Source of the DNA: Ferrovibrio sp.
Lineage (GTDB): Bacteria > Pseudomonadota > Alphaproteobacteria > Ferrovibrionales > Ferrovibrionaceae
Assembly: GCF_029255545.1 (NCBI RefSeq)
Contig: NZ_JANLJJ010000015.1
Coordinates: 23,424-87,423 of the forward strand
DNA: 64,000 nt
Direction: 5' to 3'
Positions within the stretch are counted from its first letter, which is position 1, and each line of letters begins with the position of its first letter. Shown here piece after piece: positions 1 through 64,000 of the stretch. Under the pieces are notes generated by a model that was not told the DNA's origin, did no database searches, and worked only from the letters and a program-made list of their open reading frames with translations. The translations under genes were made by a program, and so were the position numbers.

Positions 1-116
1 ACGGCATCCTCGGCATCGCCCACGCTGGCCAGCATGCGATAGGCCAGACCGAACAGCCGCCGGCGATGCTGCTCGAAGGTCGCGGTCTTGGCGTCGATCG
101 CCGGCGCGGTCGGCAT
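1..116 (-). CDS. ECF-type RNA polymerase sigma factor, N-terminal part (runs off window start)
   Basis: Minus-strand translation MPTAPAIDAKTATFEQHRRRLFGLAYRMLASVGDAEDAV matches sigma70 region 2 (RLFGLAYRML..V.DAEDAV). Confidence 0.75.
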   Translation of the reverse strand, partial: MPTAPAIDAKTATFEQHRRRLFGLAYRMLASVGDAEDA

Positions 117-117
117 G

Positions 118-1065
118 TCAGGCCACCTTCAGTCGGATCAGGCTGCAACTCTTGGCATAGCCCAGGGCCCGCTTCAAGACGGGATAGAAACGCGCCAGCC
201 CCAGGGCAATGGCGAGATCGAACATGGCGCGGCGGCCGAGCTGGCGCTGCAGCTGCTCGGCCAGGGTTTCCAGCGCCGGATCGTTTTCCGCCGCGGCGCG
301 GCCGAACCGCAACGCCAGCGCCTGCAACGGCGGCAGGTCGGTCAGGCGATTGTCGAGCGCGGCCTGCAGATGCGCCGGCGCGATGCCGTCCTTCAGCGCC
401 AGGTTGACATGGATCTGCACGCATTCGCCGCAATCGTCGACCTGCACGGCGCCCAGCGTCGCGAAATGCAGGGCCTCGGCCGGCGCCGTCACGTCCTGCC
501 GGCTCAGGCCCGCGATGGCGCCAAACTTCGCCAGCAGGACCGGGGCGATGCGGCCGATCTCGCGCATATAGTCCATGCGCACGCCGAGATACTGCTCCGA
601 TGCCGCCACACGCTGCTCGATCAGCTTTGCCGGCGCCAGCCTGGCCAGCGTGGCGGTGGATGGGCGCGGCAGGACCAGCGCAAGCGCCGCCAAAGCCGGC
701 AGGTGGATGCCCAGCAGTTCAACAAACAGCGCGGTGCCATGGGCATGGCCGGCCACCAGCGTCTCGACCAGATGGATGGCCGCATGCAGGCCCAGGAACA
801 CCGCCGCCGGCAGCAGGCCGCTCCGTTGGCCACGCCGGGCCGCCCAGGCCGCGCCCAGGCCGGTGGCGATGAAGGCGGCGCCGATATCACGCACGAAATG
901 GTCGTTGAACGGGCCGGTGCCGCTCACCCCCGGCACCCCGGCATACCAGCCGCCGGGAACGGCCAGCATGAACAGGCCGTTCAGCACAAGGCCGGCCGCC
1001 AGCAGCGCGGTCAGGCCGCGCCAGACCGGGCCGGGCGCAGGATTCGGGGTAGAAGGGGTCGTCAT
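118..1065 (-). CDS. Membrane protein with carboxymuconolactone-decarboxylase/AhpD-like C-terminal half
   Basis: 315 aa; N-terminal TM helices; C-terminal ALHFATLGAVQVDDCGECVQIHVNLALKDG resembles CMD/AhpD folds; next to the sigma factor. Confidence 0.55.
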   Translation of the reverse strand: MTTPSTPNPAPGPVWRGLTALLAAGLVLNGLFMLAVPGGWYAGVPGVSGTGPFNDHFVRDIGAAFIATGLGAAWAARRGQRSGLLPAAVFLGLHAAIHLVETLVAGHAHGTALFVELLGIHLPALAALALVLPRPSTATLARLAPAKLIEQRVAASEQYLGVRMDYMREIGRIAPVLLAKFGAIAGLSRQDVTAPAEALHFATLGAVQVDDCGECVQIHVNLALKDGIAPAHLQAALDNRLTDLPPLQALALRFGRAAAENDPALETLAEQLQRQLGRRAMFDLAIALGLARFYPVLKRALGYAKSCSLIRLKVA

Positions 1066-1132
1066 GGGGCTATCCTTTTCTCTGTGGATACCCCAAAGAC
1101 GGCCGACCTATGGATTTTGTGACAGGCCGCTT

Positions 1133-2407
1133 TTATTCAGCCACTTGGCGCAGGGCCTCCTGCTTGGCGCGTTCGGTCGCCTGCCGGTTGCGACGCTTGA
1201 TCCACCACATGAAAAAGCCGGTGACGGCAAACAGGGGGATGATCACCCCGGAGACGAAAACGAGGAATTTGTAGACCCCGCCCAGGCCGGTGCCGTAATG
1301 CAGCGCGCGCTGCCAGGCGATGATGGCCTCGCCCGCCGAAAAGGTTTTCGGGTCAAACACGTCGATCACCTGCGCGCGCCAGGGATCGATCAGCACGGTA
1401 ATGCCGGGAGCGCCGTCTTCCGGCGTGCCGCGCACCAGGCCAATGCGCAGGGCCTGATCCGGCCGGGTCGGCAGGAAGGCATTCAGGAAGCGCGCATCGG
1501 GCACCTTCTCCTGCGCCAGGGCCAATCCCTCGGTGAGGCCAATGCGGCTGCCGCCCCGTACCGGCTCGACGCGGGCCTGGAACATCGCCGCCCGCATGTC
1601 GCGGCCAGGGAAGACCGCGTTCACCGCCACCGAAATCTGCTGCGGGAAAGCCAGATAGACGCCGGTGAAATTCACCAGCATGAACAGCAGCAGGCTCCAG
1701 ATGCCGACCGCGCCATGCAGGTCGCGATGCAGCCGCAGGCCCTTCGCTCCCTTGCGGATGGTGAAGGCGGCTTTCCACTGACCGTTCCGTGGCCACCAGA
1801 TCACCAGCCCGGTGCAGCCCAGCACCAGCATGGCGATACCAAGATAACCAACCAGGTCACGGCCCAGGCCGCCCGGGATGAACAGATGGCCATGCAGGTC
1901 GTGGAAAAAACGCACCCAGCCGGTCATGGCCTGCTGGGTTCCCATCGGCTGCGCCGTTACCGGATCGAGCAGGATCTGCAGGCTGCCGGCAAAGGGGCTG
2001 ACCCGCGGGATTGCCGCCTGAACCTGGCCCGGCGCTTGGCCCGCCCCGGCCGGCCCGGCATTGCGCATCGCCGGCCGTTCATCGGCCATGCCGGGCCGCG
2101 ACAGCCGCACGGCGGCGGGCTCACCCGGTTCGGCCGGCCAGCGCACGGCAATGGGAATCCGGCCTGGCTCGCTGTTGGCGGCCGTCGCCGCTTCGATCAG
2201 TTCAGCCGGGCTGCGCCATTCGCCGGCTGCCGTGGCCTGCGGTTCATCCTGGCCGAACAGATGCTCCAGATCATGGGCATAGACCAGCACGCTGCCGGTG
2301 ATGCCCATCATCACCAGGGGCAGCAGCAGGATCAGGCCGGTCCATAAATGAATCTGCTCCAGCCAGTAACGCAGGCTGCGGCGTTGCGGTTTGGATTTGC
2401 CAGCCAT
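1133..2407 (-). CDS. PepSY-associated TM helix domain protein (iron-uptake associated)
   Basis: From MAGKSKPQRRSLRYWLEQIHLWTGLILLLPLVMMGITGSVLVYAHDLE; multi-TM, typical PepSY_TM; adjacent to piuC and a siderophore receptor. Confidence 0.8.
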   Translation of the reverse strand: MAGKSKPQRRSLRYWLEQIHLWTGLILLLPLVMMGITGSVLVYAHDLEHLFGQDEPQATAAGEWRSPAELIEAATAANSEPGRIPIAVRWPAEPGEPAAVRLSRPGMADERPAMRNAGPAGAGQAPGQVQAAIPRVSPFAGSLQILLDPVTAQPMGTQQAMTGWVRFFHDLHGHLFIPGGLGRDLVGYLGIAMLVLGCTGLVIWWPRNGQWKAAFTIRKGAKGLRLHRDLHGAVGIWSLLLFMLVNFTGVYLAFPQQISVAVNAVFPGRDMRAAMFQARVEPVRGGSRIGLTEGLALAQEKVPDARFLNAFLPTRPDQALRIGLVRGTPEDGAPGITVLIDPWRAQVIDVFDPKTFSAGEAIIAWQRALHYGTGLGGVYKFLVFVSGVIIPLFAVTGFFMWWIKRRNRQATERAKQEALRQVAE

Positions 2408-2429
2408 GGAGCGGGACCCTCGTGTCGTC

Positions 2430-3113
2430 TCAGCTGTCGGCCCAGCGCCGCAGCAGGTTGTGATAGATGGCGGTAAGCTGCACCACGGCCGGGTCGCCGT
2501 GGGTTTTCTCGGCCGCGAGCTGCTGGATGCTGGTATCGAGCTGGAACAACAGGCTGCGCTGGCCGTCATCGCGCACCATGCTCTGCAGCCAGAAAAAACT
2601 GGCGACGCGGGCCCCGCGCGTCACCTCGGTGACACGATGCAGGCTGGTCGATGGATACAGCACCATGTCGCCGGCCGGCAGCTTCACCCGGTGCTCGCCA
2701 TAGGTATCCTCGACGACCAGCTCGCCGCCGTCATACTCCTCCGGCTCGGCCAGGAACAACGTGCAGGACAGGTCGGTGCGGATGCGGAAATCGCTGCCCG
2801 CCAGCGGGCGGATCGCGTTATCGACATGATTGCCGAAGGATTCGCCGCCGGCATAGCGGTTGAACAGCGGCGGGAACACCTTCAGCGGCAGGGCGCCGGA
2901 GATGAACAGCGGGCTGCGCTCCAGGGCATCGAGCACCAGCTCGCCGACCTGGCGGGCGGCAACCGAGCCCTCGGGAAGCTGCATATTCTTCTTGGCCAGC
3001 GCCGACTGGTGGCCGGCGGTGACATTGCCGTCGACCCATTCGGCCGCATCCATGACCTGACGGCATTGCGCGACCTGCTGTTTGGTCAGCACGGCCGGTA
3101 TTCGCAGCATCAT
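2430..3113 (-). CDS. piuC: Fe2+-dependent PKHD-type dioxygenase (PiuC/YbiX family)
   Basis: [33 protein letters not shown]... GNHVDNAIR ... [54 protein letters not shown]; classic PiuC. Confidence 0.85.
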
Positions 3114-3214
3114 CGGTATCGTCTCCACATCGTGCCGCTTCGGAAAAAGCAACGGCCCCGCCCGTTTTTGCACGGGCGGGGCGCGCGATTCCTGCGCGGT
3201 TTCGTTGCCTGGAC

Positions 3215-5413
3215 TCAGAACTTGAAATTCGTCGTCAGCAGCGCCACCCGCCCCGGCGCCACATTGGCGAACTGGCCGGCATGGGTGGCGTCGTAATAGG
3301 TTTCGTCGAGCAGGTTCTGGACATTGAGCTGCACATCGACATTTTCGGTGACCTTGTAGCCAACCATCGCATCGAAACGCCAGAAATCAGGCAGCTCGTA
3401 GGTATTTGCGGTATTGGCATATCGCCGCGCGGTGTAGATCGCGCCACCACCGATCTTCCAGTCCTTGGTCAGGTCGTAGCTGGTCCACAGGCTGAAGTTA
3501 TGTGGCGCAATGAAGGGGAACTCCTTGCCGTCGTTGCTGTTGGCCGGACCGTCATCGACCAGCTCGCTTTTCAGGTAGGTATAGCCGCCGAACACCCTCC
3601 AGGCCGGCGTGATATTGCCGGTCGCGCCAAGCTCGAAGCCATCAACGCGCTGCTCGCCGACATTTTGAGTGACGCCGCTGCCGACGCTAACCCTGGCATT
3701 GGTTTTCTCGGTGCGGAACACCGCGCCGGTCAGGGACAGGCTCTTGTCGAACAGGTCCCACTTGGTGCCCAGTTCGTAGCTGCGGTTTTCCTCGGGCGAA
3801 AGATCCTGGACCGCCACGCTCGGATTGCCGGCATCGCCACCCTCGCCGGCCGCGCCGCCGGGCGGATTTGACGACGTGGCATGGGCCACGTAGATGCTGC
3901 CGTTGGGCAGCGGCTTGTAGACCACGCCGGACTGGTAGTTGAGGAAATTCGAACTGCTCCTGGTGGCATAGGCGCCGCTTGTGGTCACGCCGTTGCCGTC
4001 ACTGACATAGCGGTCAAGCCGCAGACCGAGATTGATGTCCCATTGCGGATTCAGCTCGACGGTATCCAGCACATACAGCGCCTGGGTCTGGGTCTTCACA
4101 TGGGCGAAGGTGGAAGCAGGCGTGATCGTGCCGCTATAGGCGTCGCTGGGATCCGGGTCATACAGGTTGATGCCGGTGATGGTGGCCGGATTGAGCGTAT
4201 AACCACGGTTCTTCGACTGCTCCAGGCTCAGTTCGATGCCGGCCACATAGGTGTTCTTGTAGCCGCCGATCTCCAGGTTCCCGGTCAGGTCGGTGACATT
4301 CGCCAGCAGCATGTTGTCGGCATTGCGGCTGCGGGATTCGCGGCTCATCTGCCCGGTTATGATCTGCGCCAGGCTGGCATTCGGCTTGGTGACGATATAG
4401 TCGTTTTCCGAATAGCTGTAGCGCGTGGTGTTGCGCAGCGTTGCGTTATCCAGGTCATGCTCGACCTGCGCGGTGACGCCGTCGTAATAGGTCTTCACGA
4501 AATCCCGGCTGGTGAGGCCGTAGAAGTTGTCGCGGGCGACTTCCACCGGCTTGCCGGTGCGCGGATCAAACGGATGACCGTAATCGGGAATATCGTCAGT
4601 CTGCAGGTGGTAGTAACTGAGCGTCACGCGGGTCGGCTTGGCCAGGCCGAGGGTCACGGTCGGCGCGAAGCCGAAGCGCTGCACTTCCACTTCGTCGCGG
4701 CCGGCGACCTCGGCGTCATGCGCCATCGCATTGATGCGGAAGGCGATGTTGTTGTCGATCACCCGGTTGATGTCGACGGTGGCGCGTTTGGTCAGGTCGG
4801 TGCCCAGCGTCAGGCTGCCCTCGTTGAAATCCCGCGCCTTGGCCGTCTTGCTGACCAGGTTCAGGCTGCCGCCGGTGGAGCCGCGGCCGGTATAGGCGCT
4901 GCCCGGCCCCTTGACCACCTCGACCTGCTCCAGGTTGAAGGTCTCGCGCGACTGCGCGCCGCTGTCGCGGATGCCGTCGACGAAGGTGTCGGTCAGCGCG
5001 TCAAAGCCGCGGATGAACGGCCGGTCGCCGATCGCGGTGCCGCCCTCGCCCGAACCCAGGCTGATGCCGGGCGTGGTGCGCAGCACCTCCTTCAGCGATA
5101 CGGCGCCACGGTCCTGGATCAGCTCCTTCGGAATCACCGTCACCGATTTCGGCGTGTCGAGCAGCGGCGCGGTGAATTTTGGCAAAGCCGGCTCGGCCTT
5201 GTACCCCTCGGGCTCATCAGCCGGCTTCTGTCCCTCGACCGCGATCGCCGGCAACTGCGCCGGCGGCTGCGTCTGCTGCTGCGCCGCGGCCGGCAGGGCA
5301 ACGGCGCCGAGTGCGACGGCCGAGGCCGCCCCCAGCACATGTGGCGCGACGCGGCCAAGCCGCAGGCGGCCGATGGTGGGTTGTTGAATGGTCGGAAGGC
5401 TGGAATCAGCCAT
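3215..5413 (-). CDS. TonB-dependent siderophore receptor (catecholate type)
   Basis: 732 aa; plug domain [37 protein letters not shown]-terminal beta-barrel ending in F; signal region. Confidence 0.9.
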
Positions 5414-5605
5414 GGTTCACCCCCGGAACACGTGAGAAGGATGGAAACCTGGCTGGCGGGTCCGCGCGGCAGGCCGCAGGGCCGGACTGGGCTGGCTTGG
5501 CACTTGATATGGGCACCGGGGAAATCAGTCCCGGCGCACCAGCCAGGCGGACCTTTTTCGTCGTCCGCGACTGGCGGTCAGGGACATACCATTGCCATCA
5601 GCAAT

Positions 5606-5655
5606 ATTGCAACTGATTATCACTCGTATAATTATCCCTGTCGTATAATTATTTT
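5606..5655. promoter_or_regulatory. Candidate Fur/iron-box region in the divergent intergenic region
   Basis: AT-rich tgcaactgattatcactcgTATAATTATccctgtCGTATAATTAT; contains a TGATAAT-like Fur half-site (minus strand) and a CGTATAATTAT direct repeat (5625..5635, 5642..5652) upstream of the siderophore receptor. Confidence 0.45.
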
Positions 5656-5793
5656 TGCGACTTTGCCGACACCCCAGCCCCGCCCGCGCGCCCTTCCATG
5701 TTCCGCCATCCGGTCCGAGTATCGCCGGGTCCAGCGCAGGACTCGGGCGGGAAGCCCGTTTAAGCCGTAAACCCTTCATTTGGCCCCGGTATT

Positions 5794-6957
5794 ATGAAAC
5801 GCCCGACCCTGATCCTGTCTTCCGCCGCCCTTGTCCTGCTGCTGGCCGGAGGCGCCTGGTGGTTATGGGCCGGCCGCGCCGATACCCAGCCGGCCTTGCG
5901 CACCCAGACCGTGGCCTTGGGCAGCGTGGAGGATACCGTTTCGGCGGTCGGCACCCTGCAGCCCCTGACCTACGTCGATGTCGGCACCCAGGTTTCGGGC
6001 CAGCTCAGGTCGATCTATGTCGATTACGGCCAGCGCGTCGAACAGGGCGCGCTGCTGGCGCAGATCGACCCCACCGTCTACGAGGCGCGCGTCGCCGCCG
6101 ACCAGGCCAATCTGCTGGCGCTGAAGGCGCAGCGCTCCGACAAGCAGGTGCAGCTTGGCCTGGCCGAACGCCAGTTCGAGCGCCAGCGCCGCCTGCTGGC
6201 CGAACGCGCCACCAGCCAGGATTCCTATGACAGCGCCGAGGCCAACCGCCGCTCGCTGCTGGCGCAGATCGCCGTGCTCGACGCGCAGATCCAGCAGGGC
6301 GAGTCGACGCTGAAATCCGACCAGGCCAATCTGGGTTACACCAAGATCTACGCGCCGATGACCGGCACCGTGGTGGATATCAGCGCCAAGCAGGGCCAGA
6401 CGCTGAATGCCAACCAGTCGGCGCCGATCATCCTGCGCATCGCCGATCTGGATACCATGACGGTGAAGACCCAGGTCTCGGAGGCGGATGTGCCCAAGCT
6501 GACCATCGGCATGCCGGCCTGGTTCACCACCCTGGGCCAGCCCGACAAGAAACGCACCGGCACTTTGCGCCAGATCCTGCCCACGCCGGAGACCGTCAAC
6601 AACGTGGTGCTGTATTCCGCTTTGTTTGACGTGCCCAATCCCGAGCATGACCTGCTGACGCAGATGAGCGCGCAGGTTTTCTTCGTGGTGGCAAAGGCCG
6701 AGAACCTGCCCGTGGTGCCGGTCGCGGCCCTGCGCCCGCTGCCCAACGACAAAACGCGCTTCGCCCTGCGCGTGATGGAAAACGGCCAGCCGGCGCGCCG
6801 CATGGTGGACGTGGCCGCCAGCAACCGCGTCACCGCCGCGATCGCCGCCGGACTGAAGGCCGGCGAGCAGATCGTGCTGGATGCGCCGCCGGCCGGGCAG
6901 CGCAATGCCGCGACGACGCGCCAGAGCGGCCCATCCGGCCCGCCGCCGCGGCTGTAA
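5794..6957 (+). CDS. MacA-like efflux RND/HlyD periplasmic adaptor subunit
   Basis: [41 protein letters not shown]...; followed by a MacB-type ABC transporter and an OMF. Confidence 0.85.
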
Positions 6958-6973
6958 CGCGGGACCCGCGGCG

Positions 6974-8956
<1,983 letters not shown>

Positions 8957-8962
8957 GCCAGA

Positions 8963-10408
8963 ATGACAATCCTCCGTTCCACTGCCGCGGCCATGGTGGC
9001 CCTGTCGCTCGGCGCCTGCTCGATGGTGCCGGAGTATTTCAGGCCCAATGTCGAGGCGCCGCAAAACTGGGACAGCCGGCAGGACGGCGCCGGCCTCTGG
9101 CCCGACACGCGCTGGTGGCAAAATTTCCGCAGCGCCGAACTCGATGCCCTGATCGTCGAGGCGCAGGCCAACAACGCCGACCTGCGCGCCGCCGTGGCCC
9201 GCATCCGCCAAGCCGAGGCCCAGGCCAAGATTTCCGGCGCCGCGCTCTATCCCACTTTGGGCAGCGATGGCTCCGCCACGCGCAGCCGCACCGGCCGCGG
9301 CACCAGCACCACATCGACCACCACCAGCAGCAGCGCCACGTCAGGCCAGGTGATCCGCAACAGCTTCGCCGGCAACCTGACCGCCGGCTATCAGGTGGAT
9401 CTGTTCGGCGCCAATGCGGCCACCGCCGATGCCGCGCTGACCCGGCTGGAGTCCAGCCGTTATGACCGCGAGACCGTGGCGATCACGCTCTATGCCGATA
9501 TCGCCACCGGCTATTTCCAGCTGCTCTCGCTGCGCGACCGCATCCGGCTGGCCAACGACACCCTGCGCGTGGCCGTGGGCGTGCTGGAGCTTTTGGAAAG
9601 CCAGCGCCGGCTCGGCGTGACCACCGATTACGAGGTGGCGCAGCAGCGCAGCAGCGTCGCCACCCAGCGCGCCACCGTGGCCGCCCTGGAGCAGAGCGAA
9701 CGCCAGGCGCTGGATGCCCTGGCCGTGCTGCTCGGCCGCAACCCGCAGGGCTTCCGCATCCAGGGCAGCAGCCTGTCCGCGCTCGACCTGCCGCCGGTCA
9801 CCGCCGGCCTGCCCTCGGAGCTGCTGCTGCGCCGGCCCGATCTGCGCAAGGCGGAAAGCGACCTGCGCGCCGCCAATTTTGATATCGGCGCGGCGCGGGC
9901 CGCGCGTTTCCCCAGCCTTGACCTCACGGCGCGGGCCGGCACCCAGAGCGGCACCACGGGTGCGCTGTTCGAGCCCAGCACGATGATCTATTCCATCGCC
10001 GCCTCGCTGACCGCGCCGATCTTCCAGGGCGGCAAACTGGAAGGCCAGGAGGAATTGACCCGGGCGCAGAGCCAGGAACTGGTCGAAACCTATCGCGGCG
10101 CGATCCTGTCGGCCTTCCGCGACACCGAGGATGCCCTGGGCGCCACGGTGAATACCGGCCGGCAATACGGCTTCGCCACGGAAGCCTTCGAGCAGGCCAA
10201 CGACGCCTATCGCATCGTCGAGGCGCGCTACCGCGCCGGCACGGTCGGTTTCCTCGACCTGCTGGATGCCCAGCGCTCGGTGTTTTCGGCCAATGACAGC
10301 ATGGTGCAGGCGGGCCTGAGCCGCTTCACCGCCAGCGTCGACCTCTACAAGGCTTTGGGCGGCGGCTGGGACGGCAGCACGGTTGCGCCTATAATCACGC
10401 GTCCCTGA
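8963..10408 (+). CDS. NodT-family efflux outer-membrane lipoprotein
   Basis: Lipobox [12 protein letters not shown]; ...[37 protein letters not shown] family. Confidence 0.88.
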
Positions 10409-10440
10409 ACCACAGCCGGCGCGGCCCGGCAGGAGCGCGC

Positions 10441-10770
10441 ATGGCCTGGCTTTATCTCGGTATCGCCATCGCGGCCGAAGTGGCCGCCACCAGCCTGCTG
10501 AAAAGCGCCGAAAGCTTCAGCCGCCTGCTGCCCAGCCTGGGCGTGCTGCTCGGCTACGGCATTTCCTTTTATTTCCTCTCGCTCACGCTGCGCGACATTC
10601 CGGTTGGCATCGCCTATGCGGTCTGGTCGGGCATCGGCATCGTGCTGATCGCGCTGATCGCCTGGCTGCTGCATGGCCAGAGGCTGGACCTGCCGGCGAT
10701 GATCGGCTGCGGCCTAATCGTTGGCGGCGTGCTGGTGATCAACCTGTTCTCGAACAGTGCCCCGCATTGA
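10441..10770 (+). CDS. SMR-family multidrug efflux transporter (EmrE/QacE-like)
   Basis: [80 protein letters not shown]. Confidence 0.92.
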
Positions 10771-11661
10771 TTCATGCGGCGCTGTCGCCGCCTGCAGCAG
10801 CCAGTCGGCCTGCGTCGCCCAGTGCCGGGCCGGCATGTCGCGCTTGAAGAAGCCGAAATGGCCGATGCGTTGCAGGCCCCACTCGGCCGGCGCCACGTGC
10901 AGGCGCTCGATGGCAGCATTGGGGTAATAGTCCATCAGCTTGTCGACGCCCTTCTTCGGCCCGAAATCGTGGTCGTCGGCGAAACTGATCATGCGCATGC
11001 GCGCCCGTACCGCGTGGTTATGCGGGCGCAGTGGCGCGCCGTCGTCATCGACCAGGTAATGCGGCGAGCAGCACCAGCGCCGCCAGTCGCGCGCAATCGC
11101 GCCGGGCAACGGCTGGCCGCCCAGCCACCAGCCGGGGATGCGGCCGATCAGGCTGACCACCGTCGGGAAGGCGACATACCACGACAGGAACAGGCGCAGC
11201 TGGTGCCAGCGCGACCAGTTGCGCCAGTAGCCGTGCTGCGCGGCGATCGCCAGCACGGCATCGATCTCGCCGGCCTGCGGCATCAGGCCCAGCATCTGGC
11301 CGCCGAAGGAATGGCACACCATGGCGCGGCGAGAGCCCGGCACGTGCCGGCTGAGGAAATCGGCGGCGGCTGGGATGTCGCGCCGGCCCCAGTCGAGCAT
11401 GCGTGGCAGCGGCGCGCCGGGGCTGCGCGGCGAGCCGCTGATGCCGCGATAGTCGAAGGTCAGCACGGTGAAGCCGCGCCCGCCGAGAAAGGCGGCGAAA
11501 CCTTCGTAATAGCGGCGCGAAACGCCGGTGGCCGCATTGATCTGCACGCTCACGTCGTTGGGCTGGGCGGGCTTCACCAGCGTGCCGGCCAGCATTTGGC
11601 CATCGGCAACGGGAATCGAGACGGAGAGAATATTCAGTCGCGGGATCTGCATGGCGCGCAA
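10714..11661 (-). CDS. Alpha/beta hydrolase (paralog of 13056..13955)
   Basis: [23 protein letters not shown]..., CHSFGGQ nucleophile elbow. Confidence 0.82.
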
Positions 11662-11786
11662 ACTAGAGGCGCCGGTTCCGCGCCGGCAATTACGCGCGGC
11701 GTAAGTTTCCGGGAATGTGATGGGCCTGCCGCAACGGCAGGCCGCTTCGCCGGGTCACGGAGGCGTGGCGGGTGGCCGCGCCACCG

Positions 11787-12245
11787 CTATCCGGCATACA
11801 CCGGCATCACCATGCCGGTGCAGGTGGCGAAAACCGTCTCGCCGTCACTCAGGCTGCCCTCGACGAAGCAGACATGCCGCGTCGTCCGCGTCGCCCGGGC
11901 CCGGAAGGCCAGCGCGGGCGCGGGCCGCGCCAGATGCAGGAACTGCACCGCCAGATTGAGCGTCACCACGGTATCGGTGTCGTAATGGCCAAGCCCGGTC
12001 AGCACCACTGCCGCGTCGAAGCCGGCGGCGATCACGCCGCCATTCAGCGCCGCCGCGCCGCCGCCGCCCAGCACGCCCTGGGGCAACGCCGTGAGGCGGA
12101 TGACCGCTTCAGCGGCCTCGAAGCCGCCTGCGAAGCCGAACCAGAGGATTTCCGGGCGTCGGTTGAACAGGGCAAGCGCCTGCGCGCGCTCGTCCGGAGC
12201 GCGACGGAAAGGCAGTGGCAAGGTGGCCGCCACCCCTCGTGTCAC
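11787..12245 (-). CDS. PaaI-family thioesterase (hot-dog fold)
   Basis: GVLGGGGAAALNGGVIAAGFDAAVVLTGLGHYDTDTVVTLNLAVQFLHLARPAPALAFRARATR. Confidence 0.75.
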   Translation of the reverse strand: MTRGVAATLPLPFRRAPDERAQALALFNRRPEILWFGFAGGFEAAEAVIRLTALPQGVLGGGGAAALNGGVIAAGFDAAVVLTGLGHYDTDTVVTLNLAVQFLHLARPAPALAFRARATRTTRHVCFVEGSLSDGETVFATCTGMVMPVYAG

Positions 12246-13054
12246 AACCGGTAGACCCGCTGCGCGTTGCCGGCGAGGAACAAGGCCTTTGCCTCGGCAT
12301 CGAGGCCGAGCGAATCCAGCCGCTCCAGCGCCTTGCCCGGCATGATCATCGGATAGTTGCTGCCAAACAGCACCTTCCTGCGGCCATGGCCCTTCATGTA
12401 TTCGACCAGCGCGGCGGGATAACGTTCCGCCGTATAGGCCGAGGTGTCGATATAGACCCGCTCATGCTTGGTGGCGACGGCGATCGCCTCGTCGGTCCAG
12501 GGATAACCGATATGGCCGCCGACGATGGTGAGCTCGGGAAAATCGATCGCCACCTGGTCGAGATAGATCGGCCGGCCGACCTCGGATGGCATCAGCGGCC
12601 CGGTATGGCCGATCTGGGTGCAGAAGGGCACGTCCATCTCGCAGCAGGCGGCGTAGACCGGATAGAAGCGCCGGTCGGTGGGCGGCACTTCCCACAGCCA
12701 GGGCAGCACGCGGATCGCCTTGAAGCCAAGCTCGCGCACGCAGCGGCGCACCTCGCGCATGGCAGCCATCGGCTTGGAGATATCCACCGAGCCGACGCCG
12801 ACCAGCCGCTCGGGCGCCTGCGCCACGAAAGCCGCCACCTCGTCATTCGAGATCATGCTGTGGCGCGGCGCTTCCCAGGCGCAGATCAGGCTTTTGGTTA
12901 TGCCGGCCTGATCCATGGCGGCGATGGTGGTCGCCACCGGCAGGTCGCTGGTCGGCATCTGGCCCCTGGTCCAGCGCCGCAGCGACTCGAATATCGGGTC
13001 CTGCATCAGCCGCAGGGTCGGATGCTGCGCCCAGGAGTCGATGATCATCGTCAT
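12242..13054 (-). CDS. Amidohydrolase family protein
   Basis: From MTMIIDSWAQHPTLRLMQDPIF...; GGHIGYPWTDEAIAVATKHERVYIDTSAY...VLFGSNYPMIMPGKALERLDSLGL. Confidence 0.82.
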   Translation of the reverse strand: MTMIIDSWAQHPTLRLMQDPIFESLRRWTRGQMPTSDLPVATTIAAMDQAGITKSLICAWEAPRHSMISNDEVAAFVAQAPERLVGVGSVDISKPMAAMREVRRCVRELGFKAIRVLPWLWEVPPTDRRFYPVYAACCEMDVPFCTQIGHTGPLMPSEVGRPIYLDQVAIDFPELTIVGGHIGYPWTDEAIAVATKHERVYIDTSAYTAERYPAALVEYMKGHGRRKVLFGSNYPMIMPGKALERLDSLGLDAEAKALFLAGNAQRVYRL

Positions 13055-13055
13055 C

Positions 13056-13955
13056 TCAGGCCGCCCTTGAGGCGCTTTTGCGATACGCGGCAGCATACAG
13101 CCAGTCGGCCAGTTCGGCCCAGCGCTCATCCGGCATGTCGCGCTTGAAGAAACCGAAATGACCGATGCGCTGCAGGCCCCAGTCGCGCGGGGCGACATGC
13201 AGGCGCTCCACCCGCGCCCCGGCATAGGTCTGGGCCAGGGCGTCGACGCCGCGTTTCGGGCCAAAATCGACATCGTCGGCGAAGCTGATCATGCGCATGG
13301 GCGCGCGCAGGCGGCGGTTCTGCGGCTGCAGCGGCTTGCCGGCATCGTCGGACATGTAATGCGGCGTGCGGCACCAGCGCGCCCAGTCCAGCGCCACGCC
13401 GCGCGGCAGCGGCTCGCCGCCCAGCATGCGGCCCGGCACATGGCCGCGCACAGCGACCGTCAGCGGCATGGCGACATACCAGATCGAGACGAGCCGGACC
13501 TGATGCTTGAACGGCCAATGCCGCCAGTAGCCCTGCTGCGCGCCGATGGTGACGGCGGCAGCCAGGTCCTCGGCACGCGGCAGCAGGCCAAGGGCCTGGC
13601 CGCCGAAGGAATGGCCCATCATGCAGGGCCGCGCCTCGGGGAAACGCCTGCTGAGGAAATCGGCCGCCGCCGGAATGTCGTGGCGGGCCCAGTCGAGCAT
13701 GCGCGGCGCCGGGGCGCCCGGACTCTGCGGCGACCCGCCGATGCCGCGATAATCGAAATTCAGCGCGGCGAAGCCGCGTCCGGCCATATAGGCGGCGAAG
13801 GCATCGTAATAACCACGCGGTACGCCGGTGGCGCCATTGATCTGCAGGGTCAGGCCATTGGCCTGCGCCGGCGGCGGCACGAACAGGCGGGCAGACAGCT
13901 GCTGGCCGTCGGCGGCCGCAAGGGTGACGGATTCGGAGTGGACCATGTCGCTCAT
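13056..13955 (-). CDS. Alpha/beta hydrolase (paralog of 10714..11661)
   Basis: [54 protein letters not shown]; near-colinear with the 10714 ORF. Confidence 0.82.
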   Translation of the reverse strand: MSDMVHSESVTLAAADGQQLSARLFVPPPAQANGLTLQINGATGVPRGYYDAFAAYMAGRGFAALNFDYRGIGGSPQSPGAPAPRMLDWARHDIPAAADFLSRRFPEARPCMMGHSFGGQALGLLPRAEDLAAAVTIGAQQGYWRHWPFKHQVRLVSIWYVAMPLTVAVRGHVPGRMLGGEPLPRGVALDWARWCRTPHYMSDDAGKPLQPQNRRLRAPMRMISFADDVDFGPKRGVDALAQTYAGARVERLHVAPRDWGLQRIGHFGFFKRDMPDERWAELADWLYAAAYRKSASRAA

Positions 13956-14043
13956 GCGCGATCTATAAGCGTGGTCCGGCGGCGCCGGCAAATGCAAACG
14001 GCCCGGCTTCGGATGAAATCATTTCATCTCGCCACGGACCGGA

Positions 14044-15369
14044 CTATCCCATCACCGCCCCGACCAGCCAGTAACTCAGCGTCGGGAAGGCCGCCACCAG
14101 CACGACCCGCACCGCTTCCGAGCACAGGAAGGGCACGATGCCGGCGAAGATGTCGCGATGCGGGATGTCGCGCGCCAGCATCGAGATGATGAACAGGTTC
14201 AGCCCGACCGGCGGCGTGATCATGCCCAGCTCGACCACGATCAGGGTGAGGATGCCGAACCATAGCGCCTGCTGCTCCGGCAGCAGGCCGAAATCCAGCG
14301 CCATCACGGCCGGGAAGATGATCGGCACGGTGAGCAGGATCATCGACAAGCTGTCCATCACGCAGCCGAGGATGAGGTAGATCACGATGATGACGATCAG
14401 GATCGCGTAGGGCGCGATGCCGGCCGCCGAGATCCACTCGGCCATATGGGTCGGCACCCGGGTCAGGGCCAGCGCCACGTTGAACAGGTCGGCGCCGAAC
14501 ACGATGGCGCAGATCATCGCGGTGGCCGCCGCGGTTTCCAGGCTGGCATCGACCAGGCCGCGCCAGCGCAGGCCGCCGAACAGCACCGCGACCAGGCCGG
14601 TGATGACGGCGCCAACCGCCGCGCCTTCCGTCGGCGTGAACAGCCCGCCATAGATGCCGCCCAGCACGATGCCGAAAATCGCCACCACATGACCGACTTT
14701 CTTCAGCGCCTGCAGCCGCTCGCGCAGCGGCAGCCGCTCGCGCAGCGGTCCCGCCGATGCCGGGAACAGCCGCACATAGACCATGATGGCGATGATGAAG
14801 CCGACCACGGCGATCAGGCCCGGCACGGTGGCGGCGAGGAACAGCTTGACCACATTCTGCTCGGTGAGGATGGCATAGATGATCAGCACCACCGAAGGCG
14901 GGATCAGGATGCCGAGCGTGCCGCCGGCGGCCAACGTGCCGGCCGACAGCGCGTTGGAATAGCCGTGCCGGCGCATTTCCGGCAGGGCGAAACGCGACAT
15001 CGCCGAGGCCGTGGCCAGCGACGAGCCGCAGATCGCGCCGAACCCGGCGCAGCCCAGGATGGTGGAAATCGCCAGGCCGCCACGGCGATGGCCGACCCAG
15101 GCATTGCAGGTGGCGAACAATTCCTGGCTGATGCCGGCCCGTGCCGCGAAATTGCCCATCAGCAGGAACAGCGGCACCACCGAAAGGTCGTAGGAGACGA
15201 ACAGTGAGCTGAGCGAGCCCTTCAGGTAGTTCAGCAATGGCGGCGCGCCGACCAGCGTGACATAGCCGACCGCGCCGACCAGCGCCATCGAGAGGAAGAT
15301 CGGCATCCTGATGACCATCAGCGCCAGCATGGCCAGGATCATCACCAGGCCGATTTCAACCGGACTCAT
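14044..15369 (-). CDS. TRAP transporter large permease (DctM)
   Basis: 441 aa hydrophobic; AICGSSLATASAMSRFALPEMRRHGYSNALSAGTLAAGGTLGILIPPSVVLIIYAI. Confidence 0.92.
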   Translation of the reverse strand: MSPVEIGLVMILAMLALMVIRMPIFLSMALVGAVGYVTLVGAPPLLNYLKGSLSSLFVSYDLSVVPLFLLMGNFAARAGISQELFATCNAWVGHRRGGLAISTILGCAGFGAICGSSLATASAMSRFALPEMRRHGYSNALSAGTLAAGGTLGILIPPSVVLIIYAILTEQNVVKLFLAATVPGLIAVVGFIIAIMVYVRLFPASAGPLRERLPLRERLQALKKVGHVVAIFGIVLGGIYGGLFTPTEGAAVGAVITGLVAVLFGGLRWRGLVDASLETAAATAMICAIVFGADLFNVALALTRVPTHMAEWISAAGIAPYAILIVIIVIYLILGCVMDSLSMILLTVPIIFPAVMALDFGLLPEQQALWFGILTLIVVELGMITPPVGLNLFIISMLARDIPHRDIFAGIVPFLCSEAVRVVLVAAFPTLSYWLVGAVMG

Positions 15370-15381
15370 ACGGAAGCCTCG

Positions 15382-15897
15382 TTACGCGATATTGCGGGGA
15401 CGGAACAGCGCCAGCACGTCGAGCGCGGCCAGCCAGGCGGTGCCGGCCACGCCGAGCAGCGCCGCCACCGATACCAGGCCAAGCGGAATCTGCAGCATGG
15501 CGGTGACGTCGTTATTCTCGAATGTCTCGATCATGCCGAGCCAGAGCCGCCAGCAGAGCAGCGCGGCCGAAACCGCCAGCACCACCGACCACAGCGCATC
15601 GAGCGGATCGCGGATCGATCGCGGCAGCCCGTCGGTGAAAATGCCGATCACCACATGGGCGCGGTTCGACTGGCAATAGGGAAAAAACAGCAGGATGGCC
15701 AGGCCGCTGCCGACCGAGAGAATCTCGAAATCGCCGCGCACCTGGCCGTTCACCGTCAGCCGCAGGCCAACCGACAACGTGGCGGCGATCGCCGCCGCCA
15801 GCAGGATCAGGCTGCCCAGCACGGCCAGGAAAGCGGCGATGCGGTCGGCCAGCCGCGGCGGACGGGCCGCCGCGGCATCGAAAGGCATTTCACTCAT
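15382..15897 (-). CDS. TRAP transporter small permease (DctQ)
   Basis: Four TM segments; between dctM and dctP. Confidence 0.85.
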   Translation of the reverse strand: MSEMPFDAAAARPPRLADRIAAFLAVLGSLILLAAAIAATLSVGLRLTVNGQVRGDFEILSVGSGLAILLFFPYCQSNRAHVVIGIFTDGLPRSIRDPLDALWSVVLAVSAALLCWRLWLGMIETFENNDVTAMLQIPLGLVSVAALLGVAGTAWLAALDVLALFRPRNIA

Positions 15898-15910
15898 GAT
15901 AAACCGCTGA

Positions 15911-17035
15911 TCAGGCCATCTTGGCGTATTTGTCCACCAGCCGGTCGGCGGTTTCGACCAGCATCTTGCCGTCGAACCCCTTCTTGTTCAGGGTGTCGAT
16001 CCACTGCGCGGTCAGCGGCGCCACGGTATCGCGCCAGCGTTTGGCCTCGGCCACCGAAATCGTGGTGAAGGTGGCGCCGGCCTTTTCGCACAGGCTGCGG
16101 CCGAACGCATCGCCGGCATCGAAATCGGCGCCGAATTTCCGCGCCATCGCCGCGCCGGAATTGGCATCGATCACCTTGCGCAGATCGTCCGGCAGCTTCT
16201 CGTATTTCTGCAGGTTCATGGCGAAGACCATCGGCACCGTGTAGAAATTGCGGCCGCCCTTGGCGACTTCGGCGAAACAGTTGGCCAGCTCGTGCAGCTT
16301 GAAGGCCGGCACGATCTCGTAGGGCAGCGCCACGCCATCGGCGACGCCCTTGGACAGATTCTGCGCCACTTCGGTGACCGGGAAGAACACGCCGTTGGCG
16401 CCCATCATGGAGATCGCCTCGGTGATGATCTGGTTGCCGCCGCGGATGCGCAGGCCCTTCAGATCCTCCATCTTCTCGATCTTCTTGCCCTTGGTCATGA
16501 ACAGGCCGGGACTCTGCGCCCACCAGGCGATCGGCTTGCAGAAGGCGAATTCCTTGGCGCCCACGGTATTCATGTATTCGTGAATCGACTGGCTGGTCTG
16601 CGTCGAGTTGGTGATCAAGAACGGCAGCGTCCAGGTCTCCAGCACCGGATAGCGGCCGGGCTGGTAATGCGGCAGGGCCCAGACGAAATCGGCGCCGCCG
16701 CCTTTCAGCTGGTCGAGCAGCTCGGGCGGCTTGCCGCCCAGCGACATGGCTGGAAAAATCTGCACGTCGATGCGGCCGCCGGATTCCTTCATCACCTTCT
16801 CGGCCCAGGGCTGGAACATCGTCTTATGCGCGGTCGAGACCGGCGGCAGCATGTGATGCAGCCGCAGGGTCACCTCGGCGGCTTTCAGGTCGCGGATCAC
16901 CGCCGGCGCGGCCACGGCCCCGCCGATCAGGGCGATGGCATGGCGGCGGCTGATCCGGCGCGCCTTTGCATGCCGGGAATCAGAAGACTGGGAATCCGAA
17001 GACAGGGTTTTGGTGGCAGTCGGGCTGCGTGTCAT
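15911..17035 (-). CDS. TRAP transporter substrate-binding protein (DctP)
   Basis: EVTLRLHHMLPPVSTAHKTMFQPWAEKVMKESGGRIDVQIFPAMSLGGKPPELLDQLKGGGADFVW. Confidence 0.9.
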   Translation of the reverse strand: MTRSPTATKTLSSDSQSSDSRHAKARRISRRHAIALIGGAVAAPAVIRDLKAAEVTLRLHHMLPPVSTAHKTMFQPWAEKVMKESGGRIDVQIFPAMSLGGKPPELLDQLKGGGADFVWALPHYQPGRYPVLETWTLPFLITNSTQTSQSIHEYMNTVGAKEFAFCKPIAWWAQSPGLFMTKGKKIEKMEDLKGLRIRGGNQIITEAISMMGANGVFFPVTEVAQNLSKGVADGVALPYEIVPAFKLHELANCFAEVAKGGRNFYTVPMVFAMNLQKYEKLPDDLRKVIDANSGAAMARKFGADFDAGDAFGRSLCEKAGATFTTISVAEAKRWRDTVAPLTAQWIDTLNKKGFDGKMLVETADRLVDKYAKMA

Positions 17036-17142
17036 GGCTGTTTCCTCCGCTTGCGGTTTTTGCCGGCGCCCTGGCGCCGCCGCTTCACATCCGGAATTTA
17101 CTATGACTAACAATAATTATGAATACAAATTATTTTCTGGCG

Positions 17143-18096
17143 TCACAATTTTTTGACGCTGCGGCGGCGCGGCTTTGCGGCCGGGGCGGCCGGCAGGAAG
17201 GGTTGCATCTGTTCGTTGGCGCGCCGCATCAGGTCGAGCAGCCAGTCGCGCAAGGCCTGCAGGGCCGGCCGCTCGGCATCGGTCCGGCGGCAGACGAACC
17301 AGTAGCCATGCTCGGCCGGCACCACGACCGGAAACGGCATGACCAGGCGCCCGCTGGCCAGGCGCGGCGCGATCAGCGGCACCACGGCCGGCGCGATGCC
17401 TAAGCCCTGCTCGGCCGCCTCGATCATCTGGGTGACGCTGTCGACCCAGACCTCGCGGCCCGCCGTCACGCCATCGATGCCGGCCGCCCGCAGCCAGCGC
17501 GGCCAGGCATCGGCGAAGGTGGACAGATGGATCAGCGTCTGGCCCCGCAGGTCGCGCGGGGCCTTCAGCCTTGCCGCCAGTTTCGGCGCGCAGACCAGGG
17601 TGGTGGCGAGATCGGTGATCTTCACCGCCGTCAGGCCGGGCCAGCGGCCATCGCCGTAGCGCACCGCGGCGTCGATCGCATCGCGGGCAAAATCGGCATG
17701 GCGCGGCGAGGATTCGACGAACAGCCGCAGGCCCGGCCGGCTTTCCAGGAATTCCGCCAGGTTGGGGATGATCCAGGTGGCGGCCACGTTGGGCACGGCC
17801 GACAGCCGCAGATCCTCGGCATGCGGCGTCTGGCCGATCCGCAGCGAGGCCTGCGCCACCTGGTCGAAGGCCTTGCGCACCGTGCTGAAATAATCCTGGC
17901 CGGCTTCGGTCAGGCGGATTTCGCGATTGAGCCGGCGGAACAGGCTGAGGCCCAGATGCTGCTCGATCTGCTTGACGCGATGGCTGATCGCCGAGGGCGT
18001 CAGGTTGAGCTCGGCGGCGGCCGCCTTGAAGCTTAAATGCCGGGCGGCGGCGTCGAAGGCCTCGAGGGCCAGCAGGGGCGGCAGGCGTTTGGCCAT
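17143..18096 (-). CDS. LysR-family transcriptional regulator (GcvA-like)
   Basis: LPPLLALEAFDAAARHLSFKAAAAELNLTPSAISHRVKQIEQHLGLSLFRRLNREIRLTEAGQDYF. Confidence 0.92.
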   Translation of the reverse strand: MAKRLPPLLALEAFDAAARHLSFKAAAAELNLTPSAISHRVKQIEQHLGLSLFRRLNREIRLTEAGQDYFSTVRKAFDQVAQASLRIGQTPHAEDLRLSAVPNVAATWIIPNLAEFLESRPGLRLFVESSPRHADFARDAIDAAVRYGDGRWPGLTAVKITDLATTLVCAPKLAARLKAPRDLRGQTLIHLSTFADAWPRWLRAAGIDGVTAGREVWVDSVTQMIEAAEQGLGIAPAVVPLIAPRLASGRLVMPFPVVVPAEHGYWFVCRRTDAERPALQALRDWLLDLMRRANEQMQPFLPAAPAAKPRRRSVKKL

Positions 18097-18169
18097 GGCG
18101 CCAGATTAGGCCGATTCAGCCGGATGGGAAGCCGTGACGTGGCGGCAGCCCCTGCCGCAGCGGCAACGG

Positions 18170-19051
18170 TCAGAGCATCTTCGGATCGAGCTTGGCGCGG
18201 TAGCAGGCGGCCGTCAGCGTATTCTGCAGCAGGCAGGCGATCGTCATCGGACCAACCCCGCCGGGCACCGGCGTGATCACGCCGGCGACCTCGACGGCGG
18301 AGGCATAATGCACGTCGCCGATCAGCTTGGTCTTGCCGTCGTCTTTCGGTACGCGGTTGATGCCCACATCGATCACGGCAGCACCACGCTTGAGCCATTC
18401 GCCGCGCACCATCTCGGGCCGGCCCACGGCGGCGATCACGATATCGGCCTGTTTGCAGAGCGCGGGCAGGTCGCGGGAGCGTGAATGGGCGATCGTCACC
18501 GTGGCATTGCCGGCCAGCAGCAGGCCGGCGACCGGGCGGCCCACGAGAATCGAGCGGCCGATCACCAGCGCGTTGGCGCCGGCGACGTCCACGCCCGCTT
18601 TCTCCAGCAGGATCATGCAGCCCAGCGGCGTGCAGGGCGTGAGCGCCTCCATGCCCTGGGCCAGCTTGCCGGCATTCACCGGATGCAGGCCATCAACATC
18701 CTTCGCCGGGTCGATCGCCTCGATGATCGCCTGGGTGTCGATATGCTTAGGGAGGGGCATCTGCACCAGGATGCCGTCCACGGCGGGATCGGCATTCAGC
18801 CGCGCCACCACGTTGAGCAGGTCGCGCTGGCTGGTGCTTTCGGGCAGCTTGATTTCATCAGAGACCATGCCGGCCTCGCGCGTCTGCACGCCCTTGTTGC
18901 GCACATAGACTTCCGAGGCCGGATCGGTGCCGACCAGCACCACGGTCAGGCCCGGCAGGCGGCCGGTTTTCGCCTGAAAGCGCTTCACCCGCGCCGCCAC
19001 CTCTTCGCGCAAAGCCGCCGCTACCGCCTTGCCGTCCAGAATGATCGTCAT
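18170..19051 (-). CDS. folD: Bifunctional methylenetetrahydrofolate dehydrogenase/cyclohydrolase FolD
   Basis: [22 protein letters not shown]...[13 protein letters not shown]...[10 protein letters not shown]...[17 protein letters not shown]...DVGINRV...[12 protein letters not shown]. Confidence 0.96.
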
Positions 19052-19055
19052 GCCG

Positions 19056-19424
19056 TCACCTCTTCGTGAATGTGGCAAGCCAGGCGATCAGCGCCGCTTC
19101 CAGCGCGGCCGGATCGCCGGCGATGTGGATCTGCTTGTGCCGGTCGGTGGCGCCGGCGACGATCTCGAAATCCCGCCCCGGCAGTTTAAGGCTTTTCGCC
19201 AGCAGCTTCAGCAGGGCGGCATTGGCCTTGCCGTCTTCCGGCACGGCGGTGACGCGGGCGGCCAGCTCCATGCCTCCGTCGGCGGTGGGTTTCACGCCCT
19301 CGACGGCGTCGCGGCCACCCTTGGGCGTGAGGCGCACGAACAGCCGCAGGCCGCCGGCCTGGCGTTTCCAGGGCTGGGGCGGGTCGCCCGGGGCAGGCCG
19401 GGCCGTCAGGCCAGGTATTCCCAC
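19056..19424 (-). CDS. DUF167 (YggU) family protein
   Basis: [19 protein letters not shown]...[52 protein letters not shown] start overlapping yggT is plausible but uncertain. Confidence 0.75.
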
Positions 19425-19684
19425 AGCAGGTTGCGGATGAAGATCAGCAGCAGGATCAGCACCACCGGCGACAGGTCGATGCCGCCCAGGTTGGGCAGGA
19501 TGCGGCGGATCGGCCGCAGCACCGGCTCGGTGATGCGATAGAGGAAATCGCCGATCGCGTAGACCACGCGGTTGCGCGTGTTGATCACGTTGAAGGCGAC
19601 GAGCCAGCTCAGGATGGCCGAGGCGATCAGCACCCACATATAGAGGTTCAGCACCATATCGATCAGGACGATCAGCGAATGCAC
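19406..19684 (-). CDS. YggT family protein
   Basis: [80 protein letters not shown] (GTG start). Confidence 0.85.
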
Positions 19685-20032
19685 GTAACCCTCCGGGAGC
19701 GGCGGACCAGACCGGGCCGGACCGGGCCGCGGATGCGGCGGCCGGGCGGCGAGGCCATGGTCAGAGCGACACCGGGGAGTGATACCGGCAGGCGGGCGGA
19801 AACGCAACCGAGCGGCCGCCCGCCCGGGCGTAAATATGGGGACAACCACCGGGCCGCAAATGCCCGGCCGGATTGCGGAAACGGCGCGGCGCCCGGCGCC
19901 GGCCGGGCCCGGCCGGGCGGCATTTTGGCCCCTGAGGGTGTGGACAAAGCCCGGCCCGTTTGCTACTTGCTACCCGCCCGGCCGGGACCTTTGCGAAGTC
20001 CCCCTAAAATCTTACGGCCGGCGCGCCGGCTT

Positions 20033-20108
20033 GGGGCCGTAGCTCAGATGGGAGAGCGCCTCGTTCGCAATGAGGAGGTCAGGGGTTCGATTCCCCTCGG
20101 CTCCACCA
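20033..20108 (+). tRNA. tRNA-Ala, anticodon CGC, encoded CCA
   Basis: GGGGCCG TA GCTC AGATGGGA GAGC G CCTCG TTCGCAA TGAGG AGGTC AGGGG TTCGATT CCCCT CGGCTCC ACCA; full cloverleaf by eye. Confidence 0.93.
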
Positions 20109-20112
20109 ATTT
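20083..20112 (+). repeat. attL core at tRNA 3' end (island 1 left junction)
   Basis: GGGTTCGATTCCCCTCGGCTCCACCAATTT, exact 30-bp copy at 38907..38936; a longer 48-bp stretch (20062..20109) recurs at 56349..56396. Confidence 0.9.
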
Positions 20113-20183
20113 CACACGGATCAATGCTTTAGCGGCTGCTGCCTGGCGACTGTTACACATGGTTGCTACACAGAGGCAGGCGC

Positions 20184-21923
20184 ATGGCGCTCTCCACGAA
20201 TCTTGTACGGCGCGGCGGCATCTATTATTTCCGGTGCCGCGTCCCCAACGATCTCGTTGCCAGGCTCGGGCGGACTGAACTCAGCCGCTCTCTGGCCACT
20301 GCGAACCCGGACGTAGCCCGCCGGCGCGGTCGCTGGGCGGCGCATCTGGTTGAACAGGTCTGGTTACTGGTCCGCGAGTGCATGAGCCCCGAGCAGATTG
20401 ACGACGTGATCCGCCGCTGGTTGAAGGCGGAGCTTGATAAAGACGAAGTGGCGCGAACCAACACGGCTTTTGCCGGGGATTATGCCGCTCGTCATGGCGT
20501 TGACGTCAAAGCCGTCGCCCGCGAAATGATCGGGTCGGATGCGGCGGCGCAGATGGACGAGTGGCAGCGCCATGCCCTGGACGCCCGATGGGAAGAAGCC
20601 CAGCCCTGGGCCAACACCATCATCCGCGACCAGGGGCTGCCCATAGAGAAAGGCTCGGACAATTACCGGCTTCTCTGCCTACGCCTGCTGCCCGCCCTCG
20701 CCGATTTCCATGGCATTCGGTTGGAACGCTCCGAAGGCAACTGGAGCCACCAGATCGCGCTGCCCTCCGCGCCCATGGTCGCCCCCGAGCTTCTACCTTC
20801 TCCCAAAAAAGGCGGCCAACCACTAAAGGATGCGATTGGCGAGTACCTGACGAGCCTTAAGCGCCCAAATGGGCCGATTGAAAAACGCATCATGGAAATC
20901 AGGGGGTCCCTGAACCTGTTTTCTGGTTGGTTGGGAGAGGACACCGCCATTACGGCAGTAGATCGCGCGACCATGGGGCGCTTCCTGATGGCGCTGGAGA
21001 AGTTGCCGCCCAACTGGACCAAGCGCTTCAAGGGCAAGACCATCCATGAGGTTCTCGAAGCCATCGAGGGCTCCGGGGAGAAGCCACTGCGCTCGAACAC
21101 CATTAATGGACATTTGGGCGTTCTGACAGGTTTCTTTGACTGGTGCATTTCTACCGGCCAACTTGAAGCCGGCACCAATCCCGCAGTCGGCATTCGGGCA
21201 AAAGGCGGACACGATACCGCTCCTGAGAACCAACGAGCGTCCTTCACCGCAGAGGAAGTTCACACGCTGTTCCAATCGCCACTATATACCGGTTGCCGCA
21301 GCGAACGGTTTGCCACAACTCCAGGAACTCAAAAGCCCCGTAACTGGAAATTCTGGATTTTGCTGATCGCGGTCTTTACCGGCACGAGGATCAGTGAAAT
21401 CTGTCAGTTGCGGCCGGAAGACATCCGTGAAGTCCACGGGGTTTGGTGTTTCAGGTTCAACACCAAGGCAGGAAAGCGCCTAAAGACCAAGGCAAGCACT
21501 CGTGATCTCCCAATTCATCACGAACTGGTCAAGATAGGCTTACTAAAACTCGCTCAATCCCGGAAAGGGCAAAAGGAACTGTTACCTGATGTACCAGAGG
21601 CCGTTTACGGAGTTCCTGGGCATAAGCCATCGCGATGGGGCATTCGCTACCTCACCCGCATTCTCGGTAAAACAAACGAGGATGGGGAGAAATATGTGAA
21701 CCACGGATTGCGTCATACGATGGAGACAAAGTTGCGAGAAACGGAAGGCGTGGAGGAGTGGATGCAGCACGCCATCATGGGGCACAAGTACCACCATATT
21801 AGCGATCGCTACGGCAAGAAGCCGGTCCAGCGACTCGCCGCTGCAATGCAACGGGTGGATTTCGGGGTGGACTTTTCGCACCTCTACTTGGAAGGCGAGG
21901 AACAACCAACTCGTGAGTCATAA
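20184..21923 (+). CDS. Tyrosine recombinase/integrase of island 1
   Basis: MALSTNLVRRGGIYYFRCRVPNDLVARLGRTELSRSL (DUF6538-like N-term); TGTRISEICQLRPEDI...HGLRHTMETKLRETEGVEEWMQHAIMGHKYHHISDRYGKKP (catalytic R..HxxR..H..Y); next to the tRNA. Confidence 0.9.
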   Translation: MALSTNLVRRGGIYYFRCRVPNDLVARLGRTELSRSLATANPDVARRRGRWAAHLVEQVWLLVRECMSPEQIDDVIRRWLKAELDKDEVARTNTAFAGDYAARHGVDVKAVAREMIGSDAAAQMDEWQRHALDARWEEAQPWANTIIRDQGLPIEKGSDNYRLLCLRLLPALADFHGIRLERSEGNWSHQIALPSAPMVAPELLPSPKKGGQPLKDAIGEYLTSLKRPNGPIEKRIMEIRGSLNLFSGWLGEDTAITAVDRATMGRFLMALEKLPPNWTKRFKGKTIHEVLEAIEGSGEKPLRSNTINGHLGVLTGFFDWCISTGQLEAGTNPAVGIRAKGGHDTAPENQRASFTAEEVHTLFQSPLYTGCRSERFATTPGTQKPRNWKFWILLIAVFTGTRISEICQLRPEDIREVHGVWCFRFNTKAGKRLKTKASTRDLPIHHELVKIGLLKLAQSRKGQKELLPDVPEAVYGVPGHKPSRWGIRYLTRILGKTNEDGEKYVNHGLRHTMETKLRETEGVEEWMQHAIMGHKYHHISDRYGKKPVQRLAAAMQRVDFGVDFSHLYLEGEEQPTRES

Positions 21924-21953
21924 TTTATGAGTCATAAGTTTATGACTCATAAG
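21914..21953. promoter_or_regulatory. Tandem palindromic operator-like repeats (TTATGA[G/C]TCATAA)
   Basis: TGAGTCATAATTTATGAGTCATAAGTTTATGACTCATAAGTTTATG: two 15-bp repeats plus a partial copy, starting on the int1 stop codon. Confidence 0.5.
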
Positions 21954-22268
21954 TTTATGGCTTTTGGACTTTCTTACGTGTCGTGGAAAGAAAGTCGAGG
22001 CCAATCCTTAAAACCTGCCCATCATCCGATTGCCTGCTTTTCCAGGAAAATTCCGGCCGCGCCTGAAAGAGCCGCTCATAAAGCATTGATTTTCCATGGG
22101 CCGGATTTGGGTATTTTTGATGGGGTTTTCGGCGCTTTCCGAGCACGCTCAAAAATAAAATCGGGTCTCAACTCTCATAAAAAAACACGGCCTAATGCCT
22201 ACCCGTTCCTATTCCAACTGATGCCAGGAACGGGATCGGTTGGCGACCCGGATGCGGAATAGAGGGCC

Positions 22269-22778
22269 ATGAAGTCCGACTACGCGATCATCATCGAGCG
22301 CACCGCCTTCGAGGTGGCATTGTCGACCATGGTGACGGGCCACCGGCAGGCCCTCCGCGATCCCCACTGGTGTATGCTGCTGTCGCATGCATCCGGCCTC
22401 CAGGTCGAGACCGCCTGGCTGACAGCAACATTGGAGGGCGACGGGCAATGGTCCCGGCCTGTCAGGGCCGCCGCCCGCCTGCTGCTTCCCCTGGCCGGCA
22501 GGCTTGGATCGGCACCAAGCCTCCGCCTGCTGTATGTCTCGGAGCGGCTGTTCATCGATGGCCTGCCCGTGGAGGCCATGGACATGGGCATGTTCCGCCC
22601 GGCCTTTACCTCAGGGACGCGGATGCGGGCAGCCGTCCAGCGACAGCTCTTCCGTCCGGAGGCCCTGACGGGCAGGAAAGCCTCCTGGCACATCCAGGCG
22701 CCGCTCGCCTCCCTGCCGCTGTTCAGTGCGGACATGGGCGCAGAGATGGCCGGCAACCTGCCGGAGGAAGACCTGTGA
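22269..22778 (+). CDS. Hypothetical protein (island cargo)
   Basis: 169 aa ORF, GC-codon biased, overlapping start with the next ORF; no recognised family. Confidence 0.55.
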   Translation: MKSDYAIIIERTAFEVALSTMVTGHRQALRDPHWCMLLSHASGLQVETAWLTATLEGDGQWSRPVRAAARLLLPLAGRLGSAPSLRLLYVSERLFIDGLPVEAMDMGMFRPAFTSGTRMRAAVQRQLFRPEALTGRKASWHIQAPLASLPLFSADMGAEMAGNLPEEDL

Positions 22779-23017
22779 TCCTGACCGACACTTGGGCCGG
22801 CCTGATCGATCCGCCCAAACCATTCGGCGACAACGAAGCCGAATGGCTGCACTTCATCGACGACCTGAAGTCGCTGCCCCAGTGTTCCTTCATCGTGCAG
22901 TCAGAACTCTATGCTGCCCGCGAGCAGCTGAGGGACATACGGGCGAGGCAGCGTGGGCAGCAACCGCCCAGATGGACGCCGCGCCTGGTCGAGACCCAGC
23001 TGGAACTGCCGTTCTGA
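22775..23017 (+). CDS. Small hypothetical protein (GTG start overlapping upstream stop)
   Basis: VILTDTWAGLIDPPKPFGDNEAEWLHFIDDLKSLPQCSFIVQSELYAAREQLRDIRARQRGQ...; translationally coupled. Confidence 0.45.
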   Translation: MILTDTWAGLIDPPKPFGDNEAEWLHFIDDLKSLPQCSFIVQSELYAAREQLRDIRARQRGQQPPRWTPRLVETQLELPF

Positions 23018-23322
23018 GGGGGTAGCACCACACGCGGCCGTTTCACCCAGGCTGCATCCATGACAGGATGCCCTCGGCGGGCGATACCGGCGTGCGTTTT
23101 GGACGTGCAAGGCCAGGCTCAACCTGGGCATCGGCCCCTCCGGACGGCCCGCCAACCATCTTCCGTGCTGCCTTCTGCTGAAGGCCAGTGTTGCGCCATA
23201 TGGGATGGCTGGTAAGCGCGTTTATTTCGTCTTACAGCGCTTCCATGACGCTACCCGTTGGCGCCCTAGCCAATTGAGACCGGATGCGCCCAGCGCTCAT
23301 ATCATCGCCGGGAAATCGATAA

Positions 23323-23408
23323 GCCGACCTTTTAAGGTTAGAGGCTTAGGAAGGCCGGGACACCCTCACCACCCGCATGCAGGCAAACCAATCCTTCTAG
23401 GACCTCCA
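23323..23408. repeat. ~86-bp imperfect direct repeat, copy R1
   Basis: Shares exact blocks GCCGACCTTTTAAGG, GGAAGGCCG, ACACCCTCACCACCC, TTCTAGGAC in the same order and spacing with 25114..25200. Confidence 0.8.
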
Positions 23409-23481
23409 CTTTTAGGCGCCGTCGCATTTGAGAGGCCTATTTACCCATTTGGGATTTCCGGGTCTGTGTGCCTCGCCCGTC

Positions 23482-24615
23482 TCAGTACTGGTCGCACCGG
23501 CGCGGTGTTGCGGAGTAAGCCGCCAGACAATCAGCACGACGCCTGTTGCGAGCCTCCTGCTCAGGCGTCTGCTCCTCCGTACCGGCGGCCTGGGGATTGC
23601 TCACCTGTCCAATCTTACGCTCCGGTAGCAGCGGCTTCCCCGCCGCTCTCTTGCCTTCGATCTCCTCCACAGTCTTTTCCAGCGCCAGGAAGCGCGAGGC
23701 GGTGTCCGGATGTGTCGTTCCGTGGGCGATGGCATTGGGGTTCTGCACGGCCATTTTGCGCCAGAACTTAGGGGCATCCTTGATCCCAAAACCCGCCTTG
23801 GCAGCATAGTACATGCCCACATAGTCCGCCTCGGCCTCGAACTCCTGGGAGAAGGCCATGGCGCCCATGCGGCCGAAAGTGCTCGTCATATCGATTCCAG
23901 TGGCACCACCAATCACAGCCCCCAACAGCATGCCGGCAAACTGGTTGCCCTTCTGCTTATCGACGTGATCCTCGACGTTGTGGGCCATCTCGTGGCCCAT
24001 CACCAGGGCGAGTTCATCGTCGGTGCTGGCATACTGCATCATGCCGGTGGTGAAGATGATGTCTGCGCCCGTGGCAAAGGCGTTCACCATGCTCTGGTTG
24101 ACCACCTTCAGGCCATATCCGCACTGGCGCACGCGGGGCACCACCACGTCGATCTCCTTGCCGCTGCGCAGGACGGTCATGTTGACCGGACCCTCGCCGG
24201 CGGGTGCGAACTTGGCAATGTCGGCCGCGCAGCTGACGGGCTTGCCCTCGACCTTGGTCACGAAGTCCCCGATCTGAACAGCGTCGGCGGCCGAATAGAA
24301 CACCATCGGGTGATCCACGATCAGGTTATAGACCTTGATGGCTGCGATCAGCTCGTTGCCCTTGAACGACTGCTTTTCGGTGGTGTGGACGCCCATCAGC
24401 GCCCGGACATTAGGGCAGCTATCGACGTTCGCGCGGGCGATGCGCGTATAGATTCGATGTGCCCGCTCAGTGTGCCGGCGGTTGTCCTCCAGCACCAGCT
24501 CGAACTGCTTCTGCTGCTCCAGGTCCCGATCGGCCACCGATACGGTCGGCGTGTTGGTGGTCGGCGCACAGGCGGCAAAAGCGAGGGTTACGCCAAGTAG
24601 CCAGAACCGCCTCAT
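23482..24615 (-). CDS. M48-family metalloprotease lipoprotein with PDZ-like domain
   Basis: MRRFWLLGVTLAFAACAPTTN lipobox; IGDFVTKVEGKPVSC..GPVNMTVLRSGKEIDVVVP PDZ-like; GHEMAHNVEDH HExxH; EFEAEADYVGMYYAAKAG. Confidence 0.85.
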   Translation of the reverse strand: MRRFWLLGVTLAFAACAPTTNTPTVSVADRDLEQQKQFELVLEDNRRHTERAHRIYTRIARANVDSCPNVRALMGVHTTEKQSFKGNELIAAIKVYNLIVDHPMVFYSAADAVQIGDFVTKVEGKPVSCAADIAKFAPAGEGPVNMTVLRSGKEIDVVVPRVRQCGYGLKVVNQSMVNAFATGADIIFTTGMMQYASTDDELALVMGHEMAHNVEDHVDKQKGNQFAGMLLGAVIGGATGIDMTSTFGRMGAMAFSQEFEAEADYVGMYYAAKAGFGIKDAPKFWRKMAVQNPNAIAHGTTHPDTASRFLALEKTVEEIEGKRAAGKPLLPERKIGQVSNPQAAGTEEQTPEQEARNRRRADCLAAYSATPRRCDQY

Positions 24616-24793
24616 ATCCGCATTTCCCTCTGAAGCGGCCGACTCCAGGTCTTGGTTGAGGGCTGTGGTGGACAGGCAAGACTGAATACAAGGACGATAA
24701 TTCCCATAAGTGTCAGACTTTCCTTGGCGATTCGGCAATATAAAGGGAATATATGCCCTTAATTTACTCGCTGCAAGGTGGTGCTTTCCATGG

Positions 24794-25075
24794 ATGAAGG
24801 CCCGCAAAATTGTGGCATGGAACCTCCGACGCATCCGCGTCGAGAGGGAATTGACGATGGACGAACTGGCCGTGGATGCCGGTGTCGATTCCTCGTTTGT
24901 CGCCCGCATTGAACGGGGCGTCGTCAACAGCAGCATCGACACACTGGAGCGCCTGACCGACGCCCTCAAGGTCAGGCTGATGGAACTGTTCGTTGAGCCG
25001 CTACCGGGCGCGCCGAAACCATCCACGATGAAAAGAGGGCGCCGCCCTTCCCGGACTGAACGTCAAAAGCCTTGA
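24794..25075 (+). CDS. XRE-family HTH transcriptional regulator
   Basis: KIVAWNLRRIRVERELTMDELAVDAGVDSSFVARIERGVVNSSIDTLERLTDALKV. Confidence 0.82.
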   Translation: MKARKIVAWNLRRIRVERELTMDELAVDAGVDSSFVARIERGVVNSSIDTLERLTDALKVRLMELFVEPLPGAPKPSTMKRGRRPSRTERQKP

Positions 25076-25113
25076 ACGTCAGGGCCATCCAAGTTGGATG
25101 CCGGAAGCGATCT

Positions 25114-25200
25114 GCCGACCTTTTAAGGATAAGACGCTGAGGAAGGCCGCCACACCCTCACCACCCTCCTGCAAGGCATCATCCGTTTCTAGGACTTCCA
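25114..25200. repeat. ~87-bp imperfect direct repeat, copy R2
   Basis: See R1 at 23323..23408. Confidence 0.8.
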
Positions 25201-25291
25201 TTTCCCCGCAGCCGAAAGGCGCCCCTCAGCAAGATCGACAGCCGCAGCTTTGGCCCATAGGCTAAGCCGGCTTTAATCGGGGGTGTTTAAG

Positions 25292-25765
25292 ATGTCGATC
25301 TCAGCCGAGAAGCAGGATGGCCGTTTGGTCGTCACCCTGCCGGAGGAAGCGCTGGAAGCTGCCGAGGCTGTTTCGCTTCTGGAGACGTTTGCAAAGCTTG
25401 GCGCAGAGCAACGATCGACCTTCCTCCAGTCTTTGATGGAAGGTGGGCGGGATGCAGGCCGCGACAAGACTGATCCGATGGTCGGCCTGTCCCCCGAGCA
25501 GCGCCGCTATGTCGGTCTCCAGATCAAGGCACTGCGTGAGCGCGATCCAGGCGCCGAGGAATTCACGGACGCCGATCTGTATGCCCTGACCGAAGCGCAG
25601 CGGCTGCGCATACCCCTGACGGCCCGTCAGCGTCTGACGCTGATACAATATTATGTCGATCGAGAGCGGTTCAGTCCGCCTCCACCGCCCCGTGGTGGGG
25701 GAACTGGCTCACAGGCCATGAACCGAATGGCCGCTCTGGCCCGAACACTCCGCAAAAAGGCATAG
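25292..25765 (+). CDS. Hypothetical protein
   Basis: MSISAEKQDGRLVVTLPEEALEAAEAVSLLETFAKLGAEQRSTFLQSL...; coding-like, no recognised family. Confidence 0.55.
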   Translation: MSISAEKQDGRLVVTLPEEALEAAEAVSLLETFAKLGAEQRSTFLQSLMEGGRDAGRDKTDPMVGLSPEQRRYVGLQIKALRERDPGAEEFTDADLYALTEAQRLRIPLTARQRLTLIQYYVDRERFSPPPPPRGGGTGSQAMNRMAALARTLRKKA

Positions 25766-25824
25766 TCTTTTTCCGATGTGTATTTTCGGTTGCAAACCAT
25801 AAGGCTCATCACTACCGTTCGGCC

Positions 25825-26343
25825 ATGTCTGCTGTCGAGCCGCTCTACGTCACTGCCGAAAACGCCCTGGTCAGGGTCGACCGCATGCCCCTGGAAGAGA
25901 TGCTGGCATGCAATGGCAAGTTCAGCCTCGCCCATGCGCTCTGGCAACGCGACCACGCCGAAGATCAAGCGGTGCCGTTTGCTGAGGAGATGCGGCGGCT
26001 GTTCGGGCCGGACCCGGCCCATGTCATCGATACGACGGCGCACAGCCTGCTTGCCTGGCGGATCATCGACTTCGATCACCACCCCTTCGTGCTCGACGGC
26101 GAGGACGCCAGCAATCTGCATCTCGGTGCCATCCGTCAGGCGCCGGCCAGGATCGCCGCCGAACAGACCTATGCCGTGGTGGTCGCCGAGCGGATGCCCG
26201 CCTGCTTCACGGTCTCGATGAGCATCCGTGTCTATCAACGGGCAATGTTCCCCTTCCTCGACCTGACCGGCCAGGTCTCCCGCGTCGTGACGCTGATACG
26301 GCCGCTGACGGCGGGTGTGCCGCTCGCGGCCGTATCGCACTGA
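25825..26343 (+). CDS. Hypothetical protein (weak PAS-like character)
   Basis: 172 aa; convergent with 26347..27090. Confidence 0.5.
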   Translation: MSAVEPLYVTAENALVRVDRMPLEEMLACNGKFSLAHALWQRDHAEDQAVPFAEEMRRLFGPDPAHVIDTTAHSLLAWRIIDFDHHPFVLDGEDASNLHLGAIRQAPARIAAEQTYAVVVAERMPACFTVSMSIRVYQRAMFPFLDLTGQVSRVVTLIRPLTAGVPLAAVSH

Positions 26344-26346
26344 TAG

Positions 26347-27090
26347 TCACGCTGCAATCGTCTGTTCAGGCGCCAGCATGGCCGGCACAGGTCCGGCCTC
26401 GATCTGCGCCAGCATGCCGGCACGATCGATCTGGGTCGTGTACATCCGGGCAAAGCGCCCGACCGCGCCGATCCACCCATCCATCGCCAGGTCAGCCCTG
26501 GCATAGCCGTAGCCATCGACGCGGAGCGGTATGCCGCTGCGGTACAGGTTCTCGTAGACCAGGCCGCAATGGTAATCGACGCCGTAGCGCTTGATGCTGA
26601 TGGCGCGGATCAGATGGGTCAGCAGATAGGCCAGGCGCTGGCTGCGATAGGCTTCCGCCACCACCAGACCGCCGTGATGGCCGATCCGGCCGGTCCAGTT
26701 GCACTCGCGCGGCAGCAGTATCTTGGTCGTGCCCAGCGGCCCCAGCTTTTCCGAAAACAGGCGACCGCTGCGCAGCCAGTCGATCCAGCCGCCACGCCCG
26801 GTCTCGATCAGCCGGAAGGCGATCACTGCCGCGACCTCGCTGGTCTTGCACATCTGGTGGGCGGGATGGTTGGGGATGGTGGAAAGCCGCAACCAGTATT
26901 GCGGCCCGCCAGGGGCGAAGTCGTGGTGGGCTGGGTCGAAGCTCGGGTTGATCCCGACAATGCCGGGCATCCCCTCCAGGCATCGCCGCCAGCGCGACAG
27001 GTCCGGGTCCTGCTCCACGAAGAAACCCCGGGCGTTCAGGGCTTCCAGCAGAAGATCGATGTACTGGTCGGTGGTGCTTCTACGGCGCAT
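26347..27090 (-). CDS. Hypothetical protein, possible GNAT-like acyltransferase
   Basis: VVAEAYRSQRLAYLLTHLIRAISIKRYGVDYHCGLVYENLYRSGIPLRVDGYGYARADLAMDGWIGAVGRF; faint acyl-CoA-loop-like pattern. Confidence 0.4.
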   Translation of the reverse strand: MRRRSTTDQYIDLLLEALNARGFFVEQDPDLSRWRRCLEGMPGIVGINPSFDPAHHDFAPGGPQYWLRLSTIPNHPAHQMCKTSEVAAVIAFRLIETGRGGWIDWLRSGRLFSEKLGPLGTTKILLPRECNWTGRIGHHGGLVVAEAYRSQRLAYLLTHLIRAISIKRYGVDYHCGLVYENLYRSGIPLRVDGYGYARADLAMDGWIGAVGRFARMYTTQIDRAGMLAQIEAGPVPAMLAPEQTIAA

Positions 27091-27381
27091 GGGCGTCTCC
27101 TTGGTTGGCCTGCGCCGCCACTCTAGCTGGAGGCTTCGCCCATAGGTGGTGAATCATGGCTGAGAGGGTGAGGCTGTTTGCAAAGAGCCACCCCACAGAT
27201 CATTGCCAATGAAGACAAGAATTTAAACGACTTTTCGGTATTGCCGGAGATCAGGGTTTGGTCTGCGGCAGCCGATGCCCAAATCCTTCACATGCACGTT
27301 TCCGGATGCCTGGGAGGGGAGGTTGACATTCCTGTCGGTGCTGATTAGTTAGTTATCACTTACTAACTATAGACGGTATCC

Positions 27382-28008
27382 ATGCGCACCCGCAAACCCG
27401 CCGAAACCCGCAAGACCGAGATCGTCGACGCCACTTTGCGCCTGGCCGATGAGCTTGGTCCGGAACGGCTTTCGACCGAAGCCGTCGCCAATGTCGTCGG
27501 CCTGACCCAACCGGGCATATTCCGGCATTTCCCCACGAAACAGGATTTGTGGAGCGCGGTCGCCGAGCGCATCGGCACAATGATGGAGACGCGCTGGGCA
27601 AAGGCGCAGGAGGCGCGCGCTACGCCCTCCGAGCAGATCGGGAAACTGGTCACCGCGCAGCTACAGTTGATCCAGTCAACGCCGGCAATTCCCGCCATCC
27701 TGTTTTCACGGGAGCTGCACACCAAGAACAAGGTGCTGCGCAAAGCCTTCTTCGCGCTTCTGAGCCGTTTCCACCGTGTCGTTGCCGATCTGGCCGCGCG
27801 CGCGAAAGAGGCGGGGGAGTTGCGGGCCGATCTCGATCCTGACGATGCGGCTTACCTCATCATCGGCCTGATTCAGGGCCTCGCGGTGCGATGGTCGATC
27901 AGCGGCCGCGGCTTCGATCTGGCTCAGGAAGGCCGGCGCCTGCTGGAAATCCAATTGACCGCCCTGTCGGATCAGAAGGCGGCGAAACGCAAGGGGATGC
28001 AGCCATGA
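27382..28008 (+). CDS. TetR/AcrR-family regulator
   Basis: IVDATLRLADELGPERLSTEAVANVVGLTQPGIFRHFPTKQDLWSAVAERI. Confidence 0.9.
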   Translation: MRTRKPAETRKTEIVDATLRLADELGPERLSTEAVANVVGLTQPGIFRHFPTKQDLWSAVAERIGTMMETRWAKAQEARATPSEQIGKLVTAQLQLIQSTPAIPAILFSRELHTKNKVLRKAFFALLSRFHRVVADLAARAKEAGELRADLDPDDAAYLIIGLIQGLAVRWSISGRGFDLAQEGRRLLEIQLTALSDQKAAKRKGMQP

Positions 28009-29159
28009 AGAAACGCTATCTTCTGGTTTCGCTTGGGCTCGTCGGAGCGATACTGGCGATCCTGTTGTTTGTCTTCATGCGCCCGCTGTCCGTTGTCGTC
28101 GCGGCGCCCGCCGAAAGCCAGCCGATACAGGTCTTCGGTCTCGGTACCGTGGAGGCGCGTATCACCTCCAAAATTGGCTTCGAGGTGGGAGCCGCGCTCG
28201 TCGAGCTGAATGCCGACCACGGCGACCAGGTGGAAAAGGGTAAGGTGCTGGCACGCCTGCATGACACCAAGCAGGTGGCCCGCCTCGCCAAGGCGACGGC
28301 GGGCGTCGTCAACGCCGAAGCGGCGCTGCGCAGGGCCGAGGCCGCCGTCGGCAAGGCCCGCGCCGTGCTCTCCCAGAAGAAGCAGGCAAACAGGCGCAAG
28401 CAGGCGCTTCTGGCGCGACAGACGGTCTCGGTCGAAACGGCTGAGGAGGCGCAGATGGGGGAGGATGTTGCTGCGGCCGAGCTGGCGGTGGCGGCCAGTG
28501 ATGTCGCGGTAGCCAGGGCCGCGCTGGAAGACGCAAGGGCGCAGTATGAGTATGAAAAGGTCCTGCTCGACCATCATGTGCTGAAGGCGCCCTATGACGC
28601 CATCGTTGTGGCGCGTCATAAGGAGCTTGGCGCCGTCCTTACCCCGGGCGAGCCGCTATTCACCCTTGTAGCCCCGGAAACCGTCTGGGCGCTCGCCTAT
28701 GTCGATGAGGCGCAGGCAGGCGGCATCCAGATCGGGCAGCCTGCCGACGTCCGGCTGCGGTCCCTGCCCCGGCAGATGTTCAAGGGCCATGTGACGCGGA
28801 TCGATATTGAAAGCGACCGGGTCAGCGAAGAGCGCCGGGTCTACATAAGCTGCGACCGATGCCCCGAGACCTTTCACCTGGGCGAACAGGCGGAGATTTT
28901 CATCTCGACGGCCAGACTCGGCAAGGCACTGCTTGTCCCCGAAACAGCGATCGAGGGATATGACGGAAGCCAGGGAATGGTCTGGACGGTGGAAGACGGC
29001 GAATTGCGCCGCCGGCAGGTCACGTTCGGCCGCAGAACGCTCGACTCGCGCCTCGAAGTGATCGGCGGCCTGCCGGATGGCGCGCAGGTTGTCGCCATGC
29101 TCCGCCCAGGATTGCGGGAAGGCCGCGCCGCGAGGATTGCGGAAGGCGCAGCGTCATGA
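28005..29159 (+). CDS. HlyD-family periplasmic adaptor
   Basis: MKKRYLLVSLGLVGAILAILLFVFMRPLS...VELNADHGDQVEKGKVLARLHDTKQ; ATGA overlap with tetR stop. Confidence 0.88.
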   Translation: MKKRYLLVSLGLVGAILAILLFVFMRPLSVVVAAPAESQPIQVFGLGTVEARITSKIGFEVGAALVELNADHGDQVEKGKVLARLHDTKQVARLAKATAGVVNAEAALRRAEAAVGKARAVLSQKKQANRRKQALLARQTVSVETAEEAQMGEDVAAAELAVAASDVAVARAALEDARAQYEYEKVLLDHHVLKAPYDAIVVARHKELGAVLTPGEPLFTLVAPETVWALAYVDEAQAGGIQIGQPADVRLRSLPRQMFKGHVTRIDIESDRVSEERRVYISCDRCPETFHLGEQAEIFISTARLGKALLVPETAIEGYDGSQGMVWTVEDGELRRRQVTFGRRTLDSRLEVIGGLPDGAQVVAMLRPGLREGRAARIAEGAAS

Positions 29160-30289
29160 ATCTCGCCTATCGGGACCTCCGGCACAATCTCGGCCGCTTC
29201 TTGCTGACCTGCTTCGGGCTGAGCCTGCTGCTTGGCGTGGTTCTCTCGATGATCGGCATCTACCGTGGCCTGGTCGAGGATGCCCTGACGCTCGTCCGCA
29301 GCCCGGCGGTCGATGTCTGGGTGGTGGAGTCCGGCACGCGAGGACCGTTTGCAGAGTCGTCGCGGATTCCGGGCGATACGCGGGAAGCGATCGCCCGCCT
29401 GCAGGGCGTGATTGCGGCGGGCAGCGTGAATTATCAATCGGTCGAAACCCTCCACCAGGGGGCAAAACGCCGTCTCTATGTTGTCGGCTACGAGCCGGGC
29501 CGCCCTGGCGGGCCTGACCGCGTCGTTTCCGGCAGGACCATCGGTCGCAGCCATTATGAGATGGTGGCCGACAGGCGCGCGGGCTTCGCCGTTGGCGATC
29601 GCGTGCCACTCGGACGGAACACCTTCACCGTCGTCGGCCTGACCGATGGGCAGGTGGCCTCGGGCGGCGATCCGGCGATCTTCATTACCCTGCTGGACTC
29701 GCAGGAATTGCAGTTCGAACTGGCGCCACCTGCCGCTCGTCGGGAGATCGCGCGGGGAAATGGCGGCGGCACCACCGATACGGTCAATGCCGTCATCGCC
29801 CGGGTTTCCCCGAATGCCTCTCCGGAAAGCGTGACCCTGGCGGCGCAGCGCTGGAAACACCTCGCGGCGATGACCCAGGCCGAACAGGAGATCGTCCTGA
29901 CCCAGTCCGTGGTCGAAAGGGCGCGCAAGCAGATCGGCCTGTTCACGGCCATCCTGCTGGTCGTCTCGGCCGTCATCATCGCCCTGATCCTCTATACCAT
30001 GACCATGGACAAAATCCGGGAGATCGCCACCCTCAAGCTGATTGGGGCGCCGGACCGCACGATCATCGGGCTGATCATGCAGCAGGCCCTTGCCATGGGA
30101 ATGATAGGCTTCGGCTTCGGCGCGCTTCTGATCACGGCAGTCAAGGACTTCTTCCCGCGACGCGTGGTGCTGCAGCCCGAAGACGGGCTGGCGCTGGCGG
30201 CGGCCGTGCTGCTGGTCTGCATCCTTTCCAGCGGCCTCGGGGTCAGGCTTGCGCTGAAGGTCGACCCGGCAACGGCGCTGGGGGGCTGA
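29156..30289 (+). CDS. ABC transporter permease (FtsX/DevC-like)
   Basis: MNLAYRDLRHNLGRFLLTCFGLSLLLGVVLSMIGIYRGLVEDALTLV...; four-TM FtsX type. Confidence 0.85.
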   Translation: MNLAYRDLRHNLGRFLLTCFGLSLLLGVVLSMIGIYRGLVEDALTLVRSPAVDVWVVESGTRGPFAESSRIPGDTREAIARLQGVIAAGSVNYQSVETLHQGAKRRLYVVGYEPGRPGGPDRVVSGRTIGRSHYEMVADRRAGFAVGDRVPLGRNTFTVVGLTDGQVASGGDPAIFITLLDSQELQFELAPPAARREIARGNGGGTTDTVNAVIARVSPNASPESVTLAAQRWKHLAAMTQAEQEIVLTQSVVERARKQIGLFTAILLVVSAVIIALILYTMTMDKIREIATLKLIGAPDRTIIGLIMQQALAMGMIGFGFGALLITAVKDFFPRRVVLQPEDGLALAAAVLLVCILSSGLGVRLALKVDPATALGG

Positions 30290-30291
30290 TC

Positions 30292-30990
30292 ATGGCCGAT
30301 CCGGCACCGCAATCCCCCCTTGTCCATATCCGCAATGTATCGAAGCATTTCGGGGAGGGCGAAACGCGCGTTGACGCCCTGCGCAATGTATCGATTGAGG
30401 TCTATCCGGGCCAGGTCGTCGCCCTGCTCGGCCCCAGCGGCTCCGGAAAGACCACGCTACTGAACGTCATCGGCTGCATCCTGGAGCCGAGCAGCGGCTG
30501 GGTAAAGCTGGACAACGAGATTGTCTATGACGGGCGCTGGCTGCGCTCCGACCTGCGCCGGCTACGACTGGAGAAGATCGGGTTCATCTTCCAGTTTCAC
30601 AACCTGCTGCCTTTCCTGAACAGCATCGACAATGTCGCCGTGGTGCTCAACCTTGCGGGCTATGACGCCGAGGAAGCGAAACGCCGGGCCGGCGAGCTTC
30701 TGGATTACCTGGAGGTCGGTCACCGCAAGGATGCCATGCCCGCCAAGCTCTCCGGAGGCGAAGCCCAGCGTGTGGCGATTGCCCGGGCCCTGGCGAACCG
30801 CCCCCGAATAATCCTGGCCGACGAGCCGACCGCAGCGCTTGATTCGCAGAGGGCCGGGATCGTCATGGACCTCTTGCGCAAGGTTGCTGCCGAACAGCAG
30901 GCGGCCATCCTTGCCGTCACGCATGACGAGAAAATCTTCAATCGGTTCGACCATATCTTCCATCTGCGGGACGGCCGCCTGGAAACGTAG
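30292..30990 (+). CDS. ABC transporter ATP-binding protein (DevA/LolD-like)
   Basis: LGPSGSGKTTLLNVIGCILEPSSG; LSGGEAQRVAIARALANRPRIILADEPTAALDSQ. Confidence 0.92.
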   Translation: MADPAPQSPLVHIRNVSKHFGEGETRVDALRNVSIEVYPGQVVALLGPSGSGKTTLLNVIGCILEPSSGWVKLDNEIVYDGRWLRSDLRRLRLEKIGFIFQFHNLLPFLNSIDNVAVVLNLAGYDAEEAKRRAGELLDYLEVGHRKDAMPAKLSGGEAQRVAIARALANRPRIILADEPTAALDSQRAGIVMDLLRKVAAEQQAAILAVTHDEKIFNRFDHIFHLRDGRLET

Positions 30991-31231
30991 CAGGGTTCAG
31001 GCAGGGGCAGCTCTATGCCTCCTTGGACTGACACGGGAACCGGTCCACGCCTGTTCAGGTGGGCGGAGTTGGCCTGTCTGTCTTTGGCTTCCAGTGCCAC
31101 AAGCGGCCAATTCCGGGGAAACCGACCCCGGCGTCGGATAAGTACAGTTCCCATCATTTCTCCAACCGACATCCCGCGTTTCCATGGGCATCTTCAGAGG
31201 CGTCACAGACATCAGCCTCAACGGAGAAGAC

Positions 31232-31639
31232 ATGACGCCCAAGTATCCCGCCCGCCATTCCCCCGTCGCCCGCTACCTGGAGCAGGCCATAGACCGCAGC
31301 GGGCTACCCCAGACCGAGATCGCCGAGGCCATGGGCTATGAAAGGCCGAACATCATTTCCATGTTCAAATCGGGGGCGACAAAAATCCCGATCGAAACCA
31401 TCCCCAAGCTGGCTGAGGTGCTGGGTGTCTCCGAGCTGTACTTCATGAAGCTGGCGCTTGAGGAGTATCACCCGGAGATGTGGATGGTCATCGAGCGGAC
31501 CTTCGGGAAGCTGGTATCAGAGAACGAGTACGAGATCGTGGATGCCATCCGAACCGCCAGCGCCGGCACTGATCCGGAACTCACCGAGGAGTTGGAGAAG
31601 GAGCTGTTCCGGCTGTTCGACATCAAAGTGGCCAGTTAG
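31232..31639 (+). CDS. XRE-family HTH protein
   Basis: VARYLEQAIDRSGLPQTEIAEAMGYERPNIISMFKSGATKIPIETIPKLAEVLGVSELYFMKL. Confidence 0.8.
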   Translation: MTPKYPARHSPVARYLEQAIDRSGLPQTEIAEAMGYERPNIISMFKSGATKIPIETIPKLAEVLGVSELYFMKLALEEYHPEMWMVIERTFGKLVSENEYEIVDAIRTASAGTDPELTEELEKELFRLFDIKVAS

Positions 31640-32451
31640 GAAAAGTCCGCCTCACCGGGAGGCGTCCTGGGAACCGAGGAGCCGGGCAGAACAAACGTCC
31701 GGCTCGACTTGGCTCCCCTGGGGCGCCCCCGGCTCACCTGATAGTCGATGCCTGCCTGCCGAAGGATCGACCTGACCTGGCTGGCATCCCACTTGCCTCC
31801 CCGGGCGGTGTCATATCCCCGCTTCGCGAGCCCCTCCGCGATCTTTGACAGCGGCATGGTGGTTCCGTGCTTTTCCTTCCAGGGCTCCAGAAGTTCATGC
31901 TGGATATAGGCAGCGACGCGGTTGGCTCTCCGCTGTCCCCTTGCCGTCTTCCGCTGGGCTGCCACCTGACGGGCCTTCCTGAGCCCCTCGGGATTCCCAA
32001 CCTGCTTTCCTTCCTTGCGGCGGCGCCTGTGCGTCTTCTTGGCGGCGTTTGAGAGGTGTTTGCCCCGAACCGCTGCGGCGGCCGCCTTGGCATCAATAAC
32101 TGCCGTCGCTATCGGCCCGCTGGTGGCTGAGATCAGCGGTACATTGGCTTCCTTCAGAAAACCACAGAGCTTCTCATTCCGGGTGATCCGGTCAAAATCC
32201 CATACGATGAGAGCAGCCCCATACTTCTGACATTCCCGGATAGCCTGAAACAGCTTCTTCCGTTCGTCCTCTTCCGGGTCTCTCGTCGCCGAACCAACCT
32301 CACTGAACCAACGGATAACCTGCTGACCATTGGCTTTGACATAAGCCTCTATGGCTTCTCTCTGCACTCGTTCGCCCAAGCCTCTCTCGTGCTGCTGCCT
32401 GCTGGAAACGCGGATATAGCCAATCAGATAGGGAGACTGAGGGTCGTTCAT
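31636..32451 (-). CDS. Serine recombinase (resolvase/invertase family)
   Basis: YLIGYIRVSSRQQHERGLGERVQREAIEAYVKANGQQVIRWFSEVGSATRDPEEDERKKLFQAI...ALIVWDFDRITRN. Confidence 0.85.
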   Translation of the reverse strand: MNDPQSPYLIGYIRVSSRQQHERGLGERVQREAIEAYVKANGQQVIRWFSEVGSATRDPEEDERKKLFQAIRECQKYGAALIVWDFDRITRNEKLCGFLKEANVPLISATSGPIATAVIDAKAAAAAVRGKHLSNAAKKTHRRRRKEGKQVGNPEGLRKARQVAAQRKTARGQRRANRVAAYIQHELLEPWKEKHGTTMPLSKIAEGLAKRGYDTARGGKWDASQVRSILRQAGIDYQVSRGRPRGAKSSRTFVLPGSSVPRTPPGEADFS

Positions 32452-32627
32452 GAAATTAATATATTGGATTGTATGTAGCATTAGCAATAGATAATTCATA
32501 TTAATTGATTTATTGGTATTAGTGATGAGGATTCAATCACTTAATAGGATTTTGACACGGTCAGCGGTCTACATGGGCGGGCCGAATTCATCTTGCCAAT
32601 TTTTGCCAAGCCGCTAGATTTCCCTCC

Positions 32628-32879
32628 ATGAGCACCATGAACATCTCCCTTCCCGAAAGCCTCAAGACCTTCGTGGACGAACAGGTCGATCAGCGCGGCT
32701 ATGGGACCAGCAGCGAGTATGTCCGGGAGCTGATCCGCCGGGACCAGGACCGGGTGCGCCTGAGGGGCCTTCTGCTGGCCGGCGCTGCCTCCGCCTCGGC
32801 GGGAGAGGCCGACGGCGCCTACTTCGACGACCTGCGCCAGCGCGTCCGCAGGGCCAACCCGGCCGACGCGAAGCAGTGA
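32628..32879 (+). CDS. ParD-like antitoxin (type II TA)
   Basis: MSTMNISLPESLKTFVDEQVDQRGYGTSSEYVRELIRRDQDR. Confidence 0.9.
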   Translation: MSTMNISLPESLKTFVDEQVDQRGYGTSSEYVRELIRRDQDRVRLRGLLLAGAASASAGEADGAYFDDLRQRVRRANPADAKQ

Positions 32880-33205
32880 GGGCCAGGCCGGTCATCCCGC
32901 GCGAGCAGGCCAACCGGGATGTCGAGGATGCGATCGCCTTCTACCTGGGTGAAGGTGCTGAGGCGGCGGCGCTCGACTTCATCGATGCCCTGGAGCAGGC
33001 ATACGCCCATATCGGCCACCTGCCGGCTTCCGGCGCACCCCGCTATGCCCATGAGCTGAACCTGCCCGGCCTGCGCTGCTGGCCGCTGAGTCGCCATCCC
33101 TGGCTGGTTTTCTACATGGAGGGCGCAGACCACATCGATGTCTGGCGCGTCCTGCATGGTAAGCGGGATATTCCGGCGTGGATGATGGGGCCGGAGTTCG
33201 GGTGA
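32876..33205 (+). CDS. ParE/RelE-like toxin (GTG start)
   Basis: REQANRDVEDAIAFYLGEGAEAAALDFIDALEQAYAHIGHLPASGAPRYAHELNLPGLRCWPLSRHPWLVFYME...WRVLHGKRDIP; 4-bp overlap with ParD. Confidence 0.9.
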   Translation: MRARPVIPREQANRDVEDAIAFYLGEGAEAAALDFIDALEQAYAHIGHLPASGAPRYAHELNLPGLRCWPLSRHPWLVFYMEGADHIDVWRVLHGKRDIPAWMMGPEFG

Positions 33206-33401
33206 TAGCCAAGACGCTTTCTGCTGGCTGGCGTCACTCCTAGCTCCAGTTATCTGCCTGCATCCGCACATTCCCCCAAGCAGTGTTCTGTTTTTGTTTG
33301 ATTCGAATATTCGACCTCCAGTATCATATGATTTTCCCGAGTCCCCACTGTATTCCCAATACGGAGTAAGTATTCGGCTAACCTCTACTGGATGTGGTGT
33401 A

Positions 33402-35966
33402 ATGATGGCGGGAAATCGACTAGCCGTCTCTATTCTGGCACCCTTACTGCGAGCAACAGAAGAACCGTGCCCCGTTCTTTTGCTGGGTGCGGGAGCATCC
33501 TTTCGTTCAGGTGTGCCCACAGCTGCAGATGCGGTAAAGCAGATTGCCCGCCTCGTTTACTCGGAGCGGGAATTAGGTGGTTCGCGGCCGCCGGAGCGGG
33601 TAAAGCCGTCCGAATGGGAACCTTGGCTTCAAAATCAGCCATGGTTCATTCATGGGGCTGATAGGCTCGCTGAGAATTTTCCGCTCGCAGTCGAACACCT
33701 TCTTTATCCCGCTGATTTTCGGAAGCGCGTCATTCTGGAATTGATGCGCCCACGAAACGTTATTAGCGCCGGCTATGGCGTACTTTCAGATTTCGTCATG
33801 CGAGGATTGATTCGAACGATTCTCACCACAAATTTCGATCCTTGCCTTCCCGATGCACTGAGAGCACGGCAACCGCATATCCGGCATATTCACGAGGTCA
33901 ATCGTACACCGACTGACTTTGATCAATTTAATGTATTTAACAAATGCCAAATCGTTTGGCTGCATGGCCGCGCAGAGCACTATTCCGACAAAAATGCAGC
34001 CGGAGAGATCGGTGCGCCTGATCCCGAATTGGTGTCATTACTTCGTCCGTTGCTCGACAGCTCACCTATCATTGTCATCGGCTATCGCGGTACCGAGCCT
34101 TCGATCATGGAGGGTATATTCGCACAGATCAAAGCTGGCCGACTTGATTTTCCACACGGAGTCTATTGGTGCATTCGGCGCGGAGAAACACCGCATCCGA
34201 ACGTTGAAGCCTTGAGACGCCGCCTGGGCCAGAATTTCACCTTGCTAGAAATAGATGGGTTTGATGAGCTCCTGACCGATCTTTCACAAGAGCTTGTAGA
34301 TTTTGATCGTTATCATGCGAGCAATATAAATCCGCCGTCGGTTCATCAGTTTCACGCGTTTGACGAACGTGTGTTGGACACGGCCTCCCTTGATGATCTT
34401 GACTTGGATTTGGCCCTGCCGGTATTGCGGCAGTATTGCGAGAAACTTAAGCGAGCGCCTGTTAGTCGAGACACCTTGTTGGCACTGATGAGGGAGCAGG
34501 GCCTTCTAGTTCAGAGCGATGGAAAGGACAAGGTGACAACTGGCGCTATTCTACTTTTTGGCAAGCGCCCTCAGGATTTCTTCCCTCATGCAGTCGTGGC
34601 GGTGACTGAGGCAGGAAAGAAGCGTGAGATATATGAAGGCAATCTAATCAGCCAACACAGACAGCTTCTGGAAAAGCTTGAAACACCTGAAGTCAATCCA
34701 CTACTGAAAGTCAAGAAGCGCCGCCAACATGATGAGCAGCCTGCTTATCCGCCACGCGCACTTGTCGAGCTACTAGTCAATATGTTGGTCCACCGGGATT
34801 ACGAGGCTCGAGAGCCGGCTTGCATAGACATTCAGCTAGGCTCTGAGATTGCATTTTTGAACCCGGGCTCGTTAACCAAGAAACTTGCCGGGCAATTTAC
34901 CATCGAACGAGACGGGCGCATTGTCGTTTCAGAAAACGTTACAGATCAGCGTAATCCGTCACTTTGCGACATCTTCTTCGGGATAAGCGCGATGGAACGC
35001 GCCGGCACGGGCTTGATCGACGTTGGCCAACTCATGCAGGAGTGCGGAGGGCGGTGCGCGTTCTATAATTACGACGCAGATGCACGGTTTGAAGCAAAGA
35101 TTGCTCCGCCTCAAGCATCGGCTGGCTCGCGCAGTATCGCCCGCTCGGAAGTGCCAACCGGCATGTACATCTTGAATGCCATACCCTTCTCCGTCATTCC
35201 CGACGCACTATCAATCATCCAGTTAAAGATGCACTGGCGTGAACGCCCTCGGGATTTCGACTTCTCTGAATGCGGAACATTCGTTGCTAGAGGTGACACG
35301 CTGTGGAGCTTCGCGCCCCTGCCTCTTCTAGCGGCACAACTTTCGCCAATAATTGATGTGGATGCCAGCGTCACCGTCGCACGCGAAGAAGTTGAGGCTT
35401 CTCCAGATGCAAAGCGCGTCTTGTCTTGGTTGCTGCGAAATCATTGGGAGCGCCATTTACTGAGCTTCAAGCAAGACGGCCTGATCCTGGAGAGGGGGCA
35501 TAAGCATCGCGCTTACTTTGAAGGCCGGAATGGTGACGGACGAACTGTCGTCTGGAATGGTCAGCGAAAAGGCAATCGACGGGATGTCGTCAAGAGGCGT
35601 GGTGAAGGTGTTCGTACATGGTTTGAGAATGAGGGTATAAGCTACGAGATTGTTCAAATCGGTGGGCATTGGTGCGTTCGCATTAAGCCATTTTATATGT
35701 TCACTGGAAAGAACTCCCGCTCGCCATTACCGTCGTTCACGCGCGCTGCAAAAGCGACGAGTCGCATGAAATTTGACCGCAACAAGAATGTTGAAGGCGA
35801 TTTAGCATTCTGGAGCAGCTTTTTAGGGCGCGGGAACGAAACAATAAACATAGGCCATCAGCATGTGGACGACCTTATCCTCGATTCGTCATTTCTAACC
35901 GTAGAAGTGCCAGAGATAGGACTTATCGATGATGGATCTGAAGATCAAAATCGAATGCCTGCCTGA
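33402..35966 (+). CDS. SIR2 - RecG-C/HATPase_c_4-like - APAZ protein (partner of short pAgo, system 1)
   Basis: SIR2: PVLLLGAGASFRSGVPTAADA, ILTTNFDP, VWLHG, IIVIGYRGTEPSIM. Middle: GAILLFGKRPQDFFPHAVVAV...PPRALVELLVNMLVHRDYEAREPACIDIQLGSEIAFLNPGSL...RNPSLCDIFFGISAMERAGTGLIDVGQLMQECGG. C-terminal ~300 aa in APAZ position before the pAgo ORF. An upstream in-frame ATG exists at 33294. Confidence 0.85.
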   Translation: MMAGNRLAVSILAPLLRATEEPCPVLLLGAGASFRSGVPTAADAVKQIARLVYSERELGGSRPPERVKPSEWEPWLQNQPWFIHGADRLAENFPLAVEHLLYPADFRKRVILELMRPRNVISAGYGVLSDFVMRGLIRTILTTNFDPCLPDALRARQPHIRHIHEVNRTPTDFDQFNVFNKCQIVWLHGRAEHYSDKNAAGEIGAPDPELVSLLRPLLDSSPIIVIGYRGTEPSIMEGIFAQIKAGRLDFPHGVYWCIRRGETPHPNVEALRRRLGQNFTLLEIDGFDELLTDLSQELVDFDRYHASNINPPSVHQFHAFDERVLDTASLDDLDLDLALPVLRQYCEKLKRAPVSRDTLLALMREQGLLVQSDGKDKVTTGAILLFGKRPQDFFPHAVVAVTEAGKKREIYEGNLISQHRQLLEKLETPEVNPLLKVKKRRQHDEQPAYPPRALVELLVNMLVHRDYEAREPACIDIQLGSEIAFLNPGSLTKKLAGQFTIERDGRIVVSENVTDQRNPSLCDIFFGISAMERAGTGLIDVGQLMQECGGRCAFYNYDADARFEAKIAPPQASAGSRSIARSEVPTGMYILNAIPFSVIPDALSIIQLKMHWRERPRDFDFSECGTFVARGDTLWSFAPLPLLAAQLSPIIDVDASVTVAREEVEASPDAKRVLSWLLRNHWERHLLSFKQDGLILERGHKHRAYFEGRNGDGRTVVWNGQRKGNRRDVVKRRGEGVRTWFENEGISYEIVQIGGHWCVRIKPFYMFTGKNSRSPLPSFTRAAKATSRMKFDRNKNVEGDLAFWSSFLGRGNETINIGHQHVDDLILDSSFLTVEVPEIGLIDDGSEDQNRMPA

Positions 35967-37437
35967 GCCAAAGCTACTATTTGGCAGAGGCGAAACCGGC
36001 GTCGAGCCGCGCCGCATTATGGCAAAAGTGGGCGCCGCTGACGCTGTTACACCAAAGGAAATTCGTATCGCACTGGTTGGGCCTTCCGAAGAGGTGCAAT
36101 TAGCCCGTGGTTGGTTGCCAAGACTCAATAGTTTGGCGATTGCGCGAGAGAGAAGCGCTCGGCGCTACCGCGATTGGCCCGGTGCTCCAAAGGCGCTAGG
36201 TGTGACGTTTGTGATCGAAGATCGTTTTGTACGCCCTTTAGATGACGAGAAATTCCGGCTGGCACTCAGCAAATCCTCCCCTTCGGAGAAATTTGATGAA
36301 CTATTAGATTTATTCGACTCGAAAATTCAGGCCTTTTTCGGTGATGTCCGCCCTGATTGCATCATTGTCTGCCTTCCCGATGAGGCGGCAGACATGAGAA
36401 TCAGCAACCCACGGCTTTCCACGGGGGAGCGGTTAGCTCTCGAGCGCTTGCAACGTGAAGAGGAAAACGACCAGCTTTCTTTATTCCAACCAACATCGGA
36501 GGAGCAAAAGGCAGCCGAAGACCTACGAACACAGGCTGAAGATCTGTTATTTCGCACCTTTTACCGGGCGCTGAAGGCTCGGATTATGACACACCAGAAT
36601 CCAGTTCCGATTCAGGTTGTGCGACGAGATACCTTTGTTCGCCCCGACAATGAGGGACAGAGCTACGCGACCCGCGCATGGAATTTGGCCCTTTCCTTAT
36701 ACTATAAATCTGGTCACGAACCTTGGAGGCCGGCAAGCCTACCAAGTAACACCTGTTTCATCGGCATTTCCTTTCATCACCTTAAGAGACGCGAGGGTGA
36801 GGTCGTCTACGCCAGTGTGGCGCAAGCTTTCTCAAATGAGATAGAGCCATTTGCCCTTAAGGGCTCGACACTGCCTCACGATCAGCGAGGTGAAGACCGA
36901 CAACCCTACCTCAAAGAAGCCCAAGCAGCCGAGCTGATGAAGGGGGTCCTTGACAAATACGAGTCTCTTGCGGGCATCTTGCCTTCTCGTGTTGTCGTTC
37001 ACAAGACGAGCGGTTATGCCGCTGAGGAAGAAGCCGGATTCCGTCGCGCCGCCGAACAACGCGTTCCAGTTTGCGATCTCATCTGGTTGAGAAGTACCGC
37101 ATTCGGGTTGATACGCAAAGGGACTCAGGAGCCATGGCGAGGGACGTTGTGTACAATTGGGGATGAATCGTACTTATTTACCAGCGGATATGTACCATGG
37201 TGGGATGAATATCCTGGCCCGCATATTCCGGCGCCGCTTCAGATTGGCTCCTGCGGCCCGACTAATATTCGAGAACGAGCACAGGAGATTTTAGCTCTGA
37301 CCAAAATGAACTGGAATTCCAGTGAAGGTATAGGGCGTCATCCGATCACTATCTCGTTCGCACGCAAGGTCGGCATGCTAATGACTGAGCTATCCGATAA
37401 TCAGACGCCTAACCCTTCATATCGATTTTATATGTAG
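35929..37437 (+). CDS. Short prokaryotic Argonaute (MID-PIWI), system 1, predicted catalytically inactive
   Basis: Shares EPKLLF, (C)FIGISF, RVVVHKTS, ALTKMNWNS, PITISFARKVG and C-terminal YRFYM with the island 2 pAgo; overlaps the upstream SIR2-APAZ ORF by 38 bp. Confidence 0.85.
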   Translation: MMDLKIKIECLPEPKLLFGRGETGVEPRRIMAKVGAADAVTPKEIRIALVGPSEEVQLARGWLPRLNSLAIARERSARRYRDWPGAPKALGVTFVIEDRFVRPLDDEKFRLALSKSSPSEKFDELLDLFDSKIQAFFGDVRPDCIIVCLPDEAADMRISNPRLSTGERLALERLQREEENDQLSLFQPTSEEQKAAEDLRTQAEDLLFRTFYRALKARIMTHQNPVPIQVVRRDTFVRPDNEGQSYATRAWNLALSLYYKSGHEPWRPASLPSNTCFIGISFHHLKRREGEVVYASVAQAFSNEIEPFALKGSTLPHDQRGEDRQPYLKEAQAAELMKGVLDKYESLAGILPSRVVVHKTSGYAAEEEAGFRRAAEQRVPVCDLIWLRSTAFGLIRKGTQEPWRGTLCTIGDESYLFTSGYVPWWDEYPGPHIPAPLQIGSCGPTNIRERAQEILALTKMNWNSSEGIGRHPITISFARKVGMLMTELSDNQTPNPSYRFYM

Positions 37438-37537
37438 CGCCTAAAAAACCGCTCCTATTTGCACCCGCATTTTCACGGAATATTGGCCAGTATCCGCCCC
37501 CCCTAGTCCTCTCCATTATCCATCTTCGAAGCACACA

Positions 37538-37557
37538 CTTGCCACACCTATGCCACA
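37538..37557. repeat. Island-2-type arm-site sequence inside island 1 (CTTGCCACACCTATGCCACA)
   Basis: One mismatch to 56199..56218 (CTTGCCACACCTGTGCCACA) at the right end of island 2; related to CTTGCCACAACGTTGCCACAACAA at 39000..39023. Confidence 0.7.
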
Positions 37558-37579
37558 CGGGCGGTGCGGAAAGCCGCTC

Positions 37580-38638
37580 TCACCCCAGCGAGTACCACGC
37601 CCCCCGCGCCTTGCCGTGCCGGCGGATGCGCCCCTCCGCTGTGAGGTCGCGCAAACGGACCTTGAGCGTGTTGCGGTTGGCGCCGGTGATCTGCGCGATC
37701 TGCGCGATGGTGAGGCGGTGCTGGTCGCGCAGGGCTTTGAGTATCCTGAGCGACAGCTCGGGCAGATCGGCATCCCTGCCCTGCTGCTGCCGCTCGCGCT
37801 CCAGCCGCGCGGCGAGACCGTCCTTCTGCCGCTTGAGACACCGCAGGAAAAAGCCCAGCCAGGGCTCCCAGTCGGGCGTCTCGCCCTTCAGCGTCGTCTG
37901 GGTGCGCCGCAGGGCCTTGTAGTAGAGGTCCTTGTTCTCCTCGATCACACGCTCCAGCGAGGCGTATGGCACATAGGCATATCCGGCCCGCAGCAGCAGC
38001 AGCGAGGTGAGCACGCGCGACAGCCGTCCGTTGCCGTCCTGGAAGGGATGGATGGCCAGGAAGGCCACGATGAAGGTGGCGATGATGAGCAGCGGATGAA
38101 GGGCCTCTTCCTCCAGCGCCTTGCGCGTCCAGGCGACCAGCTCTTCCATCTCGCGCGGCGTGTCGAAGGGCGAAGCCGTCTCGAACACCACACCGATCTC
38201 GCGGCCCTCCTCATCGAAGGCCACGACATTGTTGGGCAGTGTCTTGTAGGTGCCGCGATGGCGCTCGTCCTTGTCGCTGTGCCGCAGCAGGGTCTGGTGC
38301 AGCTGCCGGATGTGGTTCTCGGTCAGGCGCAGATCGGCATAAGCCTCGAAGACGAGATCCATGGCCTCGGCATAGCCGGCGACCTCCTGCTCGTCGCGCG
38401 TCCGGAAGGAGTCCATCGTGAGCGCCCGCGAGAGCAGGTCTTCCACCTCGGCATCCGAGAGCCTGGCGCCTTCGATGCGCGTGGACGAGCCGACGCTCTC
38501 GATCGTCGCCACCTTGCGCAGGGCGTTGAGGCGGTCCGGCGAGAGCGTTTTGAGGGCCTCCCACCGCCCCTTGAACTCATCGATTTCGGCGATGAGCTTC
38601 ACGAGGTCGGGGCCGAGGGTGATCCTGGGCTCCCTCAT
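37580..38638 (-). CDS. Fic-family protein (AMPylase-like) with C-terminal wHTH
   Basis: IHPFQDGNGRLSRVL Fic motif; GTYKTLPNNVV; C-terminal LTIAQIAQITGANRNTLKVRLRDLTAEGRIRRHG. Confidence 0.93.
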   Translation of the reverse strand: MREPRITLGPDLVKLIAEIDEFKGRWEALKTLSPDRLNALRKVATIESVGSSTRIEGARLSDAEVEDLLSRALTMDSFRTRDEQEVAGYAEAMDLVFEAYADLRLTENHIRQLHQTLLRHSDKDERHRGTYKTLPNNVVAFDEEGREIGVVFETASPFDTPREMEELVAWTRKALEEEALHPLLIIATFIVAFLAIHPFQDGNGRLSRVLTSLLLLRAGYAYVPYASLERVIEENKDLYYKALRRTQTTLKGETPDWEPWLGFFLRCLKRQKDGLAARLERERQQQGRDADLPELSLRILKALRDQHRLTIAQIAQITGANRNTLKVRLRDLTAEGRIRRHGKARGAWYSLG

Positions 38639-38906
38639 GTCTGGGGCATCCGCATATCCAATTTCATACCCGATTATACCCAATAATGCCCAATTTGCAC
38701 CGGCCTTCTTTGGACGTCTTTTGGATATTTATGGATATGGAATTGGGTATCTGCCCAGGGCTATCCAGCCGCCGCAATTCGCAGGGATGCGGTCAGGCGG
38801 CCCGGGATACGCCTCTTGCCCCTGTCACGCCCGACTGCTACACATTGTGTAACAGTTACAGGCGGTTAGCCTGCTAACCCATTGATCCGTAAGGAGCCAC
38901 GAAAAA

Positions 38907-38936
38907 GGGTTCGATTCCCCTCGGCTCCACCAATTT
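38907..38936 (+). repeat. Middle att site (junction of island 1 and island 2)
   Basis: GGGTTCGATTCCCCTCGGCTCCACCAATTT identical to 20083..20112; only the tRNA 3' end, no full tRNA. Confidence 0.92.
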
Positions 38937-39011
38937 TCCACCTTGAAAAACAGTGACTTGCCCGTGAGGAATCTCGGGTCGAGTGCATCATGAAGGCTGC
39001 TTGCCACAACG

Positions 39012-40025
39012 TTGCCACAACAACGGGATGGCATGGCATCAATTCGCAAGCGTGGAACCGCGTGGGAGGTTCAGGTCCGTCGTCGCGGCCTGTCATCTGT
39101 CACCAAGAGCTTTCAATCTCGCAAGACAGCCGAGATATGGGCGCGGCAAATCGAGCAGGAGATCGAGCGCACCGGCGTGGTGGTGGATCGTGAACCACTA
39201 CGTTCGACCGTGTTACGCGATCTTTGTGAACGATACGAACGGGAAGTGTCATCGAAGAAACGGGCCGGAGACCGAGATGTATACTTCTTTCGCAATATCG
39301 TTCGCAGCCCTTTAGGTCGCCTGACTCTCGACAACCTCAGACCAGAAAATGTGGCTGCCTATAGAGACCTGCGCTTGAAGGCTGTAGGTCCGGCCACGGT
39401 CTGCCGTGAGCTTGCTCTCCTGCGCCATGTCTTGGAGATCAGTCGCAAGGAATGGGGTTACCCGTTCACGAGCAACCCGGTCAAAGATATTCGCTTCCCT
39501 CGATTGCCGCCGCACCGCACTCGCCGCCCGACGAGTGAAGAACTCGGACGGATTCTGGATGTGGCCAAGACATACCCAAACCCGCTCGTTACACCCCTGA
39601 TTGTTCTTGCACTGGAAACCGGCATGCGGCGTGGTGAACTGCTCGCCGCTCGATGGGATGGCCTGAGCACGCAGGACGCCACGCTCCACCTTCCGATAAC
39701 GAAGAATGGCTTCCCCCGCCTCGTTCCTCTGTCACCCGTCGCACTTGCAACTATCTCGGCCCTACATCAATCCGATGATCGAATCCTGCCGATTTCGGAC
39801 AATGCGGCACGCCTTGCGTGGGGGCGGATACTGAAACGAGCCGGCGTGAAAGACCTTCATTTTCATGATCTGCGACATGAAGCTATCAGCCGCTTTTTCG
39901 AACTAGGACTTTCAATCACAGAAGTCGCGACAATCAGTGGTCATCGCGACTTCAGAATGCTTTTCCGGTACACCCATCCCCGAGCGTCAGAAATCGCCCG
40001 GAAACTCGCCGCGAGACCGCATTGA
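39012..40025 (+). CDS. Tyrosine recombinase/integrase of island 2
   Basis: MASIRKRGTAWEVQVRRRGLSSVTKSFQSRKTAEIWARQIE...LETGMRRGELLAARWDGL...LHFHDLRHEAISRFFELGLSITEVATISGHRDFRMLFRYTH. Confidence 0.93.
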   Translation: MPQQRDGMASIRKRGTAWEVQVRRRGLSSVTKSFQSRKTAEIWARQIEQEIERTGVVVDREPLRSTVLRDLCERYEREVSSKKRAGDRDVYFFRNIVRSPLGRLTLDNLRPENVAAYRDLRLKAVGPATVCRELALLRHVLEISRKEWGYPFTSNPVKDIRFPRLPPHRTRRPTSEELGRILDVAKTYPNPLVTPLIVLALETGMRRGELLAARWDGLSTQDATLHLPITKNGFPRLVPLSPVALATISALHQSDDRILPISDNAARLAWGRILKRAGVKDLHFHDLRHEAISRFFELGLSITEVATISGHRDFRMLFRYTHPRASEIARKLAARPH

Positions 40026-40052
40026 GATGTCGACCTGCAATGAGGCGAGCAG

Positions 40053-40316
40053 TTAGCGAGGCCCCTTCGGACCCTTTGGCAGCGCCTTTAGGGGCTTTTC
40101 CTTGACCTGTGGTTGGGCGAGCAGATCGCGGACATGGCCACCAAGGGCCTGTGCGAGACGGTCCATAGTATCCAGCGTCGGGTTAACTTCACCTTTTTCG
40201 AGCCGCCAGACGTAGCTTCGCGCGATCCCGGCGTCCTCGGCCAAATCCTCTTGCGACACCCGTTTTAGAAGCCTCATCCGCTTGAGGTTATGGGCAACCA
40301 GTTTCTGCGCATCCAT
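40053..40316 (-). CDS. XRE-family HTH regulator
   Basis: MDAQKLVAHNLKRMRLLKRVSQEDLAEDAGIARSYVWRLEKGEVNPTLDTMDRLAQALG. Confidence 0.88.
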   Translation of the reverse strand: MDAQKLVAHNLKRMRLLKRVSQEDLAEDAGIARSYVWRLEKGEVNPTLDTMDRLAQALGGHVRDLLAQPQVKEKPLKALPKGPKGPR

Positions 40317-40387
40317 TCGCGGACGGCATCATCTTGGCAACTCCAATACCACTTACTATAATACGGGGTATTATACTGGGGGAACTA

Positions 40388-40855
40388 ATGGACTCCGACC
40401 GGCAACCAGACGGACCAGCCAACACCGCAACCACCCCGTCCTCGCCCTTATTGTCGGGTAGCCTCATCGGGAATCTGTTTCGACTGGCATTCGTCGCCTT
40501 CGCCACGGTAATGGCCGGGTACTGGCTTCTGAAGCCTTATGTGAATTTTGATGCGTGGTTCGAAGCGGCATATGTCAAGGACTGCAAAGCCTTGGTGTCT
40601 CAATCGGACGGTGTCCGGAATTTCCGCGTCGAATTCCAGAAGATCGAAGCTGGTGAGACCTACAAGGTAGGCGATCCCGCTCGCACCACCGGTTATTACA
40701 CCGCCTTACGAATGATTTATGGCCAAGGACGAGAAGTCGTTCACTGCCACGCGGACATTGGCAAGCATTTCACCAAAGCCGAAATCACACTTCCGGGGAT
40801 TGGCTGTATTCGCCATTTCCCATCTGGCCAACGCGAAATTCGCCCGGCCTGCTGA
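40388..40855 (+). CDS. Hypothetical single-TM protein
   Basis: LFRLAFVAFATVMAGYWLLKPYVNF TM followed by a soluble domain. Confidence 0.5.
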   Translation: MDSDRQPDGPANTATTPSSPLLSGSLIGNLFRLAFVAFATVMAGYWLLKPYVNFDAWFEAAYVKDCKALVSQSDGVRNFRVEFQKIEAGETYKVGDPARTTGYYTALRMIYGQGREVVHCHADIGKHFTKAEITLPGIGCIRHFPSGQREIRPAC

Positions 40856-40874
40856 CTGGAACAAGGTGGAGAGA

Positions 40875-41690
40875 ATGATGCGCACCTGTATTCCTGCTGT
40901 CCTGCTGATGTTGGTTGCAGTATTTGCAGCACAAGAAGCCCGTGCAGATGAGACTACGGAACTGAATCGCGTCTGGGCCAACACCTTGGTGGTGATCCCG
41001 CAAGAGCCAGATGTGTATTTCTATCGTGCTGAACGAAACCTCGATCTCGCAATTGAGAAGCTGGCGCCGGGCAAGAAGTATCCGGCCGTGGTATTCCTGC
41101 ACGGTTGCTCCGGCTTATCCCTAGGCTCAACGCAAGTCACGCGCATGGTCCATGACATGGCTGCAGCCGGATTCGTGGTGTTTGCCCCGAACTCGCTGGA
41201 TCGCCCCCATCCGCCTTACTGCGATCCCAAGACCCTGAAGTCTTACATCGACTTCAACAAGGTGGGGCTCCGAATCGCCGAGGCAAAAATGGTGCGCCAG
41301 CGCATTGCTGAGTTCGGCTGGATCGACACCCAGAGCATATTTCTGGCTGGCCACAGTATGGGCGGAATGACCACCCACAACTACACGGCTGCCGATCACT
41401 TCCGGGGGTATGTCGTGCTTGGCTACCATTGCGGACCACATACGGACCGCCGACTGGAAGGCATCAAGACACCTGCCGGTCGCCCCATCCTGTCAGTGCT
41501 GGGAGACGCAGACGAGTGGTTCGCAGGCGGTCCAAATCGTGCCGTCAATTGCGGTCAATACATGCGCGCCCATCCCGCCGGGAAGTCGGTCGTCCTGAAG
41601 GGAGCGCCACACGACATCTCGGCGCATCCAGATGGGATGAAGCTGGTGGTCGAATTCCTGCGGTCGAACTCCGTTACTTCTCATCAATGA
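40875..41690 (+). CDS. Secreted dienelactone-hydrolase-like alpha/beta hydrolase
   Basis: Signal peptide MMRTCIPAVLLMLVAVFAAQEARA; YPAVVFLHGCSGL; FLAGHSMGGMTTHNY; GDADEW; GAPHD. Confidence 0.75.
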   Translation: MMRTCIPAVLLMLVAVFAAQEARADETTELNRVWANTLVVIPQEPDVYFYRAERNLDLAIEKLAPGKKYPAVVFLHGCSGLSLGSTQVTRMVHDMAAAGFVVFAPNSLDRPHPPYCDPKTLKSYIDFNKVGLRIAEAKMVRQRIAEFGWIDTQSIFLAGHSMGGMTTHNYTAADHFRGYVVLGYHCGPHTDRRLEGIKTPAGRPILSVLGDADEWFAGGPNRAVNCGQYMRAHPAGKSVVLKGAPHDISAHPDGMKLVVEFLRSNSVTSHQ

Positions 41691-41702
41691 TGGGGCAAGG
41701 CG

Positions 41703-42410
41703 ATGCAGTCACTTCAACGCTCCCTCGCTACGGCCTGCCTTCTCGTCGGGCTGATACTTCCTATTGCCGCCCATGCCGATGGGGTTGAGGAACTCCGCGA
41801 TCCGCAGAACCGTCTGCTCGGAAAGATCATAAACAGACATGATGGCCTCAAAGAGGCCCGCTCGACATCGAACCAGCTTCTGGGGCGATACGACCCGGAT
41901 TCAAACGAGACCCGCTCGGCCAACAACACACTGTTCGGGCGCGGCAACCAGCTTGCGGTGTTGATTTACAGTTCGAGCCGAACCGCCCAGCAGGCGGAGC
42001 CGCAGCGCCCCCCAATGACGGCTTCGGTCCAGCCGTCACAGGATCGACCCCGCCAGACGCTCGATGGTAACCGTGGCGTTGTTCTCCCCGAGGTTGCCGC
42101 TCGTTGGGCCAGAACGACATCGGCTGCGACTGCCGAGGATCGGCAGCTTGCCAAGGACGCCTTTCAGCGGGCCGGTGAGGCTCTGGGCCGGGAGCAGTTT
42201 TGGCAGAACCCAAGCAGTGGAAATTCAGGCTCGATCCTCTTGCATGCCGATCAAAAGGCCAAGGATACATTTTACCACGGCAAGCTGGTGCCGTGTTACT
42301 TCGGCCGCATGACTCTACATGCGGGTGGAGAGACCGATGTGCAGCGGCAATTGGTCTGCAAGATGCCGCACAATCAATACTGGACGACCGTGCAGGTCGA
42401 GACCGATTAG
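41703..42410 (+). CDS. Exported hypothetical protein with short repeats (N..LG.....)
   Basis: Signal peptide; repetitive DPQNRLLGKIINRHDGLKEARSTSNQLLGRYDPDSNETRSANNTLFGRGNQLAVLI. Confidence 0.6.
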   Translation: MQSLQRSLATACLLVGLILPIAAHADGVEELRDPQNRLLGKIINRHDGLKEARSTSNQLLGRYDPDSNETRSANNTLFGRGNQLAVLIYSSSRTAQQAEPQRPPMTASVQPSQDRPRQTLDGNRGVVLPEVAARWARTTSAATAEDRQLAKDAFQRAGEALGREQFWQNPSSGNSGSILLHADQKAKDTFYHGKLVPCYFGRMTLHAGGETDVQRQLVCKMPHNQYWTTVQVETD

Positions 42411-42703
42411 AAAACTGGAAAGCCAAATTTCATCCGCTTTTCCTCTGGGAAACACGAAAGAAATTTTAATTTCAGGGTATCCGCTCTGGGTTCGGTCAAA
42501 GAAATTTGAGCATGTCTACCGAATGGCGGACGCCACGACGGCCCCTGAGCGAAGAGTCAGAGTGACGCATCGTTCCATATCGCCCGGAGTCCCATATAAG
42601 GTTTGACGGGGTACCATGTGGGAAGGTTTGTCGGCGCTGACGATTGCGTGAAACCTGCCACCCCTCTGGCAAATCTGCTAATCCGCACTATGCTGATAGG
42701 CGC

Positions 42704-43027
42704 ATGACCCGGTTTGCTCGCATCCTGTCCCTCCTAGCCGTTCTGGCACTCGGCCTGTCGCCGTTTGCGCCGGCCGAGGCCCAATGCGCCGATCAGAATC
42801 AGGAAGCCATGGCGGCAATGCCCGACATGCCCTGCTGTCCCGACGAGGCACCGGCCACGCCGATGACCTGCAAGATCGGCTGCGTCCAGCTACCCGCTCT
42901 CGCCGCCATGGCGGTCTCGGAGCCTGCCTCACTCACGCCGACCTTTATAGTTGCCGTTACGGTCGAGCCGCTGGACCAGTTCATCCTTCCCGATCCCAAA
43001 CCTCCCCGCCTGAGCTTCCGCATCTGA
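42704..43027 (+). CDS. Small exported Cys/Met-rich protein upstream of the Cus-like operon
   Basis: MTRFARILSLLAVLALGLSPFAPAEAQCADQNQEAMAAMPDMPCCPDEAPATPMTCKIGCVQL; candidate metal ligand residues. Confidence 0.65.
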   Translation: MTRFARILSLLAVLALGLSPFAPAEAQCADQNQEAMAAMPDMPCCPDEAPATPMTCKIGCVQLPALAAMAVSEPASLTPTFIVAVTVEPLDQFILPDPKPPRLSFRI

Positions 43028-43077
43028 CGATCTGCCCGGTTCGCCGGGTCTCTTCTCGTCCATGACGGAGCAAAATC

Positions 43078-44355
43078 ATGTTTGCCGCTCTTTTGCGGTG
43101 CGCGTCCCTATGGGCCGCATCGCTGCTGGCCGTATGGGCATGGGATGCCCCGGCCCAGCTTTATGCCGCCCAGCCCGCCTATGGTGCCGATCTCAGCGCC
43201 ATGATCGCCCATGTCCGTGTGCAACATCCCGATGTCGCCACAGCCGCGCTCGAAACCGACATGGCGGCAGCCCGCGCTTCGGCTGCCGATAGCCTGCCCG
43301 ACCCCAACTTCATTACCGAGTTCAATAACAACACATGGCGTGGCTCGGCATGGTCGGATCAGAGCAGTAACCGCAAATACATGGTCGAGCAGACCTTCCC
43401 GCTTGGCGGCAAACGCGAGCTTCGCCGGAGCGTCGCCACGGCCGACCGTGACGAAGCCGACAGCCGTCGTCGGTCGATTGCGGAAGACCTCGTGCTCCGG
43501 GTCAAAACGGTGCAGGCGCAACGCTATGCTACTATCTCCAGCCTGCGGCTGCTGCACGACCAGCATGCCCTGCTGTCGCGGGTGATCGATGCCGCCGACC
43601 GCGCCTATGCGCAGGGCCGGACAGGACAAGACGCATCGCTGATGGCCCGGTTGAACCTGAGCCGCCATGAGGTCGAGATCGTGCGGCTGGAGGGCGAGCA
43701 ACGCCGGCTGGATGCTCGTCTGGCCGGACTGCTGGGGCAGAGCACTGTCGTTGAATTGGCCCCACCGCTGGCCTTCGCGCCGATCCCACCGCTGGACGGC
43801 CTTAATGCCGATAGCCTGCTGGTGTTGGCGCGTGAACGCAGCCCCGATCTGGCGCAGCAGGAGACCCGCATCGCGCGTGGTGAGCAGCAGCGCAAGCTGG
43901 CCGATTCCGAGTGGATTCCTGATGTCAGTCTCGGTGCCCGCATCGTCGAAGAGAGCTTTCAGGCCCGCGCTTATGAGGGCGTGGTGTCATTCAACATTCC
44001 CCTGCGCTGGGGCCTGCGCGACGCCAAACGATCCGAGGCCGTTTCCGAGACTTCGGCAGCGCGGATGAAGCGCAGCAGCATCGAACTGGACCTGATCGCG
44101 CGGCTGCGAGAGTCATTGGCTGCCCTGACGGCTCAGCGCCGCATCGAGGCTTTGCTGAGCAGCCAAGCCTTGCCACAGGCCAGAGCGACGACCGATGCCG
44201 CCATGCGCGGTCTGGAACAGGGCTCCGGTCAGATCACCGATGTGCTACTGGCACAAAGCCGTCTGCGCGAGATCGAGATGGAGCGCGTGAAGGTGCAAGC
44301 CGAGCAGCGCATGACGCTGGCCGAGATCGAACGCGCCGTCGGAGGCGAGCTATGA
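43078..44355 (+). CDS. CusC/TolC-family outer membrane protein
   Basis: PDPNFITEFNNNTWRGSAWSDQSSNRKYMVEQTFPLGGKRELRRSVATADRDEA; first gene of an RND operon. Confidence 0.85.
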   Translation: MFAALLRCASLWAASLLAVWAWDAPAQLYAAQPAYGADLSAMIAHVRVQHPDVATAALETDMAAARASAADSLPDPNFITEFNNNTWRGSAWSDQSSNRKYMVEQTFPLGGKRELRRSVATADRDEADSRRRSIAEDLVLRVKTVQAQRYATISSLRLLHDQHALLSRVIDAADRAYAQGRTGQDASLMARLNLSRHEVEIVRLEGEQRRLDARLAGLLGQSTVVELAPPLAFAPIPPLDGLNADSLLVLARERSPDLAQQETRIARGEQQRKLADSEWIPDVSLGARIVEESFQARAYEGVVSFNIPLRWGLRDAKRSEAVSETSAARMKRSSIELDLIARLRESLAALTAQRRIEALLSSQALPQARATTDAAMRGLEQGSGQITDVLLAQSRLREIEMERVKVQAEQRMTLAEIERAVGGEL

Positions 44356-45632
44356 AGCAATCCTATATCCTTATGGCCTGCGCGGTCGCGGTGGCCGGTG
44401 CCGCGGCAGGCGGATACTGGTTCGGTACGCAGCGGCCCAAGCAGATGACGCCCGCCACAACCGTCATGGCCGATGCGGGTCAGCCTGCCGCTCCAGCGCA
44501 GGGCAGCGACCGAAAACTGCTCTATTACCGCAACCCCATGGGTCTGCCGGATGTCTCGCCGACGCCGAAGAAGGACTGGATGGGGATGGATTACATCCCG
44601 GTCTACGAGGGCGAGGAACAGGATACCGGCGAAGGCATCAAGATCAGCCTCGACAAAGTGCAGAAACTCGGTGTCCGCACCGAGCCAGCCGCGCGCCGCA
44701 ACCTGATGCGCCCGGTGCGGGCCACCGGGACCATGCAGTTCGACGAACGCCGTCAGGTCGATGTCACCGTCAAATACGAAGGCTGGATCGAGAAGCTGCT
44801 GGTCAATGCGACCGGGGAGCCGGTGAAGGCCGGCCAGACTCTGATGCTGATCTACAGCCCGGCGCTGGTGCAGGCACAGGAGGAATATCTGGTCGCCAAG
44901 CGACTGCGTGACGAGGGCACGGCCGATGCTGATCGGCTGATGGCCGGGGCCATGGCACGCATGCGCAACTTCGATGTCCCAAAAACGGTGCTGGACCGGC
45001 TGGCCCGCGACGGAACCGTCAGTCGGCAGATCGCGCTGGCATCCCCCATACAGGGCGTGGTGGCCGAGAAGAATGCCGTGGAGGGCATGCGGCTGATGCC
45101 GGGGGAAAGATTGTACCGCCTGATCGACGACCGGCAGGTCTGGTTGCTGGCTGATGTGTTCGAGCAGGATTTGGGCCTGCTCAAGCCCGGCATCGAAGTC
45201 GGCTTCACCGTCAACGCCTATCCAGATCGCCGTTATACCGGTCGGATTGCCTATATCTACCCGACACTCAACCGCGAGACGCGGACAGCGCGGGTGCGGA
45301 TTGAAGTGCCCAACGCGGACGGCGCACTGAAGGCAGATATGTATGCGACCGTCGACCTGCAGACCGCCGCTGCGATGCAGACCGTCGCGGTGCCGGAAAG
45401 CGCGGTTCTGGATACCGGCACCAAGCAGGTGGTGCTGGTCGATATGGGACAAGGCCGTTTCGAGCCCCGCATCGTCAAGCTTGGGGCGCGTGGCGATGGC
45501 TATGCCGCCGTGCTGGACGGCATCTTCGAAGACGAGCCCGTCGTAGTCAGTGCCAACTTCCTGATTGACGCGGAATCCAACCTGAAAGCCGCGCTGAGTG
45601 CCTTCACTGCCGATCAGGGAGCGCCGAAATGA
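44352..45632 (+). CDS. CusB-like RND adaptor with heavy-metal binding domain
   Basis: LLYYRNPMGLPDVSPTPKKDWMGMDYIPVYEGE; typical CusB/CzcB N-terminus. Confidence 0.92.
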   Translation: MKQSYILMACAVAVAGAAAGGYWFGTQRPKQMTPATTVMADAGQPAAPAQGSDRKLLYYRNPMGLPDVSPTPKKDWMGMDYIPVYEGEEQDTGEGIKISLDKVQKLGVRTEPAARRNLMRPVRATGTMQFDERRQVDVTVKYEGWIEKLLVNATGEPVKAGQTLMLIYSPALVQAQEEYLVAKRLRDEGTADADRLMAGAMARMRNFDVPKTVLDRLARDGTVSRQIALASPIQGVVAEKNAVEGMRLMPGERLYRLIDDRQVWLLADVFEQDLGLLKPGIEVGFTVNAYPDRRYTGRIAYIYPTLNRETRTARVRIEVPNADGALKADMYATVDLQTAAAMQTVAVPESAVLDTGTKQVVLVDMGQGRFEPRIVKLGARGDGYAAVLDGIFEDEPVVVSANFLIDAESNLKAALSAFTADQGAPK

Positions 45633-48600
45633 TCGCCGCCCTGATCCGCTGGTCGACCCGCAACGTCTTCCTCGTCCTGTTCGCCACAGGCTTCATTGCC
45701 GCTGGTGGGCTAGTTGCCGTCAGTCAGGTGCCGCTCGATGCGATTCCCGATCTCTCGGATACGCAGGTCATCGTCTACACAGAATATTCCGGCCAAGCGC
45801 CGCAGGTGGTGGAAGACCAGATCACCTATCCGCTGACCTCGGCGATGCTGAACGTGCCGCGCTCCAAGGTTGTGCGAGGATTCTCATACTTCGGCGTGTC
45901 CTTCGTCTATGTAATCTTCGAAGAAGGCACCGATCTCTACTGGGCCCGCAGCCGTGTACTGGAATATCTGAACTTCGCTTCTCGCCGCCTGCCGGCCGGC
46001 GTGACACCGTCGCTAGGGCCAGACGCCACCGGGGTCGGCTGGGTCTACCAGTATGCCGTGGTGGGCGCGCAACGCACGCTCGCCGAGCTGCGCAGCCTGC
46101 AGGACTGGACCATCCGATACCAGCTTGCCAAGACCGGTGGCGTGGCCGAGATCGCCTCGGCAGGCGGCTTCGTGAAGCAGTATCAGGTCGTCGTCGACCC
46201 CCGGAAACTGCAAGCCTATGGCATCCCGCTTGGCCGCGTTGCCGAGGCGATCCGCCAGAGCAACCGCGATGTCGGCGGCCGGGTGATCGAACTGGCCGAG
46301 GCCGAGTTCATGGTGCGCGGCCGGGGGTACCTGCGCGGTCCCGCCGATCTGGCCGAGATCGTGCTGAAGTCCAGCGGCGGCACGCCGGTCCGTCTCGCCG
46401 ACGTCGCCCGTATCGACATCGGGCCCGACGAGCGGCGCGGCATCACCGAACTGAACGGCGAGGGCGAAGTCGTCAGCGGCACGGTAGTGCAGCGGTTCGG
46501 CGAGAATGCCCTGTCGGTGATCGCCGACGCCAAGGCACGATTGGCCGACCTGAAAGCCAGCCTGCCCAGCGGTGTGGAAATCGTGCCGGTCTACGACCGC
46601 TCCGACCTGATCCTACGCGCCATCGACACACTGAAACGAGCATTGGCCGAGGAATCGCTGGTCGTGGCACTGGTCTGCTTCGCCTTCCTGCTGCATGTGC
46701 GGTCCGCCTTGGTGGCCATCATCATGCTGCCGGTCGGTATCCTGATCGCCTTCATCCTGATGCGATGGCTCGGCATCTCGTCCAACATCATGAGCTTGGG
46801 CGGCATCGCCATCGCCATCGGAGCCATGGTGGATGCGGCCATCGTGATGATCGAGAATGCCCATAAGCGGCTGGAGCGGGCCGGGCCGGAGGCCGACCGG
46901 GTCAAGGTATTGACCGAAGCGGCCGTCGAGGTCGGGCCGTCGCTGTTCTTCAGCCTGCTCATCATCACCGTGTCCTTCCTGCCGATCTTCGCCTTGGAGG
47001 CGCAGGAAGGAAAACTGTTCAGGCCGCTGGCCTATACCAAGACCTTCGCCATGGCGGCGGCGGCGCTGCTGTCGGTGACACTGGTGCCCGCGTTGATGGT
47101 GCTGCTGATCCGGGGCCGCATTGTGCCGGAGCGGAAGAACCCGCTGAACCGCCTACTGATCGCGCTCTACCGTCCGGTGATCTCTGTGGTTTTACGCGCG
47201 AGACTTCTGACCATCGCCGTGGCGCTGGTGGTACTGGGTCTGAGCTGGATACCCCTGCAGCGGATCGGTACCGAATTCATGCCGAACCTGAACGAGGGCA
47301 CCATCCAGTTCATGCCGACCACCCTGCCGGGTCTCTCCATCACCAAGGCTGCCGAACTGGTGCAGGTTCAGAACAAGATCATCAAGACCTTCCCCGAAGT
47401 CGCCAGCGTGTTCGGCAAGGCGGGCCGCGTCAATTCCGCCACCGACCCGGCCCCGACCGAGATGTTCGAGACGGTGATCAACCTGAAACCGCAGGCTGAG
47501 TGGCGCTCGGGCATGACCGTGGATGGACTGATTCAGGAAATGGACAAGGCGTTGCAGATGCCCGGCGTCAGCAACGCGTGGACCATGCCGATCAAGATGC
47601 GCATCGACATGCTCTCCACCGGCATCCGCACCAATCTTGGCCTGAAAATCTTCGGCAGCGATCTGGAGACGATGGACGGGATCGCCAAGAAGATCGAGAC
47701 GGTCCTGCGCACCGTGCCGGGCACATCCAGCGCCTTTGCCGAGCGGGTGATCGGCGGCTATTACTTGACGGTCGAACCGGACCGGCCCGCACTGGCCCGT
47801 TACGGCACCACGATTGGCGAGTTTCAGGACGTGATCGCCATGGCGCTGGGCGGCGAGACGGTGACGACTACGGTCGAGGGCCGCGAACGCTACAGCGTCA
47901 ACCTGCGCTACCCGCGCAGCCTTCGCAGCGATCCGCAGTCAATTTCCTCTCAGGTTCTGGTACCGACCGCCAATGGCGGCATGGTGCCGCTTGGGCAGGT
48001 AGCCTCGATCAAGCTCAGCCAAGGTCCAGTCAGCATCCGTACCGAGAATGCCCAGTTGGCCGTCTACGTCTTCATCGACATGCAGGGCCGCGACATCGGC
48101 GGTTATGTGGCCGATGCCCAGAAGGCTCTGGCCGAGCAGGTGCAGATGCCGAAGGGCACGTCCGTGGTCTGGAGCGGGCAGTTCGAGTATCTGGAACGCG
48201 CCAAGGCCCGACTCGGCATCGTGGTGCCGATCACCTTGGCGGTGATTTTGCTGCTACTTTACCTGAACTTCCGCCGCCTGACCGAGAGCCTGATCGTCAT
48301 GCTGTCGCTGCCCTTCGCCCTTACTGGCGGGTTATGGCTGATGGACTATCTGGGCTTCAATTTCAGCGTGGCTGTGGCAGTGGGCTTCATCGCGCTGGCG
48401 GGCGTCGCGGCCGAGACGGGTGTGATCATGCTGATCTATCTCGACCATGCCCTGAAGGAGCGCCGCGAACAGGCGGTTGCCGAGGGTCGCGCCTTCACCC
48501 GCGCCGACCTCAATGCCGCGATCATGGACGGTGCGGTGGATCGCGTCCGCCCGAAGGCGATGACGGTGCTGACCATCATGGCCGGGCTGCTGCCGATCCT

Positions 48601-48739
48601 GTGGATCGAGGGCACCGGCTCCGAGGTCATGCAGCGGATCGCCGTGCCAATGATCGGCGGCATGGTGTCATCCACCCTGCTGACCCTGATCGTGATCCCG
48701 GCCATCTACGCGCTGGTGAAGGGCCACAGACTCACATGA
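45629..48739 (+). CDS. CusA/CzcA-family heavy-metal efflux RND transporter
   Basis: 1036 aa; MIAALIRWSTRNVFLVLFATGFIAAGGLVAVSQVPLDAIPDLSDTQVIVYTEYSGQAPQVVEDQITYPLTSAMLNVPRSKVVRGFSYFGVSFVYVIFE. Confidence 0.95.
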   Translation: MIAALIRWSTRNVFLVLFATGFIAAGGLVAVSQVPLDAIPDLSDTQVIVYTEYSGQAPQVVEDQITYPLTSAMLNVPRSKVVRGFSYFGVSFVYVIFEEGTDLYWARSRVLEYLNFASRRLPAGVTPSLGPDATGVGWVYQYAVVGAQRTLAELRSLQDWTIRYQLAKTGGVAEIASAGGFVKQYQVVVDPRKLQAYGIPLGRVAEAIRQSNRDVGGRVIELAEAEFMVRGRGYLRGPADLAEIVLKSSGGTPVRLADVARIDIGPDERRGITELNGEGEVVSGTVVQRFGENALSVIADAKARLADLKASLPSGVEIVPVYDRSDLILRAIDTLKRALAEESLVVALVCFAFLLHVRSALVAIIMLPVGILIAFILMRWLGISSNIMSLGGIAIAIGAMVDAAIVMIENAHKRLERAGPEADRVKVLTEAAVEVGPSLFFSLLIITVSFLPIFALEAQEGKLFRPLAYTKTFAMAAAALLSVTLVPALMVLLIRGRIVPERKNPLNRLLIALYRPVISVVLRARLLTIAVALVVLGLSWIPLQRIGTEFMPNLNEGTIQFMPTTLPGLSITKAAELVQVQNKIIKTFPEVASVFGKAGRVNSATDPAPTEMFETVINLKPQAEWRSGMTVDGLIQEMDKALQMPGVSNAWTMPIKMRIDMLSTGIRTNLGLKIFGSDLETMDGIAKKIETVLRTVPGTSSAFAERVIGGYYLTVEPDRPALARYGTTIGEFQDVIAMALGGETVTTTVEGRERYSVNLRYPRSLRSDPQSISSQVLVPTANGGMVPLGQVASIKLSQGPVSIRTENAQLAVYVFIDMQGRDIGGYVADAQKALAEQVQMPKGTSVVWSGQFEYLERAKARLGIVVPITLAVILLLLYLNFRRLTESLIVMLSLPFALTGGLWLMDYLGFNFSVAVAVGFIALAGVAAETGVIMLIYLDHALKERREQAVAEGRAFTRADLNAAIMDGAVDRVRPKAMTVLTIMAGLLPILWIEGTGSEVMQRIAVPMIGGMVSSTLLTLIVIPAIYALVKGHRLT

Positions 48740-48801
48740 TCGTCGCTGGACCATGCCACACGGCAAGTCCGTACAGCTTCAACATCACAAGGATTAGACC
48801 C

Positions 48802-49128
48802 ATGATGAAGCCCCTGATGATCGCTGCCCTGCTTGCCAGCGGCCTAACTGTTTCGACGGGCGCGGCTTTTGCCCAGATGAGTAATATAAACCAGACGGCC
48901 CCGACCGGCCGGGCCGAAGGCGAAGTCCGCAAGATCGACAAGGCGGCAGGCGAGATCACCCTCAAGCACGGTCCGATCAAGGATATGGGCATGTCTGGCA
49001 TGACCATGGCCTTCCCGGTGGCCGATCCTACCCTGCTGGACAAGGTCAAGGTCGGCGACAAAGTCAGCTTCACCGTCGCCATGAAGAACAGCCAGATGGT
49101 CGTGCAGTCGGTCGAACCGAGAAAGTAG
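48802..49128 (+). CDS. CusF-like periplasmic copper-binding protein
   Basis: RAEGEVRKIDKAAGEITLKHGPIKDMGMSGMTMAFPVADPTLLDKVKVGDKVSFTV. Confidence 0.9.
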   Translation: MMKPLMIAALLASGLTVSTGAAFAQMSNINQTAPTGRAEGEVRKIDKAAGEITLKHGPIKDMGMSGMTMAFPVADPTLLDKVKVGDKVSFTVAMKNSQMVVQSVEPRK

Positions 49129-49151
49129 CCAGATGGAGTCGTCAAAAACCC

Positions 49152-49186
49152 TCAGATGTCACCTATAGGGTAGGAGCCACATCTGA
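49152..49186. repeat. Inverted repeat upstream of serine recombinase (candidate res/operator site)
   Basis: TCAGATGT cacctatagggtaggagcc ACATCTGA with inner CCTATAGG palindrome. Confidence 0.45.
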
Positions 49187-49195
49187 CGGAACCCC

Positions 49196-49933
49196 ATGAC
49201 GACCGTTCAAGCCCCCCACCCCGCCCGAAAGGGGCGGGACAAAAACCCCTCCCGCAAGCCCCAGCCGAAACCCGCGATAATGGCGGGTCGAATCACTCCG
49301 GTTCGGGCCGGGTCAAAACCACCCGTTAATGTCCCGTCCGGCAAACGGGTCGCCCTGTACTGCCGGGTCTCGACCGCCGATGGCCGCCAGACGGTCGCCA
49401 ACCAGATCGCCGACCTGACCACCGTGGCCGACCGGCTGGGCTGGCAGATGACCGAGGTCATCACGGACGAGGCCAGTGGCACCAAGGGTCGGGAGAAGCG
49501 GCCGGGCTACGACCGCCTTCTGACCGCCATCACGCGGCGCGAGATCGACATGGTAGCCGTCTGGAGCGTCGACCGGCTCGCCCGGTCCCTCTCTGAACTG
49601 GTCGGATTCCTCGCCGAGGTCCAGAATCGAGGTATTGACCTTTACCTACACCGGCAAGCTGTCGACACATCGACACCGGCGGGCCGCGCCCTGTTTCACA
49701 TGCTGGGCGTCTTTGCCGAGTTCGAGCGGGCCTTGATCATCGACCGGGTCCGGGCCGGGCTTCAGCGGGCGAAGTCCGAAGGCAAACGGCTCGGACGCCC
49801 AGCAATCTCCGATGCGATTCGCTTGCGCGTGGAGCAAGAGCTACACCGCAGAACTCCGGTCCGATCTATTGCTCGGAAATTTCGCATCGCACCCGTGAGT
49901 GTACGCCGTATACGAGCCGAATTAAGCGGCTAA
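49196..49933 (+). CDS. Serine recombinase (resolvase family)
   Basis: RVALYCRVSTADGRQTVANQIADLTTVADRLGWQMTEVITDEASGTKGREKRPGYDRLLTAI...VWSVDRLARSLSELVGFLAEVQ. Confidence 0.93.
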   Translation: MTTVQAPHPARKGRDKNPSRKPQPKPAIMAGRITPVRAGSKPPVNVPSGKRVALYCRVSTADGRQTVANQIADLTTVADRLGWQMTEVITDEASGTKGREKRPGYDRLLTAITRREIDMVAVWSVDRLARSLSELVGFLAEVQNRGIDLYLHRQAVDTSTPAGRALFHMLGVFAEFERALIIDRVRAGLQRAKSEGKRLGRPAISDAIRLRVEQELHRRTPVRSIARKFRIAPVSVRRIRAELSG

Positions 49934-50007
49934 AACCTTCACTCCGGCCTTGCGGTTCCGGCTTCTCATCCCGAGAATTGTGTTTAAGCGATTCGAGGAC
50001 TCACAGC

Positions 50008-51114
50008 ATGAACAGGCAAAAAGACTTGTTCATCGTGGATATGACCACGGTGACAAAAGGTGGTAGCGAGAAGCCGATCCGAAGAATCGTTGAAAGCGCG
50101 CTCGATTTTCTTGATCGTGCGGCGAAGGAAATCAAAACTCATCCAAAGTACTCGATTATAAATTTCGCTACCGCAATCGAGTTGATGTTCAAGGCGCGGT
50201 TAATGAAGGAACATTGGACACTCGTAGTCGAGCATCCTTCCAAGGCAATTCAGAAAGATTTCTACGAAGGTAAATCAAGAACAATCAGTACTGACGAGGC
50301 GATTCTTCGTCTCCGAAATGTCTGCGGGGAAAATGTCCCAGACGATGCCAAGCTGATCTTCAAAGCAATTTCGGAAAACCGAAATCGTGTAATCCATTTC
50401 TTCCACGAAGCGGTAACAAAGAGAGCAAAACCCTCACAGATAGAAGCCGTTATTAAAGAGCAATGCTTGGGATGGTACCATCTTGAACGCTTGCTGCGCA
50501 GTTGGGGGAAACCGTTCTCGAAGTATGACGCCGAGATCACCGCAATTGACAAGCTGATGCGTCAGAACTGGCAATATCTGAAAGCAATCTACGATACTGA
50601 ACTTCCTAAAATTATTGAAGATCAGAAAAAAGGAATCGTGTTCGCCGATTGCGGCGGCTGTCAATTCAAAGCGTCCGAAGTGAGTAACCTAACCGACATG
50701 ATTCTCGACCACAAATGCCGGGTGTGCGGCTTGGGCCAGAGGTATCTGGAGTTCAAGTGCCCAGAAGATGACTGCGGCGGCACGATCAGGATGGAAGCTG
50801 ATCATGGCACAAAGGGTGTGTGCGAGAAGTGTGATCACGAACTCGATCAAGGTGAAATCGGCGAAGCACTTGACACCGAAATGGTCGATCACGGGATGAT
50901 GCCGGACGCGAAGAACTGCGCCTTCTGCATGGGGTATCACTCAGTCGTGCAGCATCATGACTACTTCGTTTGCACTGAATGCTTAAGTGTCGAGAGCGAC
51001 ATATCATTATGCGACTGGTGCAACGAATACCAAATAGGCGGCGGTGACCTAGAACACAGTCACTATACCGGTTGCGAATTCTGCGATGGCAAAGCGGGAT
51101 GGGACAAAGACTGA
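50008..51114 (+). CDS. Candidate HEPN-domain protein with C-terminal multi-zinc-ribbon array
   Basis: ISENRNRVIHFFHE (RN..xH, HEPN-type motif); C-terminal Cys pairs DCGGCQ, KCRVCG, CPEDDC, VCEKCD, NCAFCM, VCTECL, LCDWCN, GCEFCD. Confidence 0.65.
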   Translation: MNRQKDLFIVDMTTVTKGGSEKPIRRIVESALDFLDRAAKEIKTHPKYSIINFATAIELMFKARLMKEHWTLVVEHPSKAIQKDFYEGKSRTISTDEAILRLRNVCGENVPDDAKLIFKAISENRNRVIHFFHEAVTKRAKPSQIEAVIKEQCLGWYHLERLLRSWGKPFSKYDAEITAIDKLMRQNWQYLKAIYDTELPKIIEDQKKGIVFADCGGCQFKASEVSNLTDMILDHKCRVCGLGQRYLEFKCPEDDCGGTIRMEADHGTKGVCEKCDHELDQGEIGEALDTEMVDHGMMPDAKNCAFCMGYHSVVQHHDYFVCTECLSVESDISLCDWCNEYQIGGGDLEHSHYTGCEFCDGKAGWDKD

Positions 51115-51151
51115 ATAGTGCGCTCCAGTCTAGAACTAGCTTCAGAAGTGG

Positions 51152-52576
51152 TTACATAAAGAACCTGAACTGATACGGCGTACGTCCCAGACCATTGATG
51201 CGCTTGATTACTCGCGCAAGAACCTTCGCATAGCCCATTGTGACAGGCAGGGGATCATAAAGCGCGTCGTTGTTCCAATTCATTTTCGACAAGGCAAGCG
51301 CCGAACGGACACTATCGTCCCATGGCCCGTGACCCGCATGTCTAACGAGTTTTATCGGACGAGGCGTGCTGCGCTTGCCTTGAAAGTATGGCGCACGATC
51401 TGCAACTCCCCCTACTTCACCATGAATCCAAAGCAGGCTTTCTCTTGGCCCAAGGCTCAGGGCCGTCCCTCGTTGCACGGGATAAGCCGCCGGGCTACCA
51501 CGCTGTCCATCACCTCTCGCTTGCTCGATCTTTACGCCGCGCCAGCTAACGTCCTCCACAACCTGAATCAGGTCGACCGACTCGCACAGGTGTAGCGCCT
51601 CCATACAGCCGTCAATCTCTTCTGCCTTGAACTCGGTCGTTTTATGGACAATTACCCGCCGTGGAGTGCGGCCCGCATGTCGCCGCCGATACAAGTCCAA
51701 CGACCTTGTCATCACTCGGAACATTTCTGTGCGCGAGAGAAATGGGTTTTGTCGTTGCACTTCAACATCGTGCGCGTCGTAAGCCACGAACTCCAGACCC
51801 GATCCCTCTGCATCGAACACTTGACTGCAACAGGTCACGAATCTAGGCCGGTCAGATACGACCGGTCGAACGGCGTAGGAAATACCCACATAAGCCGTTT
51901 CCGGGTCTGTGTCCGCCAGCTTCCACGGAACGCCACCGGCCTTCGTGTATAGCGCAAGACCGATTCTCCACATGACACTGGCGCGGTCATTGTAGGCGAT
52001 AGCCTTGTCTTCTCGGACAAGCTGCACCGGAATGCCACGCGCAGCCGTAACAGCTTTAATATGATCATGGAGATCAAAATCGTCTTCCGGTCCACCCACG
52101 TACCCACGCTTCCATCGCGCCGGAATGTAAATGAAGACCACATCGAACTCGTTTCGATGTGCTTCGAGAACTTGAATTGCACGAAGAATACGGTCTGCCA
52201 GAACTACGTGAGGCGTATTAGATTTATCAAATTCTGCCTGAAGGGATTTGTCGAGCTTGATATGGCAAGTCTTATCCGCACCACGCATGTGGACGTTGAA
52301 GACGGTATTGAATCCACGCCACTTCGGAACGTATTCCTTACGCTCGGAGGGTTCATGTTCCTCGTTTAGTTCCTTCATGAAAGCGTAGAGCTTCGGTGCA
52401 TCTTCCTCCGGAGCAATTGTCGCAACTCGGATCGGGTCTGGGATCAAACCTGATGAATACGGTCCGAATCTCGACAGGCCTCGTAGGGGATGGATGTCCG
52501 TGTCTGACACGCGATCCGCATGGAACAGCAGCTTTGGTTCAGGGAACCAAAGGTGTGGAGCGATCTCACTTGTCAC
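51152..52576 (-). CDS. Short prokaryotic Argonaute (MID-PIWI), system 2, predicted catalytically inactive
   Basis: LWFPEPKLLFHADR; YVGISYAVRP; RRVIVHKTTEFKAEEI; ALSKMNWNND; PVTMGYAKVLARVI; YQFRFFM C-terminus. Confidence 0.9.
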   Translation of the reverse strand: MTSEIAPHLWFPEPKLLFHADRVSDTDIHPLRGLSRFGPYSSGLIPDPIRVATIAPEEDAPKLYAFMKELNEEHEPSERKEYVPKWRGFNTVFNVHMRGADKTCHIKLDKSLQAEFDKSNTPHVVLADRILRAIQVLEAHRNEFDVVFIYIPARWKRGYVGGPEDDFDLHDHIKAVTAARGIPVQLVREDKAIAYNDRASVMWRIGLALYTKAGGVPWKLADTDPETAYVGISYAVRPVVSDRPRFVTCCSQVFDAEGSGLEFVAYDAHDVEVQRQNPFLSRTEMFRVMTRSLDLYRRRHAGRTPRRVIVHKTTEFKAEEIDGCMEALHLCESVDLIQVVEDVSWRGVKIEQARGDGQRGSPAAYPVQRGTALSLGPRESLLWIHGEVGGVADRAPYFQGKRSTPRPIKLVRHAGHGPWDDSVRSALALSKMNWNNDALYDPLPVTMGYAKVLARVIKRINGLGRTPYQFRFFM

Positions 52577-54315
52577 GAGCGAATCCTTCTCGAAAAAGCC
52601 GTGTCACCGCCCAGTTTGAATACGGCGTCAATCCCGGCCCCGATATTCAAGGCTCGCAATTCCTCCCCGCCGTTGGAGAGGACACCAGCCCAGTAGGCGA
52701 TGAGATCATTAAGTTGCTTGTTGTATCGCCGAACCGTCCGCTCTCTGGCAAAGTCCGTTGCTGCAGCCTTGTTCTCTGGTGTTGCACCCTCAAATACGGT
52801 TCTCGGTTCGACCGTCAGCCAAAGCCGGTCACCCGCCCAATCAAGACGAACCCCAATTCCCTCAAACCATCGAAGCTCCGGATGCCCTGACACCACGCCG
52901 GACAACTGCTTCACGAGAGACTTCAGATCGGACCACAGCGCATCATTGGCGTCGGCAGGGAACAAGAGATCGGTGTGACGGCGATGTACCAATCGCAGTT
53001 TCAGCGTGCGTGCGAGGGCTCGCGAGACGGCTTCTCGAAGCAAACCACGTTCACCGGAATCAAACCGCATCCGATGCGGTTCAATTGGGTGAAGATCAAA
53101 TTCGGATATGCCGAACGGCTCGAACGTCTTTCGTACATCTGCATCCGATCCATATGCCAGAACCCCAGCCTTGACTCGCGTCACCAAGATATTGGTGCCA
53201 GCGGCTTCCACTGCGGCTCTGACCTCCGCGTATCCATTTATTTTGCACTGTACACGCCGGCAATGAGTCGGAATCGTTTGCACCGGAAGCGCGTTCAATC
53301 GGACCACTGGGTAGCCCTTTGTGCCGCTCGGGATCGGTACGGCGGATACACGCTTACGCTCTGAAGCAAATGCATCGAGGATAGTAGTGTCGAGACCTGC
53401 GGTGAGGCGAATCAGGTCTCGCATCACTTCTTCGAAATTATCGATCCGAACCACAGCCGCATCAATCCCATTGGCAGCGGCTGTTGCGATTAGGTCTGTG
53501 ACACGTGGCAATGGCTGACTGTCCCCTCTATGAAGCCAGAACAGTCCACTCGGAAACGCCCCATTCTGCTTCGCGGCGGCCACTAGCGTGTCCATGACCG
53601 AGTCGTCGCGTCCACTGTAGCCCACAACAACCAGTCCGGACCGTAGGCAAGTGTCTTGCAGCACCTGTCCGAGCTTGGCGTCTTGCTGGCGGAGTTCGTC
53701 TCCAGTATTTTTTAGTCGCCGTGAGCGGAAGTCACCGTGTAATTTGACCTCCATCGGCCAACGTTCGCTGCGGAATATTTCGTCTATTCCGCTCTGCCCC
53801 TCAAGATGAATGCTGGTCAGAGCACTGGTGCTGTCGAAGACTTTGGCACATGCGTCGGCAACCAAGGCGTCAAAATTCGTTGTCCAGACAATTTTGCACA
53901 ATCCCGCCTTCATTAGGGTCGCGAGTGCAATATGGCCGTACGACGGCTTCGCTCCCTTTAGCTTCCCATCGAGATATGTCCGGCGGTCCCCCTCGTTTGG
54001 CCACACGGCTTCGAAGAGATCGGCATATTCGGTGGAGGTATCGGGCGCTGGAAGATTCCCGGCAGAATCAACGAACGACTGAAGTTGGGCGCGTACGTAA
54101 GGATTGGAGAGATCGGCAACAGATTTGGCTGACACCTTGCGCTGACTCAAGAACAGTTGTTGCTTGAACTCCCAGATCATCTCGCCAGCCGTCGGAACAC
54201 CTGCGGCTGCCGAAGCGCCCGCGCCCAGCAGCCACATGATGTTCGCAGCACGCATAGAGTATCTTCGCGCGAAGTCGTCTGCGTCGACTTCGGCAACACC
54301 CGACTCACCTGCCAT
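52573..54315 (-). CDS. SIR2-APAZ protein (SPARSA-type partner, system 2)
   Basis: IMWLLGAGASAAAGVPTAGEM; IVWTTNFDALV; VKLHGDF; VVVGYSGRDDSVMD; followed by a ~270-aa APAZ-position C-terminus; ATGA overlap with pAgo. Confidence 0.9.
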   Translation of the reverse strand: MAGESGVAEVDADDFARRYSMRAANIMWLLGAGASAAAGVPTAGEMIWEFKQQLFLSQRKVSAKSVADLSNPYVRAQLQSFVDSAGNLPAPDTSTEYADLFEAVWPNEGDRRTYLDGKLKGAKPSYGHIALATLMKAGLCKIVWTTNFDALVADACAKVFDSTSALTSIHLEGQSGIDEIFRSERWPMEVKLHGDFRSRRLKNTGDELRQQDAKLGQVLQDTCLRSGLVVVGYSGRDDSVMDTLVAAAKQNGAFPSGLFWLHRGDSQPLPRVTDLIATAAANGIDAAVVRIDNFEEVMRDLIRLTAGLDTTILDAFASERKRVSAVPIPSGTKGYPVVRLNALPVQTIPTHCRRVQCKINGYAEVRAAVEAAGTNILVTRVKAGVLAYGSDADVRKTFEPFGISEFDLHPIEPHRMRFDSGERGLLREAVSRALARTLKLRLVHRRHTDLLFPADANDALWSDLKSLVKQLSGVVSGHPELRWFEGIGVRLDWAGDRLWLTVEPRTVFEGATPENKAAATDFARERTVRRYNKQLNDLIAYWAGVLSNGGEELRALNIGAGIDAVFKLGGDTAFSRRIRS

Positions 54316-54450
54316 TTAAGAAATATGCCACACGCGCAGTTTGAATGACAAATTCTTCGCACGTGTGGCACGACGACATTGCTCGGTGATGCACCCTCTT
54401 CGATCAGCACACGTCGAATAGGCGAGCGCAACTCGATAAAGCATACAGGG

Positions 54451-54828
54451 TTATGCTGCCTCCGGCTCCCCAAAGATCGCGACGTACTCGGCGATTAGAC
54501 CACGAAACTCAAGCCATCGCTTAGCATCTGCCGTATCCAGCGGCAGCAACTGACCGCCGCCGGCGCCGCCGATCCGGTGAATCGACTCCGGACCTCCCAC
54601 AAGGCGCAGGAACAGCCGACCATTCACTGACCGGTACAGGTCTTCATCGAGCCATGCATCGCCGTATGTCTCGTACGGCTGCGTGTAGTTCGCAAGCAGC
54701 GTCGAATCCGCGACCCGAAACATCTTGCCGCCTATGATGCACTGTGCCGGGGCATCTCCCACGATGTAGGCCGTCTCCGTTGCGGTCTGAAGCGAGCGGA
54801 AGAAACGGGCGTAAGTCGTAGTTCTCAT
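54451..54828 (-). CDS. Hypothetical protein
   Basis: MRTTTYARFFRSLQTATETAYIVGDAPAQCIIGGKMFRVADSTLLANYTQPYETYGDAWLDEDLYRSVNGRLFLRLVGGPESIHRIGG. Confidence 0.5.
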   Translation of the reverse strand: MRTTTYARFFRSLQTATETAYIVGDAPAQCIIGGKMFRVADSTLLANYTQPYETYGDAWLDEDLYRSVNGRLFLRLVGGPESIHRIGGAGGGQLLPLDTADAKRWLEFRGLIAEYVAIFGEPEAA

Positions 54829-55092
54829 GATCACTCTCACTGAAAACTGGCGAACCAAGATTGGTCGCCATGCTGCAGATGTAGGTTTGCAGCGTGTGCC
54901 CGGCCATATCCGCTTCTGGATACATCAAGACGATTTCCAGCACATACTCGGTACGATCCGAGGCGCCTGACCCCTCGATTGGTCGCGAAGCGGCGAGCGG
55001 CATACATGCCCATCGGCAGGTTGATCCCTGCTGCGTCGGGTACCGGACGCAACACCGGCACCCACGGGTAATGCGAACCATCAGAGGTCGAT

Positions 55093-55314
55093 ATGACTGA
55101 AGACAATGAGCGTGGCGCTGCCAGAGTGCGCCGAGAGCCAACACCGACGGCCAACCACCAGACCAGTGCGGCCAGTCTCCTTGACGAGTACCGAAAGGCC
55201 GTCGCGGCACCGTCTAATGCGCCCAACGATCCGCCGACGGAAGAACAACTCGCCTTCGAGCGCAAGCTGGCCGGTTATCGGGCCCGCCGCGCCGCCATCA
55301 TGGGGAGGGTCTAG
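55093..55314 (+). CDS. Small hypothetical protein upstream of rep-like gene
   Basis: 73 aa, charged; directly precedes 55317. Confidence 0.4.
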   Translation: MTEDNERGAARVRREPTPTANHQTSAASLLDEYRKAVAAPSNAPNDPPTEEQLAFERKLAGYRARRAAIMGRV

Positions 55315-55316
55315 CC

Positions 55317-56132
55317 ATGACATTCAACGCCGATGACTTCTTCTCGAAGCCGCCCGTGCCCATCATACCTCCATCAGTCGAAGAACTTGTGGAAGGACTT
55401 GAGCACTGTCGTCGTGAGCGTTCCCGTCCAGTGATCCTGAATCTGCTTCGGCATTACCCGATTCCCCCTGCGGTTCGAAGGGCCGTGGATCGCATGAAGC
55501 GATGCGAGATCAGCACATGGCGTCGGGCGGGTGCTTACGACCGACCGTATCGCCGCCAATGCAAGCATCCGCTTTGCCCTGCCTGCTCGCGCCGATTGGC
55601 ACGAAAGGAAGCGGAGCGTGTATGGCGGATGCTGAACACGGTATCGCAGGGTGCATTGTCATACGACGACGTCTCATGGGTTACTGTGAACATCGGTTGC
55701 ATGCCGGTTGGCCTTGACTTCCGGCATATTGCAGATCGAGCGAAGACGGCCATACGAAACATGTGGCGTCGGAAGTTCCCACTCACTGTTTGGGCGATGG
55801 AACTTGAGATCGAACTTCAGGTCGATGAGACAGGTAAACTCCACGCTCATGGCCTAGTTTGGCATCCAGACGTGACCCGCAATGAGATGCGTGAAGAGCT
55901 ATGCAAGCTGTTCACTACCTATCGTGCGATCTGCGTGGTTCCACTAAAGTCTCGCCGGCTTCGTCATGAAGCAATGCGTGCCCTGACCTACAAATCGGAC
56001 ATTGACCTCTCAGTCAGTGGCTGGGGTCAATACACGCCGGAGATTCTATCTCGATTGATCCAATCATATGAATCGATGCGATCTCGTGGTCGGTTCGGGC
56101 TTCGGTTCGAGATGGGTCTACGTCGCAAATGA
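55317..56132 (+). CDS. HUH-type replication-initiator-like protein
   Basis: Zn-binding CKHPLCPACSRRLARKEAERVWRML and HUH-like GKLHAHGLVWHPD followed by RALTYKSDI (candidate Tyr). Confidence 0.6.
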   Translation: MTFNADDFFSKPPVPIIPPSVEELVEGLEHCRRERSRPVILNLLRHYPIPPAVRRAVDRMKRCEISTWRRAGAYDRPYRRQCKHPLCPACSRRLARKEAERVWRMLNTVSQGALSYDDVSWVTVNIGCMPVGLDFRHIADRAKTAIRNMWRRKFPLTVWAMELEIELQVDETGKLHAHGLVWHPDVTRNEMREELCKLFTTYRAICVVPLKSRRLRHEAMRALTYKSDIDLSVSGWGQYTPEILSRLIQSYESMRSRGRFGLRFEMGLRRK

Positions 56133-56198
56133 CCAGAGTTTGAGTGGACAGTGTATAATAACTCTTGAGATGAGAGGGAGGGGCCAGCCGGCCCCTCC

Positions 56199-56232
56199 CT
56201 TGCCACACCTGTGCCACAACAACTTGCCACTT
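56199..56232. repeat. Island 2 right-end arm-type repeats (TTGCCACA family)
   Basis: CTTGCCACACCTGTGCCACAACAACTTGCCACTT; related to 39000..39023 at the left end of the same island. Confidence 0.7.
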
Positions 56233-56348
56233 GCGGGCTGTTCACCCGCCACAGTAAAATGATTCCCGGCAATCAGTTCAGCAGTAACGAGTTGGATTTA
56301 TTGGTGGAACACACTGGAACAGGCTGAACCACAGTTGGGCAGCGTCCC

Positions 56349-56396
56349 CGTTCGCAATGAGGAGGTCAGGGGTTCGATTCCCCTCGGCTCCACCAA
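56349..56396 (+). repeat. attR of island 2 / displaced tRNA-Ala 3' end
   Basis: CGTTCGCAATGAGGAGGTCAGGGGTTCGATTCCCCTCGGCTCCACCAA identical over 48 bp to 20062..20109. Confidence 0.93.
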
Positions 56397-56412
56397 ACTT
56401 CCCTCGCAAGAC

Positions 56413-56946
56413 ATGAATGACCACCCCATGAACGCTGCCGTCTCTGTCGCCGCGCGCCACCCGAACCTGATGCGCTTCGAGCGGTTCCTCTGGGCCCTGC
56501 CGCTGGCTTATGCCGCGCATATCCCCGAGGAGTTCTTCGCCGGCTTTCCGAGCTGGATGAGCCAGCACATGCATGCGGACATGGACAACCAGGGCTTCTG
56601 GCTCAACAACAGCCTGTTCATGGCGATCCTGCTGTCGCTGTCGCTGTGGGCCAGCCGCAGCCGGTCGGCGCTGGCCGCCTTTGCCTTCCTCAGCTGGGCG
56701 AGCGGCAACCTGTTCTGGAACTTCATCTTCCACGTCGTCACGACGGTTTATGCCGACAGCTATTCGCCCGGCCTGGTATCGGCCTCGCTGCTCTATTATC
56801 CGGTCGCGATCTGGGCGGGAGTACTGGCCCTGCGCAGCGGACGGCTGGGCCTGCGCGGCGTTCTCGGCGCCTTTGCCATCGGCGCCGGCCTGATGCTGTT
56901 CGTGATCTGGAGCGGCCTGTGGAATTTCAGGCTGCCCTTCGCCTGA
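56413..56946 (+). CDS. HXXEE domain-containing membrane protein
   Basis: AAHIPEEFFAGFPSW (HxxEE); FLNN-type TM protein. Confidence 0.8.
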   Translation: MNDHPMNAAVSVAARHPNLMRFERFLWALPLAYAAHIPEEFFAGFPSWMSQHMHADMDNQGFWLNNSLFMAILLSLSLWASRSRSALAAFAFLSWASGNLFWNFIFHVVTTVYADSYSPGLVSASLLYYPVAIWAGVLALRSGRLGLRGVLGAFAIGAGLMLFVIWSGLWNFRLPFA

Positions 56947-56983
56947 GCGCCGACCAAAGCCCGGATACCCGGAAACTTCCGCG

Positions 56984-57535
56984 CTAGCCCGCCACCTCGA
57001 ATGGCCCATGCGTCACCGTCACGCCGGGTTCGGGCGGCAGCAGGCGGAGCGGGCCGGCGCGGCTGTCGCTGGCGGTGAGCGTCTCGACGATGATCAGGCA
57101 TTCCACCGCCGTGGCGCCATCGGCCAGCGGCAGGGCCAGCCGCTCGGCGGTGACCACGTTGTCCGGTCCGCCGGGTTCCAGCGGGGCCAGGGTATAGACG
57201 CTTTTGCAATAGACCGGCTTGCGCCGCTGGATCAGCTCGGCCAGCAGCGCGCGCATGTGGCGGGCATAGGCCGGCTCGGTCAGGCTGGCGAAGGCTTGCG
57301 CATCCATGCCCTCGGGCATTTCGCGGAACCAGCGGGCGATCTCGTGGCCGCAGAGCCGCAGCCGCCCGAGGTCGAAATTGGCATGGGTGATCTCGGCGAT
57401 GATGATATGCGGCAGGATGACGCGCGGCAGCGTCGCCGCGTCGATCAGGCGGATATCGGGGATGTTGACCGGCTTGGGCAGGGCGCGCCAGTAATCGCGC
57501 GCCGCCTGCAGCACCGGATTGGCAGCCAGCAGCAT
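56984..57535 (-). CDS. PAS-like domain protein (PAS_5 type)
   Basis: LPKPVNIPDIRLIDAATLPRVILPHIIIAEI...FDLGRLRLCGHEIARWFREMPEGMDAQAF. Confidence 0.65.
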   Translation of the reverse strand: MLLAANPVLQAARDYWRALPKPVNIPDIRLIDAATLPRVILPHIIIAEITHANFDLGRLRLCGHEIARWFREMPEGMDAQAFASLTEPAYARHMRALLAELIQRRKPVYCKSVYTLAPLEPGGPDNVVTAERLALPLADGATAVECLIIVETLTASDSRAGPLRLLPPEPGVTVTHGPFEVAG

Positions 57536-57650
57536 GGGCCCTCGGCGGACGGGGTTGTTGTATCGGCCCCAGCTATGCCCGGTTTGCCCCGCCGGCGGCA
57601 GGTTGAGAATTGGATATGGCGGCAGTTTGCCCTGAACCCAGCCTGCCGGA

Positions 57651-59996
57651 TCAGACGCCGTCGGGCGTCTCCTGGTACAGGTATTTCTGGAAACCGGTGA
57701 AAGCCCGGCCGATCTCTTCCGGCCGGCCCAGATCGGCCACCGCATCGGCAATCGAATCGCGATATTTCAGGCGCAGCAGCGGCGTCAGCTTCTCGGCATC
57801 CAGTTCCTCCACGCCATCGTCGACGTAATGCGACAACACGAAATCGAGGAAGGCCTGCTGCTTGGGCGTGAACTGCGTGGCGATCATCGCCCTGGCCCGG
57901 ACCGCGCGCTGTTCGCGGGTCTGCGGCGGCATGGCATAGGCGACATGGGCCAACACGTCGAACAGGTCGCTGTTCTGCGCATCGATGATCTTTTGCATCT
58001 CGGCCAGCTGTTCGCGGCCGAAACCGGCCTCGGCCAAACCTTCCAGCAACTTGCGCCGGGTTTCCGGATCGCTCCAGAGCGCGCGCAACTCCTCTTCGTC
58101 ATGAAAGAAATCCGGCAGCTTGCCGAACAGCATTTCCATGAATTGCTGCGCCGACATCGGCGTGCCGTCGGGATGCCAGAACGAGGTCGCCATCATCGAC
58201 TGGATGCTGCGCGCCCGGCCATCGGCCAGTTTCACCTTGATCTTCTGGCGCGGGACTGGCGGCTCGAGCGGCGGCGCAGGTGGGTCATCAAAACCACCGC
58301 CATGCGGCGGGCGCGGCGTCACCGGCTCGGGCGCCAGCGGCTCGCCATCCCATTCCGGATCACTGAAATGGTGATGGGCGCGCACGAAATCGTAGATGGT
58401 GAAATAATCCTTGCCGTCAAACAGCCGCGTGCCGCGCCCGATGATCTGCTTGAACTCGATCATCGAATTGATCGGCCGCAGCAGCACGATATTGCGGATA
58501 TTGCGCGCATCCACGCCGGTGGAAAGCTTCTGCGATGTAGTCAGGATGGTGGGGATGGTCTTTTCGTTGTCGCGAAAAGCGTTCAGATGCATATCGCCCA
58601 GGGCGCCGTCATCAGCAGTGACGCGATGGCAGTAATTCGGATCGGGGCTGGATTTGATCTGGTTGATCAGGTCACGCACCAGCAGGGCATGCTCCTGGCT
58701 GGCGCAGAACACCAGGGTCTTTTCGCGCTGGTCAATCTGTTGCATGAACAGTTTGACGCGATGGGCCTCGCGTTCGTGGATCTCAATGATCTTGTTGAAC
58801 TCGCCTTCGGTATAACGCCGCCCGGCCTCGACTTCGCCCTGCACCAGCGTATCGCCCGGCGTGAAGACGTAATCGTCCAAAGTGGTGGCGATCTGCTTGA
58901 CGCGAAACGGCGTCAGGAAGCCATCGTTGATGCCGGCCTTCAGCGAATAGGTGAAGACCGGCTCGCCGAAATAGGCATAAGTATCGACGTTATCCTTGCG
59001 CTTCGGCGTGGCGGTGAGGCCGAGCTGCACGGCCGGCGAAAAATACTCCAGAATGGCGCGCCAGCTGCTTTCGTCATTGGCGCCGCCGCGATGGCATTCG
59101 TCGATGACGATGACATCGAAAAAGTCCGGCGGGTAGTCGCCGAAATAGGGCGAGGGTTCGCCGGCTTCATTCGGCGGGCCGCTCATGAAGGTCTGGAAGA
59201 TGGTGAAGAAGATGCTGCCATTGGTGGGCACGCGGCCCTTTTTGGCGATCTCGTCGGGCCTGATGCGCACCAGGGCATCCTCGGGAAACGCCGAGAAGGC
59301 ATTGAAGGCCTGATTGGCCAGGATGTTGCGGTCGGCCAGGAACAGGATGCGCGGCCGGCGCGATGGCGTGCTGTCCTCGTGCCAGTCCTTCAAGTTCCAG
59401 CGACTATGGAACAGTTTCCAGGCGATCTGGAAGGCGATGAAGGTCTTGCCGGTCCCGGTGGCCAATGTCAGCAGGATGCGGTCGCGGTGATCCGCGATGG
59501 CCTGTAGCACACGTTCGACTGCCGTATCCTGGTAATACCGGCCTTCGAAATAGCCACCGCGATCCTCAAACGGCACGGCGGCGAAACGGTCGCGCCAGGC
59601 ATTGGCAATGCTGAAGGTCTGCGCCCAGAGTTCATCCGGCGTGGGGAAACGCGGTAACTCACCTTCATGGCCCACCCGCATATCGATGCCATAGACGCCC
59701 TGGCCATTGGTCGAATAGGCGAAACGCACCGCCAGCTTGTCGGCATAATTCTTGGCCTGCGCCACGCCCAGCGTCAGCGGCTCGGCCCAGGCCTTGGCCT
59801 CGATCACCGCCAGCGTGGTGTTGCGATAGATCAGCAGGTAATCGGCGGTCAGGCTCTTGCCGCGCCGGCCCTGGCCTTCCAGCCGGCCCGGCACAATGGG
59901 GTATTCACGGCGGATGCGGCTGCCCGCCACCACGCCCCAGCCGGAAGCGGCCAAGGCAGGATCGATATGCTCGGCGCGGGTTTCGGCTTCGTTCAT
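57651..59996 (-). CDS. hsdR: Type I restriction endonuclease R subunit (HsdR)
   Basis: DYLLIYRNTTLAVIEAKAWAEPL (nuclease); TLATGTGKTFIAFQIAWKLF; DVIVIDECHRGG; TGVDARNIRNIVLLRPINSMIEFKQIIGRGTRL. Confidence 0.95.
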   Translation of the reverse strand: MNEAETRAEHIDPALAASGWGVVAGSRIRREYPIVPGRLEGQGRRGKSLTADYLLIYRNTTLAVIEAKAWAEPLTLGVAQAKNYADKLAVRFAYSTNGQGVYGIDMRVGHEGELPRFPTPDELWAQTFSIANAWRDRFAAVPFEDRGGYFEGRYYQDTAVERVLQAIADHRDRILLTLATGTGKTFIAFQIAWKLFHSRWNLKDWHEDSTPSRRPRILFLADRNILANQAFNAFSAFPEDALVRIRPDEIAKKGRVPTNGSIFFTIFQTFMSGPPNEAGEPSPYFGDYPPDFFDVIVIDECHRGGANDESSWRAILEYFSPAVQLGLTATPKRKDNVDTYAYFGEPVFTYSLKAGINDGFLTPFRVKQIATTLDDYVFTPGDTLVQGEVEAGRRYTEGEFNKIIEIHEREAHRVKLFMQQIDQREKTLVFCASQEHALLVRDLINQIKSSPDPNYCHRVTADDGALGDMHLNAFRDNEKTIPTILTTSQKLSTGVDARNIRNIVLLRPINSMIEFKQIIGRGTRLFDGKDYFTIYDFVRAHHHFSDPEWDGEPLAPEPVTPRPPHGGGFDDPPAPPLEPPVPRQKIKVKLADGRARSIQSMMATSFWHPDGTPMSAQQFMEMLFGKLPDFFHDEEELRALWSDPETRRKLLEGLAEAGFGREQLAEMQKIIDAQNSDLFDVLAHVAYAMPPQTREQRAVRARAMIATQFTPKQQAFLDFVLSHYVDDGVEELDAEKLTPLLRLKYRDSIADAVADLGRPEEIGRAFTGFQKYLYQETPDGV

Positions 59997-60001
59997 GCAG
60001 A

Positions 60002-61189
60002 TCAGAGATTGCCGCTGAAGGCTTGGCGCAGCAAGGATTTCTTCAACTCGTCGAGGGCGGCGAGCTTGCGCTGGTACAAGGATTCAAGATGACGAATATT
60101 TTCACGCAGGGAGTCGAGTGTCGCTACAATTTCCGACTGCACTTTCAAGCTGGGGAATGGAAACCTTTGTCCTTCAAATGTTGCTAAATTAATATTTGCC
60201 TGCGCACTGCCTTTCCCCTGAGCCTGCAGGTGTACTTTGAAACTTTGGAGCAAATACTCCAGATATTTTGTGCTGGTCTGCTTTGCATCTACCACCACCC
60301 CAATCACGCTATCCGGAAAGCAGGCTTCAAAACCCAATATTCCGGTCTCGGCGATATTTGCCGCAATCGTTATGCAGAGCGTTCCTTTGGGCCAAAGCTT
60401 ACTCTGAGCGAGCCCAAGATCGTTATATGTTTGACTGAATGTCGTGATTAAGTGGTCCGAATTTCGGACATCACCAGTTTGTATGAATGGGTATTTGCCG
60501 CCATAAAGGGCCGGATCGTTGCGCGGGCGATGTTTGGATTTTCCACGCCCGAAATCCACGGAGACTTCACTCAATCTCTTCTCGTCCCAATCGTCGCCGC
60601 GGCGAGCAAATACCTCCTGCAAATACTGATCAAACAGATCAATCGCATTCTGTATATTCTTTTCCGTATTGCTCTTAACTGTGGAAACCTCACCAAGCGC
60701 CTTATCAAGAGTTCTGGCAATCCGCTGCTGTTCTGAAAGAGGAGGATATGCAATTGGTTGAGAGTAGATTTCACCATCCGTAACCGCTGGATAGCTAGCA
60801 CCTTTCTGCAGGCTCTCCATTTGACCCATAAATTCTTCGGTAAAGAGATAGTAGAAAAGAAATCTATAATTTAACTCAGGCTTTGGCCGCAGAATAACGT
60901 ACCCCGTGCTGCAAACCTGCTTATTTAACTCGACAGGAACAATTGCAATGCGCTGTAGAGTCGGACGAATTGTGGCAAACAAGATATCATTGGTCCGCAC
61001 CAACCGGCGCGCCCGACTTGGCGCATTCTTGCCTTGTAGTCGCTGGACTGCCTCAATCCGGAAATTTCGATTCGAAATGCTAGATACATCGATATAATCG
61101 AACTCTTCCTCTGGAGACTGCAGGGGATTGACCGTCTCCGTTTTTTCCAGAATTTCCCCAAGAGGCCTTACTTGCCAGCCAGCCTTCAC
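60002..61189 (-). CDS. hsdS: Type I restriction specificity subunit (HsdS)
   Basis: Two TRD-like halves; GWQVRPLGEILEKTETVNP...; RLSEVSVDFGRGKSKHRPRNDPALYGGKYPFIQTGDVRNSDH. Confidence 0.93.
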   Translation of the reverse strand: MKAGWQVRPLGEILEKTETVNPLQSPEEEFDYIDVSSISNRNFRIEAVQRLQGKNAPSRARRLVRTNDILFATIRPTLQRIAIVPVELNKQVCSTGYVILRPKPELNYRFLFYYLFTEEFMGQMESLQKGASYPAVTDGEIYSQPIAYPPLSEQQRIARTLDKALGEVSTVKSNTEKNIQNAIDLFDQYLQEVFARRGDDWDEKRLSEVSVDFGRGKSKHRPRNDPALYGGKYPFIQTGDVRNSDHLITTFSQTYNDLGLAQSKLWPKGTLCITIAANIAETGILGFEACFPDSVIGVVVDAKQTSTKYLEYLLQSFKVHLQAQGKGSAQANINLATFEGQRFPFPSLKVQSEIVATLDSLRENIRHLESLYQRKLAALDELKKSLLRQAFSGNL

Positions 61190-62640
61190 AGCAACCCCCG
61201 GATGGTCTCGAGTACCTTGGCGCTTTCAACATCCAATGCATTGACCTCATCAAGGATATCGCGGGCGCCGCGATTCCTGGGGGCCGCTCTCTCACTCGGA
61301 TTCCGCATCGAGAGGTCGAACACCTCCGGATCAATGGAAGCCGCATTGATGCCCCAGCTTTTCGGCGACTCCGCGAAAGCCCTCTGCAACTCGACGAATT
61401 CCGCGATATCAGCATCGTTCAACGGATTGATCTTACCCAAGCTCCTGCCCGGATCGAGTTGGTAGTACCAGATTTTCCGCGTTTTCGTGCCCTTTTCAAA
61501 AAACAACACCACGGTCTTCACACCCGCGCCCTGGAAGGTACCACTAGGGCAATCCAGCACGGTGTGCAGGTTGCAACTGGTCAGCAGCTCTTCACGCAGC
61601 TTGATCGAGGCGTTATCGGTGTTGGAGAGAAACGTGTTCTTGATCACCACGGCGGCGCGGCCGCCGGGCTTCAGCATCTTGATAAAATGCTGCAGGAACA
61701 GATAAGCCGTCTCGCCGGTGCGGATCGGGAAATTCTGCTGGATTTCCTCGCGCTCTCCTTTCCCACCGAAAGGCGGGTTGGCGAGGATCACATCGACCTG
61801 GTCCTTGGCCTGGATATCGCCCAGGTTCTCGGCCAGCGTATTGGTATGCAGGATATGCGGCGCTTCGATGCCATGCAGGATCATGTTCATGATGCCGATC
61901 ACATAGGCGAGCGACTTCTTCTCCTTGCCGAAGAAGGTTTGCTCCTGCAGGATTTTCTTGTCTTTGGTCTTGGCCGCCTTGGCGTTCAGGTATTCGAAGG
62001 CCTCGCATAAAAAGCCGGCCGAGCCGCAGGCACCATCATAGACGCGCTCGCCGATCTTGGGGTCGATCACCTTGATCATGGCGCGAATGAGCGGGCGCGG
62101 CGTGTAGTATTCGCCGCCGTTGCGCCCGGCATTGCCCATCTTGCGGATGCGCGATTCATAGAGATCGGAGAGTTCGTGCTTTTCGGCCTGCGAACCGAAG
62201 CGCAAGCCATCGAGCTGGTCAATGATCTCGCGCAGGGTATAGCCGCTGGTGATGCGGTTTTTGATCTCGGCGAAGATTTCGCCGATCTTGTATTCGATGG
62301 TGTTCGGTCCACTGGCCTTCTGGCGGAAGCCGCGCAGGTAGGGAAACAAATCGTCGTTGACGAACTCGATCAGGTCGTCGCCGGAACGCGCCGTATTGTG
62401 ATCGAGCTTGCCGGCTTTATCCTTCGGCGCCGCCCAGCTTTCCCAGCGATAACGTTTATCGAGGATGAACTTGTAGGGCTTGCCCTCCATCCGGGCGACC
62501 GTATGCCGCTCCTGCTCCAGGGCATCGAGGTATTTCAGGAACAGCAGCCAGGAGGTCTGTTCGGTGTAATCCAGTTCGGTGGTGCAGCCGGCCTCCTTGC
62601 GGAGGACATCGTCGATATTCCTGAAGGCCTGTTCGAACAC
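61186..62640 (-). CDS. hsdM: Type I restriction methyltransferase subunit (HsdM)
   Basis: GEYYTPRPLIRAMIKVIDPKIGERVYDGACGSAGFLCEAFEYL; VDVILANPPFGGKG (NPPF). Confidence 0.96.
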   Translation of the reverse strand: MFEQAFRNIDDVLRKEAGCTTELDYTEQTSWLLFLKYLDALEQERHTVARMEGKPYKFILDKRYRWESWAAPKDKAGKLDHNTARSGDDLIEFVNDDLFPYLRGFRQKASGPNTIEYKIGEIFAEIKNRITSGYTLREIIDQLDGLRFGSQAEKHELSDLYESRIRKMGNAGRNGGEYYTPRPLIRAMIKVIDPKIGERVYDGACGSAGFLCEAFEYLNAKAAKTKDKKILQEQTFFGKEKKSLAYVIGIMNMILHGIEAPHILHTNTLAENLGDIQAKDQVDVILANPPFGGKGEREEIQQNFPIRTGETAYLFLQHFIKMLKPGGRAAVVIKNTFLSNTDNASIKLREELLTSCNLHTVLDCPSGTFQGAGVKTVVLFFEKGTKTRKIWYYQLDPGRSLGKINPLNDADIAEFVELQRAFAESPKSWGINAASIDPEVFDLSMRNPSERAAPRNRGARDILDEVNALDVESAKVLETIRGLL

Positions 62641-62790
62641 GCGGAAATCCTGACCACTTTTTGAAAGACCGACCCTTTTACTTGACCTCGGGCGCCTTGT
62701 GCAATATTCTCTATTTGTTCTCTTTCGCTCTTATCCATTGTGCATACTTTGGTATTCGGCATTTGACCTTTGCCGCCGCGCCATAGCCGC

Positions 62791-62870
62791 CCGTTCTGGC
62801 GACGATTGGCCGGAATTGGCGATCATTGGCAATAATTGTCGATTATTGTCGATAATTGGCGAGGTTTGGC
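62791..62870. repeat. 10-bp-phased degenerate repeat array (NNNNATTGGC)
   Basis: Consecutive decamers ccgttctggc|gacgattggc|cggaattggc|gatcattggc|aataattgtc|gattattgtc|gataattggc|gaggtttggc. Confidence 0.8.
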
Positions 62871-62960
62871 CGGCGCTCGGCAGCCCATTGGCCGGGCTTA
62901 AGCGCGCGTTGGCCCAAATCGATCAAGGCAGATCAGTCCCTTAGGCCAATCCGCGCCGCC

Positions 62961-64000
62961 TTATTCGCTGGCCAGGATGGTGTTGCGCAGGATCGGATAG
63001 ATCTGGTTGTTCCAGCGTTTGCCGCTGAACACGCCGTAATGGCCCACGCCGGCCTGCATATGGTGGCGCTTGCGATAGGGCCGCAGGCCCGTGCACAAAT
63101 CATGCGCCGCCATGGTCTGGCCGATGGCGCAGATGTCGTCGCGCTCGCCCTCCACGGTGAGCAAAGCCGTGCGCTTGATCAGGCCGGGATTGACGGGCTT
63201 GCCGCGATACAGGAGCTCACCCTTGGCCAGCCGGTGCTCCTGGAACACCCATTGCACGGTCTCGAGATAGAATTCCGCCGTCAGGTCGAGCACGGCGAAA
63301 TATTCGTCGTAGAAGTCCTTGGTCTTGCCGGCCTGCTCCAGGTCGCCGGTCCACAGATGCTGGAACAGGTCGACATGGGCCTTCACATGGCGGTCCATGT
63401 TCATGCTCATGAAAGCCGTGAGCTGCACGAAGCCGGGATAGACGCGGCGGCCGGCGCCGGGCAGGCCCGGCGGCACGGTGGAGATCAGCTTGCGCTCGAA
63501 CCAGTCGATGGCATTCTCCATCGCCAGGTCGTTCACCTTGGTCGGGTTGATGCGGGTGTCGATCGGGCCGGCCATCAGGGTCATCGAGCGCGGCTGCGCC
63601 TTGTGGCCCTGCTCCGCCATCACCGCCACGGCCACCAGCGCCTGCACGCAGGGCTGGCACACCGCCACGATATGGCCGCCGGGGCCGATCGCGTTCAGGA
63701 ATTCGATCAGGTGATCGACATAGTCCTCGAAGCCAAACCGCCCGGCGTCGAGCGGCACGTCGCGCGCGTTATGCCAGTCGGTGATATAGACATCATGGTC
63801 GGGCAAAAGCGTCGCCACCGTGTCGCGCAGAAGCGTGGCGAAATGGCCCGACAACGGCGCCACGACGAGGACGCGCGGCTGCTCGGTGGCGATGTCCTTC
63901 CGGAACCGCAGCAGGGTGCCGAACGGCGTGACATGGGCCGGCTCCTCGGTCACCGCCACCTCGGCATTGCCCACCTTCACGCTGGTGATGCCATAGGGCG
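62961..64000 (-). CDS. phaZ: Polyhydroxyalkanoate depolymerase, intracellular (continues past window end)
   Basis: PYGITSVKVGNAEVAVTEEPAHVTPFGTLLRFRKD...VAPLSGHFATLLRDTVATLLPDHDVYITDWHNARDVPL; frame open to 64000. Confidence 0.9.
   Translation of the reverse strand, partial: PYGITSVKVGNAEVAVTEEPAHVTPFGTLLRFRKDIATEQPRVLVVAPLSGHFATLLRDTVATLLPDHDVYITDWHNARDVPLDAGRFGFEDYVDHLIEFLNAIGPGGHIVAVCQPCVQALVAVAVMAEQGHKAQPRSMTLMAGPIDTRINPTKVNDLAMENAIDWFERKLISTVPPGLPGAGRRVYPGFVQLTAFMSMNMDRHVKAHVDLFQHLWTGDLEQAGKTKDFYDEYFAVLDLTAEFYLETVQWVFQEHRLAKGELLYRGKPVNPGLIKRTALLTVEGERDDICAIGQTMAAHDLCTGLRPYRKRHHMQAGVGHYGVFSGKRWNNQIYPILRNTILASE

Follow-up and report, generated by a model that had tools for sequence, protein, structure and literature searches.

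The closest described relatives of the gene pair analyzed here are systems in which a short Argonaute (pAgo) is associated with an APAZ protein carrying an effector. SPARDA and SPARHA, in which DREN-, SMEK-, or HNH-APAZ proteins are paired with a short pAgo, use nuclease effectors and belong to the S2B clade, which also includes a type named DHS-like-APAZ (Cell Res 2025). The guide-bound SPARDA dimer is converted by the target into a filament that tetramerizes the effector domain, and the SIR2 and TIR NADases of SPARSA and SPARTA are likewise activated by tetramerization (PMC12205087). In the SPARSA protein GsSir2, N142 and H186 are the named NADase residues (PMC10781750). For bacterial Schlafen RNases, in turn, a fusion with a "minimal histidine kinase" and a wHTH has been described (PMC12839542). 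A protein combining SIR2, APAZ, and a further block has been catalogued under three names: as PADLOC models PDLC02402 (Aga_SIR2-PNTD1-PNTD2, 876 aa) and PDLC02418 (Aga_SIR2-Kinase-PNTD1-PNTD2), which have the same domain set beside a short pAgo as the locus described here; as og_40 with SIR2_1, Schlafen, and APAZ (Ryazansky 2018); and as a "SIR2 + histidine kinase" APAZ protein listed as a double effector (Lu 2023; PMC10810196). No fold assignment or experiment was found with any of these entries, and literature searches, with subscription papers and preprints outside their scope, returned no characterized SIR2-HATPase/Schlafen-APAZ system. The original prediction, made from the DNA sequence of this locus, had called the architecture the strongest candidate in the window for an under-described variant; it is not undescribed, given these entries, but it is not well characterized either. 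The architecture itself is thus known, and the present analysis adds its fold, the limits of the module, the pattern of conserved residues, and the clade.

The window, by which we mean the whole analyzed stretch of 64,000 nucleotides, encodes on its forward strand an effector subunit and an adjoining short pAgo (table 1). The effector ORF starts with an ATG at 33402, and its coordinates as well as all motifs quoted in the original prediction are correct. The start of the pAgo gene overlaps the stop of the effector gene by up to 38 nt. The effector has the domain order SIR2 (1–310), RecG-C/HATPase_c_4-type module (~319–575), and APAZ (~588–838). Catalytically active Argonautes carry an Asp (GxD) at the position occupied by the PIWI motif GISFHH in the pAgo of the window; because this Asp is missing, the PIWI domain is expected to be catalytically dead and the protein not to cut. 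About 14 kb away, at 51152–54315 on the reverse strand, lies a second system, a standard SPARSA pair (PDLC02419, E 7e-185; pAgo_I, E 8e-201). The two effector partners have the lengths reported earlier, 854 aa and 580 aa, but differ by 274 aa rather than the approximately 310 aa that had been given.

Table 1. Features of the SIR2-GHKL-APAZ/pAgo locus and its surroundings in the window (residues refer to the effector protein)
Feature	Coordinates	Strand	Basis or remark
XRE regulator	within 31184–40025		
Serine resolvase	31636–32499	−	
ParE-type toxin	32876–33205	+	
SIR2 - GHKL module - APAZ effector subunit, 854 aa	33402–35966	+	PADLOC PDLC02402, E 3e-155, residues 19–833
SIR2 domain (residues ~1–310), predicted NADase effector	33402–34331	+	Pfam SIR2_2; PDB SPARSA GsSir2, E 8e-10; GAGAS, TTNFD, and HG motifs invariant
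N144, matching catalytic N142 in GsSir2	33831–33833	+	Alignment; 100% conserved
H188, matching catalytic H186 in GsSir2	33963–33965	+	Alignment; 100% conserved
RecG-C/HATPase_c_4-type module (residues ~319–575)	34356–35126	+	AF2 model, Foldseek, profile, alignment with canonical AlbA_2-HATPase_c_4 proteins
N-box ELLVNMLVHRDY (residues 456–467)	34767–34802	+	E456 and N460 100%, H464 and R465 99% in 70 sequences
NPGSL loop where GHKL proteins have the G1 box; adenine-binding Asp absent	34860–34874	+	Alignments
RNPSLCD motif (517–523)	34950–34970	+	R517 and N518 99% conserved
G2-box-like RAGTGL (533–538)	34998–35015	+	G535 and G537 99%; hhalign with kinase GTGLGL box
APAZ domain (residues ~588–838), nuclease (S2B/IIb) type	35163–35915	+	Profile versus PDB; Foldseek
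Short pAgo (MID-PIWI*), 502 aa	35929–37437	+	PADLOC pAgo_I, E 6e-135; partner gene adjoining in 67 loci including the window
Fic protein	37580–38683	−	
Phage-type integrase	39012–40025	+	
System 2 (SPARSA), second gene	51152–52576	−	PADLOC
System 2 (SPARSA), partner, 580 aa	52573–54315	−	PADLOC

It had been proposed that genomes with this architecture beside a pAgo be counted, and we found approximately 66 further loci in which a SIR2-GHKL-APAZ gene adjoins a pAgo gene. By record title their hosts are Alphaproteobacteria, Acidobacteriota, Bacteroidota, Poribacteria, and Planctomycetes, and one locus is on an IMG/VR contig; among 385 genomes of the class to which the window belongs, five encode the whole architecture, its own genome included. 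No third conserved gene was found across the 67 loci with both genes, the commonest other neighbor family being present in five of them, and no response-regulator gene is a conserved neighbor in this set. As the loci have no further neighbor in common, we regard this as a two-gene system. At two loci (L036 and L093) the partner gene is split into two adjacent ORFs, through decay or assembly error. The IMG/VR contig (L102) carries the whole SIR2-GHKL-APAZ gene together with its pAgo, so that a virus-like element may be a vehicle for the system. In the window, the surroundings (31184–40025) form a variable stretch of mobile and defense-type genes whose flanks are not conserved in the genus. A search of 31 genomes yielded no definable clean empty site in the genus; full-length copies of the left-flank transporter were confined to other genera within the family, and no further full-length copy of the right-flank hydrolase was found among these genomes.

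Several other proteins were seen in the course of these searches. Many phage- or satellite-like IMG/VR contigs (L104–L137) and Vibrio phage records (H9 and H10) encode proteins of 630–930 aa with an N-terminal SIR2 close to that of SPARSA; in the two that were scanned (L104 and L116) the C-terminal part had no Pfam match, and the architecture differs from SIR2-GHKL-APAZ. A genome of the same genus (G203:C1:2531889-2533415; L167) encodes a short pAgo whose partner is seemingly of the TIR type (SPARTA), and in another case (L165:518-2512) the protein paired with a TIR-clade short pAgo is 665 aa long, has a long N-terminal extension, and is possibly of the (Mrr-)TIR-APAZ type.

The block between SIR2 and APAZ had been read as the HATPase_c_4-like module of Schlafens without its AlbA_2 domain, and Pfam searches of the homologs as well as structural matches bear this out. 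In the window protein itself the HATPase_c_4 model (PF13749) matches residues 507–556 below threshold (18.1 bits, E 0.0027; the Pfam cut-off is 26 bits); across the family, 49 of 56 homologs match (E up to 0.01, best E 2.4e-10). All 56 homologs contain SIR2_2 and none contains AlbA_2 in the same Pfam analysis; taken together these counts indicate that the architecture is not due to chance. When residues 308–600 were predicted alone with AlphaFold (AF2), the model had a pLDDT of 90.8 and a pTM of 0.86. Among solved structures, Foldseek ranked the four chains of 3lmm (DIP2311) first, at E 7e-12 to 5e-10; histidine kinases and PDH kinases with bound ATP or ADP came next, at E 5e-4 and weaker. When a profile of this region was searched against the PDB, 3lmm was the single match (E 3e-10), and hhalign paired the block with histidine-kinase ATPase domains from the same genome at a probability of 94%, with RAGTGL opposite the GTGLGL box. 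The middle block is therefore predicted to have a GHKL fold, as had been suggested, and an extended APAZ or SIR2 domain is ruled out by both fold and profile. A RecG helicase was rejected as well, because "RecG C-terminal" is only the label of the Pfam model and no member has a helicase domain in Pfam.

Canonical proteins in which AlbA_2 and HATPase_c_4 were both confirmed by Pfam align with the effector from about residue 319, just past AlbA_2, through a helical/alpha-beta linker (319–448) and the GHKL core (449–570). By this alignment the module is complete, with SIR2 occupying the place of AlbA_2. Bacterial Schlafens of the AlbA_2-HATPase_c_4 type, to which 3lmm belongs, thus have the same whole post-AlbA_2 module, linker and GHKL motifs included, but carry AlbA_2 and a wHTH or C-terminal region where the window protein has SIR2 and APAZ. 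How the domains are arranged relative to each other is not fixed by the full-length model because its pTM is low (0.51). A second link between the module and Argonautes is the PADLOC pAgo model PDLC02394, in which positions 54–441 match an AlbA_2-HATPase_c_4 protein and positions 840–1098 match pAgo; in a scan of 299 genomes this model gave matches to its N-terminal part only.

Of the hallmarks of the GHKL fold, the E and N of the N-box and the G2 glycines are present, and the E, N, and H of the N-box are common to the canonical AlbA_2-HATPase_c_4 family. The Asp of the G1 box (DxGxG) was not found in the effector family alignment, which has an NPG or SPG loop instead, and the equivalent residue is also not Asp in the aligned canonical relatives. 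ATP binding by the module may consequently be lost or altered, and ordinary ATPase or kinase readings are weakened by the missing Asp. One such reading gives the module, as a kinase or ATPase, a toxic or signaling output of its own besides SIR2, as suggested by Lu et al. (2023). The kinase-like GHKL fold, the strictly conserved residues of the N-box and the G2-like box, the word "Kinase" in the PADLOC name, and the listing as a double effector (PMC10810196) are in keeping with this, but in addition to the absent Asp no member of the 56 has a Pfam match to a phosphoacceptor-histidine (DHp) domain or any second kinase domain for dimerization or phosphoacceptance, there is no response regulator or other conserved neighbor gene, and the HATPase_c_4 modules of Schlafens accompany a separate RNase effector and so are not the effector there. 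We consider a second effector improbable.

Another reading treats the module as a fossil of an AlbA_2-HATPase_c_4 ancestor in which AlbA_2 was swapped for SIR2, with no ligand and no role beyond spacing SIR2 for assembly. In SPARDA a flexible loop is all that separates the effector from APAZ, and such effectors do function; the absence of the G1 Asp also fits. However, E456, N460, H464, R465, R517, N518, G535, and G537 are 99–100% conserved in sequences down to 27% identity, which is too strict for a spacer, and the GHKL block is missing in no full-length member. A structural spacer is therefore an explanation that we hold to be unlikely, although it deserves to be kept in mind. The occurrence of the module between an effector and a C-terminal region in two immune families favors a role as transducer.

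The original prediction had read this partner as a longer version of the partner in system 2. Another candidate explanation is a SPARSA (S1) system that has diverged and whose long SIR2-APAZ linker contains an insertion. In the window protein SIR2_2 is found at residues 139–265 (E 3.6e-8), and N144 and H188 are in effect invariant in 70 sequences; with its catalytic residues intact the domain is a predicted NADase. SPARSA (GsSir2/Ago and system 2) likewise has a SIR2 effector of the NADase type in which both the N and the H are present, as well as APAZ and a dead short pAgo, the domain order is the same at both ends, and the SIR2 domain of the window resembles that of SPARSA with 28% identity. 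Nevertheless, in the SIR2 tree the SIR2-GHKL systems form their own clade (99/99), whereas SPARSA SIR2s are found elsewhere, grouped with stand-alone SIR2 proteins (94/95). The APAZ profile searched against the PDB matched SPARHA (E 4e-36), SPARDA (8e-23 to 8e-14), and SPARTA (0.0035), but nothing from SPARSA up to an E of 0.1. Foldseek with the full model gave matches to SPARSA, to the APAZ chains of SPARHA and SPARDA, and to 3lmm, with a TMt of 0.75 to the APAZ of SPARHA. When pAgo and APAZ were concatenated, the tree united the SIR2-GHKL systems in a single clade (99/98) that is sister to DUF4365/SMEK nuclease systems (SPARDA/SMEK; 99/99), and a forced grouping with SPARSA was rejected (AU p=0.0047). 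The main limit of this tree is that SPARSA is represented by only four rows and that long pAgos do not serve as its root. The pAgo-only tree is compatible with a SPARSA grouping, which it did not reject (AU p=0.20), and by itself left open an insertion in a SPARSA partner; the concatenated tree rejects this, and a diverged SPARSA origin is accordingly very improbable.

Phylogenetically, then, the pAgo and APAZ core is placed in the S2B clade, in a lineage separate from SPARSA. Reading the partner as a lengthened SPARSA partner is not supported, as the core groups with nuclease-associated S2B systems and the SIR2 domain lies outside the SPARSA clade. SPARSA differs from the present system in its APAZ/pAgo and SIR2 clades, in having no GHKL module, and in a length of 583–587 aa versus 854 aa in the window. 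SPARDA and SPARHA have the same type of core but a nuclease effector; the nuclease domain that marks them is absent from the 56 members according to Pfam, with SIR2 in its stead and the GHKL module between effector and APAZ. We take the "DHS-like" domain of the published DHS-like-APAZ type to be a SIR2 superfamily fold. The simplest reading of these sequence comparisons is that SIR2 and GHKL became attached to an Argonaute core of the nuclease type in an event independent of SPARSA, and the window contains two SIR2-Argonaute systems of separate origin.

We favor, with some confidence, the view that the pair is a two-gene RNA-guided abortive-infection system in which the GHKL module is the transducer to NAD+ hydrolysis by SIR2. 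The dead short pAgo and APAZ would form a guide- and target-sensing core of the SPARDA/SPARHA kind, and pairing of this core with invader DNA would lead to a higher-order complex. Assembly would be relayed via the GHKL module and bring the SIR2 domains together, NAD+ hydrolysis would be switched on, and the cell would be killed or stalled. The guide RNA, the DNA target, oligomer-driven activation, and NAD+ depletion are inferred from the relatives, with homology to SPARDA as the ground for expecting filaments or oligomers. The GHKL module would be a conserved transducer that in Schlafens sits between the AlbA_2 RNase and a C-terminal sensor region, with SIR2 in the AlbA_2 slot and APAZ in the sensor slot. 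It would probably dimerize or change shape with a nucleotide or other small ligand, which would set a second condition for SIR2 activation; gating by a ligand, raised in the original prediction as nucleotide-gated control of the NADase, is a guess. More tentatively still, and as a possibility that we would not yet expect to hold, the Schlafen-borrowed module might be a nucleotide- or metabolite-gated switch between the RNA-guided Argonaute sensor and the SIR2 NADase, so that target DNA and ligand state would both be needed for suicide. We know of no such AND-gate in short pAgo immunity.

Although this type of system spans several phyla, the literature that could be searched contained no experiment on it; E456, N460, N144, and H188 are defined residues for a first one. 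That an Argonaute core of the nuclease clade carries a SIR2 domain recruited independently means that short pAgo lineages have exchanged effectors. Lying between effector and C-terminal region here as well as in Schlafens, the GHKL module is a candidate, open to testing, for a transducer of general use in bacterial immunity.
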